From Bacteroidota bacterium (GTDB lineage: Bacteria; Bacteroidota; Bacteroidia; Bacteroidales; Paludibacteraceae), in the NCBI GenBank assembly GCA_022708505.1, contig JAKIYP010000010.1, forward strand, positions 1-54,563: a stretch of DNA of 54,563 bases, given 5' to 3'. Shown one piece after another: positions 1 to 54,563 of this stretch (the first letter of the stretch is position 1; every line of letters starts with the position of its first letter). Under the pieces are notes generated by a model that was not told the DNA's origin, did not search any database, and saw nothing but the letters and a program-made list of their open reading frames with translations. A program made the position numbers and the translations under genes.

Positions 1-137
1 TTCTGGAAGCAGAAAATTTCAGGTCATACGATTTGGAAGATGTTTTCAATTACATGTACGTGGAAATGCCGGATGATTTGAAAAGGCAGAAAGCGAATTA
101 CGAACAATATTTAAGCTGGAAGGAAAAAAGAAAATGA
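1..137 (+). CDS. 2-oxoacid dehydrogenase E1 component, alpha subunit (3' end only)
   Basis: Only the last 44 codons are in the window. They read in frame from base 3 to a TGA at 135-137, and the visible tail ends in SWKEKRK. The stop overlaps the start of the E1 beta gene (ATGA at 134-137), the usual arrangement of translationally coupled E1 alpha and beta genes. E1 alpha binds thiamine diphosphate and decarboxylates pyruvate or a branched-chain 2-oxoacid together with E1 beta. The assignment rests mainly on context, because the diphosphate-binding part of the protein lies outside the window. Confidence 0.75.
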   Translation, partial: LEAENFRSYDLEDVFNYMYVEMPDDLKRQKANYEQYLSWKEKRK

Positions 138-1111
138 GTGTCATGAATATGGTGCAGGCTATCAACAATGCTTTTGATATCAAGCTTGCAGAGGATAAAA
201 CGGTGGTGATGTTCGGAGAAGATGTGGGTGTGGAAGGTGGCGTTTTCAGGGTGACCGAAGGCTTGCAAAAGAAATACGGTGTTCAGCGGGTGTTTGATAC
301 ACCAATTGCTGAGTCGGCTATCGTGGGAACTGGTCTCGGAATGGCCATGTCGGGTCTGCGACCGGTCGTGGAGCTGCAATTCGACGGGTTTACTTATCCT
401 GCTTTCAACCAGATTATTTCGAATGTGTCGCGGATGCACAACCGTACACGCGGACGATTCAAGGCACCGATGGTGATTCGCTTTCCTTACGGGGGCGCCA
501 TCAATGCCATCGAGCATCATTCGGAAAGTCCGGAAGCCTTATATGCACACATCCCGGGTATCAAGGTCGTGGTTCCCTCGACACCTTATGATGCCAAGGG
601 ATTGATGATTTCAGCTATAGAAACCGATGACCCGGTGATTTTCATGGAGCCGAAGCGGATTTACCGGGCGATTAAACAGGAAGTGCCTGAAGAAAAATTT
701 TCGATTCCGATTGGGAAAGCCAAGGTGCTGAAAGAAGGAACGGATGTTACGGTCATTGCTTTCGGAGCACTGATACGGGAATGTCAGAAAGCCATCGTGA
801 TGGCAGAAGAGGCCGGGATATCAGTAGAGTTAATTGACTTGCGCACCATTTACCCGATTGACCGCGAAACGATTGTGAATTCAATCAAGAAAACAGGGCG
901 GGTGGTAATCGTGGCCGAAGCCTCCGAATCCTTCAGTGTAGGTTCTGAACTGATGGCCATTGCCAACGAAGAGGCCTTTTTATCGCTCGAAGCCCCTCCC
1001 AAACGGGTAATGGGATTTGACACGATTGTACCCCTCGCGCAGGGCGAACCGTATTATATGGTTTTCCCGGACCGGATTTTTTATGAAATTGAAAAAACGG
1101 CCAAATTTTAG
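134..1111 (+). CDS. 2-oxoacid dehydrogenase E1 component, beta subunit
   Basis: A 325-residue protein of the normal length for separate E1 beta subunits (pyruvate or branched-chain 2-oxoacid dehydrogenase). The N-terminal half is a transketolase pyrimidine-binding domain with the family signatures FGEDVGVEGGVF and DTPIAESAIVG. The C-terminal part from about residue 195 is the transketolase C domain. With E1 alpha it forms the thiamine-dependent decarboxylase that loads the acyl group onto the lipoyl arm of the E2 encoded next. ATG 134 overlaps the E1 alpha stop. The TAG stop at 1109-1111 is also the first triplet of a dispersed repeat. Substrate (pyruvate or branched-chain 2-oxoacids) cannot be told from sequence alone. 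Confidence 0.93.
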   Translation: MSVMNMVQAINNAFDIKLAEDKTVVMFGEDVGVEGGVFRVTEGLQKKYGVQRVFDTPIAESAIVGTGLGMAMSGLRPVVELQFDGFTYPAFNQIISNVSRMHNRTRGRFKAPMVIRFPYGGAINAIEHHSESPEALYAHIPGIKVVVPSTPYDAKGLMISAIETDDPVIFMEPKRIYRAIKQEVPEEKFSIPIGKAKVLKEGTDVTVIAFGALIRECQKAIVMAEEAGISVELIDLRTIYPIDRETIVNSIKKTGRVVIVAEASESFSVGSELMAIANEEAFLSLEAPPKRVMGFDTIVPLAQGEPYYMVFPDRIFYEIEKTAKF

Positions 1112-1231
1112 CGAATAGCGAATAACGAATAGCGAATAAATAGCCCTGAAAGGGCGACATATCAATAGCCCGGAGTTTTAACCCCGGGAGAATATGGAGA
1201 ATGTAAACCCCGTTGGTTTTAACCCCGGGAA
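1109..1231. repeat. AATAGCGAA-type repeat followed by two GC-rich palindromes
   Basis: From the E1 beta stop codon the DNA repeats AGCGAATA/ACGAATA (1109-1139). It is followed by a small hairpin GCCCT-GAA-AGGGC (1143-1155) and two copies of a TTTTAACCCCGGGA-type motif (about 1169-1190 and 1206-1231). The first copy folds as CCCGG...CCGGG. The same AGCGAATA word family recurs at 22875, 32203, 49420 and 52346. The GCCCTGAAAGGGC and ACCCCGGG pieces look like REP-type palindromes. No other copy of them is in this window. Confidence 0.7.
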
Positions 1232-1246
1232 CGAATTAATAATAAT

Positions 1247-2509
1247 ATGAAATACATTTTTAAATTCCCCGACATCGGTGAGGGCCTCGAAGAAGGCACC
1301 ATCCTCGAAGTTTACGTGAAAGTCGGTCAGACCGTGAAAGCGGGTGATTTGCTGGTGAACATGGAAACCGACAAGGTGGCGGCGGATATTCCTTCTCCGA
1401 AAGCAGGTAAGATTATCCGCATCTTCGGTAATGTGGGGGATGTGATTCATGTCGGCAAACCACTTGTGGAACTGGAGTTAGCCAATGGTGAGTCCGCACA
1501 GGATGCTTCTGCTGAAATGTCTTCTGAAGATGAAGGTGCTGCCGGCGTGGTGGGTACCATGGAAATGGCGGATGTAAATGCAGTCCTGCCCCCGAGCGAT
1601 GAAGCTTATGCTTCCACTGAGCAAATAAAGTCTTCACCCAAAGCCTTTGCGACTCCGCATGTCAGGGCCCTGGCCAAAGAGCTGGACATCGACATCAACC
1701 TGGTTAACGGTACCGGACAGGGTGGCCGGGTGACCAAAGAAGACATTGAACAGTATGTGGCGAAGCAAAGTCCGGTTGAAAAAGCTTTCTTTGCACAGGT
1801 GTACGAACAGGAAGATGTGACCTACGAGCCCTTGACGCAGATTCGCAAGACCATAGCGCGCAATATGATCAATTCGAAGCACAACGCTGCGCATGTTACT
1901 GTACTCGAGGAAATAGAAGTGTCGGAGTTGATTGCCATCCGCGAGAAGTACAAACAACCATTTGCCGAGCGGGGAGCAAAGCTGACTTACCTGCCTTTCA
2001 TTGTTAAAGCTGCCGTTCAGGCTTTGAAAAAGCATCGTATCATGAATTCGCAGATGGATATGGAGAACAACCGGATGATCTACAAGAACCGGTATAACAT
2101 CGGTATAGCGATGGATACGCCGGAGGGATTGGTGGTGCCGGTGATACAAGATGCCGACCGGTTGAGTATCTTCGAAATCAGCCAGAAAATTACTGAGTTT
2201 ACTGTTAAGGCACAGGAAAGAAAATTGACAATCGACGACATGAAAGACGGAACTTTTACCATTACCAACTTTGGTGCGATCAGTGGAATCTACGGAACGC
2301 CGGTTATCAATTACCCGCAGGCAGGCATTCTGGGTGTGGGGCGCATCGTGAAACAGCCGGTGGTTAAAGACGATCAGATTGTTATTGGCTACGTGTTGGG
2401 TTTATCACTTACTGTCGATCATCGCATTGTGGATGGTGGCGATACCGCCCGCTTTGTAAGGCAGGTGATGGATCATTTGTCAGATCCTGTTTCTTTGCTG
2501 ATGGAGTAA
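1247..2509 (+). CDS. 2-oxoacid dehydrogenase E2, dihydrolipoamide acyltransferase
   Basis: A 420-residue E2 with all three expected modules. The single lipoyl domain (residues 2-78) has its lipoylated lysine at K43 in METDKVAAD. It is followed by a linker rich in Glu, Ala and Ser, then a peripheral subunit-binding domain (about 135-172, FATPHVRALAKEL). The catalytic acyltransferase domain (about 190-420) ends in the active-site motif DHRIVDGG, with His392 and Asp396. It accepts the acyl group from E1 and passes it to CoA in the core of the dehydrogenase complex. E3 is not in the window. A 135-bp spacer of repeats separates it from E1 beta, but the orientation fits one operon. Confidence 0.95.
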   Translation: MKYIFKFPDIGEGLEEGTILEVYVKVGQTVKAGDLLVNMETDKVAADIPSPKAGKIIRIFGNVGDVIHVGKPLVELELANGESAQDASAEMSSEDEGAAGVVGTMEMADVNAVLPPSDEAYASTEQIKSSPKAFATPHVRALAKELDIDINLVNGTGQGGRVTKEDIEQYVAKQSPVEKAFFAQVYEQEDVTYEPLTQIRKTIARNMINSKHNAAHVTVLEEIEVSELIAIREKYKQPFAERGAKLTYLPFIVKAAVQALKKHRIMNSQMDMENNRMIYKNRYNIGIAMDTPEGLVVPVIQDADRLSIFEISQKITEFTVKAQERKLTIDDMKDGTFTITNFGAISGIYGTPVINYPQAGILGVGRIVKQPVVKDDQIVIGYVLGLSLTVDHRIVDGGDTARFVRQVMDHLSDPVSLLME

Positions 2510-2527
2510 CATTAAAATTGAGATAAT

Positions 2528-3169
2528 ATGCACAGGGACATTGCCGACATCAGAATTAATTATTCCAAACAAAGCCTGGATGAAAAAGACGCTGAAAAGA
2601 ATGCTTTCGATATGTTTGAGCGTTGGTGGAACGAAGCGATGGAGTCTGAAATAGCAGAAGTCAACGCCATGACATTAGCCACAGTCAACAATGGCATTCC
2701 CAATGCCCGTGTCGTGTTGCTTAAGGCTTTCGATGAACGTGGTTTTGTGTTTTTTACGAACTACAACAGCCAGAAAGGAACTGAGCTGAAAGAAAATCCG
2801 AATGTATGTCTGGTCTTTTTCTGGAAAGAGATGGAAAGACAAATCCGCATCACCGGCGTTGCCGAGAAAACTACAATACAGGAAAGTATCGACTATTTCA
2901 ACAGTCGCCCCGACGAACATAAATTAGGTGCCTGGGCTTCGGCGCAGAGTCTGGTTGTGGCCGGAAAAGGTTTTCTGAAAGAGACATTTGATTATTATGC
3001 CGAACGATTTAAACGTGGTGCCATCCCAAAACCACCACATTGGGGCGGATATCGGGTGAGACCTACTTCCATCGAATTCTGGCAGGGGCGTCCCAATCGT
3101 TTACATGATCGCTTGCTGTATACCCTGCAGGAGGGTGGGGAGTGGAAGATAGAGCGGTTGCAACCTTGA
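2528..3169 (+). CDS. pdxH: pyridoxamine/pyridoxine 5'-phosphate oxidase
   Basis: A 213-residue protein close to the length of E. coli PdxH. It has the FMN-binding split-barrel with ARVVLLKAFDERGFVFFTNY and SQKGTEL, and the C-terminal PdxH dimerisation region ending RPNRLHDRLLY. It oxidises pyridoxine or pyridoxamine 5'-phosphate to the coenzyme pyridoxal 5'-phosphate, using FMN and oxygen. It starts 18 bp after the E2 gene and may share its transcript. The TGA stop (3167-3169) lies inside the first unit of a repeat array. Confidence 0.95.
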   Translation: MHRDIADIRINYSKQSLDEKDAEKNAFDMFERWWNEAMESEIAEVNAMTLATVNNGIPNARVVLLKAFDERGFVFFTNYNSQKGTELKENPNVCLVFFWKEMERQIRITGVAEKTTIQESIDYFNSRPDEHKLGAWASAQSLVVAGKGFLKETFDYYAERFKRGAIPKPPHWGGYRVRPTSIEFWQGRPNRLHDRLLYTLQEGGEWKIERLQP

Positions 3170-3346
3170 CTTGATTTCCAACTTGATTCTTTCAAGCAAC
3201 TTTAGTGAAAAGATGAAAACCTAAGACTATCCCAACTTTATTCTTAACTTGATTCTTCCAATCAACTTCAGTGATTGGCAACCTCCAGCACCTGAGCTCC
3301 CTAACTTTATTTATAACTTGATTGCTACAAGCAACTTCAGTGCAGA
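3167..3346. repeat. array of AACTTGATT...CAACTTCAGTG units (left array)
   Basis: Three imperfect tandem units of roughly 65-70 bp sit between pdxH and the convergent unknown gene. Each unit carries AACTTTATT or similar, then AACTTGATT, a small TTGATT/AATCAA-type dyad in some copies, and CAACTT(C/T)AGTG at the end. The array begins at the pdxH stop codon. It runs into the stop codon of the opposite gene, whose TGA is read from the CACTGAAG word of the last unit. Matching arrays lie on the other side of that gene (4783-5207). Confidence 0.85.
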
Positions 3347-4731
3347 TAGCCAAACAGTCCTTTCTCCTTAATCCGCTGATACACCCCCTCCGGCACATAC
3401 TGCGCCAGCCTGACATCACCGGACTCAATCAACTGTGTAATAAACTCGGTCGTTATACCCGTATCATTGGATGAAATTGTTTTCAGTATCAGAATCTTTC
3501 CGGTAAGATTAAGATATTGCCATAATAGTCGGATATCAGCCTGGAAATGAGCATCATCGGGATAGATAATTTCCCCGGTATCTGTATTAAGGGAAGGATA
3601 AAGGTATACCTTCACGTTGTCTTCGAATAAAGCGCCCATCATTTGGAGAATACCCCCGCGCAGGTCGGTGTAGCTGGTATGGTCAAGTACCTTGTCGAAT
3701 GTAGGCAAGCCCATCACGATGCGTAGCTTGATGATGCGAAACTGTCCGAAATAACGCACCAGTTCGAAGTATCGCTGGAAACGGGAGACCATTACACTTT
3801 GTCCCATGAGGTTGAGCAGATCGACCCGGTGGAGAAAATCCTGTTCGTCTACTTCTTCACCCCGCATCAGGTAGTTCAGCGAAATCTCACAAAAAGCAAT
3901 TGTGTTTTCAGGCGTATAATCCTCATCCCGTTTAAAAACCTGCAAACTGTCCTCGATGAATTTCATACCCAGGTTGGTGATAGGGCGAAAGTACCCCCTG
4001 GTCAGCAGGATGTTCTTCTTGTACAGCATCTCCCCCGGCTGTATGACCCGCCCCGTTTTATCGAACATAATGGCCGGAGTCATGTTGTTTTTTACCAGCA
4101 TCAGGTTGAGGATGCGGTTATCCACCTTGTTCATATCCGGACCTTCGGTATGAATGTAATCAATTTCCAGCCGGTCGGTATCTAAGTTATCCAGTAAACT
4201 GAGGAGAATGTTAACCGGATTTTCACACCCGAATAGTCCCCCGTAGATCAGGTTGATTCCTAAAGTTCCGAGCGTATATTGTTGTAATAGAGTGTCGTTC
4301 TCAAGTAACTTAATATGAACCAGCACTAAATTGGGGTGGTAGCGGTCGCTCCCTTCAGCCATGATGCCCAGCCAGCCGTTTCCCTGATTGGTTTTAGAAA
4401 AGTTAATGGTTTCAACCGTATTAGCAAAAGCGAAGAATTTTTGCTGATTTTTCTTGTCTAAAATTTTAATCAGTTCATCGTATTCATACTGCACCATTTT
4501 GCGCAGCCGTTCTTCCGCCACGTATCGCGAGGGTTGTCCTTCGTTGTAAAAATAATCGCTGAACAGCTTATCGTATGCCGAAACCGTTTTTGCTACAGTA
4601 TTCGAAGCCCCGCCGGCCTGAAACAGATGTCGCGCCGTTTCCTGTCCGCCGCCAATTTCAGCAACAGTGCCGTAGTATTTACTTTCGATGTTTATCTTGA
4701 CTGCTTTTTCTTTGGTGCTGAGTATCTTCAT
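3337..4731 (-). CDS. conserved protein of unknown function (464 aa)
   Basis: A long, well-formed cytoplasmic-looking protein with no signal peptide or membrane segment. Its N-terminus (SKYYGTVAEIGGGQETARH) belongs to a conserved family that I recall as common in Bacteroidota and some other bacteria. Family members often carry unreliable database names such as nucleotide adenylyltransferase or TonB receptor. I see no P-loop, Rossmann or other catalytic motif that would support an activity, so no function is given. The start is ATG at 4731. The stop lies in a repeat unit, and repeat arrays in opposite orientation flank the gene on both sides. It is probably a single-gene transcript. Confidence 0.85.
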   Translation of the reverse strand: MKILSTKEKAVKINIESKYYGTVAEIGGGQETARHLFQAGGASNTVAKTVSAYDKLFSDYFYNEGQPSRYVAEERLRKMVQYEYDELIKILDKKNQQKFFAFANTVETINFSKTNQGNGWLGIMAEGSDRYHPNLVLVHIKLLENDTLLQQYTLGTLGINLIYGGLFGCENPVNILLSLLDNLDTDRLEIDYIHTEGPDMNKVDNRILNLMLVKNNMTPAIMFDKTGRVIQPGEMLYKKNILLTRGYFRPITNLGMKFIEDSLQVFKRDEDYTPENTIAFCEISLNYLMRGEEVDEQDFLHRVDLLNLMGQSVMVSRFQRYFELVRYFGQFRIIKLRIVMGLPTFDKVLDHTSYTDLRGGILQMMGALFEDNVKVYLYPSLNTDTGEIIYPDDAHFQADIRLLWQYLNLTGKILILKTISSNDTGITTEFITQLIESGDVRLAQYVPEGVYQRIKEKGLFGYLH

Positions 4732-4782
4732 AGAGGGTGTGTTGATAAAAATACGATGAAAGTATAACGCTTAGGCAGGTAA

Positions 4783-5207
4783 AATGTTTCAATCAAGTTT
4801 AGAATCAAGTTAGGGGAGTGAGGTGGTGGAGGCCTATCACTAAAGTTGATTGAGAGAATCAAGTTGGGGGTAGTCTTAGGGATTCATCTCATCACTGAAG
4901 TTATTTGTTGCAATCAAGTTGTTAATCAAGTTGGGGTAGTCTTAGGCATTCATCTCTCACTGAAGTGGTTTGTTTCAATCAAGTTAAGAATCAAGTGCCT
5001 GTTTGTTGAACAGAAGCTGTTTCTTTAATATCACACAAACTTCATCTCTAACTTGATGCTCTCAATCAACTTCAGTGATGAGAAGTCGTACCCACTTGCA
5101 TACCTAACTTTATTCTCAACTTAATTCTTCCAAACCACTTCAGTGACAGACCATCCTCCACCTCACCCCCCCCTAACTTGATTGCCACAATCAACTTCAT
5201 TGGAAAT
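4783..5207. repeat. right arrays of the AATCAAGTT/AACTTGATT repeat in both orientations
   Basis: This 512-bp gap (4732-5243) is mostly repeat. About 4783-5010 holds units in the reverse sense to the left array: CACTGAAGTT, a short dyad, AATCAAGTT, AATCAAGTT, often followed by GGGGTAGTCTTAGG (seen twice). About 5038-5207 holds units in the same sense as the left array (AACTTGAT...CAACTTCAGTG). The last copy, ending CAACTTCATTGG, runs directly into the sirtuin promoter. No open frame here is credible. Confidence 0.85.
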
Positions 5208-5211
5208 TTAT

Positions 5212-5219
5212 TATATTTG
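5212..5219 (+). promoter_or_regulatory. TAnnTTTG promoter box of the sirtuin gene
   Basis: TATATTTG matches the Bacteroidota sigma -7 consensus TAnnTTTG exactly. It lies 24 bp before the chosen sirtuin ATG at 5244, leaving a short leader. No good TTG -33 element is seen at the expected distance. The box starts only a few bases after the last repeat unit. Confidence 0.6.
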
Positions 5220-5243
5220 CACAACCCATTTCAGAAACATAAT

Positions 5244-5933
5244 ATGAGAAAACTCATTGTCTTAACCGGCGCCGGCATGTCGGCCGAAAGCGGGATCTCA
5301 ACTTTCAGGGATTCCGGAGGTTTGTGGGAGAAGTATAAAATTGAGGATGTTGCTACACCCGAAGCTTTCCATGCAAATCCACAATTGGTACATCATTTTT
5401 ACAATTTGCGCAGGAAGCAGTTGCTCGATGCCAAGCCGAATATGGGGCACTATGAATTAGTGAAGTTGGAGAACGATTTTGATGTCAGAATCATTACCCA
5501 GAACGTGGATAACCTGCATGAAAGAGCCGGTAGTTTACATGTGCAGCATCTGCACGGGGAGTTGATGAAAATGCGTTCGACCGGCCCTGGACAAGAGATT
5601 TACGATGTTACACCCGACAAAGTGGAGTTTGAACCAGGTGATTTATGTCCCAAAGGCTATCCGCTGCGACCCCACATTGTGTGGTTTGGCGAAATGGTGC
5701 CGGAGTATGAATATGCATCGCAAGTCGTATCATTAGCAGATGTTGTGCTGATTGTCGGCACCTCCATGCAGGTCTATCCCGCTGCCGGTTTGTTGCATCA
5801 TGCCTCGGCTGATGTGCCTGTCTATCTCGTTGACCCGAAAGATGTAGCAGTATCACGACCGAATGTGCAACACATCAAACTGGGAGCAACGGAGGGGATT
5901 AAGAAGTTTAGGGAGATGATATTTGCCAGATGA
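5244..5933 (+). CDS. cobB: sirtuin NAD-dependent protein deacylase (class III type)
   Basis: A 229-residue sirtuin. Visible motifs are the NAD-binding GAGMSAESGIS (residues 9-19) with FRD (21-23), QNVDNLHERAG from residue 86, and HLHGE with catalytic His104. Y53-x-x-R56 (YNLR) is the signature that lets class III sirtuins (SIRT5/CobB) remove acidic acyl groups such as succinyl and malonyl. The zinc-binding cysteines of larger sirtuins are not obvious, which is normal for some bacterial members. An upstream frame extends to 5178, but it would run through the repeat and the promoter, so ATG 5244 is preferred. It is likely monocistronic. Confidence 0.9.
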   Translation: MRKLIVLTGAGMSAESGISTFRDSGGLWEKYKIEDVATPEAFHANPQLVHHFYNLRRKQLLDAKPNMGHYELVKLENDFDVRIITQNVDNLHERAGSLHVQHLHGELMKMRSTGPGQEIYDVTPDKVEFEPGDLCPKGYPLRPHIVWFGEMVPEYEYASQVVSLADVVLIVGTSMQVYPAAGLLHHASADVPVYLVDPKDVAVSRPNVQHIKLGATEGIKKFREMIFAR

Positions 5934-5939
5934 TATTTT

Positions 5940-6040
5940 TTAAACCACAAAAGGCACAAAAGAAGACAAAAGGAAACAGAAAAGATAAATATAAAATATT
6001 AAACCACATTAGTCACATAAGTATGCCTAAGTGAATATAA
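5940..6040. repeat. low-complexity intergenic repeat (AAACCACAAAAGGCACAAAAG type)
   Basis: The spacer before the FAD/Fe-S gene is A-rich. It carries AAACCACAAAAGGCACAAAA and then AAACCACATTAGTCACATAA, two diverged copies of one word. A related word in reverse (TTTTGTGGTTTAAAT) lies at about 31250-31265. It is probably a dispersed repeat. No promoter box stands out. Confidence 0.45.
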
Positions 6041-6055
6041 TTTATCGCTAAAAAA

Positions 6056-9019
6056 ATGATAACATACCATCACACTATACCATTCAATCAATTAAAAACC
6101 ACCTTTTCAGGTGATTTATACACCGACAATATTCATTTGTCAATTTACGCCACGGATGCATCACCTTATCGGCAATTGCCACTGGCGGTTGCTTATCCGA
6201 AAGATGCTAATGATATAAAGGAACTGATACGTTTTGCACGGAAGCAAAAAGTCAGTTTGATTCCGCGGACGGCAGGAACGTCACTGGCCGGACAGGTAGT
6301 TGGTGAAGGCATGATAGTGGATGTGTCCCGGTACATGAGCGGTATCATCGAACTGAATATCGAAGAAAAATGGGTGAAAGTTCAACCGGGTGTGATTTTA
6401 GATGAGCTGAACAAGTTTTTGGCGCCACACGGATTGTTTTTCGGACCGGAGACTTCCACGTCGAATCGCTGCATGATAGGCGGAATGGTGGGGAATAATG
6501 CCTGCGGAGCACATTCGTTGATTTACGGTAGCACGCGTGACCACCTTCTTAGTGTAAAAGTATTGCTTAGCGATGGTAGTGAAGTGGTCTTTGAATCTGT
6601 TTCTATCGGAGAATTTGAGGAGAAATGTATGGGTGACAAACTCGAAAATCAGATTTACCGTCAGTTAAAAGAGATACTTTCCAATCCGGAGAACCAGCAG
6701 GAAATCAGGGAGCAGTACCCCGATAAACAACTTCGTCGCCGTAATACCGGCTACGCAATTGATATATTGCTTGATTCGGCACCTTTTACGCCCGATGCTC
6801 CGGACTTGAATGTGGCTAAGTTAATTGCCGGGTCGGAAGGTACTCTGGCCTTTATCACCGAAATAAAACTGAATCTGGTGTCACTTCCGCCTAAAATCAA
6901 AGGCGTGATGGCGGCACATTTCGAAACACTGGAAGATGCTCTGGAAGCCAATCTGATTGCGTTGGAATTTAAGCCGGGAGCAGTGGAGATGATGGACAGA
7001 ACCATCCTGGAATTGACGAAAGATAATATTAGCCAGCAACCCAACCGCTTTTTCTTGTCCGGTAATCCTGAAGCCATCCTGATTATTGAGTTTGCACGAG
7101 AAACCAAGGAGGAGATCGAAGATATTTGTCAGCAGATGGAAGCTAAACTGCGGGCACGTGACCTCGGCTTCCATTACCCGGTTATCTGGGGAAAAGACAT
7201 CAACCGAATCTGGAATCTACGCAAATCTGGACTGGGTGTGCTTTCTAACATGAAGGGAGATGCCAAACCGGTGAGTCTGATTGAAGATACGGCTGTTCCG
7301 GTGCACAATCTTTCAGCTTATATTGCTGAGTTCAAACAACTGTTGGCAAGTTACCGGCTTTCCTGTGTGTATCATGCCCATGTAGGAACCGGTGAGTTAC
7401 ACTTGCGACCGGTGCTGAACCTGAAACTCAAAGAAGATGTGAAAATCTTCCGGGAACTCGGGACTAAAGTTGCTTTGCTGGTAAAAAAGTACAAAGGTTC
7501 GCTGAGCGGGGAACATGGCGATGGTCGCCTGCGTGGTGAATTTATCCCATTGATGGTCGGCAAAAAAAATTACGAACTGCTCAAACAAATTAAGCAAACC
7601 TGGGATTCTGACAATATCTTTAATCCCGGAAAGATTACCGGTACGCCCCCGATGGATACCTCCCTGCGGTATGAACCGGGACTGCCGACACGCGAGATAG
7701 AAACCATTTTCAATTTTAGTTCCGAGATGGGTTACATGCGGGCGGTTGAGAAGTGTAATGGTTCGGGTGATTGCCGGAAAACCGAGATCACGGGCGGACT
7801 GATGTGCCCGAGTTACATGGCTTCGCGCGATGAACAGCAAACAACCCGTGCCCGAGCGAATATCTTGCGGGAGTATCTGACTCATTCTACCAAACAGAAC
7901 CCGTTCGACCACGAAGAAATTTACAAAGTGCTCGATCTGTGCCTTTCCTGTAAAGGCTGTAAATCCGAATGTCCTTCGAATGTGGACATGGCCAAACTGA
8001 AAGCGGAGTTTCTGCAACATTACCACGATGCTAACGGAGTCCCCTTGCGTACGAAACTGATTGCCAATATTAATGGTCTCAACAAGATAGGTTCGAAATT
8101 ACCTGCGTTGACCAATTTCATTTTAGATAAAACTGTCTTGCCTTCGTTGCTGGGCTTTACGCCGGAAAGAAAACTGCCTTTGCTCGCCAATCAAACTTTC
8201 AGCAGTTGGTATAAAAAGCATTATCCGGTTTTAGTGAAATCGGCCAAACTGAAAAAAGGGAAGAAGGTCTATTTATTTAATGATGAATTTACCAATCATT
8301 ACGATGTAGAGCTGGGTCAGAAAACCGTGAAGTTGCTGGTTGCGCTTGGTTATGAAGTCATTATTCCCGAACATGTTGAAAGTGGCCGGGCTTTCATTTC
8401 AAAAGGATTAATCCGGAAAGCAAAAAAAATAGCTGAAAAGAATGTACGTTTGCTGAAAGATGTTGTATCGAAAAAAACACCTCTGGTCGGAATTGAACCT
8501 TCATCCATTCTTTCTTTCCGGGATGAATATCCGGATTTGGTGGAAGCCTCTTTGCGTCACGAAGCCAGACAATTAGCCGGTCATACTTTCTTAATCGATG
8601 AGTTTATCGTGCAGGAGTTCAAAGCAGGCAGCATTGATGCAGCCTCTTTTCATGAAGAGGAAAAGAACATCAGTCTGCATTGCCACTGTCATCAGAAAGC
8701 CATTGCTTCTTCTCAATCGACATTGGATATGCTTTCTATCCCTAAAAATTATCATGTCACCGAAATACCTTCGGGCTGTTGCGGTATGGCCGGGTCCTTC
8801 GGGTACGAAAAAGAACATTACGAACTCTCGCAGCAAATCGGGGAATTGGTGTTGTTTAAACAGGTCGAACAGTTACCTGATAATACGCTGGTGGTGGCGC
8901 AGGGCACCAGTTGTCGCTCGCAGATTAAAGATGGGACAAAAAGGGAGGCATTGCATCCTGTGGAGGTGTTGTTTGGGGCGCTTATTTCCTCTTCCTCAAC
9001 CACAAATAATACCCTGTAA
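6056..9019 (+). CDS. fused FAD-linked oxidase and Fe-S (CCG domain) oxidoreductase, D-lactate dehydrogenase-like
   Basis: A 987-residue fusion. Residues ~1-560 form a GlcD/D-lactate dehydrogenase flavoprotein: a PCMH-type FAD-binding domain with IPRTAGTSLAGQVVG and NNACGAHSLIYGSTRDH, and a C-terminal cap with HAHVGTGELHLRP and LSGEHGDGRLR. Next is a ferredoxin-like segment with CNGSGDCRK and CLSCKGCKSECPSN, probably two Fe-S clusters. The last third has the cysteine-rich CCG motif GCCGMAGSFGYE, as in LldE, GlpC and heterodisulfide reductase. The protein probably oxidises a 2-hydroxy acid, such as D-lactate or glycolate, and passes electrons to the quinone pool at the inner face of the membrane. 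The exact substrate is unknown. Its 3' end overlaps the convergent PepSY gene by 38 bp. Confidence 0.92.
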   Translation: MITYHHTIPFNQLKTTFSGDLYTDNIHLSIYATDASPYRQLPLAVAYPKDANDIKELIRFARKQKVSLIPRTAGTSLAGQVVGEGMIVDVSRYMSGIIELNIEEKWVKVQPGVILDELNKFLAPHGLFFGPETSTSNRCMIGGMVGNNACGAHSLIYGSTRDHLLSVKVLLSDGSEVVFESVSIGEFEEKCMGDKLENQIYRQLKEILSNPENQQEIREQYPDKQLRRRNTGYAIDILLDSAPFTPDAPDLNVAKLIAGSEGTLAFITEIKLNLVSLPPKIKGVMAAHFETLEDALEANLIALEFKPGAVEMMDRTILELTKDNISQQPNRFFLSGNPEAILIIEFARETKEEIEDICQQMEAKLRARDLGFHYPVIWGKDINRIWNLRKSGLGVLSNMKGDAKPVSLIEDTAVPVHNLSAYIAEFKQLLASYRLSCVYHAHVGTGELHLRPVLNLKLKEDVKIFRELGTKVALLVKKYKGSLSGEHGDGRLRGEFIPLMVGKKNYELLKQIKQTWDSDNIFNPGKITGTPPMDTSLRYEPGLPTREIETIFNFSSEMGYMRAVEKCNGSGDCRKTEITGGLMCPSYMASRDEQQTTRARANILREYLTHSTKQNPFDHEEIYKVLDLCLSCKGCKSECPSNVDMAKLKAEFLQHYHDANGVPLRTKLIANINGLNKIGSKLPALTNFILDKTVLPSLLGFTPERKLPLLANQTFSSWYKKHYPVLVKSAKLKKGKKVYLFNDEFTNHYDVELGQKTVKLLVALGYEVIIPEHVESGRAFISKGLIRKAKKIAEKNVRLLKDVVSKKTPLVGIEPSSILSFRDEYPDLVEASLRHEARQLAGHTFLIDEFIVQEFKAGSIDAASFHEEEKNISLHCHCHQKAIASSQSTLDMLSIPKNYHVTEIPSGCCGMAGSFGYEKEHYELSQQIGELVLFKQVEQLPDNTLVVAQGTSCRSQIKDGTKREALHPVEVLFGALISSSSTTNNTL

Positions 9020-10049
9020 TCGGCAGACTTGCCCCGATTAACCCACTGATAAAAGTGAGTATCTTCGACCAGAAGCCCCAGAAGTTGCCGACATGCAGTG
9101 AATAAGTCCAGCCCCAGATTTTGGAGACTTTATTCTGATCTTTGTAAAGGGTGATGTTGGTTATTGTTCCCGTTTGTTTGTCGAAGTCGTACTTGTCTGT
9201 CGCACGTGAGGTCGGTGCGTTTTTTTGATGTACCACTGCTGAACCATCCTGTATGCGGACATATTTGAAATTCGGGTTTTGCTGCTTCAGCTCATCGGCA
9301 ACGGACTGCCAGATCTCGATATTAACCTTTTGGGGTTCTTTTTTCTCTCCTCTGCCACCTCTTTCTCTCGTGTTTTCCTGCGGAACTTCTGCACCGAAAA
9401 GTCTGAAAACGCCGTTTCGGTACCATTCGAACGACCACATCAAACCGGTTACCGCTCCCACGAATAAAATCAGGAAAGCATAAGCGCCCAACACACTGTG
9501 CAAATCGTACATCAGTCGGCGGAAACCTTTTTTGCCTTGTATGGTGAAACTCCTTTTCTTCAGTTTCTTCGGAAACCAAATGATGACTCCGGTAATCAGG
9601 ATAAATACAAAGATCAGGGTGGATATGCCGACGGAGTATTTACCCCAGGTGCGGGTGTCGTCGAACAACCAGCGGTGCAGCGACATCACCACGAAAAACG
9701 GACTTTCCCGATAGCTGAAAACATCCATCACTTCTCCTGTGTATTGGTTCACGTACGCAGTTACCCGGAAACCTTCTGCTAATCCCATCGCGTAGGTACG
9801 TCCGGCATCGGCATTGACCCTGACATCCTTAACCCGGTTGTCGGTCAGCTGACTGTTAACCATCGGAATCAGTTGTTCCAACGGAATGGGTTGCTCGGTG
9901 GTTGGTTCTACAAAATACCGTTCCGGGTGCGCCCATTCCTGTAACTCATCCTGAAAAACCAGGATAGAACCGCTGAGGCAGACAATAACGAGGATGATGC
10001 CGACCGGGATGGACAACCATTTGTGGATTAGAAAGAAGAATTTACGCAT
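8982..10049 (-). CDS. PepSY-associated transmembrane protein (iron-uptake type)
   Basis: About 355 residues from ATG 10049. An earlier in-frame start (10115) would add 22 polar residues before the first helix, so MRKFFFLIHKWLS is chosen. It has four likely membrane helices: near residues 10-32, at about 135-155, near GAYAFLILFVGAVTGL, and at the C-terminus before YLWLRKRK. PepSY-like extracytoplasmic segments lie between them. The HKWLS...GSILVFQDEL pattern is typical of the PepSY_TM/PiuB family, which accompanies siderophore receptors. It lies about 100 bp downstream of the TonB receptor in the same direction, so a shared transcript and a role in iron-chelate handling are inferred. Confidence 0.88.
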   Translation of the reverse strand: MRKFFFLIHKWLSIPVGIILVIVCLSGSILVFQDELQEWAHPERYFVEPTTEQPIPLEQLIPMVNSQLTDNRVKDVRVNADAGRTYAMGLAEGFRVTAYVNQYTGEVMDVFSYRESPFFVVMSLHRWLFDDTRTWGKYSVGISTLIFVFILITGVIIWFPKKLKKRSFTIQGKKGFRRLMYDLHSVLGAYAFLILFVGAVTGLMWSFEWYRNGVFRLFGAEVPQENTRERGGRGEKKEPQKVNIEIWQSVADELKQQNPNFKYVRIQDGSAVVHQKNAPTSRATDKYDFDKQTGTITNITLYKDQNKVSKIWGWTYSLHVGNFWGFWSKILTFISGLIGASLPITGYYLWLRKRK

Positions 10050-10151
10050 GATAATTTTTTTAGGAAAGTTCCGACAACTGATTCTCACCAGATGCCGGAA
10101 CAGCTTGCTAAACAAAAATTACTAACAAAATATATAAGGGCTAATTATATT

Positions 10152-12545
10152 TCAAAACCGATACGACAACACAGCTGCTACATTCAGCGGATCAATCTGG
10201 TTGATGTAACCTCCTCTGTAATAAGAGTTATATCCGATGGCATTGAAGATGTTGTTCGCGAACACACGACCGGTAAACTTCTCGTAGGTGTAAGCTAGTT
10301 GCAAGTTGACTGTCGTGTAGGCCGGCATCTCAAATGGTTTCACCCCTGCCGGCGTTCCGTGTCCGTCGGGTGTCAGGCTGAATTCATTCACCGGACGTTC
10401 TCCTACATAATAAGTTCCCAGTCCGACCGACAATCCTTTCAAAGCACTTTTGCCGATGGTGTAGTAAATCCAGCCGTTGGCCGTATGGTCGGGTGCATTC
10501 ATCGGTGAAGAACCATTCACATACGAGGGACTGTTTTCGTAACGGGCATTCAGCCATGCATAACCAAGCATCACCTGCAGATTGGGCAATGGACGGCCAT
10601 TCAGTTCTACCTCGACACCATTTCGCAATAAATCTCCGGCTTTGATGAAGTATCCGGTTACGGTATTTGTTCCGGGTACATATTCCGTATTGGAGAGGTT
10701 CTCAGTTACGATGTCAAAATAAGTCAGGTTGAAACGGAGGCGGTTGTTCAGCCAATCGGATTTGATGCCGACTTCGACTTGTCTGGTTTCAGAAGGACCA
10801 ATTTCTGCCCCGTTCGACATCTTGTTGGAAGCAGAACGCAGGTTGGTCGTGGTGGTATAAGAACCGAACAGGTTGATGTTTTCGATGGGTGAAATCATTA
10901 CCCCGGCCATCGGGTTCCAGGCTGAACCGGTAGTCGGTCCGGCGCTGGTGGCGTCGATGCTGCTTCCGTAGCTGTAACGCAAACCGAGAATAGTTTTCAG
11001 GTATTTGTTGATGGTCATTACTTCCTGTAACAACAAGCCGTAACTTGAGCTGCGTGATTCAATCGGGTTGGCTGCTGTCAGCGCGACATTTTTCGTGAAC
11101 TTATTCGGTATGATGGACTGAAACACATCTATGGTATCAACGACTACCGTATTATAAGCCGTGGTCGATAAATCGGTAAATTTATAATCAAATCCTACCT
11201 GGAATGTATGCTTCACTGGTCCGGTCATGACATCCCTTCCCACGAAGTCAAGCTGAAATACCGAGTTGGCGTCATCGCGCAAAGAACGCGAAACCGAACG
11301 GCGACGCATGTTGTATTGTCCCGGATAAGCATTCAGCAGGGTAGCCATAGAAGTTGAAGTATTGTCAAGCTGATAGTTGGATGCAAACCAAGAAGCCCTT
11401 AAACTGTATTTCTCTGAAAGCTGACGTACGAAACGCGCCGCGTAAGTAGTGGTAATGTTATTGGCATTGTCCGATTCGAACCCTAAGAATTTATCATAGG
11501 GCATCTCGTATAAAGCATTCACCGAGTCCGGACCCAGGTTTACGGTACTGGTGTAGGGCGTACGGTTATCGTTCAGGTAATCCATTTCCAGCACGATCAT
11601 CGTCTTGGGATTCGGCTGCCAGGCTATGGATGGATTCAGATATACGCGGTCGGAACTGATAACAGGACGGTAATTGTCAGCACGCTCGAAAGCGCCATTG
11701 ACCCTGAACGCGATTGTTTTCTCGCGGTTCAGCACCGTCTGCAAATCGAAAGTGGGACGAAAATAGCCCCAGCTTCCGGCACGCAGCGAAACATCCCCGG
11801 TGTTGATGAACTTGGGTGTTTTGGTTACCACGTTAATCACGCCGCCCGGACTACCCAAATCGTTCCCGATACCCTGTGTGATGGCAGCAGAACCTTTGAT
11901 GACCTGTACACTTTCGACACCCTGCATTTCTGTGAGTGCCGAAGCAGTACGGAAATCAGAGTCGAGACGTACCCCGTTTTTTACGATCGGTACTCCCCGG
12001 TATCCGCGGGTTGATAAACTCTCGCGTACTCCGCCATAAGAACCGAACAAAGTTATGCCGGGCACGTTGCGTACTGCTTCTGTTACGGTCAGTACTCCCA
12101 GTTCGGTCAGGGCTTTCTCGGAAATAACAGAGATACTCTGAATTTGCTCCGAAGGTCGCAAAGGCATGCGGGTAATAGCATCCAGTTTCTCCGGCTGTTT
12201 GTGGCGTTCCCCGAATACCTCCACATCTTTCAGGTGGGTGTTGGGAATCATTTGCATTATCAATTGATCTTCTTTGTTCTTTTTCGGATCAATCTTTTGA
12301 ATGCAGGGTTCGTGACCGATGAAATTAGCGACCAAAGTCAGCTCACGATCATTAGGAACCGGAAGCGTAAAGCTCCCTTCATTGTCCGTCGTTACACCCG
12401 TTTTGAGTTCCTGCACCATCACCGTGGCGGCAATCAGCGGATTGCCATCGGTATCGATGATTTTACCTTTGATGGTTAGTGCGGTAATATTGAGACTTAT
12501 GAATAAGCAGGTAACGATTAAAAATGTAGCTATGAATTTTTGCAT
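10152..12545 (-). CDS. TonB-dependent receptor, siderophore type
   Basis: A 797-residue outer-membrane receptor. Order: a signal peptide (residues 1-22), a carboxypeptidase-like regulatory domain (about 24-108, GKIIDTDGNPLIAATVMVQ), and a plug domain (about 125-235, with ALTELGVLTVTEAVRNVPG and RGYRGVPIVKNGVR). The beta-barrel follows, ending in the aromatic outer-membrane signature VAAVLSYRF. The plug phrases are those of ferrichrome/FecA-like siderophore receptors rather than SusC glycan receptors. The PepSY protein downstream supports iron-chelate uptake. The ligand is not determinable. No Fur-type operator was recognised upstream. Confidence 0.92.
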   Translation of the reverse strand: MQKFIATFLIVTCLFISLNITALTIKGKIIDTDGNPLIAATVMVQELKTGVTTDNEGSFTLPVPNDRELTLVANFIGHEPCIQKIDPKKNKEDQLIMQMIPNTHLKDVEVFGERHKQPEKLDAITRMPLRPSEQIQSISVISEKALTELGVLTVTEAVRNVPGITLFGSYGGVRESLSTRGYRGVPIVKNGVRLDSDFRTASALTEMQGVESVQVIKGSAAITQGIGNDLGSPGGVINVVTKTPKFINTGDVSLRAGSWGYFRPTFDLQTVLNREKTIAFRVNGAFERADNYRPVISSDRVYLNPSIAWQPNPKTMIVLEMDYLNDNRTPYTSTVNLGPDSVNALYEMPYDKFLGFESDNANNITTTYAARFVRQLSEKYSLRASWFASNYQLDNTSTSMATLLNAYPGQYNMRRRSVSRSLRDDANSVFQLDFVGRDVMTGPVKHTFQVGFDYKFTDLSTTAYNTVVVDTIDVFQSIIPNKFTKNVALTAANPIESRSSSYGLLLQEVMTINKYLKTILGLRYSYGSSIDATSAGPTTGSAWNPMAGVMISPIENINLFGSYTTTTNLRSASNKMSNGAEIGPSETRQVEVGIKSDWLNNRLRFNLTYFDIVTENLSNTEYVPGTNTVTGYFIKAGDLLRNGVEVELNGRPLPNLQVMLGYAWLNARYENSPSYVNGSSPMNAPDHTANGWIYYTIGKSALKGLSVGLGTYYVGERPVNEFSLTPDGHGTPAGVKPFEMPAYTTVNLQLAYTYEKFTGRVFANNIFNAIGYNSYYRGGYINQIDPLNVAAVLSYRF

Positions 12546-12658
12546 TGTAATATAGTTTATGAATTACGCTGCAAAATTCGGGGAAAAAGTAAAGCAAAAA
12601 AATCACTAATTATAATGAATTTTTGAAAAAGGGTATAGCTTGTTTTGGGTAGAAGGGG

Positions 12659-12698
12659 GTTGCTTCGTCACTCACTACGTTCGCTCCTCGCAATGACG
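12659..12698. repeat. dispersed repeat with TCCTCGCAATGACG core
   Basis: TTGCTTCGTC, a variable centre, then TCCTCGCAATGACG. Read on the other strand this is the CGTCATTGCGAGGA...GACGAAGCAA element that I recall from many unrelated bacterial genomes. A second copy with a different centre lies inside the dcw operon at 45739-45780. Confidence 0.7.
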
Positions 12699-12795
12699 GT
12701 GCGTTGATTAGGGCCATATATACGTCGCTGTTGGTTTTGCGGACTAATTGAGTGATTTACAGCGACGGGTTTGAAGGCCAATTACGCTCAACCAA

Positions 12796-12980
12796 AACCT
12801 TATTCCCAACCTTATTTTCTAACTAAACTACCTTAGTAGCAGAGATTTGGGCTATATTTCCTCTGACCTTATTACCTTATTTTGATTGATAGGGTTTTTA
12901 ATAAGGTTAGGTATGGTGTGGGTATTTATTTGCTACTACTAAGGTTGTTTTGTAAGAAAATAAGGTTAATAAATAAGGTT
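12796..12980. repeat. inverted AAGGTT repeat pair
   Basis: A 45-bp arm at 12936-12980 (CTACTAAGGT...AATAAGGTT) is matched by its inverted copy at 12796-12839 with only a few differences. Between them lie partial units (ACCTTATTACCTTATTTTG and AATAAGGTTAGG). The layout parallels the AAGTT arrays at 3167-5207, but with AAGGTT in place of CAAGTT. Confidence 0.8.
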
Positions 12981-13147
12981 GATAGCGGAGTGAAGGATCT
13001 GTTATTTAACTTAAATTTTATGAAGTATGTAATCATTCCAATTTTTCGTTCAAAAACAGCACAATCTTTGGTATAGCCTCTGTGAAATTTTATGTATAAC
13101 CAGTTTGCTTATTTATATGAAAAAGGCAAACACAAAACCAAATTATT

Positions 13148-13543
13148 ATGGCTGTTTTTTATAACAAGGTGCAACGGAAGAATCCTTCCGACCCTAACGC
13201 GACTGCAAAGTGGTATCCCTCGCTTCGTACCACCGGCATGCTGAAAGAGAAAGAAGTGGCACGTCAGATTGCCGATGAAACCACGCTGAACCCGAAAGAA
13301 GCCGAAATGGCGCTTTCGCAGTTACAAAAGATCATGCTTCGTGCGCTGCACAACGGACAGTCCATTCAGTTGGGCGACTGGGGTTCGTTTCACCTCACCC
13401 TGAATGCCGAAGGAGCAGAAAACGAAGCCGATGCCAACGCGATGAAGGTGAAGAAAGTCAACATCCGTTTCGCCCCGGGCAAGGAGCTGAAAGAATCCAT
13501 CGCGAAGATTGAATTGCGGCAGACCAGCACCCTGATCAGCTAA
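13148..13543 (+). CDS. HU-family DNA-binding protein (Bacteroidota type)
   Basis: A 131-residue HU/IHF-like protein. It opens with the MAVFYNKVQRKNPSDP strand typical of Bacteroidota HU-related proteins, continues with the helical dimerisation region (VARQIADETTLNPKEAEMAL), and includes the HU-fold word LGDWGSFHLTLN. The C-terminal part is extended relative to E. coli HU (90 residues). It is expected to bind and bend DNA as a dimer in the nucleoid. It is a stand-alone gene with a strong terminator directly downstream, followed by the 22-bp-period array. Confidence 0.9.
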   Translation: MAVFYNKVQRKNPSDPNATAKWYPSLRTTGMLKEKEVARQIADETTLNPKEAEMALSQLQKIMLRALHNGQSIQLGDWGSFHLTLNAEGAENEADANAMKVKKVNIRFAPGKELKESIAKIELRQTSTLIS

Positions 13544-13568
13544 GCTGATTATCCCTGAACCAGAATGA

Positions 13569-13606
13569 ACCGGGCGGCTTACCTCGATAAGTCGCCCGGT
13601 TTTTTT
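13569..13606 (+). terminator. rho-independent terminator of the HU-like gene
   Basis: A 13-bp stem, ACCGGGCGGCTTA (13569-13581) with TAAGTCGCCCGGT (13588-13600), has one G-T wobble and a 6-nt loop. It is followed by six further T residues. It lies 26 bp after the HU stop codon. Confidence 0.92.
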
Positions 13607-13608
13607 GC

Positions 13609-13845
13609 AAATACTGTTTTAGTCGTGGCGAAGTCCTGTTTTTGTTTTCGCCAAATACTGTTTTAGTTGACGCCAAGTCCTGATTTGTCCGAACGCAAGT
13701 CCTGTTTTCGTCATGCCAAAGTCCTGTTTTGCATTTCACCAAGTCCTGTTTTGTCTCCGGCGAAGTCCTGTTTTCACTGAAGTCAAATCCTGTTTTGGGA
13801 AAACACAAGTCCTGATTTGCCCTTAACTACTTCAAATCCTGTTAT
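13609..13845. repeat. 22-bp-period array of a conserved 12-bp word (11 copies)
   Basis: Ten copies of AAGTCCTGTTTT (variants AAATACTGTTTT, AAGTCCTGATTT and AAATCCTGTTTT) start at 13609, 13631, 13653, 13675, 13697, 13719, 13741, 13763, 13785 and 13807, exactly 22 bp apart. An eleventh, weaker copy (AAATCCTGTTAT) starts at 13834, 27 bp on. The 10-bp spacers all differ, though most end in GCC, GCG or ACC. The array begins 3 bp after the T-run of the HU terminator. A 22-bp step is not a multiple of three, so it does not look coding. It is close to two helical turns, so all copies face one side of the DNA. Confidence 0.95.
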
Positions 13846-14601
13846 CTGCCATTTTTGGTATGTTGTCAGTACATGACAAAATTTCCTGACACTTAAATAA
13901 TCTAAATTGTTTACCCTTAACAGGGTTAAATTGTTTTTACTAGTGCTAATGAATGTGATTAAAACGGCACTTGCAGCGGGATATAATACATTTTTATTTA
14001 GCTAATATGCAGGTAAGTGATTAAAAATGAAAGAAAATTGGGGGTGTGAGTTAAAATTATCAAAATTTATTTTTATGTTTGTAAGCTGAAATTTCTACGG
14101 ATGAAATGTTAACCGGATGGTCTGATGGTGATGCGCGCAAGTGTACTTTTTCTGGGGTTGCGCGTGGGGAGGGATGGTGGTTGGTTTGGATTATTCTTAT
14201 GAAGATTATTGGAAATTGGTTAGAGAGGCAATTTTTTGTATGTGTAATAATCATACATGATGATTTTTATTATTCCCTTATACTTTAATGAATTAGAATT
14301 TAATATAAAGCGAAAATATGAACAATGAGTTGGGCATACAGGAAATTGAGTTGGAGATATTTAGGTGTTACCGCCAAGTGTAAGAGACCGAAACAAACAG
14401 ACAATTGGCAACTTAAAGACAGAAAAAGAAAATCGAAATAATGAACAGCCGACGCACAAACCAACACATTTGCAAGCCCCGACACATAAGCCGATTCTTC
14501 AGCTTGCAAAAGAGTTGTTTTCTTGCCGACGCACCGTCTGTAATTAAGCATTATACAGATTTAAACAAAAGTTATAACCTAATAAAAAATATGGATAGCA
14601 A
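13846..14601. other. AT-rich intergenic region leading into the island
   Basis: No convincing gene. A dyad TTGTCA-GTACA-TGACAA lies at 13863-13879. A second dyad at about 13910-13930 (TTTACCCTTAACAGGGTTAAA) is bordered by direct repeats of TAAATTGTTT. From about 14365 the plus strand becomes C/A-rich (ACCGCCAAGTG, CCGACGCACAAACC). This resembles the gap at 17021-17337 and may be a cassette boundary. Short open frames here (14106-14288, 14365-14547) show no coding features. Confidence 0.55.
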
Positions 14602-15066
14602 ATGTGGCCTTTACTAATTGGAGCTGGAGCAGTCGCCCTTCTTCTAAAAGAACTTTTTGAGGACGAAGTAGATTCTGGCAAAGAAATAAAATAACGCATC
14701 TTTATCAGTTTCGCTTATGAAGACGAGCAATACAGAGATTATTTGGTTGCACAGGCGAAAAATGAAAGGTCGCCATTTTCCTTCGTTGATATGTCAGTTA
14801 AACAACCGTGGGACGAAAAAATATGGAAACAAAAGTGCCGCACTAAAATAAAATCCTGTGATGGAATGATTGTTCTTTTAAGCAAAAATACATGGCATTC
14901 AAGTGGCGCAAGATGGGAAATTAAGTGTGCAAAAGAAGAAGGTATTCCGGTTCTTGGAATGCATATTAAAAAGAATGACCAAGGAGCAATCCCGCCCGAA
15001 TTAAAAGGAAAAAATATAATCACTTGGTCATGGGATAATTTGGCAAACGTAATTAAGAAAATATAA
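14602..15066 (+). pseudogene. TIR-like (ThsB/DUF1863-type) protein interrupted by an in-frame TAA
   Basis: One continuous frame runs from ATG 14602 to TAA 15066, broken only by TAA at 14692-14694. The first piece is a 30-residue membrane-anchor-like peptide (MWPLLIGAGAVALLLKELF). After the stop the frame resumes with RIFISFAYEDEQYRDYL, the first strand of a TIR-like fold. It continues with SPFSFVDMSVKQPWDEK, CDGMIVLLSKNT and GARWEIKCAKEEGIPV, where the W-E pair holds the likely catalytic glutamate. The gene at 16649 aligns along the whole domain (FIAFAIEDEKQRDLL), so strand A belongs to the protein. A restart at TTG 14743 would lose it. A one-base change (AAA to TAA) would explain the break. 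The next gene starts 1 bp after the final stop. Confidence 0.8.
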
Positions 15067-15067
15067 T

Positions 15068-15661
15068 ATGGGAATATACAGCAGTACATACTTAAAAAAC
15101 CTTGCGTCAACAAAGCAGAGATTGTTTGAAAACAAAATGTTTAGTGCTCGTAATGCACCAGTAACAACGAAATTTGACATTTTCTTATCTCATAGCTTTC
15201 TAGATAAAACAGAGGTTCAAGGTTTATATCAAGAATTAACTGATTTTGGATTTTCAGTTTATGTTGATTGGATAGTTGACCCACATCTTGATAGGGCAAA
15301 TGTTACTAAAGAATCTGCAACTCTTGTTAGAGAAAGAATGAAAAATTCCAGAACACTGCTACTCGCTATTTCGACAAATGCGACAATGTCTAAATGGATA
15401 CCATGGGAACTAGGTTATGTTGATGGAAATACTAATAAATGTGCTATAATTCCAGTATCTAAAGAAAGTACTCCACCTAAATCATTTAAGGGTGCTGAAT
15501 ATCTAGTATTATACCCGTTTATAAAAAAATTACCTGTTAAAGACACCAATGAAGATAAGTTATGGGTAATCCAAAGTGAATTTTCTTATTCTCAATTCGA
15601 TTCATGGATAAATACAGGGCTAATTATGGAAAACCGAAACGTTAATATTTTTACATTATGA
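15068..15661 (+). CDS. TIR-domain protein, candidate signal-producing NADase
   Basis: A 197-residue soluble protein with a TIR fold. The first strand is FDIFLSHSFLDK (residues 36-47), followed by GFSVYVDWIVDPHLDR and SRTLLLAISTNA. SKWIPWELGYVDG comes next; E114 after W113 is the conserved position expected to be catalytic in NAD-cleaving TIR proteins. It starts 1 bp after the interrupted TIR-like frame and shares an ATGA overlap with the caspase gene, which suggests coupled translation. TIR enzymes of defence systems turn NAD into cyclic nucleotide signals after phage infection. That role is inferred from the operon, not shown by the sequence. Confidence 0.88.
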   Translation: MGIYSSTYLKNLASTKQRLFENKMFSARNAPVTTKFDIFLSHSFLDKTEVQGLYQELTDFGFSVYVDWIVDPHLDRANVTKESATLVRERMKNSRTLLLAISTNATMSKWIPWELGYVDGNTNKCAIIPVSKESTPPKSFKGAEYLVLYPFIKKLPVKDTNEDKLWVIQSEFSYSQFDSWINTGLIMENRNVNIFTL

Positions 15662-16629
15662 GAAAAGCACTTGTTGTAGGTATAAATAGCTATCCCAATG
15701 CAGTATTATATGGATGCATTAATGATGCTTCTGCATTCGGAAACACATTGGAAACTAATGGAGATGGCTCTCCTAATTTTGATGTTCGTTTGCTAACAGA
15801 TGTTCCAACAAAGGGAGAGTTAAAAGGTCGGATTAAGGAACTTTTTGCAGGTGATTGCGAAACGGCTTTATTTTATTTTTCTGGTCATGGTTTTTTTGAC
15901 GAAACTGGAGGTGGTATTATTGTCACTCCTGATTTCAAGGCAAATGATGAGGGTATTTCAATGGATGAAATACTGAACATTGCAAATGAATCAAAAGCAA
16001 AAAATCGTGTAATCATTTTAGATTGTTGCCATTCAGGTGCATTTGGTACACCAAAATTTGGTGGAAATCAAAATGCACAGATTGGAGAAGGAGTTTCGAT
16101 TCTTACTGCAAGTAAGGATGACGAACCATCTGTTGAAGTGAACGGTCATGGTATTTTCACAAATTTATTATTGGATGCTTTACAAGGTGGAGCAGCTGAT
16201 TTGAGAGGACATATTACTCCAGGTAGTATATACTCTTATATTGACCAAGCACTTGGCCCATGGGACCAACGACCAGTATTTAAAACAAATATTACAAGGT
16301 TTACATCATTAAGAACTGTTTCACCTCAAGTAGCACCTGATATTTTAAGGAAATTAATACAATATTTTTCTTCACCAGAAGAGCAATTTAAACTTGACTC
16401 TTCATATGAATTTACGAACGACCCAGCCATAGAGCATAACTTCTTAGAACCATACGCAAATGAAAAAAATGTTTCAGTTTTTAAGGACTTGCAAAAATTG
16501 GCAAGTGTTGGTCTTGTCGTTCCCGTTGATGAACAACACATGTATTTTGCTGCTATGAATTCGAAGTGTTGTAGGCTCACCGCACTGGGTTATCATTATT
16601 GGAGACTTGTAAAAGATAAAAGAATTTAA
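15658..16629 (+). CDS. caspase-like cysteine protease with C-terminal extension
   Basis: A 323-residue protein with a peptidase C14 (metacaspase/caspase) domain in residues 1 to about 225. It has KALVVGINSY, the catalytic His77 in YFSGHGFFD, and the catalytic Cys124 in LDCCHSGAFG. The remaining ~100 residues (226-323, ending LTALGYHYWRLVKD) look like a small helix-rich domain, perhaps winged-helix. This could be the regulatory or ligand-sensing part. No signal peptide or membrane segment is seen. Its ATG overlaps the TIR stop (ATGA). In type IV Thoeris a TIR-made nucleotide activates such a protease, which degrades cell proteins and stops the phage. The same role is likely here but untested. 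Confidence 0.9.
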   Translation: MRKALVVGINSYPNAVLYGCINDASAFGNTLETNGDGSPNFDVRLLTDVPTKGELKGRIKELFAGDCETALFYFSGHGFFDETGGGIIVTPDFKANDEGISMDEILNIANESKAKNRVIILDCCHSGAFGTPKFGGNQNAQIGEGVSILTASKDDEPSVEVNGHGIFTNLLLDALQGGAADLRGHITPGSIYSYIDQALGPWDQRPVFKTNITRFTSLRTVSPQVAPDILRKLIQYFSSPEEQFKLDSSYEFTNDPAIEHNFLEPYANEKNVSVFKDLQKLASVGLVVPVDEQHMYFAAMNSKCCRLTALGYHYWRLVKDKRI

Positions 16630-16648
16630 CCATTAAAATTAAATAATT

Positions 16649-17020
16649 ATGGCAGACAAGAAAGTAGTATTTATTGCATTTGCAATTGAAGATGAAAAAC
16701 AAAGAGACTTATTGAAGGGTCAATCACTAAACACCAAATCACCATTTGAGTACATTGATATGTCCGTAAAAGAACCCTACGACAAGGATTGGAAAGAAAG
16801 AGTTAGGACAAGAATTAAACGTTCAGACGGTGTGATTGCTCTTGTAAGTAAAAATTCTCTTAAATCAAGCGGACAAAAATGGGAAATCCAATGTGCCAAA
16901 GAAGAAGGAAAGAAAGTAAGAGGAATCTGGGCATACACAGATGACAGAACCGACTTAGAAGGTGTATATACAAGGGTTTGGACTTGGGACAACATAAAAG
17001 ACTTTATTGATTCTCTTTAA
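16649..17020 (+). CDS. TIR-like (ThsB/DUF1863-type) protein
   Basis: A 123-residue single-domain protein: KKVVFIAFAIEDEKQRD (strand A and following loop), SPFEYIDMSVKEPYDK, SDGVIALVSKNS, and GQKWEIQCAKEEGKKV with the conserved W-E pair. It ends VWTWDNIKDFIDSL. It is clearly related to the interrupted TIR-like frame at 14602-15066 and less so to the TIR protein at 15068. It lies 19 bp after the caspase stop in the same direction. Thoeris loci often carry several TIR genes that answer to different phages, so it may be a second sensor. It has no membrane anchor, unlike the interrupted copy. Confidence 0.87.
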   Translation: MADKKVVFIAFAIEDEKQRDLLKGQSLNTKSPFEYIDMSVKEPYDKDWKERVRTRIKRSDGVIALVSKNSLKSSGQKWEIQCAKEEGKKVRGIWAYTDDRTDLEGVYTRVWTWDNIKDFIDSL

Positions 17021-17337
17021 GCCCACGCTTCACAGCCACACTCATTGCCAAGCCTCACGAGCCAGCGCTAAAGCCAAAGCTTGTCAAAGAGTGTGTCTGT
17101 CCCAACGCACGGCAGACAGAAACGAAGTGGCAAATTGAAAGAGAAATGACTGAATACAATAAACACCAGGCGGTAATACGCGGTATAAAATATTGGGGTT
17201 TAAGTGGTTATTCGAGCGTTCTGCCCCGCATCAAGTTCAGTTAACTGGACAGGATATTAGCCCGCACTCCCCAACGATTTCATACCGCCATCCGTTAGGT
17301 GGCATATTAAAAAAAAGAAAAACAAAATCGACAACAA
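17021..17337. other. non-coding spacer after the TIR/caspase operon
   Basis: A 317-bp gap. The first half is C/A-rich on the plus strand (CCCACGCTTCACAGCCACAC, CCCAACGCACGGCAG). The second half is the long inverted repeat listed separately (17165-17305). The open frame at 17193-17411 crosses that repeat and the next gene start and is not credible. Confidence 0.6.
17165..17305. repeat. long imperfect inverted repeat, attC-like recombination site candidate
   Basis: GCGGTATAAAATATTGGGG (17180-17198) pairs with the complement of 17269-17288 (GCGGTATGAAATCGTTGGGG) with one mismatch and one bulge. The centre is a near palindrome, GTTCAGTTAACTGGAC (17235-17250). The right end reads CCGCCATCCGTTAGGTGGC, in which GTTAGGT fits the GTTRRRY core of integron attC sites. 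A clear matching left core (RYYYAAC) is not seen, so the attC reading is tentative. It could instead be a structured RNA or terminator-like element. Confidence 0.55.
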
Positions 17338-17859
17338 ATGAAAATATCTCACATAATCGTTACGACATTGACTATGAGCATTATTTTAGCTTGTGCTCCA
17401 AGACAAGATAAAAATGCAGAAAACTTGACTGAAATTTATAGTTTAATGTTTAAAGATGCCTTGAAAAATCAAACCACAGCTCCCGATTTTGTAGTTTATA
17501 TAGCGAAAAACAGCAAAACTGGTGAATCGAAAGAAATTTGCACAACGACTGATGACTTATACTCAGGGGAAATAGTTGATTATAAAACAAGAACTGTTGT
17601 CTTTTCTGACAAAGATCATAAACGAATTGGTGCTCAGACATACGATAATAAGCTTGTTGACAGTATATTTAATTCTCTAAAAAAGACTAGTATAGACTCA
17701 ATCATAAAAGAAAATAATGAATTAGGATATTCAAAAACTTTAGAACACTACTCAACTAAATATTCCACAGGATATTTTGAACACGTGCTTTATCGAAATA
17801 GAATTCTTACAAATCGTGACTGTGAATCAGGTTATACTGTAGTAAAGAAAATCTATTGA
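17338..17859 (+). CDS. hypothetical lipoprotein
   Basis: A 173-residue protein with a lipoprotein signal peptide and a lipobox ending IILAC at about residue 19, so it is predicted to be lipid-anchored in an envelope membrane. The mature part (EIYSLMFKDALKNQTT..., ending YTVVKKIY) matches no family I recognise. It follows the attC-like element by about 30 bp, as a cassette gene would. It is AT-rich like the rest of the island. Confidence 0.75.
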   Translation: MKISHIIVTTLTMSIILACAPRQDKNAENLTEIYSLMFKDALKNQTTAPDFVVYIAKNSKTGESKEICTTTDDLYSGEIVDYKTRTVVFSDKDHKRIGAQTYDNKLVDSIFNSLKKTSIDSIIKENNELGYSKTLEHYSTKYSTGYFEHVLYRNRILTNRDCESGYTVVKKIY

Positions 17860-18466
17860 TATTTGTGAAAAAAAAGTCTTTTCAACCATTAAACTTGACA
17901 ACTGGGAACTCTCAAAGGTTGTCTCTGAATCAGCACTAAATGAGTTACAAGAAGAAATAAATAATACAACTGGACTAACCAAGATTTCAGAAATATTTAA
18001 TTGTGATGGAAGTGACGCAAGAAGAATAAAAGACTTTTGGGATAATAGAACCAATTGGCAACGGTGTAGAGAATGTAAATTTAAATGGAAAGAATGTTTT
18101 GACTGTGTCATTAAATGTGAAAGTCCTCTGGAAAGAGACTTGTTGTTAGAACTTCGGAAAAAGAGTATTATGGCAGTGATGCAAAGAAGAATTAATAAAG
18201 ACGGAACATACTATGACTTCCCGAAAAGTATTGACTTTGATAATCTTTTGACGATTCCAGATTTTTATATTGAAAAAAACGATATTAAACTATGTGTTTA
18301 TGCCGATGGACACACCTATCATGAAAGGACAGAAAAACAAGCACTCAGAGACAGAAATATCGACAGAGAATTACAACGAATAGGTTTTACTGTATTAAGA
18401 TATACAGGACAAGAAATTCGTAAGAACTGTGAACTTGTTGTTGAAAATATAATGAAGAATCTATAG
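17846..18466 (+). CDS. PD-(D/E)XK/DUF559-like nuclease, start missing or unusual
   Basis: An open frame runs from 17846 to TAG 18464-18466, but the first ATG in frame is at 18170. The conserved protein clearly begins earlier. The upstream part encodes a cysteine cluster (CRECKFKWKECFDCVIKC) and SPLERDLLLELRK, the usual entry helix with Glu of Vsr/DUF559 nucleases. Downstream come LLTIPDFYIE and KLCVYADGHTYHERTEK, giving an E...D...D-x-G active-site pattern, then IGFTVLRYTGQEI at the end of the fold. Either it starts at an ATT near 17855-17861, or it has lost its 5' end by recombination. It overlaps the lipoprotein frame by 14 bp. Confidence 0.65.
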   Translation, partial: RKSIDICEKKVFSTIKLDNWELSKVVSESALNELQEEINNTTGLTKISEIFNCDGSDARRIKDFWDNRTNWQRCRECKFKWKECFDCVIKCESPLERDLLLELRKKSIMAVMQRRINKDGTYYDFPKSIDFDNLLTIPDFYIEKNDIKLCVYADGHTYHERTEKQALRDRNIDRELQRIGFTVLRYTGQEIRKNCELVVENIMKNL

Positions 18467-18662
18467 GTTAAATGCTAGACAATAAAAACAAACTAATCAC
18501 AACAAGTTGCTAGCCCATACATACACACGTTTATGTTCACAGACTGGCTTACGCGCACTTAGCAGGTTTTACGCCCAAATTCACTTTGTTGCTGTGTGAT
18601 AATGAATATGTTCTAATCATCTAGTTTACATATACCAACTGTTAAAAATTAAATACATCAAT

Positions 18663-19556
18663 ATGGAATTACCAAAATACCACGAAACTTTTATTCCAAT
18701 TCTGCAAACATTAAATTCAGCAGAATCCCTTAAAAGCAGAGAATTAGCAATTTTAGTAAGAGATAAGTATTATTCTCAATTACCGGATGAGTTGCTAAAA
18801 CAAAAAACCACCTCAGGTGCAAATGTGCTACTTGACAGAATCCTTTGGGGTAAATCATATCTGAGGATGGCAAAATTTGTTTCGTATCCCAAACGAGGGC
18901 TTGTTCAAATAACAGAGAAGGGTAAACAGCTCTTAGCATCAGGAGTGTTGACCTTAAGTGATCTTCAAAACGACCAGGACTTTATATTTCATAGAGAGTC
19001 AGTTCGAACTACAAAAGAAAATCATATAGAAGTTGAAAATGTCAAGGTTGAAAGTGCTTCACCACAGGACCTGATTGATTCTGGATTTACAAGCATTGAA
19101 AAGGAAGTAAAGACTGAGCTTTTAGAAAAACTCAAAGAAATTGATCCCTATTATTTTGAAAAAGTTATCCTGATTCTTTTAAAAAAGATGGGATATGGTG
19201 ATTATGTTGAAACTTCAAAATCGGGTGATGGAGGTATAGATGGAATAATTAATGAAGATAAGTTGGGGCTTGAGAAAATATATACGCAAGCAAAACGCTA
19301 TAGTGAAAATAAAATCCGAGAAAAGGATATTAGAAATTTTATTGGCGCTATGAGTGGTGATACAACTAAAGGAGTTTTCATTACAACATCTACTTTCGAT
19401 GAATCTGCCATTAGAAAAACAAGAGAAGCACATCATACGATTATTTTAATTGACGGGACTAAGTTAGTTGATTTAATGCATCAGTATAATGTTGGTGTGC
19501 AGGTGAAAACTGTTTACGAGGTGAAAGAAATTGATAACGACTTTTTTGAAGAATAG
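18663..19556 (+). CDS. mrr: Mrr-type restriction endonuclease
   Basis: A 297-residue protein with both Mrr modules. An N-terminal winged-helix domain (residues 1 to about 90: VLLDRILWGKSYLRMAKFV, GLVQITEKGKQLL) recognises DNA. A C-terminal Mrr_cat domain (about 160-290) has MGYGDYVETSKSGDGGIDG and IYTQAKRY, which together form the D...QxK active site of this PD-(D/E)XK subfamily. Mrr enzymes cut methylated foreign DNA and need no partner methylase; none is present nearby. Non-coding spacers lie on both sides (18467-18662 and after 19556), so it looks like an independent unit of the island. Confidence 0.93.
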   Translation: MELPKYHETFIPILQTLNSAESLKSRELAILVRDKYYSQLPDELLKQKTTSGANVLLDRILWGKSYLRMAKFVSYPKRGLVQITEKGKQLLASGVLTLSDLQNDQDFIFHRESVRTTKENHIEVENVKVESASPQDLIDSGFTSIEKEVKTELLEKLKEIDPYYFEKVILILLKKMGYGDYVETSKSGDGGIDGIINEDKLGLEKIYTQAKRYSENKIREKDIRNFIGAMSGDTTKGVFITTSTFDESAIRKTREAHHTIILIDGTKLVDLMHQYNVGVQVKTVYEVKEIDNDFFEE

Positions 19557-19695
19557 ATGCTCACACCTCATAACTACATATTGTATCAAGGAGTAAGTCT
19601 TCTCCTGTGTGAGAAACTATAAAATTCTTCTAGATAGTCTGATAACAAAATGTATTCAAAACAATGAATCAAAAACATCAAAATACAAATACATT

Positions 19696-20139
19696 ATGAA
19701 AAAAGGTTTAATATTTTTAGGAGGTTTTGTTGCTGGTATATTGGCAACAATATTAGTAGCATATTTTATTACAATAGCAAACAAACCTAATGATGGCGGT
19801 TTAGTTGGACTTACATTATTCCCGGAAAAGGGAGAATGTATAACAACAACATTAAAAAACAAATCTTGTGAGATTAAAATTTTTCAAGTTCTTGCACCAA
19901 ATGCTGCATTGGGAAATATCAAATACTATACGGATGAAAAAAGATTTGGTGGTAAAACATACCGCAATTATGATATATTAAATGATGTAGTTGTTTTGCT
20001 TATAAATTATGACAACAAAACATATTATGACGACCAAAAAATAGACATATCCAATAAATGTGCGAGACAAATAGGTACATATCAATATACAACCAAAAGT
20101 GAATTTGAAAAAACTGTTCCTGCAATTGTTATTGAATAA
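19696..20139 (+). CDS. hypothetical membrane-anchored protein
   Basis: 147 residues from ATG 19696. A GTG at 19609 would add 29 residues ahead of the membrane segment and is less likely. A single N-terminal helix (GLIFLGGFVAGILATILVAY) is followed by an extracytoplasmic domain with three cysteines. I recognise no family. It precedes the HNH gene by about 20 bp in the same direction, and both have N-terminal membrane helices. They could form a pair, but this is only context. Confidence 0.65.
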   Translation: MKKGLIFLGGFVAGILATILVAYFITIANKPNDGGLVGLTLFPEKGECITTTLKNKSCEIKIFQVLAPNAALGNIKYYTDEKRFGGKTYRNYDILNDVVVLLINYDNKTYYDDQKIDISNKCARQIGTYQYTTKSEFEKTVPAIVIE

Positions 20140-20162
20140 CTTCAAAAATCAGAAACTAAAAT

Positions 20163-20465
20163 ATGCAGGCATTTATCTTATTGCTTTTTGTAATAGCAGT
20201 ATTGGTTTTAAAACATTTTGTCTTTGAATACAAGCGTAAGCAAAGACGTGATTATTACAGAAATGAATATTTGAAGTCAGATGCATGGCAACGGAAAAGA
20301 TATGTAGTATTAAAACGAGATAATTGGCGTTGTATTTATTGCGGCGCACGTGCCACACAAGTCCACCACAAGCGATATGCAAAACGAAACATTGGCAAAG
20401 AACCGATTGATTGGCTTGTTTCAGTTTGTGAAAACTGCCATAATTTAATACACCATGAACATTAA
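20163..20465 (+). CDS. membrane-anchored HNH endonuclease
   Basis: A 100-residue protein. A hydrophobic helix at residues 2-20 (MQAFILLLFVIAVLVLKHF) is followed by a basic linker. A compact HNH domain comes next: WRCIYCGARATQVHHKRY, then SVCENCHNLIHHEH, with two CxxC zinc knuckles and the HH...N...H catalytic pattern. HNH domains cleave DNA. A membrane anchor on one is unusual and would place the nuclease at the inner membrane, perhaps where phage DNA enters. It probably shares a transcript with the membrane protein before it. Confidence 0.85.
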   Translation: MQAFILLLFVIAVLVLKHFVFEYKRKQRRDYYRNEYLKSDAWQRKRYVVLKRDNWRCIYCGARATQVHHKRYAKRNIGKEPIDWLVSVCENCHNLIHHEH

Positions 20466-20531
20466 AAGTATTGCACGACAAAATCCCTATCGTGTATGCA
20501 CTAACAGCGATAAAAATAAAGAAATAGCGAA

Positions 20532-20816
20532 ATGGAAACTTCAAGATTTAACATATCAGACTACTTGGATAATAATGAAATGATTGCAGAATATCTTAAT
20601 ACTGTATTAGCAGAAGGAGATGACTCAGAGGTGATTGCTGCAATTGGACATATTGCAAAATCAATTGGTATGACCAAAATTGCACAGGAGACAGGATTAA
20701 GCAGACCGAGTTTATATAAAGCATTATCAGAAGGTTCAAAACCTCAATTTGACACAATAATGAAAGTGTTGAGAGCTATTGGGGGTCAAATACAAATCAA
20801 CCCAATGACTGCTTAA
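20532..20816 (+). CDS. HigA-type antitoxin (addiction-module antidote), no toxin seen
   Basis: A 94-residue protein. An N-terminal region (NISDYLDNNEMIAEYLNTVL) typical of the addiction-module antidote family is followed by a helix-turn-helix (MTKIAQETGLSRPSLYKAL). Such proteins neutralise a RelE/HigB-like ribosome-dependent RNase encoded next to them. Here the upstream neighbour is the HNH gene, the 66-bp gap has no toxin frame, and downstream the island ends at once. The antitoxin therefore appears orphaned. Its TAA (20814-20816) directly abuts the stop codon of the opposite-strand receptor remnant (20817). Confidence 0.82.
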   Translation: METSRFNISDYLDNNEMIAEYLNTVLAEGDDSEVIAAIGHIAKSIGMTKIAQETGLSRPSLYKALSEGSKPQFDTIMKVLRAIGGQIQINPMTA

Positions 20817-21692
20817 TCAAAAGCGCACCACCACCTTCACACCCCTACCATTCACCTTTACAATAAAAACATTCCCCGCAATGCCCTCCAAACTAATCGC
20901 GTGCTGACCAAAGCCTGTTTCCTTGCGGACTAAGTTACCGAGCAAGTTATATACTTTGATGTCCAGAGGGGTATCGGGAGCGTCAATCAGGATGGTGCGG
21001 TCTTTTGTGTAAACCCGGATGTTGTTGTTTTCGGGGATATTCGTTCCTGTACCGGGTTCGTCGGTCAGGTTGACTTTCTTCTGGGTTCCATAACCAACAA
21101 CGACTACCTCGTCGAGCAGTTTCGTATCTTCTTTTAACCTGACATTGATAACGGACCTATCGCCTATATTGACCGATTCGTTCAGATATCCGATGTAGCT
21201 TATCAGGATCGTTCCGTTTACGGGCGCTTCTATCTCGAATTTTCCGTCGAAATCGGTAATTGTACCTGTGGCAGTTCCTTTTACCTGGATGTTTGCCCCG
21301 ATAATGGCTTCACCTTTTTCATCAGTGATGTTTCCTGTAATTCTTTTCTGCTGTGGAGCCTGGTTGCTGCGTGTTTCTGCAATACGTGTAATCACGATGG
21401 AATTTCCGGTAGCAATATTATACTGCAACCCTTTAGCGGGCAGTATGGCTTGCAGAATATCTTCAATCTTTTCAGACTCCATCTTCAGGCTGATATCCCG
21501 GCTTTGATCCAGGATGCTGTTGCGGTAAGAAAACTTATAAGCCGATTGTTGTTCGATGAGACTGAATACTTGTTCCAGACCGACATTTTTTACGTCAATT
21601 GAAATCGTTTTACTCTGTGCTGAAACTATATCTGTAAAACAATACAGCAGCAATGTTAGTAAAATAACGATTCCTTTTTTCCTGTTTATCAT
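20817..21692 (-). CDS. SusC-like receptor N-terminus fused in frame to a foreign C-terminal sorting-type tail
   Basis: A 291-residue intact frame that is a chimera. Residues 1-26 are a signal peptide. About 30-100 is an STN domain (VFSLIEQQSAYKFSYRNSIL), and about 117-195 is a carboxypeptidase-like domain (GNITDEKGEAIIGANIQVKG). At about 200-210 is the SusC TonB-box region EVVVVGYGTQKKVNLT. A full receptor would continue with a plug and a ~700-residue barrel. Here the frame switches to DEPGTGTN... and ends in PLDIKVYNLLGNLVRKE...VKVVVRF, which resembles a type IX secretion C-terminal tail. An in-frame deletion joining two genes is the simplest explanation. It follows FecR by 60 bp and borders the island. 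Confidence 0.85.
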   Translation of the reverse strand: MINRKKGIVILLTLLLYCFTDIVSAQSKTISIDVKNVGLEQVFSLIEQQSAYKFSYRNSILDQSRDISLKMESEKIEDILQAILPAKGLQYNIATGNSIVITRIAETRSNQAPQQKRITGNITDEKGEAIIGANIQVKGTATGTITDFDGKFEIEAPVNGTILISYIGYLNESVNIGDRSVINVRLKEDTKLLDEVVVVGYGTQKKVNLTDEPGTGTNIPENNNIRVYTKDRTILIDAPDTPLDIKVYNLLGNLVRKETGFGQHAISLEGIAGNVFIVKVNGRGVKVVVRF

Positions 21693-21752
21693 ATTTGTAT
21701 GTTGATTTAAATGATTTTCTTCCTTGTGTATCTTTATCTGGTTCAGCAGCGT

Positions 21753-22766
21753 TTAATTCAGTTGTTTTTTCTTATTAACACTGAAATTATCTATTGCCAC
21801 TTGTTTGCCATTTATCCGGTAATCAAATTTGTAATGCATTTTCAGTATCTCGAGTGTTTCCTGCAGGTTATATGTCGAGAATGTTCCTGTAAATAAATCA
21901 TTATCCGGCAAATTGTTTTGTGTTAACTGAATGCTTACCCCGTAACTGCGCTCGATAGCCCTGATGACCTGCCGGATAGGAGTGGCGTGGAATACGAGTT
22001 CTCCTTTGAGCCAGGGTGCTGCAGTTGCCGGATTGTCCTTAAAGACTTTAATACTTCCTGTACGTTTGTCGAGCACTGCGCGCTGGTTGGCAAACAACAG
22101 TACTTCCTGTTGGGTATTTCCTGCTTTCAATGCAACCTTCCCTTCAATCAGGTTGATCTCGGTAGTCAGTTCCTCATCTCTCGCCTGTAAGTTGAAAACC
22201 GTACCCAGCACCTTTACATCCATCGAATTTGTTTTGATGATAAAAGGTACTTTTTCATTTTTTGCAACCTCAAAATAAGCCTCTCCACCCATGGATACTT
22301 CCCGGAACTTGCGGTTGAAGTCATTTACGTTATAGCTTAGCTTGGTTTCCGAATTCAGGTTTACCTTGGTGCCGTCGGGCAATACAATGCTGACACGTTC
22401 GCCCGAACCAACCGATACAATCATATCGCTGGCAGCAGGAGCAGGAATTCTCTCCACCATAAAATACATGAAGGTGGCAAGTAAAGGCACTGCAATAATC
22501 GCGGCAACCCGGGAAACTTTACGAAGCAACATGGTTCTCGACCATTTCCGGCTGGCGTTAGCCTCATCGATACGAAGCTTCATCTCCTGTAAAATATCCG
22601 GATTCACTTTTTTGCCGGTTTCATTCTTCCATAATTCCAGCAGATACGAGTCCAGTTCATCATCAGAAGCAATATTGATATGCTTTTTCAGATCTGAAAT
22701 ATCTTCTGTTGAAAGCCGGTTTTCTGCAAATTTTTGAAATAATTCAGTCATGTTGTTAGTTTTCAT
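21753..22766 (-). CDS. FecR-family anti-sigma factor
   Basis: A 337-residue single-pass membrane regulator. The cytoplasmic N-terminus holds the sigma factor (LFQKFAENRLSTED...). A membrane helix lies at about residues 84-105 (VSRVAAIIAVPLLATFMYFM). The periplasmic FecR domain has VSVGSGERVSIVLPDGTKV and SFFDVKVLGTVF-like words (MDVKVLGTVFNLQ), and a C-terminal STN-like region ends it (IRAIERSYGVSIQL). It normally relays ligand occupancy from the STN domain of a SusC-like receptor to the ECF sigma factor. Here that receptor has lost its barrel. It lies downstream of the sigma gene in the same direction. Confidence 0.92.
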   Translation of the reverse strand: MKTNNMTELFQKFAENRLSTEDISDLKKHINIASDDELDSYLLELWKNETGKKVNPDILQEMKLRIDEANASRKWSRTMLLRKVSRVAAIIAVPLLATFMYFMVERIPAPAASDMIVSVGSGERVSIVLPDGTKVNLNSETKLSYNVNDFNRKFREVSMGGEAYFEVAKNEKVPFIIKTNSMDVKVLGTVFNLQARDEELTTEINLIEGKVALKAGNTQQEVLLFANQRAVLDKRTGSIKVFKDNPATAAPWLKGELVFHATPIRQVIRAIERSYGVSIQLTQNNLPDNDLFTGTFSTYNLQETLEILKMHYKFDYRINGKQVAIDNFSVNKKKQLN

Positions 22767-22874
22767 GCTTTGCTATATTAAGTTATACACAAGGATTATC
22801 GAATTGTACCGAAGAATTGATATGTTATAAAACATGTTTTTAAAGCAAGAAACGGAAAGAGGAGAACTGAAAGC

Positions 22875-22907
22875 GAGTAACGAATAGTTAATAGCGAATA
22901 GCTTTTG
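22875..22907. repeat. AGCGAATA-type repeat after the ECF sigma gene
   Basis: AGCGAGTAACGAATAG followed by TTAATAGCGAATAGC is a copy of the same word family found at 1109, 32203, 49420 and 52346. It lies about 6 bp downstream of the stop codon of the minus-strand sigma gene. Confidence 0.6.
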
Positions 22908-22912
22908 TTAAA

Positions 22913-23494
22913 TTATAAAAAGAAAATTGTGAAAAGCACTGCATTTTCAGCCAGTTTTTTCCGAAGAGTTTTCAGCGCTAACGACAGTTGATTCCTGACG
23001 GTCTGTTCGCTCAGGTTGAGCTGTTTGGCGACTTCAGTATGGCTAAGTCCCAGTTCTTTGCTAAGTTCAAATACGTTTTTTTGTGTCTCCGGAAGCGTTT
23101 CTTTTGCCTGTTCAAGCTTCTTCCTGAATTCATCCATTTCCATTTCTTCCGTGGTGTTTTCTACAGAAAGATGATGTTCATTCATGAATTCCATGTAATC
23201 CACAAATACCGGCATGTTGATAAGCGTACGCATTTTATTGAGGATGGCATTTTTGGCAATGGTGAACAGGTAAGACTGAAATGAATCCTCGGGTAACACA
23301 TTTTCCCTGTTCAGCCAGAGGCGGACAAAGGTGTCCTGCACGATTTCTTTTGCGTCCGAATGTGATTTGGTCATTTTCAGCGCAAATGCAAATAACCTTC
23401 TCGAGTAAAGGGAATAAAGCGCATCGAAAGCCCGATACGATCCCCGGTTTAATTCAAGAATATATTGTTTTTCTATAGAAGTGAAATCGGGCAT
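22913..23494 (-). CDS. ECF RNA polymerase sigma factor (FecI-like, Bacteroidota type)
   Basis: A 193-residue sigma-70 family protein with region 2 (SLYSRRLFAFALKMTKSHSDA, DTFVRLWLNRE) and region 4 helix-turn-helix (ELGLSHTEVAKQLNLSEQTV). It pairs with the FecR anti-sigma encoded next and would switch on its own receptor operon and perhaps the divergent sugar genes starting at 23743. A TAnnTTTG box lies just upstream. Confidence 0.93.
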   Translation of the reverse strand: MPDFTSIEKQYILELNRGSYRAFDALYSLYSRRLFAFALKMTKSHSDAKEIVQDTFVRLWLNRENVLPEDSFQSYLFTIAKNAILNKMRTLINMPVFVDYMEFMNEHHLSVENTTEEMEMDEFRKKLEQAKETLPETQKNVFELSKELGLSHTEVAKQLNLSEQTVRNQLSLALKTLRKKLAENAVLFTIFFL

Positions 23495-23511
23495 TGCTCA
23501 AAACTTTGCCG

Positions 23512-23519
23512 CAAACTTA
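23512..23519 (-). promoter_or_regulatory. TAnnTTTG promoter box of the ECF sigma gene
   Basis: On the minus strand TAAGTTTG fits the Bacteroidota -7 consensus. It lies 17 bp upstream of the ATG at 23494, which leaves a short leader. It sits in the 248-bp divergent gap shared with the sugar operon. Confidence 0.55.
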
Positions 23520-23742
23520 CATATTTTTTAGTAGAAAACAGAAAGGTAGATGTAAAAATACTGTGAAAATACCCTTCAGTTTTATCGATATTTTATCCTG
23601 GTATTTTTATATTTTCAATTTTTTGACCAAATTTTAACGTTCTATGTCCCAATTTTGCTGTAATTTTAGCCGTTCTTAGGAATGCGTACATATCTGATTG
23701 TTTAGAGTCGGATATCATAATGTTAAATCTATTTCAAATACC

Positions 23743-25161
23743 ATGAACAGAAGAAATTTTATTCGCAACAGTTCGTTGTTAGCAGGAACTATGTTGCTTA
23801 GTAATTTACAGTTTGCTGATGCAAAAGGCAAACCTAAACCCCGCAAAATTCCATCGAACGAAAAAGTAAACCTAGCCTGTATTGGCATTGGTAACCGGGG
23901 CGCCGACATCATTAAGAGTCTGTACAAAACCGGACACTGTAATATTGTTGCCCTGTGTGATACCGATATGGGAGCCAAGCATACGCTGAATGTCATCAAC
24001 ATGTTCCCCGATGCACCGCGCTATCAGGATTTCAGGGTGATGTTCGACAAGATGGCCAACCAGATCGATGCCGTTTGCATCGGTACTCCTGATCACAGTC
24101 ATTTCCCGTCCACCATGCTCGCGATGTCGTTGGGTAAACATGTTTTTGTTGAAAAGCCGATGGCGCATACTTTCAATGAAGTGGAACTGATGATGCGGGG
24201 CGCTAAAAAATATGGCGTGGTAACTCAGATGGGCAATCAGGGACATTCGGAAGCAAATTATTTTCAGTTTAAAGCCTGGAAAGAAGCGGGCATCATCAAA
24301 GATGTAACGGCAATTACCGCCCACATGAATAATCCGCGCCGTTGGCATTCGTTCGATTCGAATATGAAAAATATGCCGTTCGCGGAACCTGTTCCGGCAT
24401 CGCTCGACTGGGATACCTGGTTGGGGACTGAGTTCTGGCACGACTACAACCACGACTATATCAACGGCCAGTGGCGATGCTGGTACGATTTCGGAATGGG
24501 TGCGTTGGGCGACTGGGGTGCGCATATCATCGATACAGCACACGAATTTCTGGATTTGGGTTTGCCGACCGAGATTAATATGTTGTATGCCAATGGACAT
24601 AACAAGTTTTTCTTCCCGTACTCATCTACCATCCTGTTTAAATTCCCGGAAAGGGGTGATATGCCGGCTTGCGACATTACCTGGTACGATGGAATTGACA
24701 ATACTCCTCCTGTTCCCGCAGGTTACGGCAATGTGGAGTTGGACCCGAATATCCCACCTCCAACAACCGGACAGATTCAGCCATCGAAATTAAATCCGGG
24801 TAAAATCATTTACAGCAAGGAACTTACCTTCAAAGGGGGTAGTCATGGTAGCACACTTTCGATTATTCCGGAAGAAAAGGCATTAGATATGGCCTCAAAG
24901 CTGCCGGAAGTGCCGGTTAGTCCGTCGAACCACTTTGAAAACTTCCTGCTGGCCTGTAAAGGACAGGAGCAAACCCGTTCTCCGTTCCACATTGCCGGTC
25001 CGCTTAGTCAGGTGTTCTGTCTCGGCGTGATTGCGCAGCGCCTGAATACCAGGCTTTTATTCGACCGGAAAACAAAGAAAATAACCAATAATAAAATAGC
25101 CAACCAAATGTTGGTTGATACACCACCCAGAAAAGGATGGGGAGAATTTTATAAATTATAA
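23743..25161 (+). CDS. Gfo/Idh/MocA-family oxidoreductase with Tat-type signal
   Basis: 472 residues from ATG 23743. A frame-extending start at 23698 would put residues before the signal. The twin-arginine-like leader MNRRNFIRNSSLLAGTM predicts export. The Rossmann NAD(P) domain follows (LACIGIGNRGADIIKSL), with DHSHFPSTMLAMSLGKHVF and EKPMAHTFNE holding the catalytic lysine of the family. The C-terminal half is the substrate domain. Exported enzymes of this type oxidise or reduce sugar hydroxyls, often at C3. It heads a run of sugar genes and its stop overlaps the next ATG (TAATG). Confidence 0.9.
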   Translation: MNRRNFIRNSSLLAGTMLLSNLQFADAKGKPKPRKIPSNEKVNLACIGIGNRGADIIKSLYKTGHCNIVALCDTDMGAKHTLNVINMFPDAPRYQDFRVMFDKMANQIDAVCIGTPDHSHFPSTMLAMSLGKHVFVEKPMAHTFNEVELMMRGAKKYGVVTQMGNQGHSEANYFQFKAWKEAGIIKDVTAITAHMNNPRRWHSFDSNMKNMPFAEPVPASLDWDTWLGTEFWHDYNHDYINGQWRCWYDFGMGALGDWGAHIIDTAHEFLDLGLPTEINMLYANGHNKFFFPYSSTILFKFPERGDMPACDITWYDGIDNTPPVPAGYGNVELDPNIPPPTTGQIQPSKLNPGKIIYSKELTFKGGSHGSTLSIIPEEKALDMASKLPEVPVSPSNHFENFLLACKGQEQTRSPFHIAGPLSQVFCLGVIAQRLNTRLLFDRKTKKITNNKIANQMLVDTPPRKGWGEFYKL

Positions 25162-26426
25162 TGGATAGACGCAGTTTTTTGAAAAATATGGGTATGGCCG
25201 GTGGCGCTGTTATGCTGGCATCGAGTCCCTGGCTGTCGGCATTCTCCGAAACTGAAAACACCAAAAAGGAAATTGCCCGACTGGGAATTATCGGTCCCGG
25301 TTCGCGCGGTCAGTTCCTGATGAGTTTTCTGAAGAAAAATGCTAAAGTTGAGGTTGTCGCGCTGTGTGATATTTATCAACCTTCCATCGATGGCGCTTTA
25401 AAGTTATACCCGGAAGCAACGGTTTATAAGGATTACCGCAAATTGCTGGAAGACCGCCGGGTGGATGCGGTGTTGATTGCTACCCCGTTGAATACGCATT
25501 TTCAGATTGCTATGGATGCTTTCGATGCGGGAAAACATGTTTTCTGCGAAAAAGCGCTGGCCATGACCATTGCCGATTGTTACCAGATGTATCAGAAACA
25601 TCGTGAAACGGGTAAGGTCTTTTTTGCCGGACAGCAGCGTCTGTTCGATCCGCGGTATATCCGTGCCATGGAAATGGTGCAGCAGGGTGTTTTTGGTGAT
25701 ATTGAAGCAATCCGTACCTTCTGGTTCCGCAACAACGACTGGCGTCGACCAGTCCCTTCCCCGGAACTCGAAAGGCATATCAACTGGAGATTATACAACG
25801 AATATTCGAAAGGATTGATGACCGAACTGGCCTGTCACCAGATTCAGATTGGAACATGGGCCATGCAGAATATTCCTGACAAAGTGATGGGTCATGGCGC
25901 CATAACACATTGGAAAGACGGCCGGGAAGTGTATGATAATGTGTCCTGTATTTATGTGTTCGACAATGGTGTGAAACTGAATTTCGAATCGGTTATTTCC
26001 AATAAGTTTTACGGACTGGAAGAACAAATCCTGGGGAATCTCGGAACTGTTGAACCTGAAAAAGGTAAGTATTACTTTGAAAATGTTGAACCGGCTCCCG
26101 GTTTTCTTCAGTTAATCAACGACATCGAGAACAGTTTGTTTGATTCACTGCCTTTTGCCGGAACGAGCTGGGCGCCTGAAACCGCGAACGTGAACAAAGG
26201 GGAATATATTATTGGTGAGAAACCAACTTCAGATGGAACCTCTTTAATGCTTGATGCTTTTGTGGAAGCGGTGATTACCGGAAAACAACCGGAGAAAATT
26301 GCCGAAGAAGGTTATTACGCGAGTGTCTTGTGCTTGTTGGGACACGAAGCGATTGAAAAAGAGCAGATCGTGCCTTTCCCGGATGCCTATAAAATTAATT
26401 ATCTGAATCATAAAATTACAGCATGA
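25161..26426 (+). CDS. second Gfo/Idh/MocA-family oxidoreductase with Tat-type signal
   Basis: 421 residues with a leader MDRRSFLKNMGMAGGAVML of twin-arginine type, a Rossmann domain (RLGIIGPGSRGQFLMSF), and the catalytic region GKHVFCEKALAMTIAD. It is only distantly similar to the gene before it, so the two may act at different steps or on different sugars. It overlaps the previous gene by 1 bp and the next small membrane gene by ATGA, showing tight coupling. Its product could be a 3-keto sugar made from or returned to the parent glycoside. Confidence 0.9.
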   Translation: MDRRSFLKNMGMAGGAVMLASSPWLSAFSETENTKKEIARLGIIGPGSRGQFLMSFLKKNAKVEVVALCDIYQPSIDGALKLYPEATVYKDYRKLLEDRRVDAVLIATPLNTHFQIAMDAFDAGKHVFCEKALAMTIADCYQMYQKHRETGKVFFAGQQRLFDPRYIRAMEMVQQGVFGDIEAIRTFWFRNNDWRRPVPSPELERHINWRLYNEYSKGLMTELACHQIQIGTWAMQNIPDKVMGHGAITHWKDGREVYDNVSCIYVFDNGVKLNFESVISNKFYGLEEQILGNLGTVEPEKGKYYFENVEPAPGFLQLINDIENSLFDSLPFAGTSWAPETANVNKGEYIIGEKPTSDGTSLMLDAFVEAVITGKQPEKIAEEGYYASVLCLLGHEAIEKEQIVPFPDAYKINYLNHKITA

Positions 26427-26665
26427 TGAGAGATATAGTCATTAGCTCAAAAAGAATCAGAACAGAATTATTTACCCTGTTGATTTGTTTTATTGTCGCG
26501 AATCTGCTTAACCTTTACGCGATAATTTCTTATAGTACCCCATTTGTGGAATTGCTTACCCAGTTGGGTTATGTGTTTATTTTCTCGTTGGTACTTTATA
26601 TTGTATGGAGTCTGCTGAGAATCGTATTTTATGCAATTAAGAAACTTGTGAAATCAAAAAATTAA
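26423..26665 (+). CDS. small two-helix membrane protein of unknown function
   Basis: 80 residues with two hydrophobic helices (about 17-36, [19 protein letters not shown]; about 46-68, [18 protein letters not shown]) and a basic C-terminus. Its ATG overlaps the TGA of the oxidoreductase, and the DUF1080 gene follows 7 bp later, so it belongs to the same operon. No family function is known to me. Confidence 0.72.
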
Positions 26666-26672
26666 AAATAAT

Positions 26673-28025
26673 ATGAAGAAGCTTATTTTATTAACAGTCA
26701 TAGCAGCTTTCACGTTGACCGCGAATACTCAGCCTAAATGGGAAAGCCTTTTTAATGGTAAGAGCCTAAAAAACTGGACTAAATTAAATGGTACAGCGGA
26801 ATATAAAATTGAAGATGGAGCCATCGTAGGTATCAGCAAGATGAATACACCAAACACTTTCTTAGCGACAAAGAAAACTTATGGTGATTTTATGCTTGAA
26901 TTTGAATTTAAAACCAATGATGAAATTAACTCAGGTGTTCAGTTTCGCTCTCTTTCTGATCCAGCCTATCAAAACGGACGGGTACATGGATATCAGTTTG
27001 AAATCGATGCATCGAAAAGGGCCTGGACAGGTGGAATATACGATGAAGCAAGGAGGGGATGGCTTTATGATCTGACCCAATATCCGCAGGCGCAACAAGC
27101 ATTTAAAAAAGGGGAATGGAATAAAGCGCGGATTGAAGCCATTGGCAATAGCATCAGAACCTGGGTGAACGATATTCCTTGTTCTAATATCTTAGATGCA
27201 GAAACTGCTTCCGGATTTATTGCTTTACAAGTGCATGCTATCGGGGATGCCAGTAAGGAAGGCACAACCATCGCCTGGAGAAATATCCGTATCTGTACCA
27301 CCGATCTCGAAAATGTAAAAACACCGGAAGCCAAAGCAGCGCCGCAAAAGAATTGCATCCCGAATACCATTTCTGACAAAGAAAAAGCGGAAGGTTGGGA
27401 ACTGCTTTGGGATGGTAAAACAACAAACGGATGGAGAGGTGCTAAATTGAAGTCTTTCCCCGAAAAAGGATGGGTTGTGGATAATGGTGTGCTCAAAGTG
27501 ATAAAATCGGATGGAGGCGAATCGACCAATGGCGGTGATATCGTGACTACTAAAAAGTATAAGAATTTTGAGCTTACGGTAGACTTTAAAATAACCCCGG
27601 GAGCAAACAGTGGAATCAAATACTTTGTCGATACAGAATTGAATAAAGGAGCCGGTTCCTCCATCGGATGCGAATTCCAGATTCTGGATGACAACAAACA
27701 TCCTGATGCCAAACTGGGTGTTGGAGGCAACCGGAAATTAGGTTCTTTATATGACTTAATTCCGGCAGCGCCTAACAAGCCATATCGGGGTGGTTTCTTT
27801 AATACTGCCAGAATTATTGTTAAAGGAAATCATGTTGAGCATTGGCTGAATGGAGTGAAAGTGGTCGAATATGAGCGTAACAACCAGATGTGGAATGCGC
27901 TTGTGGCATACAGTAAATACAAAGTGTGGGAAGGTTTCGGAAATGCGGAAACCGGACACATCCTGTTGCAGGATCATGGTGATGAAGTTTGGTTCCGGAA
28001 CATCAAAATCAAAGAATTAAAATAA
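26673..28025 (+). CDS. double DUF1080 protein (3-keto-glycoside hydrolase/lyase type)
   Basis: A 450-residue secreted protein: signal peptide (residues 1-19), a first DUF1080 jelly-roll domain (about 22-207, [18 protein letters not shown]) and a second (about 236-449, [17 protein letters not shown]...[11 protein letters not shown]). DUF1080 proteins act on glycosides whose C3 hydroxyl has been oxidised to a ketone, which makes the bond easy to break. That fits the two exported Gfo/Idh/MocA oxidoreductases just upstream. Which of the two domains is catalytic is unclear. Confidence 0.9.
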
Positions 28026-28036
28026 TCATTTAGATA

Positions 28037-28067
28037 AACGGGAAGTGTTGTAATGGCACTTCCCGTT
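28037..28067 (+). terminator. hairpin at the end of the DUF1080 operon
   Basis: AACGGGAAGTG (28037-28047) pairs perfectly with CACTTCCCGTT (28057-28067) across a 9-nt loop. The run of T after it is weak (ATTCATT), so it may attenuate rather than stop transcription. It shows that the ATG at 28053, inside the loop, is not the start of the next gene. Confidence 0.65.
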
Positions 28068-28076
28068 ATTCATTCC

Positions 28077-28883
28077 ATGCATTTTCAACATCTATACAAG
28101 CAAATTTATTCGAATCAATCCATCTTCTACGGATGGTTTCAGGCCATGCACACCCGTATAGATATCGCGTTGTGCAGACTTGATGAGCAGCATGCGCTGG
28201 AGCTGACTGAGAAAATCTACGCAGAAATAAAGCGGGTTGAACTTATGGCCGACCGGTTTAATCCGCAAAGCGAGATCAGTACAATCAACCGGCTGGCTGC
28301 TGTTGAGCCTCTTCCCGTTTCTGATGAATGGTTTGCAATGATAGAAAAGTGTATCAATTACAACCGGATCAGTGCAGGTCTTTTCGATGTTACGGTAAAT
28401 TCTTTGAATAATCACAAAGATGGAGTTAAAGATATTCAACTTGACCCAGAGCTGAAAACCGTGTATTTTAAACATCCGGATGTACAAATTGATTTAAATG
28501 GTTACATCAAGGGATATGCGCTGGATAAGGTAAAAGATATTCTGCAGGAAAATCAATGTAATGATGCGCTCGTTAATATGGGCAATAGTTCAATTCTTGC
28601 ACTTGGAAATCATCCCAATGGGGAAGGGTGGAAGGTGAATGTGCCGGGAAAAGATAATGAGTATGTAATACTGGCGAATGAGTGTTTAACAAGTTCTGGA
28701 AATAAGTCAGATTATCGTCATATCATCAACCCTTTAACAGGAATTGCAATTGAGAATTTAAATGTTTGTTCAGTTATCACTGCGAATGCAACTGATGGGG
28801 AAGTACTGGCAACTACATCTTGCATTGGAGCCCCGGAGTTGCAGAATGCACTTTGCGAACATTTTAATGGGATTAAATTATAA
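28077..28883 (+). CDS. ApbE-family FAD:protein FMN transferase-like protein
   Basis: 268 residues from ATG 28077. The fold markers of ApbE are present: FQAMHTRIDIAL, VELMADRFNPQSEISTINR, ISAGLFDVTV, DLNGYIKGYALDKV, and a C-terminal metal-binding stretch NATDGEVLATTSCIG. ApbE proteins attach FMN to threonine of target proteins. This one has no lipobox or signal peptide and is shorter than the classical enzyme (about 350). Its metal motif is two residues longer than the usual ADALATA form, so it may be a diverged member. No flavinylation target is obvious next to it. Confidence 0.82.
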   Translation: MHFQHLYKQIYSNQSIFYGWFQAMHTRIDIALCRLDEQHALELTEKIYAEIKRVELMADRFNPQSEISTINRLAAVEPLPVSDEWFAMIEKCINYNRISAGLFDVTVNSLNNHKDGVKDIQLDPELKTVYFKHPDVQIDLNGYIKGYALDKVKDILQENQCNDALVNMGNSSILALGNHPNGEGWKVNVPGKDNEYVILANECLTSSGNKSDYRHIINPLTGIAIENLNVCSVITANATDGEVLATTSCIGAPELQNALCEHFNGIKL

Positions 28884-28888
28884 AAAAC

Positions 28889-29908
28889 ATGTTTAGTATG
28901 GATAAATTATTGAAAATCTGTTTGCTGGTAGTTGTATTGTTAATTGTTTCGTTTGAGGTGCCGGGTCAGAAGAAGATGAGCGGAAATCCTGTTTTTGAGG
29001 GATGGTATGCCGATCCCGAGGGAATCATATATGATGACACCTATTGGATTTATCCGACAACGAGTGGTAAATACGAAAAACAAACTTTTTTCGATTGTTT
29101 TTCATCCAAAGATTTGGTCAACTGGACCAGGCATCCGAATATAATTGATACGGCTGAAGTTAAGTGGGCAAAGATTGCCATGTGGGCGCCTTCAGTAATC
29201 CGGAATAACAACAAATACTATTTCTTTTTTGCCGCGAATGATGTGCACGAAGGAGAAACCGGCGGTATTGGAGTTGCGGTGGCTGATCGTCCACAGGGAC
29301 CTTACAAGGACTTATTGGGTAAGCCATTAATTAATCAAATTGTGAACGGTGCTCAACCTATCGACCAGTTTGTTTTCAAAGATAAGGATGGTACACATTA
29401 CATGTATTATGGTGGTTGGGGACATTGCAATGTTGTGAAGTTAAACGAAGATTTCACCGCGTTGGTTCCTTTCGATAATGGGGAAATGTATAAAGAAGTT
29501 ACACCACAAGGTTATGTTGAAGGTCCGTTTATGTTTATCAAAAACGGTAAGTATTATTTTATGTGGAGTGAAGGCGGTTGGGGCGGACCGGATTATTCGG
29601 TTGCTTATGCCATTGCCGATTCTCCTTTTGGACCATTTAATCGTGTTGGGAAAATACTGCAACAGGACCCTGAAGTCGCTACCGGTGCCGGACACCATTC
29701 TGTTATGCATGTTCCGGGGTCTGACGATTATTACATCGTTTATCATCGCCGCCCGATCAATGTAACTGAACGTGATCACCGGGTCACATGTGTAGATAAA
29801 ATGACCTTTGATGAAAATGGATTTATAAATCCCGTGAAGATTACTTTCGAGGGTGTTAAATCAAGAAAGATTTTATCGCCTCGGCCACCAAAGGTATCCC
29901 CTCGTTGA
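28889..29908 (+). CDS. glycoside hydrolase family 43 protein, secreted
   Basis: A 339-residue five-bladed beta-propeller hydrolase. A hydrophobic leader (residues 7-25) predicts export. The GH43 triad is visible: base Asp42 in GWYADPEG, the pKa-modulating Asp in IDQFVF, and the acid Glu in GYVEGPFMF. GH43 enzymes remove arabinose or xylose, or related residues, from plant polysaccharides. It starts 5 bp after the ApbE-like gene. Its last 53 bp overlap the convergent aminotransferase gene. With the genes before it, it completes a glycan-degrading cluster. Confidence 0.9.
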   Translation: MFSMDKLLKICLLVVVLLIVSFEVPGQKKMSGNPVFEGWYADPEGIIYDDTYWIYPTTSGKYEKQTFFDCFSSKDLVNWTRHPNIIDTAEVKWAKIAMWAPSVIRNNNKYYFFFAANDVHEGETGGIGVAVADRPQGPYKDLLGKPLINQIVNGAQPIDQFVFKDKDGTHYMYYGGWGHCNVVKLNEDFTALVPFDNGEMYKEVTPQGYVEGPFMFIKNGKYYFMWSEGGWGGPDYSVAYAIADSPFGPFNRVGKILQQDPEVATGAGHHSVMHVPGSDDYYIVYHRRPINVTERDHRVTCVDKMTFDENGFINPVKITFEGVKSRKILSPRPPKVSPR

Positions 29909-31052
29909 TTTTCTCAACGGACGTATTACAGAACGACAAGCGCATGGTGTTGTTAATCTTTCCCTGCGGGTCGAATGTCTTTCCGGATACGAAAACAACG
30001 CCTTTTTCAATGGCGTTCTTCAATATTTCTGTTGAATCGATGCCTTCGGGCAATTGCAACCAGATGTAAAAACCTCCTCGTGGTGCGGTGAAGGTAACGC
30101 ATTCGGGCAAGTGTTTTTGCAGGGCGGTCACCATCGCTTCTGCTCGTTCCTTGTATTGTACCCTAACAGCATCAATATACTTATAAACAGCTCCGGATTC
30201 AACGAATTTATGAGCCAGCATCTGCGTGAAACTGGGCGAACAGGCATCAACCGCCTGCTTGATTAACTCACATTTCTGATAAATGTGTTCCGGTACCAGC
30301 ATCCAGCCAAGGCGCAGACCCGGTCCCAAAATCTTCGAAAATGAACCGGTATAACATACTTCAATGCCGGCAGGATTCATTTCCTTGATGGTGGTCAGGT
30401 GCTCCTTGTCTGCTTCGTAATACCACAAATCACTGTAGGCATCGTCTTCAATCAGCGGGATGTTCTGACCTGAAAGGATTTCTATCAATGCCTTTTTCTT
30501 TTCTAATGTATATAATGTTCCCGCCGGATTATGGAAGTTGGGTGTCAGATAAACGAATTTAGGCTTTTGTTCCGCGTTAGCCAGGGCTGCTTTCAATTTT
30601 TCCAAATCGATGCCGTCAGAGCTCAGTGGCACGGAAACTATATCTGCCTGATAGGACTTGAACGCGGAGATGGCGCCTATAAAACAAGGGTTCTCTACAA
30701 TGATGGTGTCGCCCGGATCAATAAAGGCTTTTGCTAATATGTTGATAGCTTGCAGGGAACCGGTGGTGATCATGAGTTTGTTTTCATCAACCGGTAATCT
30801 TTTTTTTCTCAGAAATGCTTTTAATGAATTGAGTAGCTCGGGTATGCCACTGGTCGGACCGTATTGCATGGCGATTTGCTTTTCCTCTTCCGTCAGGTTG
30901 TTGTATATCTCATCAATCTGATGTAGCGGAAACAGGTTGTTGTCGGGCATTCCACCTGAGAATAAAATCATACCTGGCTTATTGGCCAAACTCATTAAAT
31001 CGCGGATTTCTGAAGTGCGCAGACTATTTATGGAAGTTGAAAAACGGGTCAT
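29856..31052 (-). CDS. PLP-dependent aminotransferase (aromatic or 2-aminoadipate type)
   Basis: A 398-residue fold-type I aminotransferase. LFSGGMPDNNLFP at the N-terminus, the substrate/PLP region TPNFHNPAGTLY, and the Schiff-base lysine in GSFSKILGPGLRLGW are all present. No MocR-type DNA-binding domain is attached. It lies in the same direction as an iorA/iorB/paaK operon, about 215 bp downstream of the thioesterase, which suggests that it converts aromatic amino acids to aryl pyruvates (or the reverse). Its 3' end overlaps the GH43 gene. Confidence 0.9.
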   Translation of the reverse strand: MTRFSTSINSLRTSEIRDLMSLANKPGMILFSGGMPDNNLFPLHQIDEIYNNLTEEEKQIAMQYGPTSGIPELLNSLKAFLRKKRLPVDENKLMITTGSLQAINILAKAFIDPGDTIIVENPCFIGAISAFKSYQADIVSVPLSSDGIDLEKLKAALANAEQKPKFVYLTPNFHNPAGTLYTLEKKKALIEILSGQNIPLIEDDAYSDLWYYEADKEHLTTIKEMNPAGIEVCYTGSFSKILGPGLRLGWMLVPEHIYQKCELIKQAVDACSPSFTQMLAHKFVESGAVYKYIDAVRVQYKERAEAMVTALQKHLPECVTFTAPRGGFYIWLQLPEGIDSTEILKNAIEKGVVFVSGKTFDPQGKINNTMRLSFCNTSVEKINEGIPLVAEAIKSFLI

Positions 31053-31065
31053 GTTATTTAGTGGT

Positions 31066-31130
31066 TAGTTGTTAGTGGTCAGTGGTTAGTTGGTTTAAGA
31101 GTTTAAAGATTTAAAAGTTTAAAAATTCAA
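31066..31130. repeat. GTGGTTAGT and GTTTAAAGATTTAAAAG low-complexity repeats
   Basis: Starting about 14 bp before the aminotransferase start codon, the DNA reads AGTGGTTAGTTGTTAGTGG, then TTTAAGAGTTTAAAGATT and AAAAGTTTAAAAATT. The same two words occur near 31678 (TAGTGGTTAATGG), at the murE stop (TTAGTGGTTAGT, 49400) and at 50900-50928 (GGTTTAAGAGTTTAAAGG). Confidence 0.6.
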
Positions 31131-31268
31131 ACTTAATGTTTCTAATTTGGTTTAAATGCTTAATAGTAAATCGTAAATGAATATTAGCTTAAATGTAACT
31201 TATATGGCTTATATGGTTCAAAAAATTCCTTTTATGATTCCTTAGTTTTTCTTTTGTGGTTTAAATAT

Positions 31269-31670
31269 TCAAAATTTAATCTCTGTTTTGGTGACATAGG
31301 CGGTTCCTTTGAAGTTGGCCAGCAGCGGACCATTTTCCTGCCGGATATTGATGTCGCAGTGTATTAATTTGTTGCTGCGGGAAATCTCGGTTGCTTCAGC
31401 GATAATAGTACCTGAAGTGCTTTTTTCAAAGAAATTAATGGATGCATTGATCGATAACGCTACCTTTCCATACGAATTTGTCGCAGCTGCAAAGGCAAAA
31501 TCGGCCAGGGTGAATAGCAGTCCACCATGCACCACGCCGGCCCCATTCAGATGTCGGCTGGTTATTTCAACCTTCACAATGGCATGGCCGGGATTGCATG
31601 ATACGAGGACAATCCCGTTTTCGCGGGCAAAGTTGTCGCCTTTGAAATATTCAAAACACTTATCGCTCAC
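31269..31670 (-). CDS. paaI: PaaI-like hotdog thioesterase
   Basis: A 133-residue hotdog-fold protein with the PaaI signature GAGVVHGGLLFTLADFAFAAA, in which the Asp acts in catalysis, and a C-terminal strand ending FKGTAYVTK. PaaI proteins hydrolyse aryl-CoA thioesters such as phenylacetyl-CoA intermediates, preventing CoA trapping. The start codon is GTG (31670). It lies in the arylacetate operon, downstream of the ACT protein. Confidence 0.9.
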   Translation of the reverse strand: MSDKCFEYFKGDNFARENGIVLVSCNPGHAIVKVEITSRHLNGAGVVHGGLLFTLADFAFAAATNSYGKVALSINASINFFEKSTSGTIIAEATEISRSNKLIHCDINIRQENGPLLANFKGTAYVTKTEIKF

Positions 31671-31695
31671 GTTTAATAGTGGTTAATGGTTGGTA

Positions 31696-31734
31696 TTTAA
31701 ACCTGTCAGGTTTTCAAAACCTGACAGGTTTAAA
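31696..31734. repeat. 39-bp perfect palindrome
   Basis: Two 19-base arms (TTTAAACCTGTCAGGTTTT and its exact complement) are separated by a single C. It lies between the thioesterase gene and the ACT gene. As RNA it would form a long hairpin flanked by short A and T runs, so it could act as a bidirectional terminator or processing signal. It also matches a CCTGACAGG-type repeat that I recall from other Bacteroidota genomes. Confidence 0.9.
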
Positions 31735-31748
31735 GTTGTAATTGAAAA

Positions 31749-32174
31749 TCAGATTTGATAAATATCACTCGCTTTCACCAATTTCATCTGATTTGCCTCC
31801 AATACCCGGATGACTTCCTCGTTCGATTCGGAACGAATCACCACACTGGCAGCATTGTCGAAGGCAAAGGCGTACATGTATTCAACCGGCACATTGTTGT
31901 CTGAAAGAATTTGCAATGCTTTGTATAAACCGCCTGGTTCATGCGGTACAATCATACACACCACATCGGTGATGTTCACTGAAAAATGCTTCTCTTTTAA
32001 CGCTTTGATGGCTTCATCCGGTTTGGATACAATACACCTCACAATGCCAAAATCGGCTGTGTCGGCAATACTGAATGCTGAGATGTTGATGTTGTTCTCA
32101 CTCAGAATCTTTGTCATCTCGGTGAGTCTCCCGGTCTTGTTTTCCAGGAAAACTGATAATTGCTTTATTATCAT
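31749..32174 (-). CDS. tandem ACT-domain amino-acid-binding protein
   Basis: 141 residues made of two ACT domains (about 4-67, QLSVFLENKTGRLTEMTKIL; about 72-139, VPHEPGGLYKALQIL). Free-standing double-ACT proteins of this kind are usually found beside iorAB and phenylacetate-CoA ligase genes and are thought to sense aromatic amino acids. It has no catalytic domain. Confidence 0.9.
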   Translation of the reverse strand: MIIKQLSVFLENKTGRLTEMTKILSENNINISAFSIADTADFGIVRCIVSKPDEAIKALKEKHFSVNITDVVCMIVPHEPGGLYKALQILSDNNVPVEYMYAFAFDNAASVVIRSESNEEVIRVLEANQMKLVKASDIYQI

Positions 32175-32202
32175 AATTTTTTATTTTTAAAGTCTAACGT
32201 CA

Positions 32203-32268
32203 GTAAATAGCGAATAACGAATAACTAATAGCTAATAGCTATTCACTATTCGATATTAGTTATTCGCT
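32203..32268. repeat. AGCGAATA/GCTAATAGC inverted repeat at the paaK 3' end
   Basis: AATAGCGAATAACGAATAAC, then CTAATAGCTAATAGCTATT, then the reverse-sense ATTAGTTATTCGCTTG, make an imperfect hairpin. The repeat extends into the paaK gene, and its last codons (KRITNIE and the TAG stop) are written in repeat sequence. Confidence 0.7.
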
Positions 32269-33553
32269 TGTCAATCACCCTTTTTGCTTTTCCTTCTGAT
32301 CTGGCAATGGTGTTGGGTTCAACTAAGTTAATTTTCGCTGAAATACCCAGCGTGCTTGCGATGTTATGCTGGAATCTTTTCTTTAGATTCTCTAAAGTTT
32401 TAATTTCGTCCGACCAGAACTGATCGTCGATTTCGATATTGATTTCTAAGGTGTCGAGGTTGTTTTCGCGGTTTACAACCAGTTGGTAGTGCGGACTCGC
32501 CTCGCTCATTTCGAGCAGTACGGCTTCAACCTGCGATGGGAATACGTTCACGCCACGGATGATAAGCATATCGTCGCTTCTGCCCATGCATTTTTCCATC
32601 CGCACCAGCGTGCGACCGCAGGCACATTTCTCCACATGCAGACGAGTCAGGTCTCTGGTTCTGTATCGGAGCAGCGGCATGGCTTCTTTGGTTATGGTTG
32701 TGAAAACAAGTTCGCCCAGTTCACCATAAGGCAAGACCTCCAGCGTTTTGGGGTCGATAATTTCCGGGATGAAATGATCTTCGAAAATGTGCATGCCGTT
32801 TTGATGTTCGCACTCCATAGAAACACCCGGACCTATGATTTCGCTGAGTCCGTAAATGTCAAACGCCTTGATGCCGAGTAGATTCTCTACTTGTTTGCGC
32901 AATTCATTGGTCCAGGGTTCAGCACCGAAAATACCAGATCTCAGTTTGATGTCTTTCCTGTCAATGCCCGCTGCAACTAAACTCTCGCCCAGATGCGCTG
33001 CATAAGAAGGCGTGCAGGCAATCACGGTCGAACCGAAATCAACCATCAGCTGCAATTGTTTTTTTGTATTTCCTCCGGAGATAGGTATAACTGATGCACC
33101 GACTTTTTCAGCACCATAATGAACGCCGAGTCCGCCGGTAAATAATCCGTAACCATAAGCCACCTGGATGATGTCTTCTTTGGAAACCCCTGCCATGGTC
33201 AGCGAACGTGCCACGACTTCGCTCCAAAGTTGCAAATCGTTTTTGGTATAACCCACCACCGTTGGCTTGCCGGTGGTACCGCTCGAAGCATGCAAGCGGA
33301 CAATCTGGTTTTGGGGTACCGTAAACAGTCCAAAAGGATAATTATCGCGTAAATCGTCTTTTACCGTAAAAGGTAAATCTTTCAGCTGATCAATGCTTTT
33401 GATGTCGCCGGGTTCTATGCCCGCTTCTGTCAGTTTCTTTCTGTAGAAAGGCACATTGTAGTACATGCGTTCAATCATCTTGACAAAACGCTCATTCTGA
33501 ATCTCCTTCAGCTTTTCTCTGTCGGCTGTTTCAATAAATTCGTTCCAGATCAT
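32246..33553 (-). CDS. paaK: phenylacetate-CoA ligase (aryl-CoA ligase)
   Basis: A 435-residue adenylate-forming enzyme. It has the ATP-binding loop [33 protein letters not shown] in the acid-binding core, [10 protein letters not shown], and a C-terminal ACT-like lid ([20 protein letters not shown]). It joins aryl acetates to CoA with ATP, or works in reverse to save energy as ATP when aryl-acetyl-CoA comes from indolepyruvate oxidoreductase. It sits directly downstream of iorB in the operon. Confidence 0.95.
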
Positions 33554-33561
33554 AGTAAATA

Positions 33562-33645
33562 TTTTTGGTCTCCAGTCTCCGGTCTCCGGTCACCAGTCTG
33601 ATGTATGATAACCGATGTCTGGCGTCTGGTGACTGGTGTCTTATA
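33562..33645. repeat. GTCTGGTGTCTGG-type repeat between paaK and iorB
   Basis: GGTCTCCAGTCTCCGGTCTC and later GATGTCTGGCGTCTGGTGAC form an imperfect inverted repeat: CCGGTCACCAG pairs with CTGGTGACTGG, with one mismatch. The same words occur around mraY-murD (50808-51001) and murD-ftsW (52386-52436). Confidence 0.7.
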
Positions 33646-34213
33646 TAGTTAGTATTCCTAATTCAAACGCTTTTAAATTCATCTCTACCACGGCTTCGCC
33701 TTTGCTGCTGAACATGGCACGAATGCTTTCCCGGAGTTCCTCTTTGGTGAACCCGAGGTAATCGGCAGCGGCGCCTATCATCACTACATTCTCGGTTTTG
33801 ATGCTGCCAGCTTCTTTCGCGATGGCTTCGGCATCGATAAACTGTACTTTTTTGCCTGTTTTTTTTATGTTTTCCAGCACTTCTTTTTCATCCGGATAAT
33901 TCGCGATATTCACAAAAGGTTTTGTCGCCGTGATGATTACACCGTCTTCCGCCAGAAAAGGAAGATAACGAAGTGCTTCCATAGGCTCCAGCGATAAAAT
34001 AATACTGGCTTCACCACGTGGAATTAAATCGGAATAAATTTCACGATCGGAAATGCGTAAATGCGATTCTACCGCACCACCACGCTGACTCATGCCGTGG
34101 ACTTCCGCCTGTTTGATGAAAAGATTTTTTTGCATGGCAGCATAATCAATGATGGCGGCAATGGTCAGAATTCCCTGACCGCCCACTCCTGCCAATATAA
34201 TATTGTTGATCAT
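33641..34213 (-). CDS. iorB: indolepyruvate oxidoreductase, beta subunit
   Basis: A 190-residue protein of the pyruvate ferredoxin/flavodoxin oxidoreductase gamma family: NIILAGVGGQGILTIAAIID, EVHGMSQRGGAVESHLR, and IPRGEASIILSLEPMEALRY. With IorA it oxidatively decarboxylates aryl pyruvates to aryl-acetyl-CoA, reducing ferredoxin. It starts 6 bp after the iorA stop. Confidence 0.94.
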   Translation of the reverse strand: MINNIILAGVGGQGILTIAAIIDYAAMQKNLFIKQAEVHGMSQRGGAVESHLRISDREIYSDLIPRGEASIILSLEPMEALRYLPFLAEDGVIITATKPFVNIANYPDEKEVLENIKKTGKKVQFIDAEAIAKEAGSIKTENVVMIGAAADYLGFTKEELRESIRAMFSSKGEAVVEMNLKAFELGILTI

Positions 34214-34219
34214 CGTGTC

Positions 34220-35812
34220 TTATTTTTTGCTGTTTTTCCTTCTTAATGTTTGAATGCACTCGCGGCAAGCCAGAATAACCGAAACGCCTTCGTAATCGAA
34301 AGCAGCTTTCAGCTTGGCGATGTTTTCTTCCAGATTTTTCTTCAAAGGAACGATGGTGTGGATGTGTGCTGTCTCCACCCCGATGCCTTCACAAATTTGC
34401 TGAAGTTTGTTAGTCCCGGCAGAATCTTGTCCGCCTGTCATGGCTGTTGTATAATTATCAGAAATAATCAAGGTCATCGGTGTTTTATCGTTCACCGCAT
34501 CCAGCAGACCGGTGATACCGGAATGTGTAAATGTTGAATCTCCGATTACTGCTACTGCCGGATGTATTCCCGCATCAGCAGCGCCCTTGGCCATGGTCAC
34601 AGAGGCTCCCATGTCCACGCAGGTGTTGATGGCGTTGTAAGGAGGCAATGCACCTAATGTATAACAGCCAATATCGGCAAATACATGCTTGTTTTCGTAA
34701 CTTTCGAGGGCTATGTTCAGGGCTTCGTACAAGTCGCGGTGACTGCAACCCTGGCACAACTCGGGCGGCCGGTTGGCAACAATTTCAGGAACCGGCCGGG
34801 TGATATTGGTTTTGTTCAGCAACGCTTTGGCTAACGCGTCCGGAGATAACTCGCCGGTGCGGGGTAAGGTGCCGTCGAGTCGCCCTGTAAACTTGCCATT
34901 GTCGAAAAATCCGCGTAATAATTCCTCGTAAATAGGGTAACCCTCTTCCGCGATCATCACTTTTGAATAACGACTGCAAAACGCCTTGATTTTTTGCTCC
35001 GGAACAGGATATTGCGAAATCTTCAAAACAGGGATGTTCAATTGATGTGCTAAATTAATTTCCATCACGTAATTATAGGCCAGTCCGAAAGCAATGACCC
35101 CAAAGTCTCCAATTCCGGTAATTTCTTTATTGAAAATTGAATTTTCAGATAACTCAGTCAGTTGTTTTTGCATTTCAAGCAATGCATGATAACGTTTGCG
35201 CGCATTGGCGGGCAGTAAAATCCATTTGAATTTATCGGTTTCCGGATTCAGCGGATTGGCTTCGACAGGCGCAGTGCGTTCAATCACCGAGCGGGAATGT
35301 GAAAGTCGTGTGGTAATGCGGATTATGACCGGCAATTTCACGTCTTCCGACAATTGGAAAGCATTACGAACACAATGATATGCTTCCTGTTGACTCGAAG
35401 GTTCGAGCAAAGGCAGGAAAGCAAATCTTCCGTAGAAACGGGTGTCCTGTTCATTTTGTGAAGAATGCATCGAAGGGTCATCGGCCACCAGCAACACCAG
35501 TCCCCCGTTAATCCCGGTTACAGCAGAGTTAATAAAAGCATCAGCAGCCACGTTTAATCCGACGTGTTTCATGCAAACCAAACTCCTTTTCCCGGCATAC
35601 GACATGCCGAGTGCAGCCTCATAAGCCGTTTTTTCGTTGGCCGACCAGCTTGACCTTATCTTTTTTTGTTTCGCAATTTCTGATTGCTGAATGTAGGTGG
35701 TGATTTCGGTAGAAGGAGTGCCGGGATAAGCATAAACGCCCGAAATCCCTTCGTCAATAGCGGCAACGGCAATGACTTCCGCCCCGAGGAGCAATTCTTT
35801 TTCTTTAACCAT
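34220..35812 (-). CDS. iorA: indolepyruvate oxidoreductase, alpha subunit
   Basis: 530 residues. An N-terminal pyrimidine-binding domain (ISGVYAYPGTPSTEIT) is followed by a middle domain and a thiamine diphosphate-binding domain with DIGCYTLGALPPYNA and IGDSTFTHSGITGLLD. The protein stops at ACRECIQTLRRKNSKK. The C-terminal two-cluster ferredoxin domain of classical IorA (about 600 residues) is absent. I recall similarly short forms in Bacteroidota, so this may be normal for the group. Without it, electrons must pass to an external ferredoxin. It is the first gene of the arylacetate operon. Confidence 0.94.
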   Translation of the reverse strand: MVKEKELLLGAEVIAVAAIDEGISGVYAYPGTPSTEITTYIQQSEIAKQKKIRSSWSANEKTAYEAALGMSYAGKRSLVCMKHVGLNVAADAFINSAVTGINGGLVLLVADDPSMHSSQNEQDTRFYGRFAFLPLLEPSSQQEAYHCVRNAFQLSEDVKLPVIIRITTRLSHSRSVIERTAPVEANPLNPETDKFKWILLPANARKRYHALLEMQKQLTELSENSIFNKEITGIGDFGVIAFGLAYNYVMEINLAHQLNIPVLKISQYPVPEQKIKAFCSRYSKVMIAEEGYPIYEELLRGFFDNGKFTGRLDGTLPRTGELSPDALAKALLNKTNITRPVPEIVANRPPELCQGCSHRDLYEALNIALESYENKHVFADIGCYTLGALPPYNAINTCVDMGASVTMAKGAADAGIHPAVAVIGDSTFTHSGITGLLDAVNDKTPMTLIISDNYTTAMTGGQDSAGTNKLQQICEGIGVETAHIHTIVPLKKNLEENIAKLKAAFDYEGVSVILACRECIQTLRRKNSKK

Positions 35813-36121
35813 GTTTTAATTCAATGTCTAATGTGTGCTTTTATCTGCAAAATTGATGTAAAAACAGGATAATGTAATCTCACAAAAGTGTTTTTCAGCC
35901 AAAACTTCGCAAAGTTAGCGAAAAAGGAGCAAATAGCAAAGTGCCCTTTACAACACACCACTCACTTTCCTTGCTCTATAGAAAAATGCTTATAAAACCA
36001 AACAAAAAAAATGTTTTTGCTATTAAAAATTAAAAAAAATCTGATTTTTGCTTTTATAGTTAAATAAATTTTGTAATTTTGCCGCCGAAACAATAAACCC
36101 ACTAAAAAACGTAACATTTTT
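35813..36121. other. divergent intergenic region between iorA and gdhA
   Basis: A 309-bp AT-rich gap that carries the promoters of two divergent genes. The gdhA promoter is identified at 36074. On the minus strand CAATTTTG at about 35850 is close to, but not a match for, the TAnnTTTG box and could serve iorA. No gene is seen. Confidence 0.6.
36047..36081 (+). promoter_or_regulatory. gdhA promoter
   Basis: TAATTTTG at 36074-36081 matches TAnnTTTG exactly. A TTTG at 36047-36050 is a possible -33 element, although the 23-bp gap is slightly longer than usual. The box lies about 40 bp before the gdhA ATG. Confidence 0.6.
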
Positions 36122-37459
36122 ATGAAAGCAGATCAAGTCCTCGACACCCTGAGGCGTCGCTTTCCCAATGAACCTGAATACCATCAGGCAGTTGAGGAAG
36201 TATTGCACTCAATTGAAGAAGTGTACAACGCCCACCCCGAATTCGAAAAACAAAATTTAATTGAAAGACTTTGCATTCCGGATCGGATTTTTTCTTTCCG
36301 CATTACCTGGACAGATGACAAAGGCAACGTGCAAACCAACATGGGATACCGTGTTCAGCATTGCAACGCCATCGGCCCTTACAAAGGCGGTATGCGTTTC
36401 CACGCCTCTGTTTGTCCTTCTATCCTGAAATTTTTGGCTTTCGAGCAAACATTCAAGAATGCACTGACTACCTTACCGATGGGTGGTGGAAAAGGAGGTT
36501 CTGATTTCAATCCGAAAGGAAAATCAAATGCTGAAATTATGCGTTTCTGCCAGGCGTTCATGCTGGAATTGTGGCGCCATATCGGTCCTGAAACTGATGT
36601 CCCTGCCGGTGATATCGGTGTAGGTGGTCGCGAAGTTGCTTACATGTATGGTATGTATCGCAAACTGGCCCGTGAAAATACAGGTACATTCACAGGTAAA
36701 GGTATCGAATTCGGTGGTTCGCTGATTCGTCCCGAAGCTACCGGTTACGGTAATATCTACTTCCTGATGAATATGCTCAAAAGAAAAGGGATTAACGATT
36801 TGAAAGGTCAGGTTGTATCTATTTCGGGTTCAGGTAACGTGGCTACTTATACCGCTGAAAAAGTGCTGGAGCTGGGAGGTAAAGTAATTACCCTGTCCGA
36901 CAGTAACGGTTATATCTACGATCCGGAAGGCATCACCAAAGAAAAACTCGAATACGTTTTCGAACTGAAAAATATCTACCGCGGTAGAATCAAGGAATAT
37001 GCCGACAAATACAATTGCAAATATGTAGAAGGTGGACGCCCATGGGCTGAAGCTTGTACTATCGCGTTGCCTTCAGCAACCCAGAACGAGTTGAACGGCG
37101 ACGATGCTGAAATGCTGGTGAAAAACGGTTGTATAGCTGTTTCAGAAGGAGCTAACATGCCTTCTACTCCCGAAGCTGTTGAAGTATTCCTGAAAAACAA
37201 AATCCTGTATGCTCCGGGCAAAGCTGCCAATGCTGGTGGTGTTTCAGTTTCAGGTCTTGAAATGACTCAGAACTCAATCAAACTGAGCTGGTCAAGAGAA
37301 GAAGTTGATCAGAAACTGAAAGACATCATGGAAAATATCCACAATGCCTGCGTGAAATACGGAACAGAAGCTGATGGTTATGTTAACTACGTGAAAGGCG
37401 CAAACATCGCCGGTTTCATGAAAGTTGCCAAGGCCATGATGGCACAGGGTGTGCTGTAA
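36122..37459 (+). CDS. gdhA: NADP-type glutamate dehydrogenase
   Basis: A 445-residue hexameric-type enzyme. The glutamate/2-oxoglutarate-binding region YRVQHCNAIGPYKGGMRFH, the catalytic lysine region LPMGGGKGGSDFNPKGKS, and the dinucleotide-binding ISGSGNVATYTAEK are all present. It interconverts 2-oxoglutarate plus ammonia with glutamate and is the main ammonia-assimilating route in many Bacteroidales. It is a single gene with its own promoter and a strong terminator. Confidence 0.97.
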   Translation: MKADQVLDTLRRRFPNEPEYHQAVEEVLHSIEEVYNAHPEFEKQNLIERLCIPDRIFSFRITWTDDKGNVQTNMGYRVQHCNAIGPYKGGMRFHASVCPSILKFLAFEQTFKNALTTLPMGGGKGGSDFNPKGKSNAEIMRFCQAFMLELWRHIGPETDVPAGDIGVGGREVAYMYGMYRKLARENTGTFTGKGIEFGGSLIRPEATGYGNIYFLMNMLKRKGINDLKGQVVSISGSGNVATYTAEKVLELGGKVITLSDSNGYIYDPEGITKEKLEYVFELKNIYRGRIKEYADKYNCKYVEGGRPWAEACTIALPSATQNELNGDDAEMLVKNGCIAVSEGANMPSTPEAVEVFLKNKILYAPGKAANAGGVSVSGLEMTQNSIKLSWSREEVDQKLKDIMENIHNACVKYGTEADGYVNYVKGANIAGFMKVAKAMMAQGVL

Positions 37460-37482
37460 TTGAGATTTTAGATTATATGTTG

Positions 37483-37514
37483 AAAAACGCCCGCGAATTT
37501 CGCGGGCGTTTTTT
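37483..37514 (+). terminator. rho-independent terminator of gdhA
   Basis: AAACGCCCGCG (37485-37495) pairs with CGCGGGCGTTT (37501-37511) across a 5-nt loop, with an A-run before and a T-run after. It lies 23 bp after the gdhA stop. Confidence 0.95.
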
Positions 37515-37581
37515 GTGCCTGTATGAACAATTTTTTATCATAACATGTTTTAAGTATCAATTAAATAAAAAAATAAGTACA

Positions 37582-38124
37582 ATGGCACCAATCAAACTTC
37601 TTTCACTGATTTTCTTGTCCGTATTATTTACTGGCAGTATCAGTTCCCAATCCATTTATTCATTCAAAGTAAACACAATTGATGGTCAGCAAACCACTCT
37701 GGCGCAATACAAGGGAAAAACCATCCTTATTGTAAACGTTGCCAGCAAGTGCGGGTTGACCAAACAATACGAAGGCCTCGAAGCTTTGTATAAGAAGTAC
37801 AAAGACCGTGGACTGGTCATACTTGGTTTTCCCTGTAATCAGTTTATGGGACAAGAACCTGGTACAGAAGCGGAGATTGCTGAATTTTGTTCCGTAAATT
37901 ATGGAGTAACATTCCCGCTTTTCTCCAAAATTGATGTGAATGGTGAAGATGCTCATCCCTTGTATCAATACCTGAAAAAGGAACTACCGGGAACTGCAAA
38001 CAAACTGGATATTGAATGGAACTTTGCAAAGTTCCTGATTGATAAAGAAGGTAAACCGGTCTACAGGTATCATCCCAAGGTGAAGCCTGCTGAGTTGGAA
38101 GGGGATATTGAGAAATTACTCTGA
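37582..38124 (+). CDS. glutathione peroxidase-family protein, exported
   Basis: 180 residues from ATG 37582. An earlier frame start at 37477 would begin before the gdhA terminator and is rejected. A signal peptide (1-22) is followed by the thioredoxin-like peroxidase fold: VNVASKCGLT with the peroxidatic Cys, GFPCNQFMGQEPG with the tetrad Gln, and WNFAKFLID with the Trp/Asn. Bacterial members usually take electrons from thioredoxin and reduce lipid or organic peroxides. Export suggests periplasmic protection. Confidence 0.9.
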   Translation: MAPIKLLSLIFLSVLFTGSISSQSIYSFKVNTIDGQQTTLAQYKGKTILIVNVASKCGLTKQYEGLEALYKKYKDRGLVILGFPCNQFMGQEPGTEAEIAEFCSVNYGVTFPLFSKIDVNGEDAHPLYQYLKKELPGTANKLDIEWNFAKFLIDKEGKPVYRYHPKVKPAELEGDIEKLL

Positions 38125-38163
38125 AATGAATTGCTGACTGAATATCTGATAAAATGAAAAAAT

Positions 38164-39153
38164 ATGAATAAGTTAATTTTATTGTCTGTCTTTATTTGTT
38201 TTGCACAGCTTGTTGAGGCGCAATGCGTTTCGGGTGACTGCAACAACGGATTCGGAAAACACCAGTATTATGACGGTTATTACGAGGGGAACTGGAAAAA
38301 AAGTCAGTGGGAAGGTCAGGGGAAGTATGTTTTGAAAGATAAATATACTTACACCGGAACTTTTACTGATGGGTTGTTGACCGGCAAGGGTACTATGGAG
38401 TTCTCCAATGGGAATCGGTATGTTGGTGATGTCTATGATGGTTTGTTCCAGGGCAGTGGTGTCTTAACTTATAGTGACGGTAAAACTTTTGAAGGTGAAT
38501 TTAAAAAGGGAGAAATCTGGTCGGGAAAAGGATTTGTGGCTATTGGAGAAGATACATATAATGGTCAGATTCTGGAAGGGAAATTTCACGGTCAGGGAGT
38601 ATATAGGGATAAAGAGGGGAGGATGTTTGAGGGTGTATTTAATAATGGTATCCCCTGGACAGGTAAAGGTTTTACCTTGCATAAAGAAGGAACGTATACA
38701 GGTGAAATCTTCGAAGGGAAGATTCATGGTAACGGCGTGTTTAAATATAATTCAAATGGATTAAAACTCGAGGGTAAATTTGTAAATGGTACGATAGTCG
38801 ATGGGAAGGGGTATATCAAGGACTTTAATGGTGATTATTATGGTGAAATAGTGAATTCGACTTATCACGGACATGGCACATACACACATCGCGACGGATG
38901 GAAATATTCTGGAAGGTTTGTAAATGGTAAAGTTACATCTGGCACTATGAATTATGTAGATAAAAGTAGTTATTCTGGGGATTTTTTGAACAACAAGCCC
39001 CATGGGAAAGGGACGCTTAAATACACTGATGGTTATACATATTCCGGATCTGTGGAATACGGAAAACGACAAGGCCAGGGTTCACTGTATGATAAAGACG
39101 GGAATTTGGTGTATTCTGGCAGATGGTCAAATGATAAACCAATAGATAGATAA
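38164..39153 (+). CDS. MORN-repeat protein, exported
   Basis: 329 residues. A signal peptide (1-19) precedes about a dozen MORN repeats of ~23 residues across the rest of the protein (YYEGNWKKSQWEGQGKYV, YVGDVYDGLFQGSGVLTY, YSGDFLNNKPHGKGTLKY). MORN repeats form an elongated beta sheet that binds membranes or proteins. The exact role is unknown. The next gene starts 27 bp after its stop, so they may be co-transcribed. Confidence 0.88.
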   Translation: MNKLILLSVFICFAQLVEAQCVSGDCNNGFGKHQYYDGYYEGNWKKSQWEGQGKYVLKDKYTYTGTFTDGLLTGKGTMEFSNGNRYVGDVYDGLFQGSGVLTYSDGKTFEGEFKKGEIWSGKGFVAIGEDTYNGQILEGKFHGQGVYRDKEGRMFEGVFNNGIPWTGKGFTLHKEGTYTGEIFEGKIHGNGVFKYNSNGLKLEGKFVNGTIVDGKGYIKDFNGDYYGEIVNSTYHGHGTYTHRDGWKYSGRFVNGKVTSGTMNYVDKSSYSGDFLNNKPHGKGTLKYTDGYTYSGSVEYGKRQGQGSLYDKDGNLVYSGRWSNDKPIDR

Positions 39154-39180
39154 TTGATTAACTTTAATATATACATTTTT

Positions 39181-40164
39181 ATGAAAACTTCATGGTTGCT
39201 TTTGTTTATACTGCTGTTTAACGCAGGGGTTATGGCACAGAAAAAAACTTTTTGCAATGCATTCAGACAATTAGAAGAAATTGCCGGTGATAATTTTACG
39301 CAGATTCGTTTGGCTGAAGATACAACGGCTAAAGGTGCGTTTAAAACTTATCTCTCCTCGTTACAAATCGCAGGAGCTCAGAAGACCGAAATTAGTCAGC
39401 GTCTTGGGAGAACAGTTTTTAGAGGCGATTTCGGACTGTTTGATTCTGAAGATGCGGGAAAAGCGAAAGTGAATGAATTGATTGCTCAGATGGTTGAATG
39501 TTTTCCGGGCTTTAGGTTCCATGAAATGAAGAAAGGAATCTTTAGTGAAACAAATTATATTTTTTCTAATCATGTTGAAAATGCTTTCAGATTGTACGAT
39601 GCAGCTTTCGTGTTGAAAAAAGAGGGTAAAAGTAATGTTCGTGTCATTTTTGAATTTGGAGGTGTTGAGAAAAATATATACAACAATATGATTTCCGGTA
39701 TGCCTTATACCGATTTTAGTGTGGTAAATGTTGATAAGGTGGTGGATGAGTTTAGTAGAAAACTGGATTTGGTTCTTAAAGAGTCAAAATCTGCATTTTA
39801 CAATATTACAGGAGATCTGATTGAGGAGCCAAATGCGATTTTTAAAAGATATACGACTGAAACACAAGTTCCGTCAAACGGTTTTTGCACAATCGAAGAC
39901 CGTACTATGGGATTGGTTTATTATGTTATCCCGCTTGTTAAAGAAGGAGATGCCGCTGACTTCCAGAAAGCAAACAATGAATATCTTGTTAAAATAATGA
40001 AAGCGCTGGGTAAAGATTATGCGCTCGGCTTGTCGGCTGATAAAAAGAAAGTTAATTTTGTACACAAAGACAGACCCGGAAAAAATGTGCTGAGTATTGT
40101 TGTCGTGAACCGCAAACCGCAGACTTTCGACTTAAGTATTTATGTTGATTCTGATAAGGAGTAA
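39181..40164 (+). CDS. hypothetical exported protein
   Basis: 327 residues from ATG 39181, which gives a clean signal peptide (MKTSWLLLFILLFNAGVMA). The upstream ATG at 39154 would add nine residues ahead of it. The mature protein is mixed alpha/beta with no recognised domain, and a cysteine lies near the new N-terminus (KKTFCNAFRQ). It appears to contain two similar halves of mixed polarity, but I would not claim a duplication. It is probably co-transcribed with the MORN gene. Confidence 0.75.
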   Translation: MKTSWLLLFILLFNAGVMAQKKTFCNAFRQLEEIAGDNFTQIRLAEDTTAKGAFKTYLSSLQIAGAQKTEISQRLGRTVFRGDFGLFDSEDAGKAKVNELIAQMVECFPGFRFHEMKKGIFSETNYIFSNHVENAFRLYDAAFVLKKEGKSNVRVIFEFGGVEKNIYNNMISGMPYTDFSVVNVDKVVDEFSRKLDLVLKESKSAFYNITGDLIEEPNAIFKRYTTETQVPSNGFCTIEDRTMGLVYYVIPLVKEGDAADFQKANNEYLVKIMKALGKDYALGLSADKKKVNFVHKDRPGKNVLSIVVVNRKPQTFDLSIYVDSDKE

Positions 40165-40168
40165 AAAA

Positions 40169-41350
40169 TCATTCGACGATTACTGGATTTAAACCTCTCC
40201 GCCAATTATTCAGGTATTTGAAAAAATCCTCAGCCGTTTTGATGTCGTTTTGTTCTTCTTTTGCAGCAATAACTGTAAAGTAGAACCGGGTGGTTGTTTC
40301 TTTTTTCTGTGGAAAAACAATCAGGTTATTTACGCCCTCCATGATTTGTTTTCCCTGAGATTCTTTGGGCATGTACAGACCCAGACCGACAGTTTCTTTG
40401 GCGTATTTCAGGGTGTCGGGTTGCGGATGCCAGCTGCCCCACGAACCTACAAGCTGGTTGCTTTGGAAACAAGCGCCACCGCCGATTTGTTGCACGCCGG
40501 TTGCTAATTGCTCAATATCTGCGGAAGTAGTTATTTCGGCAACCACGTCGCGGTGGCGGGCGTAGAGGATATAGCGGACAGTCATGTCGGCTTTCTTGCC
40601 TTCGTATTCCCATCCTTTTACATCGCTTTCCACCACTGTGCGAATGTTTCCGGAAGCTACGATGCGGTGTGTTCTTAGATCGAACCTGTTGATATGCGTT
40701 GCTTTGTCTTTTTCAAAGCCTTTGACGGTGCCCACGCCTACCCATCCCGAGACAAGCAGGATGTCGTCGCCATAACCGGCAGCAAGCTGCTCGTCGGTCG
40801 GATACCATTTGGTGTCGGCCAGCTCCAACTGATATTGCTTCTTTCCATATACATCGATGGTGCTTTTGTTGTCGAAATAGATGCGATAAGCCATCAAGGC
40901 AGATTCAAAAGCCACCCCATGGTGGTGCAGCTTGTTGTACATGTCATTTTTTGCCGATGATATTTCGCGGATGTTGGTATGGCTACCGTCGGCTTCTTTC
41001 AAAATCAAACTTGCATACACCTCTGCCGGAAATTTTACACGTTTTTTATCAGATATACTTCGAAGTTGAACCTTCTTTTTTTCTCCGGCTCTCAGGTCGG
41101 TCAGGAATACCAGTTCGTCAGGAATGCTGTCGTTGTTGAGGTCGTCGAGTTGACTGCTAACCTGTTTTCCGTCAATGTAAACAGCCAGCCGGTCGCGTTT
41201 TGTCTGCCCGATTTTTTTGAATTGATCTAATTTTACTACGACCGGAGCGTCTTTTATGTCTGCTTGATTTGGATTGGTGATTTCAATGTTAATTCCCGAT
41301 GTGGAAATCAGACATAAAAACGTGAAGGCGAAAATGGTAAATGCTTTCAT
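40169..41350 (-). CDS. DUF4861-family exported protein
   Basis: A 393-residue secreted protein with a signal peptide (about 1-20). It has the DUF4861 pattern: an N-terminal immunoglobulin-like part (NDSIPDELVFLTDLRAGEKK), then HHHGVAFESALMAYRIYFDN, KWYPTDEQLAAGYGDDILL, and a C-terminal KKETTTRFYFTVIAA. DUF4861 proteins are found in glycan-degrading loci of Bacteroidota and are thought to act on sugars, but the reaction is not established to my knowledge. It is convergent with the gene at 39181, with 4 bp between them. Confidence 0.82.
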   Translation of the reverse strand: MKAFTIFAFTFLCLISTSGINIEITNPNQADIKDAPVVVKLDQFKKIGQTKRDRLAVYIDGKQVSSQLDDLNNDSIPDELVFLTDLRAGEKKKVQLRSISDKKRVKFPAEVYASLILKEADGSHTNIREISSAKNDMYNKLHHHGVAFESALMAYRIYFDNKSTIDVYGKKQYQLELADTKWYPTDEQLAAGYGDDILLVSGWVGVGTVKGFEKDKATHINRFDLRTHRIVASGNIRTVVESDVKGWEYEGKKADMTVRYILYARHRDVVAEITTSADIEQLATGVQQIGGGACFQSNQLVGSWGSWHPQPDTLKYAKETVGLGLYMPKESQGKQIMEGVNNLIVFPQKKETTTRFYFTVIAAKEEQNDIKTAEDFFKYLNNWRRGLNPVIVE

Positions 41351-41379
41351 AACCTTTTATGTTTAATTAGAAATGCATA

Positions 41380-41387
41380 CAAAGATA
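41380..41387 (-). promoter_or_regulatory. TAnnTTTG promoter box of the DUF4861 gene
   Basis: On the minus strand TATCTTTG matches the -7 consensus, 29 bp upstream of the ATG at 41350. No clear -33 element is seen. Confidence 0.5.
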
Positions 41388-41548
41388 AGACTTTGTTTTT
41401 ATTTTGATGATTTCTTCTAATGAAGTTAGAATTGTAAAATAATGCTAAAAATGAAACATTGACCTGTATTTTTAAGTTATATCTGCTAAGTAGTCCTTTG
41501 TTTCAAGGATTAAGTGTAAATTATTTATAACATTAAACTTATAAAGAA

Positions 41549-42181
41549 ATGAACATTAAACAATTAATCTTTATCATGCTGTTTTCGACAGCAATAAATC
41601 TTTCAGCACAAAATAATGGTGTTGAGGTAGGATACATTCATGTAACTGAGGAAACCAATGGGTCGACCGCGATTTTTCCGGCACAGGTGAGTGGTATACG
41701 TATTGGACCGGTTTCAGAAATGGAGCTTTTTACGAATGTGGATTTCAGGTATGGCGTGATTTATAGTTATCTGATGTCGGTTTTTGATGGTGCGATTTCC
41801 GGGACAAATTATTATAATGCGCATCAGATTGATTTACCATTGCAGTTACAATTGAATTTCCGGGTTGACAATGCTCTGAAGTTGTTTGCATTTGCAGGTC
41901 CGAATCTTAACTTCGGAATGTTACAGCATACCGTCAACAGAACCAATGTCGGCAGTGCTGAAGTTAAAACAACCTATAATCGTTACAAAACAGACGCGGA
42001 TGACGATGGCGTTTATGATGTGAACCGTTTTGACCTGCAACTTGGCCTGGGTGCCGGAGCGCAACAGAACAATGTGCAGTTAAGGGTTGGATATAATTGG
42101 GGGTTGGTTGATTTGAATAACCGGAATAATATCAGCCTGATAAGAAATCAACTGACGGCGACACTGGTTTTTATGTTTTAA
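41549..42181 (+). CDS. outer-membrane beta-barrel protein (PorT/OmpW-like)
   Basis: 210 residues with a signal peptide (1-20, ending LSAQ) followed by alternating amphipathic strands, and a terminal strand ending TATLVFMF with the C-terminal Phe expected of outer-membrane barrels. The size suggests an 8-stranded barrel. The function is unknown. A terminator-like hairpin follows at 42204. Confidence 0.8.
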   Translation: MNIKQLIFIMLFSTAINLSAQNNGVEVGYIHVTEETNGSTAIFPAQVSGIRIGPVSEMELFTNVDFRYGVIYSYLMSVFDGAISGTNYYNAHQIDLPLQLQLNFRVDNALKLFAFAGPNLNFGMLQHTVNRTNVGSAEVKTTYNRYKTDADDDGVYDVNRFDLQLGLGAGAQQNNVQLRVGYNWGLVDLNNRNNISLIRNQLTATLVFMF

Positions 42182-42203
42182 ATATCGTTCATTATTTATC
42201 GAG

Positions 42204-42239
42204 AAAGCCATTCATTTTCATTTAATGTGTGGCTTTTTT
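42204..42239 (+). terminator. terminator after the beta-barrel gene
   Basis: AAAGCCA (42204-42210) pairs with TGGCTTT (42230-42236). An inner CATT/AATG pair extends the stem, and a T-run follows. Confidence 0.7.
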
Positions 42240-42266
42240 GTTTATAACCATATTTTGTTACTTTTG
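42237..42266 (+). promoter_or_regulatory. rimM promoter
   Basis: TTTG (42237-42240) and TACTTTTG (42259-42266) are separated by 18 bp, close to the Bacteroidota -33/-7 layout. The chosen rimM ATG is at 42332, leaving a leader of about 60 nt. Confidence 0.6.
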
Positions 42267-42331
42267 CATGTCTTTATAATGTTGTTAGCAGTCAAATAAG
42301 AAACATGATTCTAACAAAGAACTTCAGTGAT

Positions 42332-42850
42332 ATGATAAACAAAAACCAACTCTTCCCAATCGGGCAAATCAATAAACCTCACGGAATCCACGGGGAAATG
42401 TCGTTTGGCTTCACGGCTGATGTTTTTGAGCTTGAAGAATTGCCGTTTTTTATCTTTGAACTGGATGGGATTTTTGTCCCGTTTGTGGTAGCTGAGTATC
42501 GTTTGAAGACTGCCTCGACTGGTATTTTGCGTTTGGATGGGTTAAATAGTGAAGAAGATGCCCGTGCATTTTCAGGATTGCAGATTTATATCCTGAAAGA
42601 GTTTCTGGAAGTCGTGGATGATGCTGAAATTGAGTTGGACTATTTCGTTGGCTTTCAGCTTGAAGAAAAAGAACAGGGCACGATTGGCGTGATTAGTGAA
42701 ATTGATCGTACTACCGACAATGCCTTGTTTGTGATTCAAAAAGAGGATGATGAATTGCTGATACCAGTCAGCGAAGAGTATATAAAGAAAATTGACCACG
42801 AGAATAAAATCATCGTGGTTGAACTTCCCGAAGGACTCCTTGACTTATAA
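42332..42850 (+). CDS. rimM: ribosome maturation factor RimM
   Basis: 172 residues from ATG 42332; the upstream ATG 42305 adds a non-conserved leader. The N-terminal RimM barrel has FPIGQINKPHGIHGEMSF and the linker LDGLNSEEDARAF. The C-terminal PRC-barrel (about 95-170) contains VGFQLEEKEQGTIGVI and LIPVSEEYIKKI. RimM binds ribosomal protein S19 and helps mature the 30S head. Its neighbour is a convergent acyltransferase rather than trmD/rplS. Confidence 0.94.
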   Translation: MINKNQLFPIGQINKPHGIHGEMSFGFTADVFELEELPFFIFELDGIFVPFVVAEYRLKTASTGILRLDGLNSEEDARAFSGLQIYILKEFLEVVDDAEIELDYFVGFQLEEKEQGTIGVISEIDRTTDNALFVIQKEDDELLIPVSEEYIKKIDHENKIIVVELPEGLLDL

Positions 42851-43669
42851 TCACTTCAACGCGTAAACTTTCTCTTTTACCCATTCTGCCCATTGCGCCT
42901 GTGTTTTCGACTTGTCGAATGTTTGCCAGGGTATTCTTTCTCCGATTTTGATGGTGAAATGTTTACCTTTTTGTTTGAACATTTCATCTGCTAAAAACAT
43001 CATCTCGATGTTAAATTTTATCTTCAGGAATTTGCGCAGATTCGCCAGGTTGTAGAAGAAGTTTGAGTTTCTTCCTTCGAAATAAATTGGTACCACATCC
43101 CGTTGGTATTGAATGGCTTTGGTGATGAAGTTTTTCTTCCATTCCAGGTCGCAGATTTCTCCTTTTGTTTTGCGGGAACACATGCCGGCAGGATAGGTAA
43201 CCAGGTGATTGTCGGAGCTGTATAATTCGTGCATCATTTCGGCATGACCTTTCGATTGTGCACCGAATTTATTTACCGGGATGAACATCTCTTTCATCGG
43301 ATGTAAATTCATCATCAGGTCGTTAGAAAAAAATCTGACTTTCCCGTCGTACTCTTTCCCGATGAGGTAGCCGGTAGCCATGCCGTCCAACCCACCAAGA
43401 GGATGGTTGCTCGCGAAAATATACCTTCCGTCTTTTGGTGGCAGGTTCTCCTTTCCATAAATGGACGTGGTAACGCCAAGAAATTCAAGACCTGCTTCGA
43501 TAAAGTCCAGATTCTTCAGATCTGGATTTTTCTCAAAAAATTTGTTTATTTCATCCTGATGTACAATCTTTTTCAGGTATTTCACAATGAATTTAGGAAC
43601 CTTTGCATGAGGAGCCCTGGTTTTTATCACCTTGGCGACATCTATCTTAACAATTTTTTGTTTTGTCAT
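42851..43669 (-). CDS. PlsC-like acyltransferase (glycerolipid or ornithine-lipid type)
   Basis: 272 residues from ATG 43669. Earlier in-frame starts (43678, 43741) lie too close to or upstream of the promoter at 43692. The acyltransferase motif is NHPLGGLDG (HX4D), and the acceptor-site part is VTYPAGMCSRKTKG. It also has VPIYFEGRNSNFF. The length and wording fit the lysophospholipid/hemolysin-like acyltransferases common in Bacteroidota, which add an acyl chain to lysolipids in the inner membrane. It ends next to the rimM stop (convergent). Confidence 0.88.
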   Translation of the reverse strand: MTKQKIVKIDVAKVIKTRAPHAKVPKFIVKYLKKIVHQDEINKFFEKNPDLKNLDFIEAGLEFLGVTTSIYGKENLPPKDGRYIFASNHPLGGLDGMATGYLIGKEYDGKVRFFSNDLMMNLHPMKEMFIPVNKFGAQSKGHAEMMHELYSSDNHLVTYPAGMCSRKTKGEICDLEWKKNFITKAIQYQRDVVPIYFEGRNSNFFYNLANLRKFLKIKFNIEMMFLADEMFKQKGKHFTIKIGERIPWQTFDKSKTQAQWAEWVKEKVYALK

Positions 43670-43691
43670 AATGTTCATTTTTTCTGCGAAG

Positions 43692-43699
43692 CAAAAATA
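43692..43699 (-). promoter_or_regulatory. TAnnTTTG promoter box of the acyltransferase gene
   Basis: TATTTTTG on the minus strand. Its position, 23 bp before ATG 43669, is what decides that start over the ATG at 43678. Confidence 0.55.
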
Positions 43700-43890
43700 G
43701 TAAAAATATATGGGAGTTGTATGTGTGTTTTTTGTCCCCACTTTAATTGCATTTTAATCTGTTTGTTTTTAATTTGCTGTTTTATAAATATTTAGATTTG
43801 TCATTACCTTTGATTTACTTGTTTAGATTTTATTTATAATCTCTTGAAAAGCAAGATTTAATACTTCAAAACTTGTTGATAAGTTTTTTG

Positions 43891-43931
43891 TGGGGAAATG
43901 TGGGGAATTCAAAATAGTTTTTATACTTTTA
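43891..43931 (+). promoter_or_regulatory. MraZ operator and dcw promoter region
   Basis: TGGGG-AAATG-TGGGG (43891-43905) gives two TGGGG words 10 bp apart, the pattern bound by MraZ in other bacteria. They lie about 20 bp before a near-consensus -7 box TACTTTTA (43924-43931), and so overlap where the -33 element would be. MraZ would repress its own operon here. Confidence 0.7.
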
Positions 43932-43958
43932 CCGTTGCAAATTAACATGCGGAAATAT

Positions 43959-44411
43959 ATGTCAACATTTATCGGGAAATACGAAGCTAAAGCGGATGTG
44001 AAGGGGCGAATTTTCATCCCCTCAGTGTATCGTAAGATTCTTCCTGAATTGGAAAGAGAGCGTGTTGTGATGCGAAAGGATGCTGAAAATGACTGTCTGA
44101 TTATTTATCCGGTTCCGGTATGGAATGAGAAGGTTGAGGAGTTTAAGTCCAGACTTGATGAGTGGAATCCTGTCGATCAGCTGTTGCTCATGCAATTTGT
44201 TTCTGAAGCAGAATGGCTGGATATTGACAGCCAGGGGCGTGTGTTGATACAGAAAAAACATCTGCAAACCATTGCCGTGGAGAATGCGGAAGTGCTTTTC
44301 GTCGGCATGATTGACAGGTTTGCCGTTTGGAGTAAGGCCAAATTTGAGCAATCAAGACTCGCTGCGCCTGATTTTGCGGCATTGCTGAAAGAAAAAATGA
44401 TGAAAAAGTAA
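43959..44411 (+). CDS. mraZ: transcriptional regulator MraZ
   Basis: 150 residues from ATG 43959. ATG 43947 is an alternative four codons earlier. Two MraZ/AbrB-like swapped-hairpin halves are seen: FIGKYEAKADVKGRIFIPSVYRK and LDIDSQGRVLIQKKHL. MraZ forms a ring that binds repeated TGGG words upstream of the dcw cluster, and such words are present at 43891. It is the first gene of the cluster and is followed 10 bp later by rsmH. Confidence 0.94.
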   Translation: MSTFIGKYEAKADVKGRIFIPSVYRKILPELERERVVMRKDAENDCLIIYPVPVWNEKVEEFKSRLDEWNPVDQLLLMQFVSEAEWLDIDSQGRVLIQKKHLQTIAVENAEVLFVGMIDRFAVWSKAKFEQSRLAAPDFAALLKEKMMKK

Positions 44412-44421
44412 GATATGCCTT

Positions 44422-45333
44422 ATGGATGAGCCCGTTTATCATGTGCCTGCGTTGCTCACAGAAACCATTGATGGGTTGAATATCAAGCCTGATGGGGTTT
44501 ATGTGGACTGCACTTTTGGTGGAGGAGGGCATGCGCGGGAGATGCTGAAACGTTTGGGAAATAACGGGAAATTGATTGGATTTGATCAGGATGAAGATGC
44601 TTTCGGGAATATACCTCAGGATGAACGGTTCATTTTTGTTCACAGTAATTTTAAGTACCTGAAAAATTTCCTGCAATTTCATCGGATTGAGAAAGTTGAT
44701 GGGATATTAGCTGATTTGGGTGTTTCATTTCATCATTTTGACGAGGCGGAACGTGGGTTCTCATTTCGTTATGATGGAGAACTGGATATGCGGATGAATA
44801 AAAAATCCGGTCTGACTGCTGCAAAAGTGCTGAACACCTATTCGGAGGAGCAGTTGGCGGATGTTTTCTATCTCTATGGCGAATTGCATAATGCCAGGAA
44901 AATTGCCCGTACCATCGTCAACTACCGTGCTGACAATAAATTTGACAGGATATTTCCGTTTATTCAAGTGTTGAAACCTTTCTTCGGAAGAGAGAAAGAA
45001 AAAAAAGATATGGCGCGGGTCTTTCAGGCATTGCGCATTGAAGTGAACCGGGAAATGGAAGTGCTTAAGTCGCTGCTGAAACAATGTGTGGAGGTGCTGA
45101 GTGAAGATGGACGGTTAGTTGTACTTACCTATCATTCTCTCGAAGACCGGTTGGTGAAGAACTTCATCCGTTCCGGAAATTTTGAGGGGAAATTAGAGAA
45201 AGATTTCTTTGGAAATGTGATTGCTCCTTTGAAAGCGGTCAATAACAAGGTGATTATTGCAGGAGATGAAGAAGTTGCCGCTAATCCGAGGGCCCGTAGT
45301 GCCAAGTTGAGAATTGCAACGCTGAATCATTGA
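44422..45333 (+). CDS. rsmH: 16S rRNA m4C1402 methyltransferase
   Basis: A 303-residue SAM-dependent methyltransferase with the start pattern YHVPALLTETIDGLNI, the SAM loop DCTFGGGGHAREML, ADLGVSFHHFDEAERGFSF, and the terminal catalytic TYHSLEDRLVK. It methylates N4 of C1402 in 16S rRNA in the decoding centre. The next gene starts 2 bp after its stop. Confidence 0.97.
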   Translation: MDEPVYHVPALLTETIDGLNIKPDGVYVDCTFGGGGHAREMLKRLGNNGKLIGFDQDEDAFGNIPQDERFIFVHSNFKYLKNFLQFHRIEKVDGILADLGVSFHHFDEAERGFSFRYDGELDMRMNKKSGLTAAKVLNTYSEEQLADVFYLYGELHNARKIARTIVNYRADNKFDRIFPFIQVLKPFFGREKEKKDMARVFQALRIEVNREMEVLKSLLKQCVEVLSEDGRLVVLTYHSLEDRLVKNFIRSGNFEGKLEKDFFGNVIAPLKAVNNKVIIAGDEEVAANPRARSAKLRIATLNH

Positions 45334-45335
45334 GT

Positions 45336-45704
45336 ATGTCGTTTTTTAAAAACATATCAGAAAGGATTCGTCAGAGTGAGGATTTATCGGATCTTCGTTC
45401 AAGTAGTGTGCGCGATATTCTCAACGGGAATATCCTGACCAAAAAGTTCATCAGAAAGCAGTATCTGCTTATTGTTCTCCTGGTGGTGCTGAGTATCGGG
45501 TATATTGATAACCGCTATTCCAGTGAAAAGCAAATTGCCACCATGGTGATGCTGAAGAAAAATATACAGGATGCCAAATATGAGTCGTTGACAATCTCGG
45601 CTGAGTTGATGGAAATCAGCCGGCAGTCGAACCTCCTGCTGTTGATGGAAAGTAAGGGCATGATGTTGAAGCCGGGGAATACCCCGCCGATTGTGATAGA
45701 ATAA
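45336..45704 (+). CDS. ftsL: FtsL-like cell-division protein
   Basis: 122 residues from ATG 45336. The cytoplasmic N-terminus is basic, a single helix (QYLLIVLLVVLSIGYI) lies near residues 45-62, and the periplasmic part forms a short coiled coil (ATMVMLKKNIQDAKYES). The position between rsmH and ftsI and the topology identify it as FtsL. Sequence conservation in this family is low. Confidence 0.85.
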   Translation: MSFFKNISERIRQSEDLSDLRSSSVRDILNGNILTKKFIRKQYLLIVLLVVLSIGYIDNRYSSEKQIATMVMLKKNIQDAKYESLTISAELMEISRQSNLLLLMESKGMMLKPGNTPPIVIE

Positions 45705-45738
45705 AGAATAGATAATCAGCAAAAAAATGATTGAAGAG

Positions 45739-45780
45739 GAGGTTGCCACGTCGTTCACTTAGTGAACTCCTCGCAATGAC
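45739..45780. repeat. dispersed repeat TTGCCACGTCG...TCCTCGCAATGACT inside the dcw operon
   Basis: GTTGCCACGTCGTTCACTTA followed by GTGAACTCCTCGCAATGACT. It contains the internal palindrome GTTCACTTAGTGAAC and is a second copy of the element at 12659-12698, with a different centre. It lies between ftsL and ftsI. Confidence 0.7.
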
Positions 45781-45801
45781 TGACTGGAGACAATTAAGGA
45801 T

Positions 45802-47943
45802 ATGCCGGATAAACGTAAAAATATCGTCGTAAGATTTGGAATAGTATATTTTATTATTTCCATACTCTTTGTATTGGTGATATATAAAATCGTTCAAATC
45901 CAGTTTTTTGAAAGAGATGAATGGATGAAGCTGGCTGAGAAGCAGAAAATCAGTGACATCACCGTCAGACCGAAAAGAGGTAATATTTTTGCGTCAGACG
46001 GCAGGTTGCTGGCCAGTTCGATACCTACCTATTATGTTTACATGGATATGAGGGTCCCGGCCCTGAATAAAGATGAAGGTAAACTGTTTTATGAAAACCT
46101 GGATTCTCTGTCTTTTGCTTTATCGAAGTTTTTTGGAGATAAAACCAAAGTACAATACCGAAATACATTGCTGAAAGCGTTCAGAGAGCAAAATGGGAAT
46201 TTGCAGCTTTATCCCAAAAGAATTTCGTATGCACAACTGAAAGATCTCAGAAAGTTACCACTCTACAGGCTTGGCAGGAATCGCAGCGGATTATTTACCC
46301 GGGAGTTTGTGCGGAGAGTAAAGCCATTTGGTTCACTGGCATCAAGAACGATTGGGGATGTGTATGCCGATGAGGTGAAGGGCGGGAGAAGTGGTATTGA
46401 GGGATCATTCAATGAACAATTATTAGGAATTCCGGGTGTCTCAACACGCCAGAAAGTGGCGAATAAGTACCTGGAAACGGTTGAAGTGGAGCCGGTAGAC
46501 GGATTGGATGTGTATACAACACTGGACATTGAAATACAGGATATTGCTGAAAAAGCATTGCGGGATACCATTGGCGCACTGGGTGCGAAATCGGGTTGTA
46601 TCGTGGTGATGGAAGTGCAGACCGGTGAGGTGAAAGCCATGGTGAATCTGGATTATGACGAAAAATCGGATGGTTATTACGAAGGGAAAAACCACGCGTT
46701 GACCGACAGGATGGAGCCTGGTTCAACTTTTAAGGTTGCATCTCTGATCGCCGTGCTGGATGAAGGGAAGGTGAAAATCAACGATGTCTTTGATATTGAC
46801 GGGGGTATTCTTCCGATTGCCAACCGCTTGATGAAAGACCATAACCATCACCGGGGTGGATATGACAAATTACATGTCAATGAAATAATCCAGGCTTCGT
46901 CGAATGTGGGAACTTCGAAAATGGTGATGAAATCTTTTGGTGACAAACCGGAAAAATACATCGAGAAATTATATGACCTCAGGTTGAACGATTCCCTGCC
47001 TTTGCAGATGAAAGGGGTTGCCAAGCCCTGGATCAAACATCCGAAGAAAGATAAGAATGAATGGTATAAGACATCTCTCGCATGGATTTCCATTGGATAT
47101 GAAACCAAGATACCGCCGATTTATACCCTGACACTTTTCAATGCCATTGCTAATGATGGGAAGATGGTGAAGCCATTGTTCGTGAAGACTGTAAAAAGGA
47201 ATGAAGAGGTGGTACAGGCGTTCGAAACGGAGGTGTTGAAAGAATCTATTTGTAAACCGACAACGCTGAAAGAGGTTCAACAGACCCTGAAAGAGGTGGT
47301 AGATGGAAAGTTCGCCACAGCGAAAACAGCTCAATCTAAGATTGTAAGGATTGCCGGTAAAACAGGAACAGCGCAGATTTCTCAGGGCGGACTTGGATAC
47401 AGGGCTGGTCAGACACGTCATAATGTTTCTTTTTGTGGCTATTTTCCTGCGGATAATCCAAGGTATTCGGCAATTGTTGTGCTTACAGCTCCTGAAGGGG
47501 CGCCCTCAGGCGGTCGGATGGCCGGTAGTATTTTCAAGAAGGTGGCGGAGCGTACCATGTTGCTGAAATCAAGCTGGTCGCCCGACCGGATTGCAAATGA
47601 TTCTGTCAGAAAACATCCTTATCTGCCCGAAGTGAAAAGCGGAAATTCTTTCGCGCTGAAAAAGGTGATAGAAGAACTGGCGATACCGGTCGACAACCCG
47701 GAATTTCGCGGATGGGTAAAACAAACTCCCAATGAAGGTAATCTCCTGTCGTTGGATACGTATAAAATTCAGAAAGGATTGGTGCCGGATGTGTCCGGTA
47801 TGGGTGTCAAAGACGCGTTTTACATGTTGGGGACACTGGGACTGGATGTCAGGGTGAAAGGCCGTGGAAAAGTCGTAGCACAAAGTCTGAAACCGGGTAC
47901 CTTACTGAGGGAGGGTAGTATAATTGAATTGGAATTACAGTAG
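45802..47943 (+). CDS. ftsI: septal peptidoglycan transpeptidase (PBP3/FtsI) with C-terminal PASTA domain
   Basis: 713 residues. A single N-terminal membrane helix (IVYFIISILFVLVIYKI) precedes the pedestal domain (VRPKRGNIFASDGRLLASS). The transpeptidase domain carries the SxxK motif EPGSTFKVASL, the SxN motif SSNVGTSKMV, and the KTG motif IAGKTGTAQIS. A PASTA domain lies at about 660-713 (LVPDVSGMGVKDAFYMLG). It cross-links septal peptidoglycan with FtsW. The PASTA domain is usual in Bacteroidota FtsI and absent from E. coli FtsI. Confidence 0.96.
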   Translation: MPDKRKNIVVRFGIVYFIISILFVLVIYKIVQIQFFERDEWMKLAEKQKISDITVRPKRGNIFASDGRLLASSIPTYYVYMDMRVPALNKDEGKLFYENLDSLSFALSKFFGDKTKVQYRNTLLKAFREQNGNLQLYPKRISYAQLKDLRKLPLYRLGRNRSGLFTREFVRRVKPFGSLASRTIGDVYADEVKGGRSGIEGSFNEQLLGIPGVSTRQKVANKYLETVEVEPVDGLDVYTTLDIEIQDIAEKALRDTIGALGAKSGCIVVMEVQTGEVKAMVNLDYDEKSDGYYEGKNHALTDRMEPGSTFKVASLIAVLDEGKVKINDVFDIDGGILPIANRLMKDHNHHRGGYDKLHVNEIIQASSNVGTSKMVMKSFGDKPEKYIEKLYDLRLNDSLPLQMKGVAKPWIKHPKKDKNEWYKTSLAWISIGYETKIPPIYTLTLFNAIANDGKMVKPLFVKTVKRNEEVVQAFETEVLKESICKPTTLKEVQQTLKEVVDGKFATAKTAQSKIVRIAGKTGTAQISQGGLGYRAGQTRHNVSFCGYFPADNPRYSAIVVLTAPEGAPSGGRMAGSIFKKVAERTMLLKSSWSPDRIANDSVRKHPYLPEVKSGNSFALKKVIEELAIPVDNPEFRGWVKQTPNEGNLLSLDTYKIQKGLVPDVSGMGVKDAFYMLGTLGLDVRVKGRGKVVAQSLKPGTLLREGSIIELELQ

Positions 47944-47963
47944 AATAGCAAAAAAGAACTACT

Positions 47964-49412
47964 ATGTTGTTAAAAGAACTGCTGCTGGATATTAAGGTGC
48001 TTGCTTCTGTTGGAAATCAGGAGTTGGAGATTACGGGAATAGAATTTGACTCGCGGAAAGTGACCCCGGGGTCTTTGTTCGTTGCCACCAGGGGGACAGC
48101 TGTCGATGGTCATGATTTTATAGCAGCTGCCATTGAAAAAGGAGTTGTCGCGGTCGTTTGCGAGCAAATGCCGGAACTGACCGTCGACGAAGTAACTTAT
48201 GTTCAGGTTGCCAACAGCGCTGACGCGTTGGGTCTTCTGGCTGCAGCATGGTATGGTTATCCTTCGTCGAAATTAACGCTGGTGGGTGTCACCGGGACTA
48301 ATGGAAAAACTACTATCGCGACCTTATTGTACCAGCTGTTCAGGGAACTTGGAAATAAAACAGGCCTGTTGTCGACGGTTTGTAATTATGTTGATGATTT
48401 GGAAGTTGAAGCTACACATACCACGCCCGATGCGCTGAATCTGAATGCCTTGTTACATCAGATGGTGGAAGCGGGTTGTACATATGCTTTTATGGAAGTC
48501 AGCTCGCACTCGGTGGAACAGGGACGCATCGCCGGACTGAAATTCGACGGGGGCGTTTTTACCAACCTGACCCGTGATCACATCGATTATCACCTCACTT
48601 TCGAAAATTACCTGAAGGCGAAAAAGAAATTCTTTGATTTGCTGCCCGAAGATAGTTTCGCGTTGACGAATGCGGATGATAAAAACGGGATGGTGATGCT
48701 GCAAAATACGAAAGCGAAAAAATATACCTATTCGCTGCGTGGACTGGCGGATTTTAAAACAAAAATACTGGAACACAGCTTTGAAGGAATGTTACTGGAT
48801 ATGAACGACAAAGAAGTGAATGTGTCGTTTATCGGGAAATTCAATGCCAGTAATCTGTCGGCTGTATATGGTGCTGCTGTATTATTGGGCGCTGATGAAA
48901 TGGAAACGCTGAGAATCATCAGTTCGCTGAAATCGGTCTCAGGGCGGTTTGAAACCCTCCGTGCACCTTCAGGATTCACGGCTATTGTTGATTATGCACA
49001 TACACCCGATGCGTTGAATAATGTCATTTCAACCATCAACCAGATTTTACAGGGTAGCGGTCGGTTGATTACCGTAGTTGGTTGCGGCGGCAACCGCGAC
49101 AAAGGTAAACGACCGATGATGGCCAGAGAAGCCGTGGATGGTAGCTGGAAGGCCATTCTGACATCCGATAACCCGAGGTTTGAAGATCCACAGGAAATAC
49201 TGAAAGACATGACCGACGGATTGGATGCCGTGCAACGAACCAAAGCCCTGACCATTGTCGACCGCCGCGAAGCCATCAAAACGGCTTGTGCCCTGGCACA
49301 GCCGGGCGATGTTGTGCTGATTGCCGGTAAAGGCCACGAAAACTATCAAATTATCCAGGGAGTGAAATATCATTTTGATGACAGGGAGGAAGTTAAGTTA
49401 GTGGTTAGTTAA
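47964..49412 (+). CDS. murE: UDP-MurNAc-tripeptide synthetase MurE
   Basis: A 482-residue Mur ligase: N-terminal UDP-MurNAc domain ([20 protein letters not shown]), ATP loop [18 protein letters not shown], central [16 protein letters not shown], and a C-terminal domain containing [13 protein letters not shown] is the motif for adding meso-diaminopimelate to the D-Glu of the stem peptide. The last residues (KLVVS) and the TAA stop are written in a GTTAGTGGTTAGT repeat, so its C-terminus may have been altered by repeat insertion. Confidence 0.97.
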
Positions 49413-49503
49413 AAACGAAAAGCGAATAACGAAAAGCGAATAGCTAATAGTGAATTTTGAAAAATATATAGTTTCTAGCTATTAGTTATTAGCTATTAGC
49501 TGA
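49398..49503. repeat. GTGGTTAGT and AGCGAATA/CTAATAGC inverted repeats between murE and mraY
   Basis: Begins in the last codons of murE (AGTTAGTGGTTAGTTAA) and continues with AGCGAATAACGAAAAGCGAA and TAGCTAATAGTG. It then gives the reverse complement-like CTAGCTATTAGTTATTAGC and TATTAGCTG. AATAGCTAATAG pairs exactly with CTATTAGCTATT, so the transcript can fold into a long AU-rich hairpin. Confidence 0.7.
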
Positions 49504-49537
49504 CATTGAACTTTTAAACAATTAAACCGAAAAAACA

Positions 49538-50803
49538 ATGTTATACCACCTCTTTACATACTTAGACAAAGCGTTTGATTTTCCCGGAGCGGGAATGTTC
49601 AACTACATATCGTTCAGGACAGGTGTCGCCTTCATCCTGGCGTTGATTTTATCGACTTTGTTCGGAAGAAAAATTATCGATTTTCTGCAACGGAAACAAA
49701 TCGGTGAAATTGTGCGTGACCTCGGTTTGGAGGGACAAATGAAGAAGAAAGGTACTCCCACCATGGGCGGTATCATCATCATCATCGCGATACTGGTGCC
49801 GACCTTGCTAATTGCGAATCTGACCAATATCTACATCCTGCTGATGATTATTACAACAGTCTGGCTGGGGGCTATTGGTTTTCTCGATGACTATATCAAG
49901 GTATTCAGAAAGAACAAGGAAGGATTAAGTGGTAGATTTAAAATCGTGGGACAGGTAGGCCTCGGACTGATTGTCGGTCTGACGTTGTATTTGAGTCCGG
50001 ATGTTGTAATACGCGAAAATATCGAAGTAAAAGGTGAAACCAATCGGGTGGAAGATGTGCATTACGCCAAACACGATGTGAAATCAACCAAGTCAACCAT
50101 CCCGTTTTTCAAAAACAACAACCTGAATTATGCTGATGCGTTTAAATTCATGGGCGAGAAGTCTCAAATTTATGGTTGGATATTCTTCGTGTTGATTGTA
50201 ATTTTTATCGTGACAGCTGTCTCAAATGGTGCGAATATGACGGATGGGTTGGATGGTCTTGCGACAGGCTCCTCGGCCATTGTCGGGGTAATACTCGGGA
50301 TCCTGGCTTATGTCTCGGGTAACGTGAATTATGCCGGTTACCTGAATATCATGTATATACCGGGGACAGGAGAGATGCTCGTGTTTGCAGGTGCGTTTAT
50401 CGGTGCAACCATCGGATTCTTGTGGTATAATGCTTTCCCGGCTCAGGTTTTCATGGGCGATACAGGCAGTTTGACCATCGGCGGTATAATCGCGGTCTTT
50501 GCCATTGCCATACGGAAAGAATTGCTCATACCGATTCTGTGTGGCGTATTTCTGGTTGAAAATCTGTCGGTTATGTTGCAGGTCGGGTACTTCAAATATA
50601 CCAAAAAGAGGTATGGAGAAGGTAGGCGCATATTCAAGATGGCGCCTTTACATCATCACTACCAGAAACCTGGTGACGGAAGCATTCCGGCCCTGATTCA
50701 GAATCCAAAAACTGCCCTGCCGGAATCGAAGATTGTAATCCGGTTCTGGATAATCGGGCTGATTCTGGGTGCGCTGACGATTATAACGTTGAAGATAAGA
50801 TAA
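49538..50803 (+). CDS. mraY: phospho-MurNAc-pentapeptide transferase
   Basis: A 421-residue polytopic membrane enzyme (about ten helices). Motifs: [47 protein letters not shown] and [12 protein letters not shown] with the catalytic aspartates, and PLHHHYQ. It transfers phospho-MurNAc-pentapeptide to undecaprenyl phosphate, making lipid I. It is longer than E. coli MraY (360) because of a loop around residues 165-205, which is usual for Bacteroidota. Confidence 0.97.
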
Positions 50804-50807
50804 GATA

Positions 50808-51001
50808 CAGTCGCTTCGCTCCGTCAACAGACACCAGACGCCAGTCTTCAGACGGGAGAGCGGAAAGCGAAATAGTGGAAAGTGGCTAGTGTGGCTTAAT
50901 GGTTTAAGAGTTTAAAGGATTAAAGTAAATTAATGTCTGATATCCGACGACCCGCGTCTGGAGACTGGCGTCTGGTGTCTGTTGACGGAGCGAAGCGACT
51001 G
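50808..51001. repeat. 47-bp inverted repeat (46/47 identical) between mraY and murD
   Basis: Left arm 50808-50854 (starts CAGTCGCTTCGCTCCGTCAA) and right arm 50955-51001 (ends GACGGAGCGAAGCGACTG) are reverse complements with a single mismatch. The 100-bp spacer carries words of other repeat families (AGTGGAAAGTGGCTAGTG, GGTTTAAGAGTTTAAAGG). The left arm starts 4 bp after the mraY stop and the right arm ends 9 bp before the murD start. Confidence 0.95.
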
Positions 51002-51010
51002 AAAGAAAAA

Positions 51011-52345
51011 ATGAAAAGAATAGTAGTTTTAGGTGCAGGTGAAAGCGGAACAGGAGCAGCAGTACTTGCAAAGCAAAAGGGTTTTGATGTTTTTGTGTCG
51101 GACTTATCCGCCATCAAATCATCTTACAAAGCCATGCTGGAAGAACATCAAATTAGCTGGGAGGAGAAGCAACATACTGAGACCCTGATTCTGAACGCGG
51201 ATGAAGTGATTAAAAGTCCGGGTATACCAGACAAAGCCCCACTGATGAAAAAAATTGTGGCGCAGGGTATCCCGGTGATTTCTGAGATTGAATTCGCAGG
51301 TCGGTATACCGATGCTAAAATGATTTGTATCACCGGAAGTAACGGGAAAACGACCACGACTACGCTGATTTATCATATCCTGAAAAATGCGGGATTGGAT
51401 GTTGGTCTGGCAGGCAATATCGGAAACAGTTTAGCTTTACAGGTGGCGCTTGAACCACATGCTTATTACGTGATTGAGCTGAGCAGTTTTCAACTCGATC
51501 ACATGTTCGAATTCAAAGCTGATATTGCTGTTTTGCTGAATATTACACCAGATCATCTGGATCGCTATGATTACGAGTTTCAGAACTACGTAGATGCGAA
51601 ATTCAGAATAACACAAAATCAAACAGAGCGGGATGCTTTCATTTATTGGGAACAAGACCCCGTTATTCAGAAGGAGATGGCGAAGAGGAAAATACAATCG
51701 GCAATTTATCCTTTCGCGCTTGAAAAATCGGAGAAAACCAAAGCTTTCTTAACAGAAGAGAAACTAATTATTGATACCTTAAAAACAATATTTGTTATGC
51801 CAACATCAGAATTAGCTTTACAGGGAATTCACAACACCTACAATTCCATGGCAGCCGGACTTACAGCTGCAGTGCTTGATGTGAAAAAAGAAGTTATCCG
51901 GCAGTCTCTGCTCGATTTTCAGGGCGTGGAGCACCGGCTTGAATATGTGGCTACTGTTCGCAATGTGAAATTTGTGAACGACTCGAAAGCCACGAATGTC
52001 AACTCGTGTTGGTATGCACTGCAAAGTATGAAAACGCCGGTTGTGTTGATATTGGGAGGAACTGATAAAGGCAATGATTACAGCGAAATCGAAGAGTTGG
52101 TGCGTGATAAGGTTCGTGCTTTGGTGTTTTTGGGTGTTGATAATAAGCCATTGCATACTTATTTCGATGGGAAAAAAGAAATGATTGCTGATGCTCTCTC
52201 GATGGAAGAAGCGGTTGACAAAGCATACCGGTTTGCAAGTGAGGGAGATACGGTGCTGTTGTCGCCCTGCTGCGCGAGTTTCGATTTGTTCGAGAACTAC
52301 GAAGACAGGGGACGGCAGTTTAAGCAATGCGTGAGGGCGCTGTGA
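51011..52345 (+). CDS. murD: UDP-MurNAc-alanine--D-glutamate ligase
   Basis: 444 residues from ATG 51011. The frame is open from ATG 50933, but that part is inverted-repeat sequence (SDIRRPASGDWRLVSV) and not conserved. The N-terminal Rossmann part is RIVVLGAGESGTGAAVLAKQ, the ATP loop is CITGSNGKTTTTTLIYHIL, and the C-terminal domain has LILGGTDKGNDYSEI and LLSPCCASFDLFENYEDRG. It adds D-Glu to UDP-MurNAc-L-Ala in the cytoplasm. Confidence 0.96.
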   Translation: MKRIVVLGAGESGTGAAVLAKQKGFDVFVSDLSAIKSSYKAMLEEHQISWEEKQHTETLILNADEVIKSPGIPDKAPLMKKIVAQGIPVISEIEFAGRYTDAKMICITGSNGKTTTTTLIYHILKNAGLDVGLAGNIGNSLALQVALEPHAYYVIELSSFQLDHMFEFKADIAVLLNITPDHLDRYDYEFQNYVDAKFRITQNQTERDAFIYWEQDPVIQKEMAKRKIQSAIYPFALEKSEKTKAFLTEEKLIIDTLKTIFVMPTSELALQGIHNTYNSMAAGLTAAVLDVKKEVIRQSLLDFQGVEHRLEYVATVRNVKFVNDSKATNVNSCWYALQSMKTPVVLILGGTDKGNDYSEIEELVRDKVRALVFLGVDNKPLHTYFDGKKEMIADALSMEEAVDKAYRFASEGDTVLLSPCCASFDLFENYEDRGRQFKQCVRAL

Positions 52346-52436
52346 AAAGCGAAAAGCTAATAGTGAATAATGAATAGTGAATAATGGTGTCTGGCGTCTG
52401 GCGTCCGGTGTCTGGCGACAGTAGACTGTAGACAAA
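52346..52436. repeat. AGCTAATAGTGAATA and GTCTGGCGTCTGG repeats between murD and ftsW
   Basis: Immediately after the murD stop the DNA reads AAAGCGAAAAGCTAATAGTG and AATAATGAATAGTGAATAAT, then GGTGTCTGGCGTCTGGCGTC, then a CAGTAGACTGTAGAC direct duplication. It combines two families also seen at 49398, 50808 and 33562. Confidence 0.7.
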
Positions 52437-52446
52437 TCTTATTAAA

Positions 52447-53682
52447 ATGGATTCAATATTAAAGAAATATCTCAAAGGTGATGCAGTAATATGGGCTGTA
52501 TTCATTGGTTTGTGTATTATTTCGGCGGTGGAAATGTTCAGTGCTTCCAGTACGCTGGCTTTCAAATCGATTAATCATACCGCACCGATGTTGCGTCACG
52601 TGTTGTTCCTGGGAATGGGCGCCTTTATCGCGTTCCTGGTACATTTCATTCCCGCGAAATTCATTCGCTTCGGAGCGTTTGTGCTGTTGGCATTCTCGAT
52701 GGTGACTCTGGTGTTGGTGTTGTTTAAGGGAAAAACCGAAAATGACGCTACCCGTTGGTTGCAACTGGGTGGTTTTCAGTTTCAGCCATCAGAGCTGGGT
52801 AAGTTATCCCTGATTATTATTGCGGCGGATTTTATTGCGCGGATAAAAAATTCTGCTTCAAACGAAAATAAGTTTTTCCGGATTTTGATGGTGTTGTCGG
52901 CCATCGTATGTTTCCTGATTCTGCTGGAAAACTTCTCAACAGCCGTATTGCTTTTTGGGGTTATCTGGATCATGATGTTCATTGGCAAAATAGCTGCCCG
53001 CAAACTTGTGCTGATTATTGCTGCCATTGTCGGTTTGGGTGTTTTTGGTTTTGCCGCGATAAAAATTTTCCCGCAGGAAAGTATGCCCAAGATGTTTGAC
53101 AGGGCTTATACCTGGGAGAAACGTATCGACCGTTATCTTTCCGAAGATAAAGAAAAAGAAGACAAATATGTGATTAATGATGAGAACTTGCAGGTGCAGC
53201 ACGGCAGAATTGCCATTGCAAGGGGTGGTGTGATTGGGGTGATGCCGGGCAACAGTGTGCAACGTGACTTCCTGCCACAGGCATATTCCGACTTTATTTA
53301 CGCGATTATCGTGGAAGAAATGGGATTGGTGGGAGGTGTTTTTGTCATCCTGCTTTATATGGTATTGCTCTTTCGGGCAGGCAGGATAGCCACAATGAGT
53401 AAAACCGTATTTCCCGCGATTCTGGTGATTGGTCTCTCGCTGATGATTGTGTTGCAGGCATTTGTCAGCATGGCTGTAGCTACCAGCCTGGGTCCCGTGA
53501 CAGGACAACCGCTTCCCATGATCAGTCGTGGTGGGACTTCCATCCTCATAACCAGTATCTATTTCGGCATTTTGCTTGGCATTACCCGGCAGATTAAAGA
53601 AGAACAGACTGGCAACAATGCACTTACTGAAGAAATTGTAATAGAAGACGACGATGAAGAAACATACGACGAAATCGAATAG
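52447..53682 (+). CDS. ftsW: septal peptidoglycan glycosyltransferase FtsW
   Basis: A 411-residue SEDS-family membrane protein with about ten helices. SEDS signatures include ATRWLQLGGFQFQPSELGKL, QHGRIAIARGGVIGVMPGNS, FIYAIIVEEMGLVGG and PVTGQPLPMISRGGTSIL. It polymerises lipid II glycan strands at the septum together with FtsI. The C-terminal tail is strongly acidic (EEIVIEDDDEETYDEIE). The last 29 bp overlap the start of murG. Confidence 0.96.
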   Translation: MDSILKKYLKGDAVIWAVFIGLCIISAVEMFSASSTLAFKSINHTAPMLRHVLFLGMGAFIAFLVHFIPAKFIRFGAFVLLAFSMVTLVLVLFKGKTENDATRWLQLGGFQFQPSELGKLSLIIIAADFIARIKNSASNENKFFRILMVLSAIVCFLILLENFSTAVLLFGVIWIMMFIGKIAARKLVLIIAAIVGLGVFGFAAIKIFPQESMPKMFDRAYTWEKRIDRYLSEDKEKEDKYVINDENLQVQHGRIAIARGGVIGVMPGNSVQRDFLPQAYSDFIYAIIVEEMGLVGGVFVILLYMVLLFRAGRIATMSKTVFPAILVIGLSLMIVLQAFVSMAVATSLGPVTGQPLPMISRGGTSILITSIYFGILLGITRQIKEEQTGNNALTEEIVIEDDDEETYDEIE

Positions 53683-54563
53683 TCAACCCCGGTTTATCAT
53701 CAGTGGGGGGGGAACAGGGGGACATATTTTCCCGGCTATCAGTATAGCCAATGCCCTGAAGGAATCATATCCCGAAGCAGATATTCTGTTCGTGGGAGCT
53801 ATAGGCAGGATGGAGATGGAACGGGTTCCTGCAGCCGGCTATCCGATAGAAGGACTTCCTGTTAGTGGCTTCGACAGAAAAAACATGCTGCGAAATGTCA
53901 AGGTCGTGTGGAATCTGTTGCGAAGCATTCTCAAAGCGAGAAAAATCATCCGCAGGTTTAAACCGGATGTGGCTATCGGCGTGGGCGGATATGCCAGTGC
54001 GCCGGTGTTGCGTGCCGCCTCGGCCTTTGGAGTCCCAACGCTCATTCAGGAGCAAAATTCCTACGCTGGTGTAACCAATAAGCTGTTGGCAAAAAAAGCA
54101 GCCCGAATTTGTGTGGCCTATGATGAGATGGAGCGGTTCTTCCCCAAAGAAAAAATTGTGAAAACAGGTAATCCGGTACGACAGGACTTGTTTGCTGTAG
54201 CTCCCAAAGCTGAGGCAGCTTATCAGTTTTTCGGCCTGGACCCGGCAAAGAAAACCATCCTGATTGTAGGAGGAAGTCTGGGTGCCCGCACCATCAACCA
54301 AAGTGTGATTGCACATTTGGAAACCCTTGCGAACTCAGAGGTGCAGGTCATCTGGCAAACAGGGAAGTTTTATATTGAAGATGCAGAAAAAGCGTTTAAA
54401 CCTTTTGCTTGTAAACATATTATCGTAACTGCTTTTGTCTCACGCATGGACTACGCGTATGCAGTGGCAGACCTGGTCATTTCGAGGGCAGGTGCCAGCT
54501 CGATTTCGGAGTTATGCCTCCTGGCTAAGCCTGCTGTTTTAGTGCCTTCTCCTAATGTTGCCG
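53654..54563 (+). CDS. murG: UDP-GlcNAc:lipid I transferase MurG (3' end outside the window)
   Basis: The first 303 codons are present. The ATG at 53654 lies inside the end of ftsW in another frame. The N-terminal glycosyltransferase loop ISGGGTGGHIFPAISIA, the membrane-facing VGGYASAPVL, LIQEQNSYAGVTNKLLAKKA, and the C-domain LIVGGSLGARTINQSV and SRAGASSISELCLLAKPA are visible. MurG adds GlcNAc to lipid I, giving lipid II. The frame is open to the window end, with about 60 residues missing. Confidence 0.96.
   Translation, partial: MKKHTTKSNSQPRFIISGGGTGGHIFPAISIANALKESYPEADILFVGAIGRMEMERVPAAGYPIEGLPVSGFDRKNMLRNVKVVWNLLRSILKARKIIRRFKPDVAIGVGGYASAPVLRAASAFGVPTLIQEQNSYAGVTNKLLAKKAARICVAYDEMERFFPKEKIVKTGNPVRQDLFAVAPKAEAAYQFFGLDPAKKTILIVGGSLGARTINQSVIAHLETLANSEVQVIWQTGKFYIEDAEKAFKPFACKHIIVTAFVSRMDYAYAVADLVISRAGASSISELCLLAKPAVLVPSPNVA

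Follow-up and report, generated by a model that had tools for sequence, protein, structure and literature searches.

Type IV Thoeris, reportedly introduced by Rousset et al. (Science 2025), is said to consist of one or more TIR genes and a caspase-like protease gene in one operon, and a 2026 paper is said to deal with a phage sponge against TIR-caspase signalling. The literature on type IV Thoeris and TIR-caspase systems, taken with the founding paper and the 2026 phage-sponge paper outside the scope, yielded no multi-TIR type IV operon. The accessible part of PMC12847820 describes type IV TIR and effector genes as sharing a common operon, with N7-cADPR activating the caspase-like protease, upon which cellular proteins are degraded.

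Multiple thsB genes per operon are already known, and in the accessible part of PMC7272460 several thsB genes are given for over half of Thoeris systems. In the Staphylococcus aureus system, the phage major head protein is bound by ThsB1, which recruits the cyclase ThsB2. The signal is produced in the active site of ThsB2, that of ThsB1 being unneeded, whereas in the related system of S. equinus ThsB1, not ThsB2, is the enzyme (PMC12578639, accessible part). In the reported tests, Bacillus cereus MSX-D12 could do without its upstream thsB (PMC7272460), and each ThsB of the Bacillus systems is considered most likely to act independently in the available text of PMC11204291.

The window, i.e., the whole stretch of 54,563 nucleotides analyzed here, was assigned to the type IV architecture from its gene content, the published type being taken as citing papers describe it. 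Like that type, it combines TIR genes with a caspase-like protease gene in an operon and has the His-Cys dyad and the TIR glutamate, and it differs in having two intact TIRs of two subfamilies and a broken third. As far as the available part of the source describes the S. aureus ThsB1/ThsB2 system, both have two different TIR proteins (here TIR2 and TIR3) beside one effector, but the S. aureus effector is a STALD-domain NADase whereas that of the window is a caspase, and the S. aureus ThsB1 is longer (41.8 kDa tagged), the window pairing being known as co-occurrence of genes. The MSX-D12 system also has one effector with a thsB upstream and a thsB downstream, mutually only 18% identical (PMC7272460, accessible part), but its effector is Sirtuin/SLOG-like. 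The reading preferred here, with a probability of about 0.5, is that the operon is a horizontally acquired anti-phage TIR-caspase system of the type IV Thoeris kind, in which TIR2 would detect, TIR3 would signal and the caspase would kill.

Operon layout and the interrupted first TIR frame

Region 14602-17020 of the plus strand is a tight array of a TIR-like frame, a TIR gene, a caspase gene and a second ThsB-type TIR gene, with the following features:

14602..14694, plus strand: TIR1 N-terminal piece, 30 residues with a hydrophobic stretch, in-frame TAA at 14692-14694
14695..15066, plus strand: TIR1 domain of the ThsB_TIR type, broken frame (PF08937, 5.8e-15; 91% identity to L004)
15068..15661, plus strand: TIR2, intact, TIR_2 type, 197 aa (PF13676, 2.9e-08; PADLOC ThsB1 profile PDLC00422, 2e-48; 8btn_B, 5.8e-42)
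15658..16629, plus strand: caspase-like protease, 323 aa, with His77 and Cys124 (PF00656, Peptidase_C14, 5.9e-18; PADLOC caspase profile, 2.6e-20)
16649..17020, plus strand: TIR3, intact, ThsB_TIR type, 123 aa (PF08937, 7.4e-09; sole TIR beside a caspase in 6 of the 13 TIR3-clade rows)

The first-pass annotation had described four consecutive plus-strand frames; their order and tight packing held, and the first frame turned out not to be intact. The overlap of the TIR2 and caspase frames by ATGA (4 bases) and the 19 bp gap between the caspase and TIR3 were confirmed by the coordinates. Gene order and Pfam matches agreed with the earlier description of a type IV Thoeris-like operon that joins a caspase to multiple TIR genes of two TIR subfamilies. 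Two intact TIR genes, TIR2 and TIR3, plus a broken third are thus placed around one caspase, and the functional set in the window is probably TIR2, the caspase and TIR3. PADLOC ThsB profiles matched all three TIRs, with a strong match for TIR2. In a sequence search of solved structures, TIR2 was related to 8btn_B, the best match of TIR1 reached only 0.12 and TIR3 gave no match. Neither a SIR2-type effector, the mark of type I Thoeris, nor a transmembrane macro-domain effector, the mark of type II, was found by Pfam among the four operon proteins.

In the frame 14602-15066, the 30 residues are followed by the TAA and then by the TIR domain, and use of the next start (ATG/GTG/TTG) past the stop, TTG at 14743, would cut off the beginning of the domain. 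In seven relatives (L004, L005, L007-L010 and L142), a similar hydrophobic N-terminus, possibly a membrane anchor, runs into the TIR domain with no intervening stop, and the TIR1-type frame of L022 is also free of a stop at the corresponding place. The TIR1 domain is 91% identical to that of L004 and 89% to that of L005, two loci with no TIR2 between TIR1 and the caspase, and differs from L004 by 14 non-silent and 50 silent changes. For the TIR1 domain, caspase and TIR3 compared with L004, pN was 0.036-0.047 and pS 0.64-0.72, with silent sites near saturation. Because the domain still has few amino-acid changes relative to L004, the stop is either recent or an error, and the TAA may stem from the sequencing or assembly of the draft genome (149 contigs, 75% complete).

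The earlier proposal of up to three sensors is not supported, because of this in-frame stop. Three working TIRs would require the TAA to be such an error or to be read through; the amino-acid change of the TIR1 domain is as low as that of its neighbours and L022 has three stop-free TIR frames beside its caspase, as would be expected, but the TIR1 type has been broken in other ways in two more lineages (L006 and L106/L130), so that its loss recurs, and this explanation is considered quite improbable. In total, TIR1-type genes are broken in 3 of 11 loci (the window, L006 and L106). In L006, the gene is reduced to a 3' remnant directly upstream of TIR2, and therefore the order TIR1-TIR2-caspase-TIR3 was once present in the Algoriphagus faecimaris lineage too. 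In L106/L130, the TIR1-type gene contains several stops. The TIR1 type is thus one that decays repeatedly. A search of viral contigs for the TIR1 type gave no match. In L130 (genome G481), the TIR1-type sequence with several in-frame stops, at 2920-3490, adjoins an intact TIR-caspase pair.

Linkage of the caspase family to TIR genes

The caspase family was surveyed in 85 loci, comprising the window, 64 genome-contig loci, 6 viral-contig loci, 4 genomes with a caspase relative from among 394 other Bacteroidota genomes, and 10 plasmid records. The latter were taken from 54 plasmid records in which tblastn detected a caspase relative; the other 44 of the 54 and 2 phage records were left out. Linkage was counted by profiles as chains of same-strand TIR genes lying no more than 300 bases from the caspase, with the reservations that L061 matched only weakly for its second TIR and L063 has its caspase split over two frames.

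The caspase was accompanied by one TIR gene in 56 loci, two in 17, three in 2 and none in 10. The first-pass annotation had named separation of the caspase and TIR genes in homologous loci as an observation against it; the opposite was found, 75 of the 85 loci having a TIR that adjoins the caspase (74 of 84 with the window set aside). This linkage and the few amino-acid changes against many silent ones relative to L004 indicate an arrangement beyond chance. Among the 85, only this window and the locus of Lacibacter luteus have three TIRs, and each of the six loci closest to it (L004-L009, caspase 81-93% identical to that of the window) has two. Among the ten loci counted as TIR-less, five (L035, L037, L064, L066 and L067) have a partial caspase frame only, in L034 and L059 Pfam assigns a TIR_2 domain to a downstream protein, and in L012, L028 and L030 no TIR was placed in the operon by the profiles used.

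In the Taibaiella locus L028, a DUF1508 (YegP-like) gene at 6344-6676 comes after the family caspase, and no TIR gene was found in the scan of this locus. By eye, L030 and L034 show the same arrangement of a caspase followed by a DUF1508-like gene.

The intactness of His77 and Cys124 noted earlier was corroborated by the alignment of 65 family members, in which the two residues are conserved in 63/63 and 64/64 of the rows with a letter at the position. The C-terminal domain (about residues 220-323) is conserved throughout the family. In a fold comparison, the caspase domain showed the caspase fold, with likeness to MALT1 paracaspase and plant metacaspases, whose matches barely cover the C-terminal domain (about 223-323). 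The sequence search of solved structures gave weak metacaspase matches only (best 0.0033), and the score for the NCBIfam family caspase_w_EACC1, 106.7 bits, was below the cut-off of 140. The caspase family is widespread and patchy over phyla and plasmids.

Co-occurrence of TIR types and the proposed division of labour

The TIRs were divided into an A-type, ThsB_TIR-like, and a B-type, TIR_2-like. The TIR-domain glutamate, taken from the alignment to be the catalytic residue, is kept in 85/85 A-type and 12/12 B-type rows, and Glu114 of TIR2 is invariant in 8/8 TIR2-type rows. The tree of ThsB-type TIRs included 84 of 85 rows, the dropped row being a piece of the broken L106 gene of less than 110 aa, and with few columns many of its forks are unresolved. 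The TIR1 clade (8 rows, support 100/99) comes entirely from multi-TIR loci. Of the 13 rows in the TIR3 clade, 6 come from caspase operons with no other TIR, including L099, whose contig stops just after the caspase and leaves the downstream gene out of view.

The TIR1 type occurs together with another A-type (ThsB-type) TIR in 11 of 11 loci, i.e., the 8 tree rows, the L006 remnant, L106/L130 and L142. Similarly, all 14 TIR2-type loci have an A-type or PF08937 gene nearby; nine are caspase operons (the window, L006, L020, L022, L032, L036, L108, L117 and L144) and five are not (L127, L128, L129, L141 and L143). L141 is the one TIR2-type locus met in viral contigs, and among the 78 plasmid matches of TIR2 the neighbourhood was looked at for L117. 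Kept outside the 14 were L015, L031 and L114 (another B-type subfamily), L045 (on the opposite strand, with 35% identity to TIR2) and the fragment of L012. As a background, a hand count in 103 other Bacteroidota genomes showed that 13 of 122 TIR_2 matches have a PF08937 match in another gene no more than 5 kb away. These associations suggest that the TIR1-type and TIR2-type proteins may be accessory partners working with a ThsB-type cyclase.

Several observations speak against pairing. The loci are related by descent, and A-type TIRs sit in most caspase operons, so that their presence alongside TIR2 carries little weight there. L012 is a counter-case, having a 37-residue TIR2 fragment (70% identical) by the caspase and no A-type TIR found. 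L015 has no TIR on the strand of its caspase except a B-type one of another subfamily, but the contig ends 119 bp upstream.

In L012, the region 3734-4947 contains the TIR2 fragment and then, immediately before the caspase, a 367-residue frame resembling DUF4062 by eye, which had no Pfam match at 1e-3. A swap of the TIR for a TIR-like NADase is a possible explanation of this locus.

The first-pass annotation had envisaged one protease wired to up to three sensors. On such a model of independent sensors, each TIR, of which two are intact here, would read its own phage cue and signal by itself, with the caspase as a shared killer. This is the reading deemed most likely for Bacillus Thoeris in the available text of PMC11204291, and it agrees with the glutamate kept in every A-type and B-type row and with the six TIR3-type rows in which that TIR is sole with the caspase. 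It is weakened, because the TIR1 and TIR2 types were found only with another ThsB-type TIR, the L012 fragment apart (never the sole TIR in 11/11 and 14/14 loci, respectively), and the paired TIRs of S. aureus act as a complex according to the accessible part of PMC12578639. Independent sensing is therefore regarded as a serious yet rather unlikely alternative.

A further alternative is that TIR3 and the caspase form the whole working system, TIR2 being as dispensable as TIR1 now is. The same six rows (with the L099 contig ending after the caspase), the breakage of TIR1-type genes in 3 of 11 loci and the dispensable upstream thsB of MSX-D12 (PMC7272460, accessible part) would fit this explanation. 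Against it speaks the state of TIR2, which is intact, is conserved relative to L006 (pN 0.080, pS 0.491) and holds the same slot in five operons of the order B-type TIR, caspase, A-type TIR. Such a reduced system appears improbable.

A division of labour between TIR2 as sensor or recruiter and TIR3 as enzyme is preferred, because a ThsB-type TIR able to stand alone with partners never found alone matches the division of labour in S. aureus. The choice of TIR3 rather than TIR2 as the enzyme is a guess, since ThsB1 and ThsB2 have swapped roles in S. equinus, and TIR2-type proteins may themselves make a signal, the catalytic Glu being kept. For sensing, pairing, signal chemistry, protease activation and cell death, we infer the following course. 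TIR2 would detect the infection and then recruit or activate TIR3, which, as a ThsB_TIR-type protein, would convert NAD+ into a cyclic ADP-ribose isomer. This isomer would turn the caspase on, perhaps via the conserved C-terminal domain, and the active caspase would break down cell proteins, so that the phage would be halted and the cell lost. TIR1 would be an alternative partner TIR, broken in this genome.

Genomic setting and exchange of parts

The operon lies in a stretch of low G+C content that also contains defence-like genes, the latter located past the operon at 17860-20816:

13830..20816, no strand assigned: low-G+C stretch with the operon and defence-like genes (G+C 0.341-0.351 vs 0.458 on the left and 0.428 on the right)
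18140-18466: DUF559 nuclease frame, fragment-like
18663-19556: Mrr-type restriction enzyme
20163-20465: HNH gene
20532-20816: addiction-module antidote-like gene

Among the matches listed for 198 related genomes, only the caspase domain was covered, none extending beyond query residue 238. Because no full-length caspase relative appeared among these matches and the G+C content is low, the operon was probably gained horizontally. A regulated cell-death or housekeeping operon without a role in phage defence is hardly credible, given the scattered distribution over phyla and plasmids, the lack of a full-length relative among those same matches, the low G+C and the restriction-type neighbours.

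Downstream of the gene at 13148-13543, direct repeats with units of about 22 bases around AAGTCCTGTTTT were observed at 13607-13826. An integron cassette was considered, as 17165-17310 is attC-like by eye, and was rejected; five intergenic stretches fold no clearly better than shuffles (z of -0.75, -0.93, -1.96, +1.33 and -1.03). No above-cut-off match to the integron integrase TIGR02249 was found in the window's genome, and weak matches occurred also in 14/14 control genomes. On the low-G+C stretch, Rfam gave one match, under the gathering score, and ARAGORN detected no tRNA.

The TIR of Collinsella sp. An7 (L057) shares 82% identity with TIR3, whereas the caspases of the two loci share 51%, and therefore the TIRs and caspases have separate histories. 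Combinations with other genes were also seen, a TIR1/TIR3 pair and pairs containing TIR2 lying next to membrane-type proteins in loci that lack the caspase. In L142 (genome G330), region 2508-4231 contains a TIR1-type gene, then a gene for a ThsB_TIR and 8xMP membrane protein and then a TIR3-like gene, the caspase being absent. L127, L128, L129, L141 and L143 have TIR2-type and ThsB_TIR genes with small proteins without a Pfam match, and no caspase. Four of these five share one layout (TIR2, small protein, ThsB_TIR gene), three of the four having been scanned for the small protein's lack of a Pfam match, and because of this common layout the four are not independent. The non-caspase TIR2-type loci are possibly another Thoeris-like type.

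It is tentatively proposed that TIR1-type and TIR2-type proteins could be interchangeable sensors, silent alone, placed beside a ThsB-type cyclase in a cassette joined to varied killers (the caspase and membrane proteins including 8xMP), with the parts exchanged separately. If so, Thoeris types would be combinations of a sensor TIR, a cyclase TIR and an effector. Within one caspase family, nature provides test sets with the TIR3 type alone, TIR1 with TIR3, TIR2 with TIR3 and three TIRs, and the TIR pairs joined to other effectors provide further ones. These sets bear on the question whether several TIRs beside one effector sense independently or pair up as sensor and enzyme, and if pairing is true, Thoeris types could be described by their sensor, cyclase and effector modules, not by the effector alone.
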